NCBI GenBank assembly: GCA_027621915.1
Contig: JAQCAD010000030.1
Coordinates: 1 to 39,574 of the forward strand
DNA: 39,574 nt
DNA from: Pseudomonadota bacterium
Lineage (GTDB): Bacteria; Pseudomonadota; Gammaproteobacteria; Steroidobacterales; Woeseiaceae
Reading direction: 5' to 3'
Shown here piece after piece: positions 1-39,574 of this stretch. Each line of letters starts with the position of its first letter. Positions within the stretch are counted from its first letter, which is position 1. The notes below the pieces were generated by a model. That model did not search any database and was not told the origin of the DNA. It saw only the letters and a list, made by a program, of their open reading frames with translations. The position numbers were made by a program, and so were the translations under genes.

Positions 1-11
1 TATCTCCTCGG
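1..11 (-). promoter_or_regulatory. Shine-Dalgarno of a divergent gene starting just outside the left edge
   Basis: Read on the minus strand, the edge of the window ends in GAGGAGATA. This is a strong ribosome binding site pointing off the left end. Bases 12-130 contain no convincing gene, so a divergently transcribed gene probably begins within a few bases left of base 1. The gene itself cannot be seen. Confidence 0.3.
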
Positions 12-135
12 TTGCTTCGGTCTGCTTGGTAACAAACCATTTCAACCTGATACGCCGCCTTTTTCAATTCAGCCAAACACTACTTTCGAGCATAGCTCAA
101 TTAATTTGTATCACAAGTAACTGAAATTGCAGCGG

Positions 136-164
136 TTGACATCAACCTGGCCATCCAACATCAT
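136..164 (+). promoter_or_regulatory. Sigma-70-like promoter of the ilvC-leu operon
   Basis: A perfect -35 box TTGACA (136-141) is followed after 17 bases by CATCAT (159-164), which matches four of six bases of the -10 consensus. Transcription would start near base 171, upstream of the leader ORF and terminator and therefore correctly placed for attenuation. The start site is predicted, not measured. Confidence 0.55.
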
Positions 165-172
165 CCCGCCTT

Positions 173-274
173 GTGAATCTCGCCACGCTTACCTTAATTC
201 GGGCAAAAAGTGCTACCAGCCTGCTTCTCGTGCAGTGTGTGCTGGTGCTGCTAGGCAGGAGACCCGGCGGGTAG
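173..274 (+). CDS. Leader peptide of the ilvC-leu operon (attenuation)
   Basis: A 33-codon ORF begins at GTG 173. Its second half reads SLLLVQCVLVLLGRRPGG, a run of Leu and Val codons (CTG CTT CTC GTG, then GTG CTG GTG CTG CTA at 239-253), ending at TAG 272-274. The Gly/Arg/Pro-Gly-Gly tail recalls the end of enterobacterial LeuL. The ribosome would stall at the Leu/Val codons when charged tRNAs are scarce. No Shine-Dalgarno is visible before GTG 173, and the predicted transcript starts almost on it, so translation may be leaderless. GTG 230 would give a 14-residue peptide that still contains the VLVLL run. The composition plus the terminator downstream are the evidence; the exact start is uncertain. 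Confidence 0.65.
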   Translation: MNLATLTLIRAKSATSLLLVQCVLVLLGRRPGG

Positions 275-303
275 CGTTCGAGTGTAAGATTTTATCAACG
301 CCA

Positions 304-337
304 ACCCCGCATCCCGCAAGGATCGTGGGGTTTTTTT
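304..337 (+). terminator. Attenuator terminator before ilvC
   Basis: An intrinsic terminator has a stem CCCC(G)C-ATC paired with GAT-(C)G-GGGG and then seven Ts (331-337). It lies 30 bases after the leader stop codon and 50 bases before ilvC. The 5' arm contains CCCGC (306-310), the exact complement of GCGGG (267-271) at the end of the leader ORF. That gives a simple alternative: a ribosome stalled on the Leu/Val codons leaves GCGGG free to pair and disrupt the terminator, whereas a ribosome at the stop codon covers it and lets the terminator form. The switch is inferred from complementarity. Confidence 0.75.
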
Positions 338-388
338 ATGGCGCAACATCCACAAGTTCTACTTGGCAAGACATCTTAGGAACAGACC

Positions 389-1375
389 ATGCAAATGTAT
401 TCAGAATCAGACGTAGACAGCTCCTGCCTGGCCGCCAAGCAGATTACCGTCCTTGGTTACGGAAGCCAGGGCCGTGCACATGCGCTAAACCTCAAGGACA
501 GCGGGCTAAACGTAGTAATTGGCGCCCGGCCAGGTGGTGGTAGTTTCTCCAAGGCCCAGGCGGATGGTTTCGTAGTTAAGGAGCCAAGTGAAGCGGTGTC
601 GGGTGCTGCGATCATAGCGATCCTGACACCTGATACTTCGCAGTCGGCGCTTTATGACTCAGTGCTGGATAAAATTGACCATGGCGCTGCTCTTCTGTTT
701 GCGCACGGATTCAATATTCACTATCAGCAGATCCGTCCGCGCGACGATCTGGATGTTGTGCTAATTGCACCAAAAGGCCCTGGTGATCTGGTACGCCGTC
801 AATATCAGGAGGGTCACGGTGTACCTTGCCTTGTCGCAGTGTCGCAGGACAGCACAGGTAATGCTCTGGCGCTGGCTTTGGCTTATTCACAGGGTATTGG
901 CGGCGCTCGGGCAGGCGTCATCGAAACCACGTTCGCCGAAGAAACTGAGACTGACCTGTTTGGAGAACAGGCAGTCCTTTGTGGCGGCGCTACCGAACTG
1001 GTCGTCGCGGGCTTCGATACGCTGGTCAAAGCAGGTTATCAGCCGGAAGTGGCTTATTACGAGGTTATGCACGAGCTAAAACTGATCGTGGATCTTCTCC
1101 ACGAAGGCGGAATTCGCAAAATGCATGAGTTCATTAGCGAAACAGCCGCGTGGGGCGACATGATTAGCGGCCCGCGCGTCATTGACGATCATGTTCGCGG
1201 CAAGATGCAGGAAGTTTTGGACGATATTCGTGACGGTACGTTCGCCAAACGCTGGATTGACGAGAATAAAGCCGGCCAACCTGAATACAAGCGCCTGATG
1301 AAAGCAGACCTCACGCATCCTATTGAAGAAGTTGGCGCAAGATTGCGAAGCCAGATGGACTGGCTGGAGAACTAG
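389..1375 (+). CDS. ilvC: Ketol-acid reductoisomerase (class I)
   Basis: Cytosolic Mg2+- and NADPH-dependent enzyme that converts 2-acetolactate or 2-aceto-2-hydroxybutyrate into the dihydroxy acids of valine/leucine and isoleucine synthesis. The 328-residue length is that of the short class I form. The N-terminal Rossmann motif [17 protein letters not shown] is at about residues 23-39, and the acidic Mg-binding stretch [13 protein letters not shown] lies mid-protein before the helical KARI_C domain. ATG 389 follows an AGGA-type binding site (TTAGGAAC). It is the first structural gene after the attenuator and lies 20 bases before leuA, so it is probably the operon leader. Its partner ilvD is on the other strand at 11061-12749. 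Identification is firm. Confidence 0.97.
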
Positions 1376-1395
1376 TACGCTCAAGCGGCGGAGAG

Positions 1396-2970
1396 ATGAA
1401 CATGGCGACGAATCGAATCAAAATATTCGACACAACCCTGAGAGATGGTGAGCAGGCTCCCGGCTGCAGTATGACGCTGAGAGAAAAGCTCCGGGTCGCC
1501 AAAGCGCTGACGGACCTTAACGTTGACATCATCGAAGCCGGGTTTCCGGCTGCTTCGCCTGGCGATTTTGAGGCCGTTAAAGCTATCGCGGACGAAAATC
1601 GCGGCCCGATTATCTGTGGTCTGGCAAGATGCAATCCCGAAGACATCGCAAAGGTGCATGCGGCGGTCAAGGGAGCAGACAATCATCGTATTCATGTTTT
1701 TGTCGCGACCAGTGCAATACATCGCGAATACAAGCTGAAGATGGCCAAAGAAGAAATCATCAAGAGCGCGGTTGGTGCGATCAGGCTGGCGCGTGAGTTA
1801 TGCGATGACGTTGAATTCTCCCCCGAAGACGCATCACGAACGGAGCTCACCTATCTCGCGGAGGTCGTGAGTGCAGCTATCGAGGCAGGGGCAACGACAG
1901 TCAATATCCCGGACACGGTCGGTTATACCGTGCCCGCGGAGTTCGACAAACTCTTCCGATACCTGCATGACCATGTCGAGGGCATTGAGCGCATTACGCT
2001 CAGCGTGCATTGCCACAATGATTTAGGCATGGCTGTTGCTAACAGCCTGGCAGCTGTACAGGCCGGCGCTCGTCAGATTGAATGCACGATAAACGGCATT
2101 GGAGAACGGGCCGGCAATTGCTCGCTTGAGGAAGTAGTCATGGCACTGAAGACTCGCAGCGAGTTTTTCGAACTCGAGACGGGAATTGAATCTGCCAGAC
2201 TTTATCCCACGTCTCGGCTCGTAGCCGGAATTACGGGTATGCAAATACCACGCAATAAGGCAATCGTTGGCGAGAACGCCTTCGCGCACGAAGCAGGAAT
2301 TCATCAACACGGTATGCTGCAACATGCATCTACGTACGAAATCATGCGGCCCGAAGATGTCGGAATCAGCAAATCCAATCTGGTGCTGGGCAAACACAGC
2401 GGGCGACACGCATTTCGTGATCGAGTTAAAGATTTGGGTTTCGACCTGGATGAGTTTGAGGTGAACCGGGCTTTTCAGGAATTCAAGAAACTCGCTGATA
2501 GGAAAAAGGACATGTACGACGGCGACATTGAAGCGATCATCATGAACGTCGACAACTCCTCCACTGGCCCGTGGATTCTGAAGTCACTGCAGATCACGTC
2601 CGGAACTGATATGGATGCAACGGCGATTCTGATTCTGATCGACGAAAATGGCAGGGAGTTCAAAAAAGCCGCGACGGCAGACGGGCCCGTCGAAGCCGCT
2701 TTCACGGCACTGGAAGATATCAGTGAAGTCGACCTCACACTGCATAATTTCGAGTTACACAGCGCGACGATCGGTGAGGATGCTCAAGGCGAAGCTACGG
2801 TAACTGTCGCATTCAATGGCAAGTCATACCGTGGACACGGCACGAGCCAGGATATTGTTGAGGCCGCATGCAAGGCTTATCTCGAAGTAATCAACCGCAT
2901 ATTGCGTCGGCGGGAACGGGGCCTCGACGATACGCCGATAAAGACCGACGTGAGTCGTGCGACCATCTGA
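1396..2970 (+). CDS. leuA: 2-isopropylmalate synthase
   Basis: First committed step of leucine synthesis: condensation of acetyl-CoA with 2-oxoisovalerate. The 524 residues match the classical bacterial LeuA (about 523). The HMGL-like TIM barrel begins with FDTTLRDGEQAPG (catalytic Arg16, metal ligand Asp17); the metal-binding HCHNDLG is at 205-211 and NGIGERAGN follows at about 233-241. The C-terminal third (from about residue 390) is the LeuA dimer/allosteric domain that binds leucine, so feedback inhibition is expected. ATG 1396 sits behind GGCGGAGAG. The gene is 20 bases after ilvC and 73 bases before ilvE in the same operon. Confidence 0.97.
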   Translation: MNMATNRIKIFDTTLRDGEQAPGCSMTLREKLRVAKALTDLNVDIIEAGFPAASPGDFEAVKAIADENRGPIICGLARCNPEDIAKVHAAVKGADNHRIHVFVATSAIHREYKLKMAKEEIIKSAVGAIRLARELCDDVEFSPEDASRTELTYLAEVVSAAIEAGATTVNIPDTVGYTVPAEFDKLFRYLHDHVEGIERITLSVHCHNDLGMAVANSLAAVQAGARQIECTINGIGERAGNCSLEEVVMALKTRSEFFELETGIESARLYPTSRLVAGITGMQIPRNKAIVGENAFAHEAGIHQHGMLQHASTYEIMRPEDVGISKSNLVLGKHSGRHAFRDRVKDLGFDLDEFEVNRAFQEFKKLADRKKDMYDGDIEAIIMNVDNSSTGPWILKSLQITSGTDMDATAILILIDENGREFKKAATADGPVEAAFTALEDISEVDLTLHNFELHSATIGEDAQGEATVTVAFNGKSYRGHGTSQDIVEAACKAYLEVINRILRRRERGLDDTPIKTDVSRATI

Positions 2971-3043
2971 ATACGTCATATGGATGCAATGAATCGAACC
3001 CCTTGATAAGTTAACTTGTTGCATGGATATCGGAGTGATTTGA

Positions 3044-4003
3044 ATGAGTTTTAGTGGTGCAAAATTGATTTGGCATAACGGCCAGATGGTTCCTTGGGAA
3101 CGGGCAACTGTTCACGTGATGGCTCATGCCCTGCACTACGGTTCCTCCGTATTCGAGGGCATCCGCGTCTATAAGACACCTGAAGGCCCGCAGGTGTTTC
3201 GTCTGACCGATCATATGCAGCGATTTTATGATTCCGCCAAGATTTATCGCATGCCAATGCCCTACGCGCGTGACGAGTTAATCGAGGTTTGCAAACAACT
3301 GATAACCGCCAATAACCTGATGAATGGCGCGTACATTCGGCCGATCGCATTTCGAGGTATCGGGGAACCGGGACTTGCACCCAAACCAAATCACAAGGTT
3401 GACGTTGCCATAGCCGCCTGGGAATGGGGCGCATACCTCGGTGCGGACGGGCTTGAACAGGGGGTCGACGTGTGTATTTCCAGTTGGCAACGGGTTGCGC
3501 CGAATACGATACCGTCCCTCGCGAAGGCGGGGGGTAACTACCTGTCAGGGCAACTGATTAGCACTGAGGCAAAACGACTCGGGTTTCATGAGGGCATTGC
3601 GTTATCTACAGACGGCACTGTTAGCGAAGGCGCTGGCGAAAATCTGTTTATGATTCGCAACGGACGGATTATTACGCCACCAGCTACTTCGTCAATCCTG
3701 ACGGGCATTACCCGGGATACGGTAATGAAACTTGCCGCTCGAGCAGGCCTGATCGTTGAAGAGAAAGCGATTCCGCGCGAGGCACTGTATCTTGCAGACG
3801 AGATTTTTCTTACCGGCACTGCCGCAGAGGTCACACCCGTTCGTTCGGTAGATAGAATCGAAATAGGCCCAGGACGCCGCGGACCGATCACTACTCAACT
3901 GCAGGATGCGTTTTTCGGATTATTCTCGGGCGATACTGCGGATACTGATGGTTGGCTGGAACCTGTAGTTGTTCAGGCAGCGGTCGCGGCCGGCAATGCA
4001 TAA
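3044..4003 (+). CDS. ilvE: Branched-chain amino-acid aminotransferase
   Basis: PLP enzyme (fold type IV) that performs the last transamination to Leu, Ile and Val using glutamate. At 319 residues it is a little longer than the usual 300-310. The PLP lysine is predicted to be Lys161 in PSLAKAGGNYLSG; the following GTVSEGAGENLFMI and TGITRDTV blocks are the class IV cofactor-phosphate signatures. The start ATG 3044 has CGGAGTG upstream. It sits between leuA and leuC, nine bases before the leuC start, so it is co-expressed with leucine synthesis. D-amino-acid transaminase and ADC lyase share the fold, but the context strongly favours IlvE. Confidence 0.95.
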   Translation: MSFSGAKLIWHNGQMVPWERATVHVMAHALHYGSSVFEGIRVYKTPEGPQVFRLTDHMQRFYDSAKIYRMPMPYARDELIEVCKQLITANNLMNGAYIRPIAFRGIGEPGLAPKPNHKVDVAIAAWEWGAYLGADGLEQGVDVCISSWQRVAPNTIPSLAKAGGNYLSGQLISTEAKRLGFHEGIALSTDGTVSEGAGENLFMIRNGRIITPPATSSILTGITRDTVMKLAARAGLIVEEKAIPREALYLADEIFLTGTAAEVTPVRSVDRIEIGPGRRGPITTQLQDAFFGLFSGDTADTDGWLEPVVVQAAVAAGNA

Positions 4004-4012
4004 TTAAGAAAC

Positions 4013-5422
4013 GTGAGCATGCATACCGCTAGAACTCTTTTTGAGAAGGTGTGGTCGCAACATCTCGTCAAAGATGAAACGCCGGAAACACCGGCTATTC
4101 TCTACATCGACCTGCATCTCATTCACGAAGTTACGACACCCCAGGCCTTTTCTTTGCTTCGCGAGAGAAAACTGGGTGTTCGACGACCCGATCTGACCCT
4201 CGGCACAATGGATCACTCGACTCCGACGACACCCGTCCGGTCGTTCAAAGATTTGGCTGTCGTCGGCGAAGGTGCCGCCAACCAGGTCATCAAGATGCAG
4301 GAGAATTGCAAGGAATTCGGACTGGAATTACACGGATTCGATTCTGACTTCCGAGGTATCGTGCATGTAATCGGGCCCGAACTGGGAGCGACTCAACCTG
4401 GCAAGACGATCGTCTGTGGAGACAGCCATACGAGCACCCATGGGGCGTTCGGTGCCCTCGCCTTCGGAATCGGCACGACGGAGGTCGGTCATGTTCTCGC
4501 CACACAATGCCTGCTGCAGCGAAAACCAAAAACGTTGGCAATCAACATCAACGGACAGCTGCAATCCGGAGTTACGGCGAAGGATGTGATCCTGGCAACT
4601 ATCGGTCATATTGGCGTTGACGGCGGCACCGGGCATGTCATCGAATACCGCGGTTCGGCAATAGACGCCATGGATATGGAAGCGCGCATGACTGTGTGCA
4701 ACATGTCAATTGAAGCAGGGGCAAGAGCCGGCATGATCGCGCCCGATGAGACGACGATCGCTTACCTGGATGGTCGCCCGCAGTCACCAAGAGGCAAGGA
4801 TTGGGATATGGCCGTTGCACGATGGCTGGCCCTTCGAGGTGACCCTGGCGCAGAATTTGACAAGTCAATCTCAATTAACGCCGACGAGCTCTCGCCGATG
4901 GCTACGTTCGGCACTAATCCGGGTATGGTCATCCCTGTCGGGGACGTGATTCCGGACAATACAGGTGATGCCAGTTTTCGCAAGGCACTGGACTACATGC
5001 AGTTAAGCCCGGGCAAGCCACTTAGCCAGTCGCGTGTAGACGTCGTATTCATCGGCAGCTGTACGAATTCACGGGTTTCCGATTTGCAGCAGGCCGCAGA
5101 CATCATGCGAGGCCGTAAAGTTGCAGATGGAGTGCGAATGCTGGTCGTGCCAGGGTCGCAGCAAATCAAGAAGGCAGCAGAGCTGATCGGTCTGGACAAG
5201 GTCTTTATCGAGTCTGGCGCGGAATGGCGTGAATCTGGGTGTTCCATGTGCCTTGGAATGAATGGCGACACTGTGCCTGCCGGCCATCTCAGCGTGAGCA
5301 CGAGCAACCGCAATTTCGAGGGGCGGCAGGGAATTGGTGCACGTACGATACTGGCAAGTCCGATGACCGCCGCCGCCTCTGCGATCGAAGGTCGCGTCGC
5401 CGACCCGCGGCGTTACCTGTAA
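4013..5422 (+). CDS. leuC: 3-isopropylmalate dehydratase, large subunit
   Basis: Aconitase-family subunit that with LeuD isomerises 2- to 3-isopropylmalate. The three [4Fe-4S] ligands are visible as Cys350 in GSCTNSR and Cys410/Cys413 in CSMCLGMN. The substrate and active-site blocks [12 protein letters not shown] (137-148) and MDHSTPT (67-73) are intact. The 469-residue length is normal. GTG 4013 is only nine bases after the ilvE stop; ATG 4019, two codons later, is an equally possible start because neither has a strong binding site. It is followed ten bases later by leuD. Confidence 0.97.
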
Positions 5423-5432
5423 GCCTTAAGTT

Positions 5433-6017
5433 ATGGAAGCTATTCGACAATTGGTATCGTGTACCGTGGTCATGTCCGCCACAGATATCGACACCGACCA
5501 GATTATCCCCGCCCGCTTTCTGACCACTACATCCCGGGAAGGGCTAGGTTCCAAACTCTTTCACGACTGGCGATTCACCGGTAATGGCGCCGCGAACCCT
5601 GAGTTCATACTGAATCAATCTGAATCCGACGGTTGCGAGATCCTGGTTGCCGGCCGCAATTTCGGCTGTGGGTCGTCCCGCGAGCATGCCCCGTGGGCGC
5701 TGCTCGATTATGGTCTTCGAGCTGTCATTAGCACAGAAATCGCAGACATTTTTCGCAGCAATTCCTTGAAAAACGGGCTTCTGCCCATCGTCGTCAACAA
5801 GGCAACTCACGATTGGCTCCTCGATAACCCTGGTTGCGAAGTCCGTATAGACGTCGAAAAATCGACTATCACGTTGCCAAACGGAACAATGGCAACTTAC
5901 CCGATCGACCATTTTGCCCGTTACTGCCTGCTGGAGGGAATTGATCAGCTTGGTTTTCTCCAAAATCACTCTGACGCAATTACAAATTTTGAGGAAACAA
6001 GACCATGGAAGCCCTGA
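5433..6017 (+). CDS. leuD: 3-isopropylmalate dehydratase, small subunit
   Basis: Swivel-domain partner of LeuC in the isopropylmalate isomerase heterodimer. The family marker DIDTDQIIPARFL is at about residues 18-30, and the substrate-recognition loop FGCGSSREHAPWAL is mid-protein. At 194 residues it is slightly shorter than E. coli LeuD (about 201). It begins ten bases after leuC, and its last 13 bases overlap the start of leuB in another frame, suggesting translational coupling of the two genes. Confidence 0.96.
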   Translation: MEAIRQLVSCTVVMSATDIDTDQIIPARFLTTTSREGLGSKLFHDWRFTGNGAANPEFILNQSESDGCEILVAGRNFGCGSSREHAPWALLDYGLRAVISTEIADIFRSNSLKNGLLPIVVNKATHDWLLDNPGCEVRIDVEKSTITLPNGTMATYPIDHFARYCLLEGIDQLGFLQNHSDAITNFEETRPWKP

Positions 6018-7066
6018 TTACAGTACTACCGGGCGACGGAATTGGTCCGGAAGTTGCCAGCGCAGGCGTCAAGGCGCTGCAGCGAATTGCGGAAGTGTAT
6101 GGGCATACTTTCGAGTTTTCCGATCAGCTGATCGGTGGTGCCGCCTTGGACGCCGTGAGTGATCCATTCCCGCCGAGTACAGCGGCAAGTTGTAAGGAAA
6201 GCGATGCGATCCTTCTGGGCGCCGTCGGAGGCCCTAAATGGTCAGACCCTAATGCGCCTGTCCGGCCAGAACAGGGACTTCTGGCGTTACGCGCTGCGCT
6301 CGAAGTTTTCGCTAACATTCGGCCGGTTCAAATTTTCGACGAACTGGCGGATGCCTCGCCTATCAAGGCAGATCGACTGCAGGGCGTGGATATGATCGTC
6401 GTGCGCGAACTGACCGGCGGAATCTATTTTGGCAAGAAGACCCGCGACGCAGAGTCCGCGAGTGACCTTTGCATTTATCATAGATACGAGGTTGAACGCA
6501 TTGTCAGAGTTGCCGCAAGACTTGCGAGAGCGCGATGCGGAGAGCTTTGTTCGGTCGACAAAGCCAATGTCCTTGAGTCATCCAGATTCTGGCGCGACAT
6601 AACGATCACTACGATCGCAAATGAATTTCCCACCATTAAACTCGAGCATATGCTTGTCGACGCCGCTGCCATGCACCTGATCAATCAACCAGCGGCTTTT
6701 GATGTAATCGTTACAGAGAACATGTTTGGCGACATCCTGACGGACGAAGCATCCATGCTCGCAGGGTCACTGGGCATGTTACCGTCCGCGTCGCTCGGCG
6801 ATACGGCCCGCGGCCTTTATGAGCCAATTCACGGCTCCGCGCCAGATATTGCCGGCAAAGGCATTGCTAATCCATGCGGCATGATCGCCAGTGCGGCGCT
6901 GCTCCTCCGGCACAGCCTGGGGCTGCAAGAAGAAGCCACAGCTTTGGAACAGGCAATTCACCAGGCGATTGCAAACGGCGTGCGTACCGCTGACATCGCT
7001 GAAAAGAACGCCCCTGTTGTCTCGACTACAGAAATGGCTGATGCGATCATTCAGCGACTACACTAA
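6005..7066 (+). CDS. leuB: 3-isopropylmalate dehydrogenase
   Basis: NAD-dependent oxidative decarboxylation of 3-isopropylmalate to 2-oxoisocaproate. GDGIGPEV at residues 10-17, the RELTGGIYFG block in the first half, and ENMFGDILTDEAS with the NAD-site EPIHGSAPDIAGK in the second half are the isopropylmalate/isocitrate dehydrogenase signatures. Length 353 is typical. ATG 6005 has GAGGAAAC upstream and lies within the end of leuD. It is the last gene of the operon: its final 20 bases overlap the end of the convergent metB, and no terminator hairpin is evident between them. Confidence 0.97.
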   Translation: MEALITVLPGDGIGPEVASAGVKALQRIAEVYGHTFEFSDQLIGGAALDAVSDPFPPSTAASCKESDAILLGAVGGPKWSDPNAPVRPEQGLLALRAALEVFANIRPVQIFDELADASPIKADRLQGVDMIVVRELTGGIYFGKKTRDAESASDLCIYHRYEVERIVRVAARLARARCGELCSVDKANVLESSRFWRDITITTIANEFPTIKLEHMLVDAAAMHLINQPAAFDVIVTENMFGDILTDEASMLAGSLGMLPSASLGDTARGLYEPIHGSAPDIAGKGIANPCGMIASAALLLRHSLGLQEEATALEQAIHQAIANGVRTADIAEKNAPVVSTTEMADAIIQRLH

Positions 7067-8243
7067 GTGTCGGCAAGCTCGTAATTCGTTCCGCCGCATT
7101 TAATGCCTGAAGCACATCCACAACCAGATCTTCACTGCATTCGATACCGACTGACAACCGGATCAGATTCGGCCGGATGCCGGCCTCCTTTAACGCATCT
7201 ACGCTAACGGGCGCATGTGTCATGGTCGGCGGATGGCAGACCAGACTTTCTACGCCGCCCAATGATTCTGCCAGCGAAAAAAATCGCAGGTTTTCAACGA
7301 AAGCTTTAACCGCCCCTTCGCCGCCTGCAATCTCGAAGCTGATCATTCCACCGAAACCGCACTGCTGCTGTACCGCGGTTTCATGGCCAGGGTGTGTACG
7401 CAGGCCCGGGTAGTAAACTCTTTCGACAGTTTTGTGCTCATTGAGAAGCTCGGCGAGGATGTTCGCGTTCTTTTCATGTTGCTGCATCCGGGCATGCAAC
7501 GTTCGAATCCCCCTCAGCGTCAGATAGGCATCAAACGGCGCCCCGGTTAACCCCAGGCAATTTGCCCACCAATCCATTTTCTCTGCGAGTTCCGAAGTGG
7601 CAGCAACGACGGCACCGCCAACAACGTCGCTGTGGCCATTGAGGTACTTTGTTGTTGAATGGATAACCAAATCGGCCCCCAGCTTGATTGGTTGTTGCAG
7701 CACCGGTGACAAGAACGTGTTATCGACAGCCAGGAGGGCACCGCACGCCTTTGCCGAAACGCTCATTTCCGCAATATCGACGATTCGCAGCAGTGGATTT
7801 GATGGCGCCTCGACCAGAATCAGGCGAGGCTTTTGGGCACACGCCCCCTGAACAGCGTCCTTGTCTGTCTGATCGATAAACAGAATGTCAAAGTGGCCTT
7901 TCTTCGCCAGATTCTCGAACAAACGGAATGTGCCGCCATAACAATCATGAGGTGCAACAAGCAAATCGCCCGGCTCAAGCAATTGAAGCATCAGGTTCAG
8001 AGCAGCCATTCCCGAGGAAGTGACCGTTGCGCCCACTCCCCCTTCGAGCTGGCACAAAGCACCGGCAAGCGCGTCACGAGTAGGATTTCCGCTTCTCGTG
8101 TAGTCGTACTCGCGTTTGACGCCATATTTTTCAAACGTGTAATTCGTCGAGAGGTGTAACGGCGGTACGACGGCGCCGTACTGCGTATCGGTCTCGAGTG
8201 CTGCCCGAACCGACGCCGTCGCCGAATTTATTTGGAAAGTCAT
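7047..8243 (-). CDS. metB: Cystathionine gamma-synthase (trans-sulfuration family)
   Basis: PLP enzyme that joins an activated homoserine (probably O-succinylhomoserine) with cysteine to form cystathionine in methionine synthesis. The PLP lysine is Lys199 in HSTTKYLNGHSD; DYTRSGNPTRDAL (47-59) and the SSGMAAL block (76-82) are family signatures. The frame is open 51 codons further upstream, but the start is placed at ATG 8243 (MTFQINSATASV). GCGGAG precedes it at the right distance, homologues begin here, and the upstream stretch is the riboswitch. The protein is 398 residues. Control is visible: a SAM-I riboswitch and a hairpin burying the binding site. O-acetylhomoserine sulfhydrylase or cystathionine gamma-lyase activity cannot be excluded from sequence. 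Confidence 0.92.
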   Translation of the reverse strand: MTFQINSATASVRAALETDTQYGAVVPPLHLSTNYTFEKYGVKREYDYTRSGNPTRDALAGALCQLEGGVGATVTSSGMAALNLMLQLLEPGDLLVAPHDCYGGTFRLFENLAKKGHFDILFIDQTDKDAVQGACAQKPRLILVEAPSNPLLRIVDIAEMSVSAKACGALLAVDNTFLSPVLQQPIKLGADLVIHSTTKYLNGHSDVVGGAVVAATSELAEKMDWWANCLGLTGAPFDAYLTLRGIRTLHARMQQHEKNANILAELLNEHKTVERVYYPGLRTHPGHETAVQQQCGFGGMISFEIAGGEGAVKAFVENLRFFSLAESLGGVESLVCHPPTMTHAPVSVDALKEAGIRPNLIRLSVGIECSEDLVVDVLQALNAAERITSLPTLSVVAE

Positions 8244-8248
8244 TGGCT

Positions 8249-8304
8249 GGTCTCCGCATTGTTCCGAATAGCGACACGAAGTCGCCTCTTGCTCATCGGA
8301 GACC
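8249..8304 (-). promoter_or_regulatory. Ribosome-binding-site sequestering hairpin of metB
   Basis: On the minus strand GGTCTCCG (8297-8304) is perfectly complementary to CGGAGACC (8249-8256). The second arm contains the Shine-Dalgarno GGAG of metB. The loop holds a smaller hairpin, GCGAC/GTCGC (8271-8285). No U-tract follows, so the riboswitch output is probably translational rather than termination. The fold is predicted by eye. Confidence 0.6.
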
Positions 8305-8375
8305 TGCGAAAACGCAAGGAACAGTGCCGCCACCACTGCCAGACCTTGGATTTCCAGCCTGACTTGTCGAACGAC

Positions 8376-8490
8376 ACCCATCTCTCGGAAGTGCACGGCA
8401 CTCCGCAGGAGTTGGCACCTTTCAGGAGAGTTAATCCTGGAGGTTGCCCCGGCTTCACTGGGCCTTTCCCTCAGCCGGTCTCGATGAGTC
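8376..8490 (-). ncRNA. SAM-I (S-box) riboswitch aptamer upstream of metB
   Basis: Read on the minus strand, the conserved S-box core appears in order: CUCAUCGAGA, GCUGAGGGA, GGCCCAGUGAAGCC, GGGCAACC, GGUGCCAACUCC, and the closing GAGAGAUGGG. P1 forms between ACUCAUC (8484-8490) and GAUGGGU (8376-8382). The aptamer binds S-adenosylmethionine and lies about 130 bases upstream of the metB start. When SAM is abundant it should lower MetB synthesis. The class is certain by motif; the expression platform is inferred from the sequestering hairpin. Confidence 0.93.
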
Positions 8491-8496
8491 GTACGG

Positions 8497-8526
8497 AGTC
8501 TAGTTACCAGGGCGGTAGAACGTCAA
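8497..8526 (-). promoter_or_regulatory. Promoter of the metB riboswitch transcript
   Basis: On the minus strand TTGACG (8521-8526) is followed after 18 bases by TAGACT (8497-8502). Transcription would start close to base 8490, just at the riboswitch P1 helix, which fits the aptamer position well. Confidence 0.5.
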
Positions 8527-8646
8527 GGCCGCGAGGCGATTTATTAACGATCAATTCATTTAATAAATAATATTGCATATGTAATAACCTGGCTGAAATT
8601 CAAAACTATTCTCCAACATATGCACCAATTGCCTACATTTCATTCG

Positions 8647-8666
8647 TGTACCATTGTACTGGTACA
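8647..8666. promoter_or_regulatory. TrpR-like operator in front of the YerC/YecD-type regulator
   Basis: A perfect 7-bp inverted repeat TGTACCA / TGGTACA is separated by six bases. The central 18 bases begin and end with GTAC and agree at about 13 of 18 positions with the Escherichia coli TrpR box consensus. It ends 18 bases before the start codon of a TrpR-family protein, so autoregulation is the natural reading. No other copy was noticed in the window. Confidence 0.55.
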
Positions 8667-8684
8667 TCACTACACGGATACGAC

Positions 8685-9020
8685 ATGAAACCCAATCGCA
8701 ATGACTCAGGTGCCTACAGAAAGCGCACGGAAGACTCACTTTTTCGGGCCATCATGGCTCTTCGGGATATTCATGAGTGCAGAATCTTTTTCAAAGACCT
8801 GTGCAGTCCGGCCGAGCTACAGGCGCTGGTCGACAGATGGAAGGTCGTCGAATTACTTAAAGACAATATTTCCTACCGACGCATCAACGAAATAACCGGC
8901 GTCAGCGTAACGACCATAGGACGTGTAGCCAGATGCCTCGTTGACGGATGCGGCGGCTATGCTCTTGCGTTGGAAAATTCAGTCAGCTCGCACCATGGGC
9001 AAAAGCCTGGCAATTCCTGA
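8685..9020 (+). CDS. TrpR-like transcriptional regulator, YerC/YecD family
   Basis: A helical, DNA-binding TrpR-superfamily protein. Residues SLFRAIMALRDIHECRIFF, DLCSPAELQALVDRW and the helix-turn-helix ISYRRINEITGVSVTTIGRV, then RCLVDGCGGY, follow the YerC/YecD pattern closely. The frame is open from GTG 8646, but that start would lie inside the operator. ATG 8685 (MKPNRNDSG), with GGA nine bases upstream, is preferred, giving 111 residues with an extended C-terminus. Relatives in Xanthomonadales and Firmicutes have been linked to histidine-biosynthesis control. The target here is unknown, because the neighbours are methionine and lysine genes. It is transcribed divergently from metB, about 440 bases away. 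Confidence 0.85.
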   Translation: MKPNRNDSGAYRKRTEDSLFRAIMALRDIHECRIFFKDLCSPAELQALVDRWKVVELLKDNISYRRINEITGVSVTTIGRVARCLVDGCGGYALALENSVSSHHGQKPGNS

Positions 9021-9137
9021 CAACATTTTCATGTCGCCAGCGTCGGAGCGCGTCCATAGAAAAGCCGGTGGAGATTTCCTGCCAATCGCAATATATGTTC
9101 CTTGTTAGGGCGTGTGGCGGGCTAAATTATAGGCAAT

Positions 9138-9608
9138 CTAGTCGCAAGACGGCCGTACACGACTATCGTGCCCATAGAAGGCCACGATGCGCCAGTCGCC
9201 ATCGATTTTTTGCAATACGTAGAGCGTCGTCCTGATGGCGGGAGGAATCGGCTCGCCATTCTTATCGATTCTCGAGAAGCGGGTGTCAACCAGAGCCAGT
9301 GTTTCAGAGGCAATGCAAACTTTGAGATTTTCTATACGGGACTCGACCCAGCCCTGCGCTTCCAATTGCGCATAAAGGCCAGTTAGATTCGTGACGGCGG
9401 CCGCGGGATCCGACAACACACTGTGCCCGTTTCCCCCACCTACGTGAACCGGTGTCGAGTAAATATGGTTCGCGACTAATTCAACATTTTTCGCGTTGAA
9501 CTCATCAAAATACTCATGCAATTTCGCGCCGGCATCGTCGGCGTCGTCAGCTAACGCACAGGCGCCGGGGACAACTGCCAGTAACAAAATGATCAACTTG
9601 TTCATCAT
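9138..9608 (-). CDS. Secreted SnoaL/NTF2-like protein
   Basis: A 156-residue protein with an N-terminal signal peptide (MMNKLIILLLAVVPGACALA). Cleavage is likely after ALA before DDADD, placing it in the periplasm. The mature part (LHEYFDEFNAKNVELVANHI, then GDWRIVAFYGHDS at the C-terminus) has the cone-shaped NTF2-fold pattern of SnoaL/DUF4440-type proteins, in which a final beta strand reads 'DGDWRI..'. No catalytic residues can be assigned. The Cys in PGAC is not a good lipobox. It begins 11 bases after the lysA-like gene on the same strand and is probably co-transcribed. Function unknown. Confidence 0.75.
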   Translation of the reverse strand: MMNKLIILLLAVVPGACALADDADDAGAKLHEYFDEFNAKNVELVANHIYSTPVHVGGGNGHSVLSDPAAAVTNLTGLYAQLEAQGWVESRIENLKVCIASETLALVDTRFSRIDKNGEPIPPAIRTTLYVLQKIDGDWRIVAFYGHDSRVRPSCD

Positions 9609-9619
9609 TGTTCCTGTCC

Positions 9620-10765
9620 CTATAGGGTTATTTCTGGCGGAATATCTCTGAGATTATAGCTCGAACTCATCACTCGACCATATGCGCCGGCGTTCGCGAT
9701 CAAGATCACATCGTTTTCCTGACTGCGGGGGAATGGTCGATCCGTCCCCAGTTTATCACCGGATTCGCAAATCGGGCCAACAACTGTCACCGTTTCAGTT
9801 GCTTCATCGCTGATTCGCGTAAGGTTTACAATTTCGTGGTAAGCACCGTATAGCGCAGGCCTGATCAAAGAATTCATGCCGGTACTCACCCCGACATAAC
9901 GCATTTCTGATTTGCCTTTCAGTTGGGTCACATGAGCCAGAAGCACGCCAGCGACGGCTACCAGGTAGCGTCCCGGTTCGAGCCAGAGTTCATATTTCGG
10001 ATGTTGTTTTTTGAATGCCATTAACCTCTCGTCAAGCGCACTGAGATCAAATCGGACATCGCCTCGATTCTCAGGCACACCGAATCCGCCGCCAAGATCC
10101 AGAACTGTAACGTCCGCGAATCGATCGGCTGCCTCAATCAATGCGTCAGCTACTGCAGCCCAGTTGTCCGGTTCGTTGATACCGGAACCGCTATGCGCGT
10201 GTATGCCAATCACTGTGGCACCAGCGGCTCCTACCAAATATTTCAGCTCGTCAAGTTCCGACAGAGAAACGCCGAACTTTGAACGTTTCCCAACCGTTAC
10301 CACGTGCTCGTGGTGACCACCACCCTGGTTCGGATCGATGCGAATAAATAATCGCTGTCCATCGAAAAGCTCTGGCCACGCTTTTAATGGATATAGATTA
10401 TCCAGAGTGACACGCAGGCCTTCCTTGATGCCCCATTCATACTCGTCCCTGGGCGCGAAATTTGGCGTGAACAGAATTCTATCCTTGGCATTATCGGGCA
10501 ATACTTCCCGAAGGTGTCGCACTTCGCCCGGAGATACACAATCGAAATCTGCGCCTGACCTGGCAAGTGTCCTGAGTACGTCCGCATTAAAATTCGCTTT
10601 CATCGCGTAAAGAACGCGGGACACCGAACGCATTGAAAGAATGTCGCGGGCTGCGTTTTCTATTGATTCGAGGTCATACACGTAAGCGTTAAGATGTCGC
10701 CCCGCTACCTTCAATAGTTCATCGCGCTTGCGAAGCCACCAGATGGTCTCCTGTTTTCGCTGCAT
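9620..10765 (-). CDS. lysA: Diaminopimelate decarboxylase-type PLP enzyme (stand-alone LysA domain of LysAC type)
   Basis: Fold-type III decarboxylase, most likely converting meso-diaminopimelate to L-lysine. Numbered from ATG 10765, Lys56 in YAMKANFN is the PLP lysine. HAHSGSG (189-195), GGGFG (225-229), EPGRY (263-267), CESGD (333-337) and AYG..MSSSYN (361-371) are the cofactor and substrate motifs of DAP decarboxylases. The sequence resembles the decarboxylase half of the fused aspartokinase-LysA protein (LysAC) of Xanthomonas, but no kinase domain precedes it here. The frame is open to GTG 10825, which abuts a terminator and lacks a binding site. ATG 10765 follows GGGAAAGAGG and is preferred (381 residues). 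A related amino-acid decarboxylase substrate is possible. Confidence 0.85.
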   Translation of the reverse strand: MQRKQETIWWLRKRDELLKVAGRHLNAYVYDLESIENAARDILSMRSVSRVLYAMKANFNADVLRTLARSGADFDCVSPGEVRHLREVLPDNAKDRILFTPNFAPRDEYEWGIKEGLRVTLDNLYPLKAWPELFDGQRLFIRIDPNQGGGHHEHVVTVGKRSKFGVSLSELDELKYLVGAAGATVIGIHAHSGSGINEPDNWAAVADALIEAADRFADVTVLDLGGGFGVPENRGDVRFDLSALDERLMAFKKQHPKYELWLEPGRYLVAVAGVLLAHVTQLKGKSEMRYVGVSTGMNSLIRPALYGAYHEIVNLTRISDEATETVTVVGPICESGDKLGTDRPFPRSQENDVILIANAGAYGRVMSSSYNLRDIPPEITL

Positions 10766-10828
10766 CCTCTTTCCCGCGTTATGCCGTACCTGTTCGTCCG
10801 TTTGTGGCGTCGCTTCTTCATACACACT

Positions 10829-10940
10829 GAAATAAAAAAAACCCGCACGGAGATCCTTGCGGGCTTTATGACAGTTTCCGAGCTCTTCTAATACGGCCGG
10901 TTTCCCCGTCGCTCTTACCCACGCACCTCTGGCGCGCCAT
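10829..10940 (-). ncRNA. Unidentified leader RNA or small RNA ending in a terminator, upstream of lysA
   Basis: Between a predicted promoter (10946-10975) and a strong terminator (10834-10863) lies a transcript of about 110 bases that stops before the lysA start. The 5' part reads CCAGAGGTGCGTGGGTAAG, whose AGAGGTGCG and AAGAG elements recall the start of lysine riboswitches. The GCCGAAG core and the length of that class are missing. A hairpin ACGG/CCGT follows. GGTGCGTGGG (10918-10927) could pair with CCCGCA of the terminator stem to form an antiterminator. A 24-codon Arg-rich ORF (10866-10940) ends exactly at the terminator stem, so peptide-coupled attenuation is another option. An independent sRNA is a third. 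Confidence 0.45.
10834..10864 (-). terminator. Rho-independent terminator between ilvD and lysA
   Basis: On the minus strand CCCGCA (10858-10863) pairs with TGCGGG (10842-10847), with GG/CC continuing the stem inward, followed by eight Ts (10834-10841). It lies downstream of a promoter-like element and 70 bases before the lysA start, so it can end ilvD transcription and also attenuate lysA. Confidence 0.85.
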
Positions 10941-10945
10941 TGGTT

Positions 10946-10975
10946 TTAATAATTATCGGGTATTGACTGGGTCAA
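10946..10975 (-). promoter_or_regulatory. Predicted promoter of the lysA leader
   Basis: On the minus strand TTGACC (10970-10975) and TATTAA (10946-10951) are separated by 18 bases in an AT-rich patch. The predicted start is near 10939. It lies in the ilvD-lysA gap and directly precedes the leader RNA. Confidence 0.45.
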
Positions 10976-11060
10976 CACCACGGCACAATACGTGGGTAGA
11001 TAACTAATTTGTCGACGCAGTAAATCTGACCCGGACCTTAAGGTCAAGCTTGACAATCGA

Positions 11061-12749
11061 TCAATTTTCCCAGGGTGGAGCAACCGTTACAGCTCCTTCC
11101 GACGCTGACAGCACTTCCGCTCTGTATTTCGCCAGGATTCCGCTTGTCACACCGGACTTCGGCCGCACCCAAGCTGCGCGACGTTTGGCCAGTTCTTCGT
11201 CCGAGATTTCCAAATTGACCACGCGTTCCTGCGCGTCAATGACAATACGATCTCCGTCCTCAATCAGGGCGATGGCTCCGCCTACGGCCGCCTCCGGTGA
11301 CACATGACCGACTACAAAACCGTGACTCCCTCCTGAGAATCGCCCATCTGTTATCAACGCTACATCTTTGCCCAGGCCTTTTCCCATAATCGCAGCGGTC
11401 GGGCTTAACATTTCGCGCATACCCGGACCGCCCTTCGGGCCTTCGTAACGGATGACAATAACGTCGCGTGCAACGATGTCGCCATCGAGTATCGCCTGTA
11501 ATGCGAGTTCCTCCGAATGATAAACCTTTGCGTTCCCTTCGAAGTGCAGCCCCTCCTTGCCGGAAATTTTTGCGACAGCACCTTCTGAAGCGAGATTGCC
11601 GTACAAGACAACCAGGTGGCCTTCCGGCTTTATCGGGTTATCGAAATCTCGAACCACATCCTGGCCGATCGGATAGTCCGGCACGTCCGCAAGGTTTTCC
11701 GCTAACGTTTTGCCGGTAACCGTCAGGCAGTCACCATGCAACAGACCATGTTGAAGCAATCGCTTCATCAGCGGCTGAATACCGCCGATAGCAATAAGTT
11801 CAGACATCAGATACTTCCCGCTCGGCTTTAGGTCAGCGAGTACCGGCGTCTTTGCGCCAATCCTCGTGAAATCAGCCAGTCCGAGAACTACACCAGCTTC
11901 TCTGGCCATCGCGATCAAATGAATTACCGCATTCGTCGAACCACCGATCGCATTGACAACGACTATTGCGTTTTCGAAGGCCTCCATTGTCATGATGTCG
12001 CGCGGCTTGATGTCTTTCCTTAGCAAATTCATGACAGCCTCGCCCGCACGCAGGCAATCGTCAATCTTGCTTGCTGAAGTGGCTTCCTGAGCGGAGCTGT
12101 TTCCGAGACTCATGCCCAGCGCCTCAATCGCCGATGCCATCGTGTTTGCGGTATACATACCACCGCAGGCGCCTGGTCCAGGTATCGCGGTCCGCTCAAC
12201 TTCCAGCAATTCGGCGTCGCCGATTTTTCCGCCGGCGTGAGCGCCAACCGCCTCAAATACGGAAACAATATCTCGTCGCTTCGCGCCTGGCTTGATCGTT
12301 CCACCATAAACGAATATCGCGGGCCGATTCAGCCTCGCAATCGCCATGACGCAAGCCGGCATGTTCTTATCACAGCCACCAATACCGATGAGACCGTCAA
12401 ATCCTTCAGCGCCCGCAACTGCCTCAATCGAGTCTGCGATAATTTCTCGTGAGACCATTGAATATCGCATCCCTGGCGTACCCATAGCGATGCCATCAGA
12501 TACTGTAATCGTATTGAAAATGACACTCTTGCCGCCTGCCGCATCCGCGCCCTCGCCGACTTTCTTCGCAAGGCTGTGGATGTGCATGTTACATGGCGTA
12601 ATCATGCTCCAGGTCGATGCAATTCCGATTTGAGGTCGTTTGAAATCCTCTTCGCAAAATCCGACAGCGCGAAGCATTGCTCGACTGGGCGCTTGTTCAA
12701 CGCCATCAACAACGACGCGAGAATAACGACGCAGCTTGTTTTCTTCCAT
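11061..12749 (-). CDS. ilvD: Dihydroxy-acid dehydratase
   Basis: Fe-S enzyme that dehydrates 2,3-dihydroxyisovalerate and its methyl homologue, the step after IlvC in Val/Ile/Leu synthesis. The three cluster cysteines are Cys53 (TPCNMHIH), Cys126 ([15 protein letters not shown]) and Cys195 ([14 protein letters not shown]). The 562 residues are those of the shorter IlvD branch rather than the 616-residue E. coli enzyme. The C-terminal swivel domain contains [20 protein letters not shown]. It is separated from the ilvC-leu operon, on the opposite strand, 51 bases downstream of the kinase gene. A terminator and promoter follow it before lysA. Identification is firm. Confidence 0.96.
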
Positions 12750-12800
12750 TGGGTTTCGCTCGATTCAGTTGCAACTATTTTTTACCGCAGAGCTTTTCGT

Positions 12801-15383
12801 CTACGAGTCATCATCCCGAATTATAACCGCGATTTGTGAAAAAATGTTGGAATCACGAGAGACTGATTCTGTCTTCAGTTCGACCATGAAAGCCTCATCA
12901 GCCTCCGGCCTCGCATCTTGCCCCAGCGGTATGAGTATACGAGCAGTGCGCTGACCGGCCGCGAAATACACTGATGTGATTCGTGGCGAAAAGTAATCCT
13001 GCCCTTCAGTTGCTGTTACGTCCTGGAGGACGTAGTTAATCTCCAGCGGAGTGTTATCCGGGTTATATCGGACAACATCAATTTGCGCCGCGGGATCAAA
13101 CTCGCGGACAGATACCTGATTAACCACGAATGCGACTGTGTTTCTGGGCAAGCTACGCTCGAATGTTCGCTGATCATCGTCTTCCAGACGCAAGCCGATT
13201 CGGGCCAGATCAACTCCGGGATCAGATGCGTCCCTGATCTGTAACACGACATCTCGATCTGGCTCACGAACCGGATTTGAACGCATTGAAATGACTATAC
13301 GCACACGATCCTGCCCGGCAGCGAATGTTACCTGCCCCTCATTCTCGACGAAATACTGTCCCGATTCCCACGGGGACTGGTTACCACTGAAGTCCGCCTC
13401 TGAAATTCTGGCGGACATAGGCTCTGTCGAATTTTCTCTGAATAAATCTACGATTGCCGGATCACCGTCTTCCCGAATTACTAGCGGGATTGCAGTTGGC
13501 AAGTTGACGCCAGGCACAAGATTAACGGTCAAAGTTGCGGGCGGCAGCGTTGAATAATCAATGAAATTTGTCTCTGCCGGCGCCTGACCTGGAAGCTCCG
13601 TCGCCACCACCGCATCAATTTCAACGAGTTCGGATGCGTCAACCCTTTTTCCCTGGTCGGCCAGTCCCCCAACATCGCTCTGGTCGGGTTCAATAACGTC
13701 CGCAAATGTGCCACCTTCTTCAACCGCGAATTCGGCGACATCCTGTGAGGTTTCATCGACAGGTGGCACGTCAATGATCTGTGGTTCCGCTCTGAAGATG
13801 TCCGCCACAGGTGTGACGTCGATTGTTTGAACGGCTTCACCGATCTGGTCAACTATCCGGGTCTGCGATACAACCAAAGCAGCCGACGCCACGATAGCGG
13901 TTCCGAAGATGAACAAGCGCCAGGGTGATCGACCTGTGGAATCGTCATCATCATCCGGGTCGTACATGATCGGTTCTTTTTCAGCACGAATCGGCACGAC
14001 GATCGGGCTTTCGAATCGGACACCCGGCGCAATTGCGAGTTTTGTGTGAATAACCTGCTCGGAGTCGAGATCTTCCTGGACTTTAGGTACTGGTTTCTTG
14101 CTCTCCGACAAGTTGGCCGGAGATGCCTTGCCGATCTTCATGCCTAACGCTTTAACGAAGGCATCTGTCGACTCGAAGCGTGTCACTCTGGAATATGAAA
14201 GTGCTTTCTTGAGCGGCTGCCATTGCTCATTGGCAAGGCCTTGCGGTTGCTGCGGCTCCATACCTTCTTCGGCAGCTTGTGCTGCGTTTCTGGGGCCGAA
14301 CACGCGATACCCGGCAACCAAGCGGTACATGAGGCAGGCTAGCGAGAAAACATCATCGGCAGGAACCGGATTCTCGCCGGTCAGTACCTGCATGCTCGAG
14401 TACGCAGGCGTACCGGCTCGCACGACTGCCGGATCAAATCTTGACTTACCTTCGTTCTCTTTCTGCCGTACTCGCGCTACGCCGAAGTCAATCACCTTAA
14501 CCTGACCGGTCGGCGAAATTATTATATTTCCGGGCTTTACGTCGGCGTGAATGACTCCCCGCTGATGTGCGTAATCGAGCGCTCTCGCCGTTTGCCTGAC
14601 GATGTCCATCGCCGTTGGCAAATCGAGACCCTGGCTGTGTTCGTCGTCAAGAATGCTTGAAAGCGACCGACCGTCGAGCCATTCCATAACGATGAAATAC
14701 AGGTCACCGTCCCTGTCAAGGTCGATAAATCGAACGATATTCGGATGGGTCAGACAGCGCCCTTTTGCCGCCTCCTGCTGCAATGCACGAAGTGCCGATC
14801 CATTTCGCGAGAGTTTAGGACTCAGCACTTTTATCGCGACGTAAGCGCCTTTTTCCCCGGCTTCGGCAAGGCGCCTGTCAAGCGCCTTGTACACGACGCC
14901 CATGCTGCCTTCTGACACCTTTTCTTTTAGCAGAAATCGGTCGCGCAGCACGGATCCCACCTGGAGTTGCTTGTCGGCGACTGCAGTCTGTTGCGCCTGG
15001 CCATCGACCCTGGATCGCGCCTCATGCTGAGCTTGCGCCTGATCCTCTATGACGGCAGTTCGTATGAACATCTCGTCACCGAATGAAGCCGTTGCTGGAA
15101 GCGGCGAACGGGCCAGTTCCTCAGTGACGATCTTGCCCACCAGGTTTAGCACCAATTCATAGGTTTCTTTGCGCAATTGCCCTGCGGCGAACTGCCTTTG
15201 AAGCATCGCACGAATGAGCTCTTCGTTTTCGCTATTGCCCGACAACAGCGACCGCATGGTCGCTCCGACTTCCGCCAGCATGGCTTCATCGCTCGGATGC
15301 CCATGAAATCGGCTTTCCAGCTTTGCGAGCTGCTCCAGGTAATCCGGGCTTGTTTTGTCAGGCTCTACGCTCATATCTGACAT
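12801..15383 (-). CDS. Membrane-anchored Ser/Thr protein kinase with periplasmic Calx-beta repeats
   Basis: An 860-residue fusion. Residues 1-140 are a helical N-terminal part. The Hanks-type kinase (about 150-415) has VSEGSMGVVYKA as a changed glycine loop (first Gly is Ser157), Lys185 in VAIK, VIHADVKPGN with catalytic Asp281, VIDFGVA with Asp299, and GTPAYSSMQ in place of the usual APE-type motif. The HRD arginine is Ala280, making it a non-RD kinase. An acidic YDPDDDDDS stretch precedes one transmembrane segment (about 489-506). The periplasmic part has an acidic linker and two Calx-beta-like units (about 633-737 and 748-859), each ending in a DDD turn. Key catalytic residues are present, so activity is likely. 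It is in line with the dehydrogenase upstream. Its target is unknown. Confidence 0.88.
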   Translation of the reverse strand: MSDMSVEPDKTSPDYLEQLAKLESRFHGHPSDEAMLAEVGATMRSLLSGNSENEELIRAMLQRQFAAGQLRKETYELVLNLVGKIVTEELARSPLPATASFGDEMFIRTAVIEDQAQAQHEARSRVDGQAQQTAVADKQLQVGSVLRDRFLLKEKVSEGSMGVVYKALDRRLAEAGEKGAYVAIKVLSPKLSRNGSALRALQQEAAKGRCLTHPNIVRFIDLDRDGDLYFIVMEWLDGRSLSSILDDEHSQGLDLPTAMDIVRQTARALDYAHQRGVIHADVKPGNIIISPTGQVKVIDFGVARVRQKENEGKSRFDPAVVRAGTPAYSSMQVLTGENPVPADDVFSLACLMYRLVAGYRVFGPRNAAQAAEEGMEPQQPQGLANEQWQPLKKALSYSRVTRFESTDAFVKALGMKIGKASPANLSESKKPVPKVQEDLDSEQVIHTKLAIAPGVRFESPIVVPIRAEKEPIMYDPDDDDDSTGRSPWRLFIFGTAIVASAALVVSQTRIVDQIGEAVQTIDVTPVADIFRAEPQIIDVPPVDETSQDVAEFAVEEGGTFADVIEPDQSDVGGLADQGKRVDASELVEIDAVVATELPGQAPAETNFIDYSTLPPATLTVNLVPGVNLPTAIPLVIREDGDPAIVDLFRENSTEPMSARISEADFSGNQSPWESGQYFVENEGQVTFAAGQDRVRIVISMRSNPVREPDRDVVLQIRDASDPGVDLARIGLRLEDDDQRTFERSLPRNTVAFVVNQVSVREFDPAAQIDVVRYNPDNTPLEINYVLQDVTATEGQDYFSPRITSVYFAAGQRTARILIPLGQDARPEADEAFMVELKTESVSRDSNIFSQIAVIIRDDDS

Positions 15384-15423
15384 AGTTTAGCGGGAAGGCC
15401 CTATGCCCTATGGGAACTGGTCG

Positions 15424-16812
15424 TCATATTACCTTTCCCGGGTTCATGATGTTTTCCGGGTCCAGTGCCGCTTTGATCGTGCGCATGAGGTGAATCTCTG
15501 TCGCGCTGCGATATTGCAACAAATGCGCCCGTTTAGCCTGCCCGATGCCGTGTTCGGCGCTGATACTTCCTCCCAAACCTGCAACAACCTCGTAAACGAG
15601 GGAAGCCAGCGCCTCTCCCTGCGCCAGGAAACTGGCTGGATCCGTTCCCGCTGGCTGACTCAGATTGTAGTGAACGTTGCCATCGCCAACATGCCCAAAT
15701 GCGACAACCCGCACACCCGGCAAATGCCTCGTAACCGCCACGTCAGCGGCCCGAATAAAATCTCCGATGGTGCCAACCGGAACGGAAATATCGTGTTTGA
15801 GGCTTGCGCCCTCTTTTTTTTGCGCCTCGGAAATCGCGTGTCGGATTCCCCACAAAGCATCAGCTTCACCTTTGTTTTTTGCAACGATCGCGTCGGAGAT
15901 CAGTCCTGCATCCAAACAGGCCAGAAGTTGGTGTTCCAGTTGTTCATTACCGTCCGAATTGATACTTTCCATCAGAACGTACCAGGGCGACGTCGGTTCA
16001 AGTGGAAAACGTGCCGATGGAAAATGTCTGAGCACGTAACGGATCGCCCGATCCGGGATCAGTTCGAAGGCCTGGAGCTGGTCCGACATTCTGTGGCGGA
16101 GGTCTGCAAGAAGCGCCACAGCACCATCCGGAGAATCGACAGAGACCAATGCAGTCTGTAAACCTTTGACAGAAGGATACAGGCGCAGGCACGCGGCTGT
16201 AATGACACCGAGAGTGCCCTCAGCGCCGATAAAAAGTTGTTTGAGATCGTAGCCTGAAGTGTCCTTGCGCAACGATCGCAATCCGTCCCAGATTGTCCCA
16301 TCCGGCAATACAACTTCGAGCCCCAGTGCCTGGGCTCTCGCCGTTCCATAACGAAGTACATTGATACCGCCGGCGTTTGTCGAGAGGTTCCCTCCAATCT
16401 GGCAACTGCCCTCCGCTGCGAGACTCAGGGGGAAAAAGCGATCCACTTGCTGGGCAGCCTCCTGAATGCTCGCCAGCGTGCACCCGGCGTCCACGACTAA
16501 CGAGTGATCATTCGGGCTTACCGACCGAACCGCATTCATTCGCGACAGCGACAACAACACCTGATTACCACTTTGGTCAGGAATCGCACCGCCGCAAAGG
16601 CCGGTATTGCCTCCCTGTGGTACGACGCCGGTGCCCGCCTTATGGCACTCCCGGACGATGGATGCAACTTCCCGGGTACTCGCCGGCGAAACCATGACGA
16701 GCGTTTTTCCGGTCCAAATGTCGCGCCATTCCGTCAAATGCGGCTGCAGATCGCCCGGATCGGTCGTCCAGCCTTCCGGTCCGACGATTGACTTCAGATC
16801 GTCGACTAACAC
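15424..16812 (-). CDS. FAD-binding 2-hydroxyacid dehydrogenase (GlcD / D-2-hydroxyglutarate dehydrogenase family)
   Basis: PCMH-type flavoprotein that probably oxidises a D-2-hydroxy acid such as D-2-hydroxyglutarate or D-lactate. The FAD-binding part shows VVPQGGNTGLCGGA and GGNLSTNAGGINVLRYG. The C-terminal FAD-oxidase part shows GHVGDGNVHYN and SAEHGIGQAKR, whose His residues bind the metal in this family. The frame is open to TTG 16848 (474 residues). GTG 16812 (462 residues, starting MLVDDLKSIVG) fits family N-termini better and overlaps the upstream dehydratase stop by seven bases (GTGTTAG), suggesting coupling. The substrate cannot be set from sequence; the dehydratase/dehydrogenase pairing suggests 2-oxo/2-hydroxy acid turnover. 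Confidence 0.88.
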   Translation of the reverse strand: MLVDDLKSIVGPEGWTTDPGDLQPHLTEWRDIWTGKTLVMVSPASTREVASIVRECHKAGTGVVPQGGNTGLCGGAIPDQSGNQVLLSLSRMNAVRSVSPNDHSLVVDAGCTLASIQEAAQQVDRFFPLSLAAEGSCQIGGNLSTNAGGINVLRYGTARAQALGLEVVLPDGTIWDGLRSLRKDTSGYDLKQLFIGAEGTLGVITAACLRLYPSVKGLQTALVSVDSPDGAVALLADLRHRMSDQLQAFELIPDRAIRYVLRHFPSARFPLEPTSPWYVLMESINSDGNEQLEHQLLACLDAGLISDAIVAKNKGEADALWGIRHAISEAQKKEGASLKHDISVPVGTIGDFIRAADVAVTRHLPGVRVVAFGHVGDGNVHYNLSQPAGTDPASFLAQGEALASLVYEVVAGLGGSISAEHGIGQAKRAHLLQYRSATEIHLMRTIKAALDPENIMNPGKVI

Positions 16813-17798
16813 AGCGCTAACGCAGCCTGAGATTCGTAGGTCAGCCAATCGATATTACTGCCGCAAAATACCAGGACCACCTTTTTGCCGGAAAATCGGC
16901 CGCGAAGCGGGCCCGCGATTGCTGCCGTCGTGGCGGCGCAGGCCGGCTCAACCGCCATTTTCATATCCCGGAACAAGACACCCATAGCATTTCGCATTTC
17001 GTCGTCGCTGATCGTTACCAGCTCGTCAACATTTCTACGGCAAAGATCGAATGAATAGGGTTTGGCAAATGGCGCACCCAGGCTATCTGCAATCGTGGCA
17101 ACTCGCTCAACCGATTCTGCCTTCCCGCTGGCAAAACTTCGATGCATCGAATCTGCGCCCGCGGGTTCGACGCCGAAAATTTCACAGGCGGGATTCAGCT
17201 GTTTCACGATACTCGAAATCCCGGCGCAAAGACCGCCACCACCAATAGGCACAATCAACGCGTCAAATTGGCCTACTTGCTCACAAATTTCCAGACCTAT
17301 CGTCGCCGTTCCAGCTGCGACTTTTGGCCCTTCGAACGGATGAACGAAATACCTGCCTTCTTTCTCGTGAATTTCCTCGACCTTCGCGAACGCCTGGTGA
17401 ACGTCGTCGGCCAGTACGACTTCCGCCCCATATGACCGGCATGCGTCGATTCGAATCGGACTGGCTGAGCGGATCATGACTACCTTCGCGCTCGCCCCAA
17501 CGGCTTTCGCCGCGAACGCCGCCGCGATCGCATGATTTCCGGCGCTGACAGCTGTAATTCCGGCAGCCAGTTGCTCGTCAGACAGACTGAGCATGACCGA
17601 CAGGGCGCCGCGAGGTTTAAATGTTCCGGTTTGTTGCAGAAATTCCAGTTTTCCCCAGATCTCAGCGCCATCAGCAAGGGTATTTTCCAGGTTGCGACAA
17701 TGCAGAACAGGTGTATCAACGAGCCACCGCCCGATCTGCCGACGCAATCGCCGGACCGCGTCGATCGACGGTGCCCCTTCCGAATCCTTACGCACCAT
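16806..17798 (-). CDS. Threonine/serine dehydratase, catalytic domain only
   Basis: Fold-type II PLP enzyme of the IlvA/TdcB/serine racemase group, deaminating threonine to 2-oxobutyrate and/or serine to pyruvate. PLP Lys61 lies in TGTFKPRGA; the substrate loop SAGNHAIA and the glycine-rich phosphate loop PIGGGGLCAGI are present. At 330 residues there is no ACT regulatory domain, so isoleucine feedback is not expected. ATG 17798 has no clear binding site, and TTGACA lies 8-13 bases upstream, so the true start could be slightly downstream. It is the first gene of the minus-strand run to the dehydrogenase, kinase and ilvD, and could feed isoleucine synthesis. Catabolic threonine dehydratase or serine racemase are alternatives. 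Confidence 0.85.
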   Translation of the reverse strand: MVRKDSEGAPSIDAVRRLRRQIGRWLVDTPVLHCRNLENTLADGAEIWGKLEFLQQTGTFKPRGALSVMLSLSDEQLAAGITAVSAGNHAIAAAFAAKAVGASAKVVMIRSASPIRIDACRSYGAEVVLADDVHQAFAKVEEIHEKEGRYFVHPFEGPKVAAGTATIGLEICEQVGQFDALIVPIGGGGLCAGISSIVKQLNPACEIFGVEPAGADSMHRSFASGKAESVERVATIADSLGAPFAKPYSFDLCRRNVDELVTISDDEMRNAMGVLFRDMKMAVEPACAATTAAIAGPLRGRFSGKKVVLVFCGSNIDWLTYESQAALALC

Positions 17799-18202
17799 AT
17801 TTTGTCAACATTATGTAAACCATCACTTTTTCCAGAATAATGCATCGCCTGAAAATTGAAACACCTACAGACGATTCTTAATAGTACTTGCGCTGTTTCC
17901 GAATGTTGATTACTTTCGTCAACGATACTACTAACAAACTCTTTGTGGTGATCGTTCGGCCGACGGTCGCCGCTCACCTGGCGAACTGAATGGAATTTGA
18001 CGACCTTTCGCAATCGGGCATCCGGCGAATCGCAAACTATTCGCCCTATCTGGATCAACTGGCCGGATTCGCCAATGAAATGGGTCTTAGACAGCGCAGC
18101 AACCTGGTTCACCTTGAGCGATGTTTGCACAATGAATGGTCGCTGGGTCAAAACAGTATTTTGAGCTGATGCCCACTCGACGACGGAATACTGGTCCTTG
18201 TC
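17799..18202. other. Intergenic gap of uncertain coding status between the dehydratase and the cyclase
   Basis: No gene can be called with confidence. On the plus strand, the cyclase reading frame continues upstream through two in-frame TGA codons (17987-17989 and 18167-18169). Between them a 59-codon ORF (17990-18169) begins MEFDDLSQSGIRRI. It has a D-x-S-x-x-G string like PilZ domains but no upstream RxxxR motif. The minus strand is also open here in one frame, but that frame runs out of phase into the dehydratase and looks like a shadow. The gap could hold the decayed 5' end of the cyclase gene or only control DNA. Confidence 0.4.
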
Positions 18203-19237
18203 GTGCCGCACTATGCTATTGCGGAATATGCCGCAGCACCGGTGCCGGGCTCAGGAAAAACGCAAACAGTATCCGCCACTTTTATAACAGAACTTATTTC
18301 GGGTGACAGACAGCTGACCCTGTTGCAGATGCATAAGGTTGCCAGATTGCTGGCCGTCGAACCCAAGTTCATCGCTCTTCGACAGGCGCTTAGTGACCAT
18401 CCGGTCGAGACCCAGATTGTCGAAAAAATGGTCCGACGGTATGGCATCAACTACGTCCACAGCCGGGCTGTCACGCTTTTCGACATTGTGGGTTTTGGCT
18501 TACTGACGCCGTTTGAACAGATGACTCAACTGAACAGCCTGTCGTACTCCCTGAATTCTGCACACGCCAAGATGCTGGAGGTCGACGTCGGCATCAATTT
18601 CGCGCGATCATCAAGCGGCGACGGATTCTATATCTGGAATCGCGACCACGGTCTGGAAGCGAACGTAAATCTTTACCATTTTATGCATCTTGTTCTTGCA
18701 GACAATGCCATCGCACGCAGCAAAGCCGCTGCGAACTCGGTGCCAAGACTTCGATCCTGCTTCCATGTCGGCAGTTGTTACGAATTTCACCAGGCAGAAG
18801 GTTTGAATCCAACCGTGCAGGATTTTATCGTCGGCGACGTAACAATCGAACTAGCAAGAATGATTGAGGCCGCGTTGCCGGGCCAGATCCTGGTCGGCGA
18901 CTTCATGGCAGATCTTAGCGATCAGATAAAAGATGCCAGAGAATCGCAGGTTAATCTCGACGCCGTTGCATTTTTGCAGCGGGCGCAAAACAACATTACA
19001 AAGCTTAGCGGTATCGAATTGTCCGGCGAGCGAGTTACTGCCATAAAGTGTTACTTGACAGGCGAAAGACTGGAGAGTGGTGAGTTCAATATTCGACGAT
19101 TGAACATCAAGGACAAACACGGTCTTACTCGTTCGGCATACAACGCCAAGATCAATATTTATCGGGATAAGGCTCAACCGATCCTGCTGGGTATCGAGGA
19201 TCGGAATATAGCCTCCGAAGTTTTCTCTGCAATTTGA
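18203..19237 (+). CDS. Divergent class III nucleotidyl cyclase-like protein
   Basis: A 344-residue protein. A helical N-terminal region (about 25-88) precedes a cyclase-homology domain. RAVTLFDIVGFGLLT carries metal-binding Asp94, SSSGDGFYIWN carries Asp140, and IVGDVTIELARMIEAALPGQ (209-228) matches the 'GDaVNlAaRle..pGqI' segment, keeping Arg219 but not the usual catalytic Asn. It may therefore make cyclic nucleotide poorly or bind without turnover. GTG 18203 is the first start in the open frame but has only a weak GGA well upstream. The same frame continues upstream through two TGA codons, so the 5' end may be truncated by mutation. It has no signal peptide or membrane segment and is divergent from the dehydratase gene. 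Confidence 0.7.
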   Translation: MPHYAIAEYAAAPVPGSGKTQTVSATFITELISGDRQLTLLQMHKVARLLAVEPKFIALRQALSDHPVETQIVEKMVRRYGINYVHSRAVTLFDIVGFGLLTPFEQMTQLNSLSYSLNSAHAKMLEVDVGINFARSSSGDGFYIWNRDHGLEANVNLYHFMHLVLADNAIARSKAAANSVPRLRSCFHVGSCYEFHQAEGLNPTVQDFIVGDVTIELARMIEAALPGQILVGDFMADLSDQIKDARESQVNLDAVAFLQRAQNNITKLSGIELSGERVTAIKCYLTGERLESGEFNIRRLNIKDKHGLTRSAYNAKINIYRDKAQPILLGIEDRNIASEVFSAI

Positions 19238-19306
19238 TTTTTGAAGTTGATGCCATACGACGAAAACCCAACTTTCTGATTCGAACACTGCAATCGAATT
19301 CTGTTC

Positions 19307-19338
19307 AAAAAAAACCGCCACCTGCTGGTGAGGACGGT
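19307..19338 (-). terminator. Terminator-like hairpin (best on minus strand) after the cyclase gene
   Basis: On the minus strand ACCG..GGTG and CACC..CGGT arms form a hairpin followed by eight Ts (19307-19314). It follows a tRNA-Pro 3'-end remnant, in the same order as the real tRNA-Pro and its own terminator. On the plus strand it may also end cyclase transcription, since TCTTTCTATTTC follows it. Confidence 0.7.
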
Positions 19339-19349
19339 TCTTTCTATTT

Positions 19350-19368
19350 CTCTAAAATGGTCGGGGCG
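19350..19368 (-). repeat. Duplicated 3' end of tRNA-Pro
   Basis: These 19 bases are identical to 19543-19561, the acceptor end of tRNA-Pro with its CCA and the first downstream bases (minus strand CGCCCCGACCATTTTAGAG). Similarity extends weakly into the T-stem on one side. The copies are 193 bases apart in direct orientation. Such a duplication can be an integration (att) scar or the remains of a tandem tRNA gene. Confidence 0.75.
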
Positions 19369-19376
19369 GGGAGATG

Positions 19377-19401
19377 GGCGTTTCGACTGCGCCGAAACGC
19401 C
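19377..19401. repeat. Perfect 9-bp stem-loop
   Basis: GGCGTTTCG and CGAAACGCC flank a seven-base loop. No T-run follows on either strand, so it is not a standard terminator. It lies between the tRNA-Pro remnant and the tandem 22-mer. Confidence 0.6.
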
Positions 19402-19442
19402 TGTCGCGCGACTGCGTCGGCGCTCGGTGCGAACTTTAATTC

Positions 19443-19486
19443 AGTTCCATCGCAGCCAATCATTAGTTCCATCGCAGCCAATCATT
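19443..19486 (+). repeat. Tandem pair of a 22-bp repeat
   Basis: AGTTCCATCGCAGCCAATCATT occurs twice in perfect head-to-tail order (19443-19464 and 19465-19486). The second unit runs into the tRNA-Pro terminator hairpin. Two units only; no spacer. Confidence 0.9.
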
Positions 19487-19551
19487 TTAGAGTGAAAAAA
19501 AATGACCTCCCCGCAATCGGCAAGGAGGCCACATTTTTTTCACTCTAAAAT
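19484..19551 (-). terminator. Long hairpin terminator of tRNA-Pro
   Basis: A 20-base inverted repeat (ATTTTAGAGTG-polyA-TG at 19484-19504 and its complement at 19532-19551, differing by one A) encloses a GC hairpin GGAGG/CCTCC. On the minus strand the GC stem is followed by eight Ts, so it should terminate tRNA-Pro transcripts. The symmetry makes it bidirectional. Confidence 0.8.
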
Positions 19552-19627
19552 GGTCGGGGCGAGAAGATTCGAACTTCCGACCCCCACAACCCCATTGTGG
19601 TGCGCTACCAGGCTGCGCTACGCCCCG
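19551..19627 (-). tRNA. tRNA-Pro (anticodon GGG)
   Basis: A complete 77-base cloverleaf: acceptor CGGGGCG/CGCCCCG, D-stem GCGC/GCGC, anticodon stem CCACA/TGTGG around ATGGGGT (anticodon GGG), T-arm GGAAG TTCGAAT CTTCT, and encoded ACCA. It sits 87 bases after the merR-like gene, the usual position beside ihfA in gammaproteobacteria, and its 3' end is duplicated nearby. Confidence 0.95.
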
Positions 19628-19646
19628 ACCGAATGTTCAGACCGTT

Positions 19647-19684
19647 AAAACGAAACGAGGGCGGCAATGATACTTGCCGCCCTC
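19647..19684 (-). terminator. Terminator of the infC-to-merR operon
   Basis: A perfect 11-bp stem GAGGGCGGCAA/TTGCCGCCCTC with a six-base loop is followed on the minus strand by GTTTCGTTTT. It lies 30 bases after the merR-like gene and 30 bases before tRNA-Pro. Confidence 0.75.
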
Positions 19685-19714
19685 GCCCCTGAAAAGCATT
19701 TGCCAGGCACTTTG

Positions 19715-20071
19715 CTATCGTCGAAGAATCTTAAGCACCTGTTCAAGTTCTACGCGTAACTGCTTGATAATCTGCTGACTTTGGCTCACATCCTCTTTGG
19801 CTTGATCACCTGTAAGGCGCTGGCGAGCACCACCGATTGTGAAGCCATCGTCATAAAGAAGACTCCGAATCTGGCGGATGATCAACACATCCTGGCGCTG
19901 GTAATAGCGGCGATTACCTCGTCGCTTCACAGGCTTCAGTTGTGGAAACTCCTGCTCCCAATATCGCAATACGTGCGGCTTGACCGCACATAAGTCACTC
20001 ACTTCACCGATGGTGAAATAGCGCTTGCCTGGGATAGGTGGTAATTCGTCGTTATTCCCCGGTTCCAGCAT
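19715..20071 (-). CDS. MerR-family transcriptional regulator
   Basis: A 118-residue protein with an N-terminal winged helix: [42 protein letters not shown] and [20 protein letters not shown] are the helix-turn-helix and wing of MerR proteins. A short C-terminal coiled coil ends in QVLKILRR. There are no metal-binding cysteines. It overlaps the end of ihfA by 20 bases and is the last protein gene of the pheST-ihfA operon, where gammaproteobacteria commonly carry this small MerR protein. Its ligand and targets are unknown. Confidence 0.88.
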
Positions 20072-20351
20072 AGGCCTCTACTCGGGCTTTTAGTTTTTGT
20101 CCAGGTCGAAAAGTCACAACACGGCGTGCCGTGATTGGAATCTCTTCACCCGTTTTCGGATTACGGCCCGGACGTTGGTTTTTATCCCGAAGATCAAAAT
20201 TTCCAAATCCGGAAAGTTTGACCTGCTCCCCAACTGCGAGGGACGCTCGCAGTTCTTCAAAGTACAAATCGACGAGTTCTCGAGCTTCTCGTTTATTCAA
20301 ACCGAGCTCATTGAACAGAGATTCCGCCATGTCTGCTTTTGTCAGTGCCAT
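20052..20351 (-). CDS. ihfA: Integration host factor, alpha subunit
   Basis: DNA-bending nucleoid protein, active as a heterodimer with IhfB. The 99 residues start [23 protein letters not shown] and contain the beta-arm [20 protein letters not shown], whose Pro intercalates into DNA. The ATG overlaps the pheT stop codon as TAATG, and the 3' end overlaps the MerR gene. The pheST-ihfA position separates IhfA from HU and IhfB. Confidence 0.95.
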
Positions 20352-22735
20352 TAATTTTTGTCTCTTAGTACTGCGGCGAAGTCCTGCTTCAACTTGCGTA
20401 CGACCGCAGCAATCGCGGAGTCAGCATCGTCGTCAGTAAGCGTGCGTGATGTTTCCTGCAAAATCAAGCCTAAAGCTACGCTTTTTAGCCCAGCTTCTAT
20501 GCCCTGACCTCGATAAATGTCAAAAACTCTGACACTCGTCACAAGACCCGGGGCCGCCGATTCAACCGTTTTCACCAAATTTGCTACGGTTACTTCATTC
20601 GAAACAACGACAGCTATGTCTCGCCGGATAAACGGATACTTTGAAATAGATTCAGCTGAAGGAACGCGTGTAGCGAAAGATTTCTCTGCGTCCAGTTCAA
20701 ACAAAAATGCTCCTTTTCCGAGATCCATTTTCTTGGCAACACGCGGATGTAACTTGCCAATTACTCCGAGCACTACGCCGCTGCGAAGAATCGTTGCCGT
20801 CTGACCAGGTTGCAGCACCGGGTGCTGAGCTTCGACGAATTCAAATTCTCCGGCGTCGCCAGCCATACCTAGAACAGCCATCACGTCCGCTTTAATATCA
20901 AAAAAATCAACAGCTTGTGACTTGCTCCCCCACTGCTCCTCAACGACGTCGCCCGTGATCAGACCAGCAACACGGACTGTTTCTATCGGATCACGAAGGG
21001 AGCCATGAAATGTTTTGCCGATCTCAAATAGGCGAATTCGTTCCTGTTGCCTGGCAGCATTCGCGGAAGCAGCAGCGATGAGCCCCGGCCATATAGAACC
21101 ACGCATGACTGACATTTCAGAAGATATCGGATTGCTCAAAATTAACGGTGACGGCTCGCCAGTGACGCGAGTATTGGATTCCTCGTCGATAAAGCTGTAT
21201 GTAATCACTTCCTGAAAATCACGTGCCACCAACGTATTCGCGACGAGTTCCAGGTCGATTTTCAATTCCGTGGCAGTCGCAAGAGGCGTTTCGACGATCG
21301 CCGTCACTTCCGGGATCTCGTCATAGCCGTAGATACGCGCGATTTCCTCGACCAGCGCATCTTCGACGTCAATATCGAATCGATAACTAGGGATTTCGAC
21401 TTCCCAGCCGTACTCATTCGGCCGTACTTTTAATCCCAGGTTGCACAGGATTTCAGTGACCCGATCACCTCCAATTTCTACGCCGAGGACGCGCAATAAT
21501 CGTTCTTTTCGCAGCGTCACCGGAACGTTTTTTGGAAGGTGTTTGGTAACGCAATGGTCTACGAGCGGCCCAGCATTGCCACCAGAGATTGTAATCAATA
21601 ATTCAGTTGCACGTTCAACGGCGTTCGCCTGGAGTCCGGGATCAACGCCGCGTTCAAATCGCAACGAGGCATCGGTATGCATCCCATACTGTCGTGCCCG
21701 ACCTGCCATGTATTCCGGCGGCCAGTAAGCAGCCTCAAGAAAAACGTCCGTAGTTTGCGTTGTTACCGCGGTTGATAAACCGCCCATAATGCCGGCCATG
21801 CCGATTGGCCCCGAATCATCGGTAATGACCAAAGTGTTAGGCAGCAAATCCACGTCTTTTCCGTCCAGAAGCGTCAATTTCTCGCCCTTTTTCGCCAATC
21901 TGGGCCGAATTGGACCTCGCAGCATCTGGTGGTCATAGGCGTGCAGCGGCTGCCCTAACTCGAGCATTACGTAATTTGTGACGTCCACAACCGGATGAAT
22001 TTCACGCAGCCCACTACGTCGAAGTCGCTCAACCAGCCAAACCGGCGACCTTGCCGACAAATCAATATGTCGAATAACGCGCGCCACAAATCTTGGGCAT
22101 CCTTCCGGTAATACCAGTTCGACCGGGTATTCGTCTTTTATGGTCGCTTTGACCGACTCAAATTCAGGACTTTTCATCGTCGACGATGTCATTGCAGAGA
22201 CTTCGCGTGCGATGCCCAACACACTGAAGCAGTCACCACGATTTGGAGTCAGGTCAAGATCGAACGAAACGTCCGGCAAATTCAGGTAACGAACAAGTTC
22301 TTGCCCGACCGGCGCATCGGCATGCAATTCAATTATCCCGTCGGACTCGTCGCCAAGTCCGATTTCAATTGCTGAACAAAGCATGCCATTGGACACAACG
22401 CCGCGAATTTTAGAGCGGCGCAGTTTGACGCCATTCGGTAGTGTCGTGCCAACAGGCGCGAAAGGACTTTTCATTCCTTTTACGACATTGGGTGCGCCGC
22501 AAACGACCTCTACCGAGTCACCCTTACCTGTCGACACTTGGCAAACACGCAGTCGGTCTGCATCAGGATGTTTTTTTACCGAAAGCACTTCGGCAACGAC
22601 TACACCTTCCAGTCCTGCACCATGGCTTTCGATCGCATCGACTTCATGCCCAACCATTGTCAGACGATGGGCAAGCCCCATCGTGTCAAGCGACGGATTG
22701 ACCCATTCACGCAGCCATTGCTCTGAAAACTTCAT
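20351..22735 (-). CDS. pheT: Phenylalanyl-tRNA synthetase, beta subunit
   Basis: Large subunit of the alpha2-beta2 enzyme that charges tRNA-Phe. The 794 residues include the EMAP-type tRNA-binding domain (about 40-150, with [17 protein letters not shown]), the B3/B4 editing domain with [11 protein letters not shown] and the following Asn/His-rich segment, the B5 domain, the catalytic-like core, and the C-terminal ferredoxin-fold anticodon domain (FPFIRRD-like [13 protein letters not shown]). It lies 15 bases after pheS, and its stop overlaps the ihfA start. Confidence 0.97.
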
Positions 22736-22750
22736 TGACTCAACAGCGCC

Positions 22751-24152
<1,402 letters not shown>

Positions 24153-24163
24153 TTCTCAATCCT

Positions 24164-24361
24164 CTACTTGTAAGGAAGCATACGCTTCACGCTTTTGACG
24201 TCGCAGTCGGCGACTTGCAGGGTCAGACCCAGCTGGCGTTTACGCTTTGACTTCTTCTTCGTAAGAATGTGATTGAGATGGGACTGGGCTCGCTTAAAGC
24301 CGCCCTTACCCGTCCGGCGGAAGCGCTTGGCAGCGCCCCGGTTGGTCTTCATCTTAGACAC
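24164..24361 (-). CDS. rpmI: Ribosomal protein L35
   Basis: A 65-residue very basic protein, [20 protein letters not shown] at its start. The frame is open to 24400, but GTG 24361 is chosen because GAGGAG lies seven bases upstream and the usual L35 N-terminus begins there; ATG 24352 is three codons later. It lies between infC and rplT. Confidence 0.95.
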
Positions 24362-24459
24362 AGTGGTCTCCTCATTTCTAGCCTTGCTACGTACAACCAT
24401 ATGGTTGCCGCTACAGGCGGGTATTGGCGTTCGCTTGTTTCATCAAGCCATGCCGTTAC

Positions 24460-24978
24460 TCACTTTTTCTTTGGCGCCAGAACCATTATCATTTGCCGCC
24501 CTTCCAGCTGCGGCATTTGTTCCACGACCGCCAATGCTTCCAGGTCATCTCTGACCCTGGTCAGGAGTTGAGCGCCCAGTTCTTTATGCGCCATCTCACG
24601 ACCTCGGAATCTTAATGTGACTTTGGTCTTGTCCCCAACCTCCAGAAACTCAGTGAGCTTCCGCAGCTTGATCTTATAGTCACCCTCGTCCGTTCCCGGA
24701 CGAAATTTTATCTCTTTCACATGTACCTGCTTTTGCTTTCGCTTGGCAGATTGTGACTTCTTGTTTTGCTCGAAAAGGAATTTGCCGAAATCCATGATTC
24801 GACAGACTGGCGGTTGGACGTTTGGTGACACTTCTACCAGATCCAATTCCTCGCCCTTTGCAATTTCCAGTGCGGCAGCTAAAGCCATCACACCTCGTTG
24901 TTCACCCGCGGAATCGATTAGCCGAACTTGTGCCGCGTCGATTTCTTCGTTGCGCCGGACCCGCTTTGATGCTGCGAT
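24460..24978 (-). CDS. infC: Translation initiation factor IF-3, probable ATC start
   Basis: Binds the 30S subunit and proofreads start codons. The two IF-3 domains are visible: [20 protein letters not shown] near the N-terminus and [17 protein letters not shown] leading to [17 protein letters not shown] and the C-terminal [13 protein letters not shown]. An ATG-type start would need an extension to 25026 with no family match. Instead ATC 24978 (translated [11 protein letters not shown] after the initiator) lies eight bases after the strong GGGAAGGAGG. Rare AUU/AUC starts are the known autoregulatory device of infC, because IF-3 rejects them. The 172-residue product has normal length. No thrS lies upstream, unlike in E. 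coli. Confidence 0.93.
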
Positions 24979-25382
24979 ACCTAAATCCTCCTTCCCAATA
25001 CAATTCCCACGACTCAGACAGCCCAATTCAGGCCAGGCTGTCGGCGCGGGACGCGAATTTTAAGGCCGGAAATGCCTGATTTGCAAGCAACTTCGGGGCA
25101 CATTGTCGCTATTTCGACGATTTAGCCCGCTGACTCGGCCAAGCGGCCGCGTGGAAAAACTCAAACTCGAGGAAATCGAGCAATTATCAGAGTCATCTGG
25201 TTAGCTTCAACGGATGCCAGCAAAAGATGTTTCTGCAGGCAATTGATGCTTGTCGCCGGTCGACTCAACCTGACAGAGGAGTTGCACGACACAAATCCCA
25301 GGAAAACGAGCAATTATCGGGGGTCAGAGGGCTAACTTGACTGGCAATGTGCCAATCGAAGGCTCAATCGTTCTGCCGTACT
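24979..25382. other. Gene-free region upstream of infC with a degenerate direct repeat
   Basis: No convincing gene is seen. Two related segments, 25171-25209 and 25301-25339, share CGAGCAATTATC exactly and similar flanks ending in GGTTAGCTT or GGCTAACTT. They are 130 bases apart and of unknown origin. The infC promoter should be here, but no clear pair of boxes was found. Confidence 0.5.
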
Positions 25383-25457
25383 TGGTGGGCGATGCGGGTT
25401 TCGAACCTGCGACCTCCACGATGTCAACGTGGCGCTCTACCCCTGAGCTAATCGCCC
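25383..25457 (-). tRNA. tRNA-Val (anticodon GAC)
   Basis: A complete 75-base cloverleaf: acceptor GGGCGAT/ATCGCCC, D-stem GCTC/GAGC, anticodon stem CCACG/CGTGG around TTGACAT (anticodon GAC), T-arm GCAGG TTCGAAA CCCGC, and encoded ACCA. It lies between uvrB and infC on the same strand. Confidence 0.95.
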
Positions 25458-25598
25458 TTATCAAGATATCTGCTACTGACAGCCGAGCCTTGTTCCCATG
25501 CCTATTCGGTTGTTCACTTCGAAATGGGCGACAAAGATACTTAAGCACCCACGACCACGCAACTGATTTGTGAACCAGGATTCGACAACAACCACACC

Positions 25599-27659
25599 TC
25601 ATCCAGCCTTTTGTTTGGCGAAGCCAAAACCGATCTCCCGCATTTCAACGATTTCATCTCTCAGCCGTGCCGCTTCCTCAAATTCAAGATCTCTGGCGTG
25701 CCTGAGCATCTTTTTCTCAAGTTTTTGAGCTTTCTGCAGTAACTGTGCAGGTGTAAGCGACTCATAGGGAGTTGCATTCTCCGCAATGCGCATTTTACCT
25801 CTGCCTGGAACGGGATAGGCCGCTTCCATAATATCGGCAACCTGTTTGATGATCGTCTGAGGTTTGATGCCGTGTTTGGCGTTGAACGCAATTTGCCGAT
25901 CGCGTCGACGATCAGTTTCCCCAATTGCCCGCTCCATCGAGCCGGTCATCCTGTCCGCATACAGCAACGCCTTTCCATGGAGATGCCTTGCCGCCCTGCC
26001 GATTGTCTGAATCAGCGACCGTTCCGAACGCAGGAAACCCTCTTTATCAGCATCGAGAATTGCCACCAGTGATACCTCTGGCATATCCAGACCTTCACGA
26101 AGCAGATTGATGCCAACCAGAACATCGAACGTACCGAGGCGTAGGTCGCGAATGATCTCCGTCCTTTCAACTGTCCCAATGTCGGAATGTAGATACCGGA
26201 TCCTGACGTCATGTTCCTGTAAATAATCCGTCAAGTCTTCTGCCATGCGCTTGGTTAGAGTCGTAATCAATACACGCTCGCCGACTTCAACTCGTAGGCG
26301 GATCTCGGATAACACGTCATCGACCTGGGTTTTAGCCGGTCGAACCTCGATTGTCGGATCAACGAGGCCGGTTGGCCGCACAAGTTGTTCCACGATATTG
26401 TCGGAGTGCGTTCGCTCGTAGTCTCCCGGCGTTGCAGACACATATATTGTTTGCGGTGCCATGTGATTGAATTCGTCAAATCGCAACGGCCTGTTATCGA
26501 GGGCAGATGGCAGGCGAAAACCATATTGAACCAGGGTTTCCTTCCGAGACCGATCGCCTTTGTACATAGCCCCTAGCTGCGGAATTGTCACGTGACTCTC
26601 ATCGACGATCAAAATTGCGTTTTCCGGCAAATAGTCGAAAAGGCAAGGCGGTGCCTCGCCTGCTCCGCGGCCAGAGAGATAGCGCGAATAATTTTCGATT
26701 CCCTGGCAATAACCGAGCTCCCTGATCATCTCGATATCAAATAAAGTTCGTTGCTCAAGTCTTTGTGCTTCAAGGAGTTTTTCATTTTTCTTGAGATACT
26801 CGAGTCGATCATGTAACTCGACTTTGATCTCGTCGATCGCGCCAAGCAGTTTTTCTCTTGGGGTCACATAGTGCGTTTTTGGAAACACGGTGAGTCGCGG
26901 AACCCGCCTGAGGATTTCGCCAGTTAACGGATCAAAATATGAAAGCGATTCGACCGTATCGTCGAATAACTCAACTCGTACAGCATCCCGCTCAGACTCC
27001 GCAGGAAAGATATCGATGACATCCCCGCGTACGCGATAGTTCCCTTGCGACAGTTCGACCTCGTTTCTCTTATATTGCATTTCGGCCAGGCGACGCAGAA
27101 TTGTTCGCTGATCAATCCTCTCACCACGCGAGATGTGCAAGATCATGCTGAAATATGCTTCGGGATCGCCCAGACCATAAATGGCGGAAACAGTGGCCAC
27201 AATGATCGCGTCAGGCCTTTCGATCAGTGCTTTAGTGGCCGACAGGCGCATCTGTTCAATGTGCTGATTGATCGATGCGTCTTTCTCAATGTAAGTATCC
27301 GAACTCGCTACGTACGCTTCAGGCTGATAGTAGTCGTAATACGACACGAAATACTCGACCGCATTTCGAGGAAAGAATTCCCGCATTTCGCCGTACAACT
27401 GTGCGGCCAATGTCTTGTTCGGTGCCAGCACAATTGCCGGTCGTTGAGTCGTCTCAATGACGTTCGCGATAGTGAACGTCTTCCCGGAACCGGTAACACC
27501 GAGAAGTGTCTGATGTGCCAATCCGTCGCCCAAGCCCTCGACCAGACCCGCGATCGCCCCCGCCTGGTCACCGGCCGGATTGAATTTCGAAACGAGCTCG
27601 AACCTGCACTTATCATCCGACAAAGACTTCTTGGGCAGATTGATTGATTGACGTACCAT
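25599..27659 (-). CDS. uvrB: Excinuclease ABC subunit B
   Basis: Damage-verifying helicase-like subunit of nucleotide excision repair. Walker A GVTGSGKT (Lys60), the damage-probing beta-hairpin [17 protein letters not shown], the DESH box ([10 protein letters not shown]), helicase motif [18 protein letters not shown] and QTIGRAARH, and the C-terminal UVR coiled coil ([20 protein letters not shown]) are all present. Length 686 is usual. ATG 27659 has no obvious binding site; a TTG about a dozen codons later is an alternative. Its start is only 26 bases from the divergent aminotransferase start, so the two 5' regions must share control DNA. No clear SOS box was found. Confidence 0.96.
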
Positions 27660-27685
27660 TCGCGTTCATTTTCAGGAGGCAACCT

Positions 27686-28867
27686 GTGAGCTTATCAGTT
27701 TCAGAAAGAATGGGTCGAGTGATGCCCTCTGCGACGAGTGCCGTTTTGGGATTGGCAGCCGCACTACGTGAGGCTGGTCGTGATGTTATTAGCCTCGGCG
27801 CCGGAGAGCCGGATTTCGATACGCCCGACCATATCAAGGACGCCGCAATCAGGGCGATCAGGGAAGGTCATACCAAATATACTGCGATTGACGGCACCAG
27901 CCAGTTAAAAGCGGCGATTATGCGCAAGTTCGAGCGCGATAACGCGCTCAAGTATGAGCCTGACCAGATCCTCGTTTCTGTCGGTGCCAAGCACACGCTT
28001 TTCAATGCCTGCATGGGCGTTCTGAGCGCCGGTGACGAAGCAATCATCCCCGCTCCTTACTGGGTTTCATACCCGGACATGGTTCGTGTTGCTGAAGGTG
28101 TTCCGGTGATTATTGAGACGGGGATCGAGGATGGTTTCAAAGTCACGCCTGAAAAGCTCGAGGCCGCCATTACCGCCAGGACTCGTATGCTGTTTCTGAA
28201 CAGCCCGTCGAATCCGACGGGAAGTTGCTATACGCGAGCGGAACTTGCGGCCCTGGGCGATGTGCTGGCAAGGCACCCAAACATTGTCGTTCTGGCGGAT
28301 GATATCTACGAGCACATCTATTGGGCCGACGAGCCTTTTTGTAGCCTCGCGACGGCTTGCCCCGCACTCTATGACCAGGTTGTCACTATTAACGGCGTTT
28401 CGAAGTGTTACGCCATGACAGGCTGGCGTATCGGCTATGCGGGAGGGCCACGCGAGGTCATTAAGGCGATGAAAACCATTCAAAGCCAGATCACATCGAA
28501 CCCCTGCAGTGTGTCCCAGGTTGCCGCGGCAGCGGCCCTGGACGGCGATCAAAGCTGTATGGCCGACATGCTAAGGGCCTACAAAGCCAGAAGCGATTAT
28601 CTCGTCGGCGCCCTAAACGACATTCCCGGGTTCGAGTGCCGCGAGGGTGAAGGAGCGTTTTACGCATTTCCAAAGGTCACTGGGGCAATGGCGGCCAACG
28701 GGCTTGAGACGGATGCCGATCTGGTTAAGAAGGTGCTGGAGCTTGGCGATGTCGTATTGGTGCCAGGAACGCCGTTCGGTGCTCCCGGATATGTACGGCT
28801 GTCCTTCGCCTGTTCGATCGAAGAGCTGGAGAAAGCTGTAAGCAGGATTCGAGCAGCGTTAGCGTAA
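27686..28867 (+). CDS. aspC: Class I aminotransferase, aspartate aminotransferase type
   Basis: PLP-dependent transaminase of fold type I, most similar by motif to the short bacterial aspartate aminotransferases: LGAGEPDFDTPDHIK, NSPSNPTGSCYTRAEL, and the PLP lysine at residue 240 in NGVSKCYAMTGWRIGYAGG. The frame is open from 27644, but GTG 27686 (MSLSVSERMG) is chosen because CAGGAGGC lies just upstream; the product has 393 residues. It would link oxaloacetate/glutamate and aspartate, the precursor of the lysine, methionine and threonine pathways. Broader substrate use (aromatic or prephenate) cannot be excluded. Divergent from uvrB. Confidence 0.9.
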   Translation: MSLSVSERMGRVMPSATSAVLGLAAALREAGRDVISLGAGEPDFDTPDHIKDAAIRAIREGHTKYTAIDGTSQLKAAIMRKFERDNALKYEPDQILVSVGAKHTLFNACMGVLSAGDEAIIPAPYWVSYPDMVRVAEGVPVIIETGIEDGFKVTPEKLEAAITARTRMLFLNSPSNPTGSCYTRAELAALGDVLARHPNIVVLADDIYEHIYWADEPFCSLATACPALYDQVVTINGVSKCYAMTGWRIGYAGGPREVIKAMKTIQSQITSNPCSVSQVAAAAALDGDQSCMADMLRAYKARSDYLVGALNDIPGFECREGEGAFYAFPKVTGAMAANGLETDADLVKKVLELGDVVLVPGTPFGAPGYVRLSFACSIEELEKAVSRIRAALA

Positions 28868-28908
28868 TTTTCCCGGCTTGCAGGCAACGGAATGCTGGCC
28901 GCGTTCCC

Positions 28909-28937
28909 TTGACTTGAGATTAGGGCTGAATCAGAAT
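28909..28937 (+). promoter_or_regulatory. Promoter of tRNA-Asn
   Basis: TTGACT (28909-28914) and CAGAAT (28932-28937) are 17 bases apart, followed by a GC-rich stretch typical of stable-RNA promoters. The predicted start lies about 25 bases before the tRNA. Confidence 0.5.
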
Positions 28938-28968
28938 TCGGCCCGGCACAGGAATGCCACCAAATAAT

Positions 28969-29044
28969 TCCCCGATAGCTCAGTTGGTAGAGCGATTGAC
29001 TGTTAATCAATTGGTCCCTGGTTCGAGTCCGGGTCGGGGAGCCA
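28969..29044 (+). tRNA. tRNA-Asn (anticodon GTT)
   Basis: A complete 76-base cloverleaf: acceptor TCCCCGA/TCGGGGA, D-stem GCTC/GAGC, anticodon stem ATTGA/TCAAT around CTGTTAA (anticodon GTT), T-arm CCTGG TTCGAGT CCGGG, and encoded GCCA. Its 3' half is repeated at 29772-29814, marking it as a likely integration target. Confidence 0.96.
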
Positions 29045-29075
29045 AATTCCAAAATCAAAACAATGATTTACAAAG

Positions 29076-29106
29076 CCCTGCCTTGCGCAGGGTTTTGCTT
29101 TTTTGG
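29076..29106 (+). terminator. Terminator after tRNA-Asn
   Basis: CCCTGC (29076-29081) and GCAGGG (29087-29092) form a stem with a five-base loop, followed by TTTTGCTTTTTT. It ends the tRNA-Asn transcript. Confidence 0.8.
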
Positions 29107-29134
29107 GATCACGCAACAAACGCGCAACATTCAT

Positions 29135-29299
29135 CTGTTGATTTGCACCGAAATTTGACCCAAAAACAGCTATTTATTGCATCGAAAACTGACCCGCCTG
29201 TAGCTTCCTAGGTTTTTTAAAAGCTTGCTATTCCCTTTCCCTGGGGCGGGTCATTTCCAGGTTGCAAAAGGTGGGTCAATCGAACGTGCAAATCAACAG
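29135..29299. mobile_element. Miniature IS21-like element (MITE), no transposase
   Basis: CTGTTGATTTGCAC at 29135-29148 is the exact reverse complement of GTGCAAATCAACAG at 29286-29299. Inside, TGACCC occurs at 29156 and 29190, and its complement GGGTCA at 29248 and 29273. The outer pair is placed symmetrically, 21 bases from each end. Terminal TG..CA ends with internal TGACCC repeats are the pattern of IS21-family ends. No istA or istB and no target duplication are visible, so this is a 165-bp non-autonomous derivative or two abutting IS ends. Family naming is from memory of the end pattern. Confidence 0.6.
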
Positions 29300-29309
29300 G
29301 AGGCTGAAC

Positions 29310-29588
29310 ATGGTCAATCCAAACATACGTGCAAACGAAATTGTCGCGATGTTTCAGAAAAGGCTAAATACGGGTGATGATTCGGAAATTGCTGCGCTTT
29401 CAATAGAGGATATTCAGTCTGCGGATGAGCAACTTGGCGATAGAGATGTTGAGGCCGGTTTCCGGATAGCAATGCGAAATCGAATTGCCGCAATGCAGGC
29501 GAAAGAACAACGGGCTTGGGATGTGTTGAAAGGAATTGCCATCGGTGTGGTGGTAACTGGTCTCGGTGTTCTTTTCTTTGGTCGCTAA
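29310..29588 (+). CDS. Small membrane-anchored protein of unknown function inside the tRNA-Asn scar
   Basis: A 92-residue protein. The frame opens at 29262, but ATG 29310 (MVNPNIRANEIVAM) has AGGAGG eight bases upstream. Residues 1-68 are polar and helical, with acidic stretches (NTGDDSEIAALSIEDIQSADEQLGDRDVE); residues about 72-90 form one transmembrane segment (GIAIGVVVTGLGVLFFG). It resembles a tail-anchored protein. I do not recognise a family. It lies between the intact tRNA-Asn and its partial copy and directly after the miniature element, whose end abuts its ribosome binding site. It is therefore probably acquired DNA. Confidence 0.6.
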   Translation: MVNPNIRANEIVAMFQKRLNTGDDSEIAALSIEDIQSADEQLGDRDVEAGFRIAMRNRIAAMQAKEQRAWDVLKGIAIGVVVTGLGVLFFGR

Positions 29589-29771
29589 TACGAGCAGCCC
29601 GACGGGCGGTTTAAGGAAGCAAAACAGAGAAGCAACTGACCTGAATCAGCATGTAGCCGCAAATCGCGCAACATCTGCACGGACCACAGCGCACTCCACA
29701 CTCTGTGCGGAACGAAAAAAGACTATTCTCGTGCCCTGAGTGCCACTGCGTACCACCGGGTGTCAACGGTA
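29589..29771. other. Remainder of the tRNA-Asn scar, no gene seen
   Basis: No ORF with a start and binding site is seen on either strand. GCCC-GAC-GGGC (a weak four-base stem) follows the small gene. CGCGCAACAT occurs here and also just before the miniature element. No integrase remnant was recognised. Confidence 0.4.
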
Positions 29772-29814
29772 AATCAATTGGTCCCTGGTTCGAGTCCGGG
29801 TCGAAGAGCCAAAT
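29772..29814 (+). repeat. Direct repeat of the tRNA-Asn 3' half (attachment-site-like)
   Basis: 43 bases match 29005-29047 with two mismatches: the anticodon 3' arm, variable loop, T-arm, acceptor strand, GCCA and AAAT beyond it. No 5' half is present, so it is not a second tRNA gene. The copies are 767 bases apart in direct orientation, as attL and attR flank an element integrated into a tRNA gene. Confidence 0.85.
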
Positions 29815-29913
29815 ACCGAAGGCTTCTTACTGGAGCATTTTGAGTTCGGTCATCAAGCCGGCTGCGCCGGGCCATTTTCCGCAACGCACGCTAACGACAG
29901 CGTACTGTATCTC

Positions 29914-30342
29914 CTAGCGGCAGACAGACGGCAGGAAAGTATCTGGAATCACACCGCCCGTGGTACAACCCCAAACGATGCTTCCGTCGGAACTCGTTGC
30001 TGTCAAAAGTACTGTCTGACCTGATATATGAGCGCTCGCCGTATTGCCATACTGAATGGCGACGACGGCGCCATTGACTGATATCGAGTCAACGTATTTC
30101 CCAGTGTAATTCGACGGGACGCCCAAGGCAGCATCAGCATTGTCCACTGGAAATGCACCGCTACTGAAATTGTATTCCTCGACCGCGCTTTTCAGCGGGC
30201 CTGCAAGCTGAAGGCCTTCTGAAATCTGGGCGCGAACTGTGTAGGACTGGTAAGCAGGAATCGCCAATGAGGCCAATAGACCGATGATCGCAACAACAAT
30301 CATTAACTCAATCAGTGTAAATCCGATTTGACGACTTTTCAT
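29914..30342 (-). CDS. Type IV pilin
   Basis: Major-pilin-like protein of the PilA/PilE family, exported and assembled by a type IV pilus machine. The short leader MKSRQIG is cleaved before [19 protein letters not shown], the methylated N-terminus with Glu5 and the hydrophobic polymerisation helix. The C-terminus has the disulfide-bounded loop from Cys in SIVWGC to Cys in PSVCR. The frame is open to 30438, but ATG 30342 gives the standard prepilin start and has AAGGGA upstream; 142 residues. No other pilus genes are in the window, so the machine is encoded elsewhere. It lies about 100 bases from the tRNA-Asn repeat. Pseudopilin is less likely given the C-terminal loop. Confidence 0.92.
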
Positions 30343-30600
30343 TTCAAATCCCTTGAAGAGAACGACCGGGTCCCGCAATGCTTTGTTGGTCGTTGTGTGA
30401 ACCGAATCACGAAGCAAGTATGCGAAAACGTCACACAAATATCGTTGAATGAAGTCACGTTTTTTGCATACGCGGCCTGTTCCACACCGGTTTGTCGACT
30501 ACCGATTATGGTGAATCCGTTAGTCGCACAACAGTCAGCCTGGCATAGCTGTACGCTTGGAAACCCGGCACAGATTGGAGTTGTATTGGGCAGTTACGCT

Positions 30601-32232
30601 TCAATAGATAATCATCTCTCCGGGAAGCGGTGGCGTAGTCGTCGGGAGCCGCCGTGCTTTCGTCAGCGACTCAAACGCGAAGCCCAGCGACAATAATCGC
30701 GGTTCGCTGAAGGCCGGGCCCATAAAAGATATTGCTACAGGCAAACCGCGTCCGGTAAATCCTGCCGGAACAATCAGGTCGGGGAAACCCGTGAGATTGG
30801 CAAGGATAACCGGTGACCCGCCACTGCCCGGTGCGCCGTCGGGATCCGGGTCCGGGTCAACCCTTTCTGGTCGCACATGAGATGTAGGGTACACAATCGC
30901 ATCGAGATTTTCTGCTGCGATCAGTCCGCCGACGATGCCGCGAATGAGCGGTAACGCATGATCCCGAACCGCAATGTATTCATAGTCGGTCAGTTCCCCG
31001 CTCTCCTCTTCTTTCATCATCAATTGCCAACGACCAGGATTGGAAATGACACCGTCCGCTCTGTGTGCCGTTACGGTCTTTGATTGCCTGACCATTTCAG
31101 TCAGTGTTTTCGGGTAGTCCGGCCCGATCGTCGCAAGATAGTCAGCTATCTGCGACCGAAATTCGCGATAACGAATTGCGCGATAAAATTTTCCTCGCGA
31201 ATCAAGCAACCACTCCGGAAGTTCAACGTCTACAACTTCGGCGCCGGCATCCCGCATCGCCTGCAGCGCGGCTTCGACGATCCAGTCGACCTCCTCGTCG
31301 CTATCCATGAAATCGCGCGCGATTCCAATACGCGCACCACTAAGCGCGTTTGCATCGAGATACTGCGTATATTCGGTTTTGAAGTGCCCTCGACTTTTGG
31401 CTGTCGCCGGGTCCGCAGTATCAACGCCGGTCATCACGCCGAGCGCAACTGCAACATCATGCACGCTGCGCCCCATCGGACCCGCAGTATCGAATGACAG
31501 GGCCAGCGGAATGATGCCATCCCGACTCAGCAAGCCCAGTGTGGGTTTTAATCCGACGATGCCGTTCGACGCTGAAGGGCCGCGAACCGATCCGCCCGTG
31601 TCTGTTCCCAGCCCTATTGGCGCGTATGCTGCAGCTATTGCCGCGCCCGTACCTCCCGATGAACCGGAAGGAGTTCTGGCCGGATCGTGCGGATTGTAAA
31701 TCGGGCCAGCGAGAGAACTCATTGCGTCACCCGAGGCAAACTCGCTCATGTTCAACTTAGCCAGGATGATTGCACCTGCATCGCGAAGTTTGCGAACCAG
31801 GAAGGCGTCGTCCGGCGGAAACGACCCTTTCAGCATAAATGAGCCCGCAGTTGTCGGCATATCGGCTGTATCGATATTATCCTTGAGTACAACAGGGATG
31901 CCATGCATGGGCGAGCGTCGCCCTTTCGCCAGTCGTTCAACATCGAGTGCTCTTGCTTCCGCGAGAGCGTTCGGATTAACGAAAATGACCGCATTCAACA
32001 TCGGTCCGGAATCATCGTACGCGGCAATGCGGGCGAGACTGAGTTCAACCAGTCGCTCGGACGTCAATGCGCCGGTATCAAATGCACGATTGATGTCCTC
32101 AATCGAGGCCGTTGTCAGCTCGACGTCTTCGGCAAACACACTCGACGACAAGGCAATCGCAACTATTACTACGACATGGATCTGCCGGCTCGCAAGTCGC
32201 ATCAATTGCCGACGGTGGCGACATTGAGTCAT
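30601..32232 (-). CDS. Secreted amidase (amidase signature family)
   Basis: A 543-residue Ser-Ser-Lys hydrolase of the AS family. A signal peptide (residues about 11-35, ending in SSSVFA before EDVE) places it in the periplasm. The triad is Lys117 (VVLKDNID), cis-Ser191 (PSGSSGGTGAA) and Ser215 (TDTGGSVRGPS). Family members hydrolyse aliphatic or aryl amides or peptide amides; the secretion signal argues against the GatA role. ATG 32232 has AAAGGAAG upstream; a second ATG ten codons later would also keep the signal peptide. The substrate is unknown. Confidence 0.9.
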   Translation of the reverse strand: MTQCRHRRQLMRLASRQIHVVVIVAIALSSSVFAEDVELTTASIEDINRAFDTGALTSERLVELSLARIAAYDDSGPMLNAVIFVNPNALAEARALDVERLAKGRRSPMHGIPVVLKDNIDTADMPTTAGSFMLKGSFPPDDAFLVRKLRDAGAIILAKLNMSEFASGDAMSSLAGPIYNPHDPARTPSGSSGGTGAAIAAAYAPIGLGTDTGGSVRGPSASNGIVGLKPTLGLLSRDGIIPLALSFDTAGPMGRSVHDVAVALGVMTGVDTADPATAKSRGHFKTEYTQYLDANALSGARIGIARDFMDSDEEVDWIVEAALQAMRDAGAEVVDVELPEWLLDSRGKFYRAIRYREFRSQIADYLATIGPDYPKTLTEMVRQSKTVTAHRADGVISNPGRWQLMMKEEESGELTDYEYIAVRDHALPLIRGIVGGLIAAENLDAIVYPTSHVRPERVDPDPDPDGAPGSGGSPVILANLTGFPDLIVPAGFTGRGLPVAISFMGPAFSEPRLLSLGFAFESLTKARRLPTTTPPLPGEMIIY

Positions 32233-32313
32233 CGTATTATTCTTCCTTTGATAAGTTGGACGCTGTCAATTATTGAACTAATCCAGATTCAATTATCTTT
32301 TCTATTCACGGGT

Positions 32314-32556
32314 CTATCCATTAACACTCGGCAATAGCCGCTCCGTTGATCGCGAGCCAATCAGATTCAGGCCCAACTCAATCTCTGTCATTTCGATGAT
32401 TTCCTCGACGATCTTTTGAAGGACCTCCGCGTCGCTTTGAGTCTCCTCTACGCGAAGCCATCGCTCCGCAAGCATGTCTTCAAATGCAGGGTCCGCAAAA
32501 ATGCCGTCAATATCGGCGCCCGACGGCGACGGATCTGGAAACTCCTGCAAAGCCAT
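32314..32556 (-). CDS. Small acidic hypothetical protein
   Basis: An 80-residue acidic ORF upstream of, and co-directional with, the amidase (81-base gap). ATG 32556 has TAGGAA immediately before it. The sequence is rich in Glu/Asp with a predicted helix ETQSDAEVLQKIVEEIIEMTE. No family, signal peptide or membrane segment is recognised. The start signal and composition support it, but it could be fortuitous. Confidence 0.45.
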   Translation of the reverse strand: MALQEFPDPSPSGADIDGIFADPAFEDMLAERWLRVEETQSDAEVLQKIVEEIIEMTEIELGLNLIGSRSTERLLPSVNG

Positions 32557-32872
32557 TTCCTACAAACAGTCCGATTCAACCCAAATCCGAATACTATTGT
32601 AGCCGCAACTCGCCGAAAAGCGTGACGACATAAAGTGCCAAGAGTTATCACTTTAGCAGGGGACCTGCCTCGCACGACTCGCCAATTAAAGAAACCCGGA
32701 CCAAATTTGTTCTTCGTTACTTACGTGTCGCCCAGATCACCGCGCGAATCGACTGCAAATGGCCCGCCGTATGTTAATCAGCTATTCTTACGCCGGACTC
32801 GCCAATTAGACAATTTGAGAAGAATATCGCGGGCTGCTGAATCTTGTGACCACGTAGAGGAAAAATACAACA
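32557..32872. other. Intergenic region upstream of the S9 peptidase
   Basis: No gene is seen. A 13-base direct repeat GACTCGCCAATTA occurs at 32676 and 32796, and a short hairpin GCAGG-GGA-CCTGC near 32657. The promoter of the peptidase gene should be here, but no strong boxes stand out. GAGGAA precedes the start codon. Confidence 0.4.
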
Positions 32873-34876
32873 ATGAAAATTCGATCAAACTGGATGCCCG
32901 TTGTACTGACACTAGCCGCTCTGCCCGTGTTAGCTTCCGCGCAAGATAATCAAAGGCCAATCACCATTGACGACATTATGGCTCTAAAGTCTGTTGGGTC
33001 TCCCGAGGTCAGTCCGGATGGTAAGTGGGTGGCCTACACTGTTCAGTCACGTGATATGGAAAAGGACAAACGGTCGACTCAAGTCTGGATCGTGCCGACA
33101 TCCGGTGGCGACGCAATCCCGATGACTTCGGCCGACAATTCTGCAAGCGATCCCAAATGGAGCCCCGACAATAAATACTTGTCGTTTCAGGGATCCAAAG
33201 GAGAAAAAGCCAAGACGCAAGTCTGGAATTTAAACCGCAACGGCGGTGAAGCCGTGCAGGTGACCAAAGTCAAGCAGGGTATCAGCGGCTACCAATGGGC
33301 TCCCGATGGCAGCCGACTACTCCTTGTAATTCAGGATCCCACGGACGCTGATCTTACTGAAGACGAGAAAGACGACGACAAACCATTGCCATCAGTCATT
33401 GATCGAATGCAATTCAAGCGTGATTACGTTGGTTATCTCGATCGTCGTCGATCGCATATCTACGTCTACACGCCCGGCCACGAAGAACCCGTGCAGGTCA
33501 CTTCGGGCGACTATGACGACGAGGACCCGGTATGGAGTCCCGATGGCAAGTCAATCGCATTTGTCAGCGACAGATCAGCGGAGCCTGATCTCAACTACGG
33601 GTCCGACATCTGGACAGTTGCGATCGATGATGAGAACCATAAGCTGACGCAAATAACCACACACGCAGGGCGGGATTTCTCGCCTGCCTGGAGCCCCGAC
33701 AGTAAACAGATCGCCTACATAACAACAACGGGTCCAGACGTTGGTGGATCAGCATTGACTCCTACGCGGCATCTTGCGATTACAGCAGTTGGTGACGATG
33801 AGCGGACTATCCTGACCCCCGATTTGGACCGAAATATTTCTTCGCCAAAATTCTCATCAAATGGTCGGAGAATATTTTTTCGTATAGAAGATAGCGGGCA
33901 GAATCACTTCGCTGCAATAAATTCAAATGGCAGCAATCTTGAAAGACTGATCGAGCGCCAGGTGAGCGTGGGCAGCTTTGCGATTGGCGGCGGCCAGACC
34001 GTGGTAACGATGGGTCAGGCGGACCGGCCTGATGAGTTGTTTGCATTCAGTAATGGCAATCTGCAGCAACTGACGGATGTCAGCTCGGAAGTACTGGGTG
34101 ACGTTCGACGGGCAAATGTCGAAAAACGTCAATTCCAAAGCACTGACGGAACGACCATTGAGGCTTTCTTCGTTCTCCCTCTGAACTACGATTCGTCAAA
34201 AAGATACCCGACAATCCTTTGGCTTCATGGTGGTCCGGCCGCACAGTTTACTTACAGCTATTCCGAGGTTGCTCAATTGTATGCAGCCAACGGTTACGCC
34301 GTAATTATGCCGAACCCCCGTGGCTCCACCGGTTATGGCCAGGAATTCGCGCACGGAACAGTTGCTGCGTGGGGTCAGAAAGACTTCCAGGATGTGATGG
34401 CTGCCGTCGATCATGGTATCGAAATCGGTCTCACGGACCCGGACCGGTTGGGTGTTGGCGGCTGGTCATATGGCGGCATCCTGACCAACTATGTCATTAC
34501 GCAAACGACCCGCTTCAATGCCGCCATGTCCGGCGCCAGCCTCGGGCTGGTAACAGCAAACTACGGACACGACCATTATCAGCTCATGTATGAACTTGAA
34601 TTTGGCCTGCCGTGGGAGGAGCCCGAGCGGTATGTCGCGTTGTCGCCGTTCTCCAGAGTCGAGGCCATCACAACAGCAACCCTCTGGATGGGAGGGGCGC
34701 TCGACTGGAACGTACCAATTATCAACTCGGAACAAATGTACATCGGCATGAAGCGACTTGGACGGGATACGCAGCTGGTGGTTTATCCAAATGAACACCA
34801 CGGCATCAGGCGCCCGACGTTTGAGAAAGACAGGCTTGAGCGATGGCTCTCCTGGTACGACAGCCACTTGAAGTAA
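32873..34876 (+). CDS. Secreted S9 family prolyl-oligopeptidase-type peptidase
   Basis: A 667-residue serine peptidase. An N-terminal signal peptide is cleaved near VLASA before QDNQ. A WD40-like beta-propeller of 'W.PDG' repeats (for example VSPDGKWVAY, WSPDNKYLSF, WSPDGKSIAFVSD, WSPDSKQIAYI) is followed by an alpha/beta hydrolase domain with HGGPAAQFTYSY, Ser532 in GGWSYGG, Asp611 in GGALDWNVP and His643 in NEHHG. It probably degrades oligopeptides in the periplasm as a dipeptidyl- or acylaminoacyl-peptidase type. ATG 32873 follows AGAGGAA. A membrane-protein gene begins 13 bases after its stop. Confidence 0.94.
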   Translation: MKIRSNWMPVVLTLAALPVLASAQDNQRPITIDDIMALKSVGSPEVSPDGKWVAYTVQSRDMEKDKRSTQVWIVPTSGGDAIPMTSADNSASDPKWSPDNKYLSFQGSKGEKAKTQVWNLNRNGGEAVQVTKVKQGISGYQWAPDGSRLLLVIQDPTDADLTEDEKDDDKPLPSVIDRMQFKRDYVGYLDRRRSHIYVYTPGHEEPVQVTSGDYDDEDPVWSPDGKSIAFVSDRSAEPDLNYGSDIWTVAIDDENHKLTQITTHAGRDFSPAWSPDSKQIAYITTTGPDVGGSALTPTRHLAITAVGDDERTILTPDLDRNISSPKFSSNGRRIFFRIEDSGQNHFAAINSNGSNLERLIERQVSVGSFAIGGGQTVVTMGQADRPDELFAFSNGNLQQLTDVSSEVLGDVRRANVEKRQFQSTDGTTIEAFFVLPLNYDSSKRYPTILWLHGGPAAQFTYSYSEVAQLYAANGYAVIMPNPRGSTGYGQEFAHGTVAAWGQKDFQDVMAAVDHGIEIGLTDPDRLGVGGWSYGGILTNYVITQTTRFNAAMSGASLGLVTANYGHDHYQLMYELEFGLPWEEPERYVALSPFSRVEAITTATLWMGGALDWNVPIINSEQMYIGMKRLGRDTQLVVYPNEHHGIRRPTFEKDRLERWLSWYDSHLK

Positions 34877-34888
34877 AGCGTTTCACAG

Positions 34889-35512
34889 GTGCTCGTTACG
34901 CCGGCATTCCAACTCTACATCGCGAGCTATAGTCTGGCGTGCTTGCTGGCAGCGGCGCTAATGATCCGTGAGCGAAAGTCACTTGTGCTCCTGCAAGCGG
35001 AATATCGTCGATTTCTCACGGCGCGATGGAAACTGATTACGTTCGTCATTGCCGCGTGTTCGATGACCGTCGTAGCGCCGTACACAGGTGACCCAACATG
35101 GGACTATGTCGACGCCGCATTCATGTCAATTCTGACTTTCCTGACGGCGCCATGGTCGGTTGGGACTTTGTTCCTTGCCTTACGCCAACGCGCAAAGCTC
35201 ACGCATGTCTATATCGCTCTTTGTGTCTGGATGTTTTCCGTCAGCTGGACGTACGATGTCTACATCCTGTTAAAGCATGGCTACTACCCCGCCACCTGGG
35301 CCCCCAACATTGTACTGTCGTCGATCCTGTATCTCGCGGCTGGCATGATGTGGAACCTGCAAAAGAAGACGGGTCGTGGCGTGATATTTGGTTTTATGGA
35401 GCGTGGGTGGCCGGATTCCAGCCTGGAACTTGGATTTCGCCAGATAGTTTGGCTTGCCCTGCCTTTCATGCTGTTGGCGACTGCGATGATCGCGCCATTC
35501 CTGATTCCCTAG
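34889..35512 (+). CDS. Polytopic membrane protein of unknown function
   Basis: A 207-residue protein with about five or six hydrophobic segments: near residues 8-25, 48-65, 78-98, 105-125, 138-155 and 187-205. The termini are MLVTPAFQLYIASYSLACLL and MLLATAMIAPFLIP. It starts at GTG 34889, 13 bases after the S9 peptidase, with only a weak binding site, so it is probably read with it. No family is recognised. Confidence 0.7.
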   Translation: MLVTPAFQLYIASYSLACLLAAALMIRERKSLVLLQAEYRRFLTARWKLITFVIAACSMTVVAPYTGDPTWDYVDAAFMSILTFLTAPWSVGTLFLALRQRAKLTHVYIALCVWMFSVSWTYDVYILLKHGYYPATWAPNIVLSSILYLAAGMMWNLQKKTGRGVIFGFMERGWPDSSLELGFRQIVWLALPFMLLATAMIAPFLIP

Positions 35513-35513
35513 T

Positions 35514-36539
35514 CTAATCGCTTACCAAGTGTCGTTTTGCCGTGGCAGGATCGCAAGCAACTGGCATGAATTCGCGGCTTTCCGCTTTTCTGTACTGCCC
35601 GGTCACCGTGACTGGCTCGGTAAGATAGGCTGGGTCGGTCAGCGTGTACGAGATATCGATGAACATTCCGTCATCAGCCAGACGGTAGTTCTCCGTCATA
35701 ACCTTCTGCTCGCTTGAATTGATTCCATTCGCCAAACCCCATTTGGTTGGCAGGAAATTGTCCGTCTCAATTATCAGGTGCCGCTCTGACTCGAACCTGC
35801 CTACGGATGTACCAACGACACTCGGAAGCTGGTCTGCCAGCTCTGGCCGGGTTCGGTTGAAATGAACGGTACGACGCTCGTTTAGATGTTCTTTATCGAT
35901 ATAGAGTCCATCGCCATCCCGCTTCAAATTGATGGCGTACGAATAGAAAGTCATCTTCGGGACGCCAACAGGGAGACAATCGTATTGCGGACTTTCATGT
36001 TCGTCGTAATTATGCAGATTCTGGCGACCCAAACCGGTGTACGGCCAGTCTTGCGGAGGACCACCGCCGGCGAGACGAATGTCGAGCTCGGTCCGAACCG
36101 CATACCAGGTCCCGGAAAAGTCCATCGACGGCTCTACCTCCGGTCCCGGCGTGTTTCGGTTATCCCTGAACGCGTACATGCGAGTACCGTCGGGAGTCAA
36201 CATGTACTGAAGCAGTGCGAAGCGATTCCCCGAGTTCCGGTCGGGCTGGACCTTGATCGTAATAGGATCGCCCGGTTGAAGGGAATCACGATTCCAGCCG
36301 AAGCGCTGCATGCTCGTTACTGAATGTGTCTCGATGAGCCAAGTTTCGACGGTCCCTGCTTCGTCCGGAACATCGATTTCCAGGTACACATGTGGATTAC
36401 GCCACGAGAATTGCTTAACCGTTCCTGTCAGCTCAACCTCCCTGGAATCGTCAAAATTGGCACGCGAATGGTGAGCGAAAGCGGGCGAGTAGATCACAAC
36501 GCAGAGCAAGTAAATCGAAACGGCCGGTATTCTCTCCAT
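35514..36539 (-). CDS. Secreted DUF6152 family protein
   Basis: A 341-residue periplasmic protein. The signal peptide ends AFA before HHSRANFDDSREVELTGTV, and the N-terminal 'HHS..FD....v.ltGtV..f.wrNPH' pattern is that of DUF6152. The central DFSGTWYAV segment and C-terminal SYTLTDPAYLTEPVTVTGQY suggest lipocalin- or beta-sheet-like structure. The frame opens at 36587, but ATG 36539 begins the signal peptide. It converges with the membrane protein, one base between stop codons. Function unknown. Confidence 0.8.
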   Translation of the reverse strand: MERIPAVSIYLLCVVIYSPAFAHHSRANFDDSREVELTGTVKQFSWRNPHVYLEIDVPDEAGTVETWLIETHSVTSMQRFGWNRDSLQPGDPITIKVQPDRNSGNRFALLQYMLTPDGTRMYAFRDNRNTPGPEVEPSMDFSGTWYAVRTELDIRLAGGGPPQDWPYTGLGRQNLHNYDEHESPQYDCLPVGVPKMTFYSYAINLKRDGDGLYIDKEHLNERRTVHFNRTRPELADQLPSVVGTSVGRFESERHLIIETDNFLPTKWGLANGINSSEQKVMTENYRLADDGMFIDISYTLTDPAYLTEPVTVTGQYRKAESREFMPVACDPATAKRHLVSD

Positions 36540-36642
36540 AATCCTGATCGCCCCTGTTGAGGAATGTGCTCCCGGCAATTCTAGCAACTAATTTCGCCTC
36601 AATTTACCGTGCAAAGCCGTATCAATTGCGGCAAACCGGCCC

Positions 36643-36648
36643 TATAAT
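36643..36648 (+). promoter_or_regulatory. -10 box of the typA promoter
   Basis: A perfect TATAAT lies 35 bases before the typA start, in an otherwise GC-rich context. The -35 region is poor (TATCAA at 17 bases). Confidence 0.4.
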
Positions 36649-36683
36649 GCGCGCCACTTCGGCACCACCCAAATTAGAATCAA

Positions 36684-38507
36684 ATGTCTGATATCGAGCG
36701 ACTTCGCAACATCGCCATTATTGCCCATGTTGACCATGGCAAAACGACCCTGGTCGACCAGCTGCTGCAACAATCAGGCACGCTGGGCGATCGAGCGGCT
36801 GTGCCCGACCGATTGATGGATTCAGGTGACCTGGAGCGCGAACGCGGCATCACGATTCTGGCAAAAAATACCTCGATCAAGTGGCGAGATTACCGGATTA
36901 ATATTGTCGACACGCCGGGACACGCTGACTTTGGCGGCGAAGTGGAACGCGTTTTGTCGATGGTCGATAGCGTACTGCTGCTGGTCGACGCAGTGGACGG
37001 GCCAATGCCACAAACGCGGTTCGTAACCCAGAAAGCGTTTGCGAGAGGCCTCGTCCCGGTTGTTGTCATCAACAAAATTGATCGTGACGGGGCGCGACCG
37101 AACTGGGTGCTCGACCAGACGTTTGACCTCTTTGACAAATTAGGCGCAACTGACAAGCAACTCGATTTTCCGGTCATTTACGCGTCTGCTTTAAATGGCT
37201 ATGCGAGCGACGATCCCGGTCAGCAGCACGGCAACATGACGCCACTTTTCGAAGCAATCATTGCCCACGTGTCGCCACCGAAAGTTGATCCAGATGGCCC
37301 ACTCCAGTTGCAGGTTTCCAGTCTTTCGTACGATTCATATGTTGGTGTGCTGGGTATCGGCCGAATTCAGCGCGGCAAGGTGAATGCGAATTCGCAGGTT
37401 TGTGTCGTCAGCGCAGACGGCCGAACTCGCAACGCCCGGATTCTCGAGCTTTACGGCTTCCACGGGCTCGAAAGACGCAAAATCCAGTCGGCGAGTGCGG
37501 GCGACATTATTGTATTTAGCGGCATCGATGATCTCGGGATTTCCGACACACTTTGCCCAAGGGATCATCCCGAGGGCCTGCCGGCGCTGGCGGTGGACGA
37601 ACCGACGATTTCCATGACGTTTCAGGTCAACAAGTCACCTTTCGCCGGACAGGACGGAAAATTCCTGACCAGCAGGCAGATAAGTGAACGCCTTGCCCAG
37701 GAATTGAAGCATAACGTCGCCTTGCGCGTCGAAAACACAGAAGACCCGGACAAGTTTCGCGTTTCCGGCCGCGGTGAACTGCATTTGTCCGTGCTCATCG
37801 AAACCATGCGCCGCGAGGGATTCGAACTCGCCGTGTCCCGTCCCGAAGTAATTTTCCATGAGGAAGATGGCGTACGACTGGAACCCTGGGAACAACTGAC
37901 GGTCGACTTTGAAGAAGACTACCAGGGCGCGGTTATGACTCGACTGGCCAGCCGAAAAGGTGAGCTGCTGTCGATGACATCGGATGGCAGAGGCCGGGTA
38001 CGTCTCGATTACCGAATCCCCACCCGGGGCCTAATCGGGTTTCGTACGGACTATCTGACGTCGACCTCGGGCACAGGCCTGATGTACCACGTATTCGAGA
38101 AATATGACCGTTTGATCCAGGGTACGCTCGGTCAGCGCAACAATGGCGTGCTGGTATCAATGGTCCAGGGCAAGGCCCTTGCCTATGCGCTTTTCAATCT
38201 GCAGGAGCGCGGCAAACTGATGACCTCCCACGGCGATGAAGTTTACGAAGGAATGATCGTCGGTATTCATAGCCGGCAGAATGACCTGATCGTTAATCCA
38301 ACGAAAGCGAAGCAGTTAACCAACATCCGGGCAGCAGGCAACGATGAAAACATCGTGCTGACCACACCGATTCGCTATTCTCTTGAGCAAGCGCTGGAAT
38401 TTATCGACGATGACGAATTGCTCGAAGTAACGCCACTTAACATTCGTCTTCGCAAGAAATTACTGACGGAAGTTGACCGCAAAAGAGACTCGAGACTACG
38501 TGCCTAG
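36684..38507 (+). CDS. typA: Ribosome-associated translational GTPase TypA/BipA
   Basis: A GTPase of the EF-G/LepA class, active in 50S assembly and stress or cold growth. G1 [15 protein letters not shown] (about residues 14-28), the switch [14 protein letters not shown]3 [16 protein letters not shown] and G4 NKIDRDGAR are intact. The C-terminal domain with [18 protein letters not shown] and the C-terminal [10 protein letters not shown] are BipA-specific. Length 607 is normal. It is transcribed alone, divergent from the DUF6152 gene, and converges with galU. Confidence 0.97.
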
Positions 38508-38516
38508 CCGTTTGAT

Positions 38517-39404
38517 TCAGTTCGTCGACATCTTTTCTTTAACAACGCCTTTCAAAAAACTTGCAAATTCGGCGCCGATTTCATGATGAGCCAAACCATA
38601 GGCGACAGTTGCCTGCAAATAACCAAGTTTGCTACCGCAGTCGTAACGGTCCCCGGTAAACGAATACGCATAGACCGACGCCTCATTTAACAGGTCGGCA
38701 ATGGCATCCGTAAGCTGGATTTCTCCTCCTGCCCCACGGCCGGTTGCTTCCAGCTTCTCGAAAATCTCCGGGACAAGCAGATATCGCCCAACCACGGCCA
38801 GATTTGACGGTGCATCTTCCGGATTCGGCTTCTCGACGATCTTGGTCATTCTTTTGCCGTGAGCGGCATTTTCTACAGCCACGATGCCGTAACTCGATGT
38901 ATTCCGAAGCGGAACCTCTTCAACCGCAACCACGCTACTGCCATGAATACGATACTGGCCCGCCATTTGCTCAAGGCAGCCAGGCTTGCCGGCGATAAGA
39001 TCATCCGCGAGATGCACGTAAAACGGCTCGTCGCCAATCGCCGGTCGAGCACAAAGAACCGCGTGACCCAGGCCCAACGGTTCGCCTTGACGGATGTAAA
39101 CGCACGAAACGTGATCGGGCACAATATCCTTGATTGAAGCCAGCAAGTCAGTCTTTCCCGATTCTGTCAGCGCGCGCTCCAGCTCCGGATCGACATCGAA
39201 ATGGTCCTCAATTGCTCTTTTCGACGCCCCGGTAACAAATACAAGCTTGGTTACACCCGCGGCAATCGCCTCTTCCACCGCATATTGAATAAGAGGCTTA
39301 TCAACAATGGGCAGCATTTCCTTCGGGCTCGACTTAGTTGCGGGAAGGAATCGGGTCCCACGCCCGGCGACTGGAAATACGGCAGCACGTACAGTTTTCG
39401 ACAA
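38517..39404 (-). CDS. galU: UTP-glucose-1-phosphate uridylyltransferase
   Basis: Makes UDP-glucose for surface polysaccharides. The nucleotide-binding [20 protein letters not shown] and [13 protein letters not shown] are at the N-terminus, with [22 protein letters not shown] and [10 protein letters not shown] further on, all family signatures; 295 residues. The start is TTG 39404 (MSKTVRAAV), supported by GGAG eight bases upstream. It converges with typA, nine bases between stop codons. Confidence 0.95.
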
Positions 39405-39574
39405 GAGACTACTCCGATGCGTTGGCGAGACTGCATCATATCGAAAATGGGCACCGGGGAGATGCGGACGCGGTCACAAGTACTTCTGTGAATGCCGGCG
39501 GTCGCCTAGTGTCCCGTTTGATTAGTTCGTTTACTTTCATGCGGCGGCATGCTGTTTAGCGCGGTTGGTCGCAG
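39405..39574. other. Right edge, upstream of galU
   Basis: No supported gene is seen on either strand in the last 170 bases. The galU promoter is probably here, but no clear boxes were identified. Confidence 0.4.

Follow-up and report, generated by a model that had tools for sequence, protein, structure and literature searches.

A probable integration scar without an integrase at tRNA-Asn of a Woeseiaceae bacterium

The tRNA-Asn gene and the segment behind it

The window analyzed here, a stretch of 39,574 nucleotides from a Woeseiaceae genome (contig JAQCAD010000030.1), carries an intact tRNA-Asn gene, and the 3' half of that gene is repeated downstream in direct orientation. The features of the locus are as follows.

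28969-29044, plus strand: intact tRNA-Asn (gtt), the proposed integration target (ARAGORN; Rfam RF00005, 70.1 bits)
29005-29047, plus strand: putative attL core of 43 bp, which begins at tRNA position 37 and includes the 3' end (direct repeat)
29071-29097, plus strand: terminator-like hairpin, starting 26 nt past the tRNA 3' end (hairpin comparison)
29112-29129, plus strand: direct repeat of CGCAACA at 29112 and 29123 (spacing 11 bp), candidate arm-type sites for an integrase
29136-29298, no strand assigned: 163-bp miniature inverted-repeat element with presumed IS21-type ends (further copies in the same genome and in G011)
29310-29588, plus strand: 92-aa ORF, putative residual cargo, helical with a hydrophobic C-terminus (ORF list)
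29662-29765, no strand assigned: putative inner right end of the element, common to the tRNA-Asn island of G070 (154-bp match including the repeat)
29667-29673, plus strand: CGCAACA, third copy, toward the right end
29772-29814, plus strand: putative attR core, the displaced tRNA-Asn 3' half, with two mismatches in the acceptor part (direct repeat)
29819-29852, plus strand: what is probably left of the original tRNA-Asn terminator after decay (aligned with the DNA behind tRNA-Asn in G007)
29914-30438, minus strand: type IV pilin ORF, the first chromosomal gene right of the scar (Pfam Pilin, 6e-22)

The initial annotation had reported 43 bases of the tRNA-Asn 3' half recurring at a distance of 767 bases with two mismatches, and both the coordinates and the counts are confirmed. 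Beyond the core, the direct repeat extends over 55 bp (28999-29053 and 29766-29820) at 89% identity, and the downstream copy begins at tRNA position 37, or at position 31 if mismatches are allowed. The next-best place for the core in the window has 21 mismatches on the forward strand and 19 on the other strand, and it is clear from 2 of 43 mismatches here against at least 19 anywhere else in the window that chance is excluded as the source of the repeat. The enclosed DNA had been described as free of an integrase, and indeed none lies between 29047 and 29772 in either the ORF list or a profile search with Phage_integrase; this profile has about 10-11 matches in the genome as a whole (two of which fall under or close to the cut-off), none on contig C29. 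Elsewhere in the window, a SAM riboswitch is located at 8375-8490 on the minus strand.

Besides overlapping chance ORFs, a single small ORF lies between the repeats. It had been presented as a membrane-anchored gene; the one ORF of 92 aa stands, and the hydrophobic C-terminus of its translation is the one sign of anchoring. An AlphaFold2 model of the product is helical (mean pLDDT 76.6), with a weak C-terminal third, and family searches gave sub-threshold matches only in Pfam and NCBIfam and none in PHROGs or PADLOC. There are four distinct homologues. The first, on contig C80 of genome G070 (the ORF is also in JADFHE010000008.1), adjoins a tRNA-Glu with a DUF5677 gene, and the second is on contig JAKEHO010000016.1 (G558). 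The third, in Methylocaldum sp. 14B (L167, NZ_MSCV01000012.1), belongs to an array of small genes at 6400-13000 with six strict attC-like pairs, probably an integron cassette array to judge from these sites, although the two sites flanking the homologue itself look imperfect by eye. In the fourth, from a beta-proteobacterial MAG, the ORF is followed after 4 bp by one attC-like pair. These locations imply that the ORF family tends to sit in mobile surroundings. The strict attC pattern that would mark an integron gene cassette is absent from 29001-30000 of the window, and relatives of the ORF were neither confirmed in the viral_contigs set nor found in phages or plasmids. As a separate observation, contig C80 of G070 (L087:7151-7696) carries three partial tRNA-Glu copies with a promoter-like leader, in 205-bp tandem units, which precede the intact tRNA-Glu and then island-like genes.

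The 163-bp element to the left of the ORF ends in TGTTGATTTG...CAAATCAACA and has other copies in the same genome (85% and 80%) and in G011 (83%). It was inserted into the segment later, and no target-site duplication is seen by eye. Its earlier description as a miniature IS21-like element holds as far as a multicopy miniature element with inverted-repeat ends is concerned; the istA/istB transposase genes of the IS21 family are missing, the 163 bp having no ORF of their own, and the label reflects ends that we take to be IS21-type.

Elements and empty sites at tRNA-Asn in related genomes

A survey of tRNA-Asn gave a locus in 76 of 78 sources, 67 of the 76 (window included) with an aminotransferase gene upstream. 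In G005, a genome of the same genus, the tRNA-Asn (C10:437-512) is occupied by a complete prophage, which indicates that this site is used by integrases in the genus of the window. The two core copies of the prophage (C10:473-516 and C10:38053-38096) are identical at 44 of 44 bp and enclose ~37.6 kb with genes for a terminase (Pfam, 1.4e-35) and a P22-like coat protein (2.6e-40), and the integrase adjoining the right core copy has an arm-binding domain (9.3e-18) and a catalytic domain, the latter scoring 26.8 bits in one search (cut-off 27.1) and 28.6 bits in another. The prophage and the window segment have the same target gene, the same core start at tRNA position 37, and paired arm-like repeats at a similar distance. 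Unlike the window segment, the prophage is complete, and its arm-like repeats, GGGTACAA, differ from the CGCAACA of the window, which points to another integrase.

The CGCAACA copies themselves may be arm-type sites, a reading made post hoc, after inspection of the data. Two identical 7-mers spaced 10-13 bp occur in the interval from +35 to +115 past the tRNA end at 5 of the 76 loci, namely the window, the G005 prophage, and G013, G067, and G030, the last three all close to contig ends. In those three genomes (L047, L108, and L110), the DNA behind tRNA-Asn has 8-bp repeats in pairs spaced 11 bp, which suggests further elements in the tRNA-Asn site. Where the window has its third CGCAACA copy, G070 differs at two bases, and the copy is thus not conserved; near the integrases of the window's own genome (contexts L171-L180), no paired CGCAACA was found.

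G070, which belongs to another genus of the same family, has a tRNA-Asn 3' half at C72:6675 without a 5' half, and window positions 29662-29814 align at 82% over 154 columns with this displaced half and its preceding 104 bp (81%, E 8.6e-25, for the inner right end in the search of family genomes). To the right of the displaced half is an amidohydrolase gene; at 4 of the 76 loci, this gene follows an intact tRNA-Asn at a distance of 44-124 bp, and at a fifth locus it is 2.3 kb behind the tRNA. Of the four ORFs tested from the left side, three are unmatched at all 76 loci; the fourth, an exporter, has only ABC transporter matches of 28-30%, in two of them. Since the right-hand gene stands behind intact tRNAs and the left-hand genes are foreign there, G070 holds an integrated island, of at least 6.6 kb with its left part beyond the contig. 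In G101 (L093), an intact tRNA-Asn directly precedes the G070-type right flank and is colinear with it base by base across the junction; on this alignment, G101 is an empty site for the island, and on the 154-column match, the window shares the island's inner right end. At E <= 1e-4, this end is present in 2 of 107 family genomes, with 14 further family genomes giving chance-level matches (E 0.005 to 0.09), and among 396 order genomes it is again present in 2; both counts include the window's own genome. None of the 13 integrase matches in G070 is linked to its tRNA-Asn island, and the left end of the window segment is not common to any proven element.

Two genomes of the same genus are without the segment. 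In G007, the aminotransferase is 92% identical to that of the window, and the amidase, which stands behind the pilin in the window, ends 312 bp after the tRNA, an interval with a run of about 100 N that qualifies both this empty site and the terminator comparison below. In G004, the pilin ends 449 bp after the tRNA. Neither the 92-aa ORF nor the inner right end was found in these two genomes. The initial annotation had read the repeats as an attL/attR-type arrangement, to be supported by an empty site in close relatives or by larger islands bounded by the same repeat, and the arrangement gains support from both: the segment is missing from G007 (subject to the N run) and G004, and G005 and G070 carry larger elements with the same tRNA-Asn half at their boundary. 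The pattern that was to speak against it, conservation of the segment in all relatives including distant ones, is not seen given the few genomes with the right end. A pilin gene less than 1 kb behind tRNA-Asn is shared by the window, G004, G055, and G114 and was undetected in the other loci; Pseudomonas aeruginosa has a variable pilin site beside a tRNA.

The terminators differ between the two tRNA halves. In 57 of 67 relatives with a recognizable hairpin, the hairpin starts 5-9 nt after the tRNA; in the window, it starts 26 nt past the intact gene, and a weak hairpin lies 7 nt past the displaced half. Compared with the sequence behind the tRNA in G007, the sequence behind the displaced half scores 14.0 (reached by 0 of 2000 shuffles) and that behind the intact tRNA 8.0 (reached by 153 of 2000). 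Both the hairpin positions and the likeness to G007 are expected if the original 3' half and its terminator were pushed to the right and then decayed. Averaged over all relatives, the leader similarity is 8.3 against 6.1 for shuffled sequence at attR and 8.0 against 5.9 at attL; both leaders beat the shuffles alike, and this test therefore does not discriminate between the sides; only the G007 comparison and the hairpin position tell the two leaders apart. Late-terminator leaders resembling the window attL are present in G065 (L119, score 20.5) and G031 (L121, score 17), with no second tRNA half in the sequence examined (220 bp and 19.5 kb), and the left leader of the window may accordingly not be element DNA.

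Origin of the segment

We are highly confident that the ~770-base segment is the scar of a site-specific integration at tRNA-Asn. A tyrosine-recombinase element, whether a phage, a satellite, or an island, would have integrated into the tRNA-Asn 3' half, with the crossover at tRNA position 37 or to the right of it. The tRNA on the left (28969-29044) would thereby have been regenerated, its 3' half now supplied by the element on the attL side, and the original 3' half with its terminator would have moved to the right (29772-29852). The element would later have lost most of its DNA, the integrase included, and what remains would be its two ends, one cargo ORF, and the 163-bp miniature element that jumped in. 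We infer both the recombinase class and the loss after integration, as opposed to the insertion of a short unit as such.

The initial annotation had offered either a decayed island or a very small unit moved in trans, and of these we favor a decayed remnant resembling a cis-mobilizable element (CIME), since apart from the window the right end was found only in a larger island, and since the displaced half shows decay. It is unlikely that the segment is a very small mobile unit, ~0.6 kb long once the miniature element is subtracted, which consists of att ends and one gene and was moved in trans. Such a unit would fit the presence of both ends and one complete ORF, the occurrence of the ORF family alone in an apparent integron cassette array, and the other integrases carried by the same genome; however, the right end in G070 belongs to an island with at least 6.6 kb of other genes, neither the window's own genome nor the 107 family genomes gave a second copy of the segment, and the terminator and acceptor part at attR are decayed. 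Slightly more doubtful still is a self-contained micro-element of ~0.6 kb that would live in tRNA-Asn sites on the integrases of other elements and would consist of two att ends and a small membrane-protein gene, whose family also occurs in integron-like arrays and tRNA-Glu islands. An ancestor of the segment was not found in the 107 family genomes, the 396 order genomes, viral_contigs, phages, or plasmids; no helper element or integrase associated with these ends came up either, with 0 hits in pattern scans of viral_contigs and no match in phages or plasmids.

It is very improbable that the repeat is part of a T-arm tandem array of the kind seen behind tRNA-Asn in relatives. A second tRNA 3' end is indeed located within 400 bp of the tRNA in 13 of the 75 other loci, G007 and G004 included, but the copies in relatives start at tRNA position 52-66 rather than 37 (or 31), the window lacks their GATCAA hairpin motif, and the DNA preceding the window copy is shared with an island and is not an array unit; copy boundaries and flank thus reject this source, and the window copy does not combine the T-arm start, terminator, and conserved hairpin of an RtT-like array. 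Least probable of all is an old partial duplication of the tRNA gene with no mobile element involved, which would suit a repeat confined to tRNA sequence and the missing integrase but not the displaced terminator, the inner end common to G070, or a core start as in an intact prophage.

The arrays are an observation in their own right. At the 13 loci (L053:6449-7200; L039, L042, L057, L090, L105, L106, L107, L109, L111, L126, L129, and L143), the tRNA 3' end is repeated together with the terminator one to four times, and the hairpins have perfect 8-bp arms in 13 of the 14 units in which the motif was found, at 8 loci. Three kinds of arm, CAATCGGC, CAATCCGC, and CAATTTGC, each with its matching partner, indicate compensatory changes, and the arrays may represent a family of RNAs or repeats not yet described. 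The tyrT/rtT repeats of E. coli resemble them. RtT (Rfam RF00391) was found in an E. coli control and is absent from the window's own genome, and Rfam at threshold detected tRNA only, both in seven array loci and in the segment. A literature search on tyrT/rtT repeats and tRNA-Asn arrays found nothing relevant.

Relation to known systems

A literature search on Woeseiaceae islands likewise found nothing relevant. The RtT repeats of E. coli tyrT (RF00391) are similar in that the tRNA 3' end is repeated downstream of the gene, but the boundaries and spacing differ in the window. A CIME, as defined in PMC5704250, keeps attL and attR and has lost the genes for integration and transfer. The segment retains a putative attL and attR and lacks integration and transfer genes, its one ORF having no known family match. 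By these two features, it would qualify as a CIME-type remnant, whose ancestor may have been a phage or satellite as well as an ICE or IME; in contrast to a CIME, it has no adjacent active element.

An integrase-less tRNA scar is an ordinary kind of genome scar, of an already known type, and shows how little of an integrated element may stay readable. What may be useful beyond this locus is the set of signs that separates such scars from tRNA duplications: a displaced terminator, a shared inner end, paired arm-like repeats, and the core start. According to the Islander paper (PMC4383910), tDNA islands lie between an intact tDNA and a displaced 3' fragment of it in the same orientation, include a class with anticodon-centered crossover sites, show size peaks at 13.6 and 40 kbp, and are required to contain an integrase gene. 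The window has the same layout, with the intact tRNA at 28969-29044 and the displaced cognate fragment at 29772-29814 in direct orientation, yet, set against the islands described there, it is far smaller than either peak and has no integrase, and island finders that require one, such as Islander, would miss a scar of this kind.
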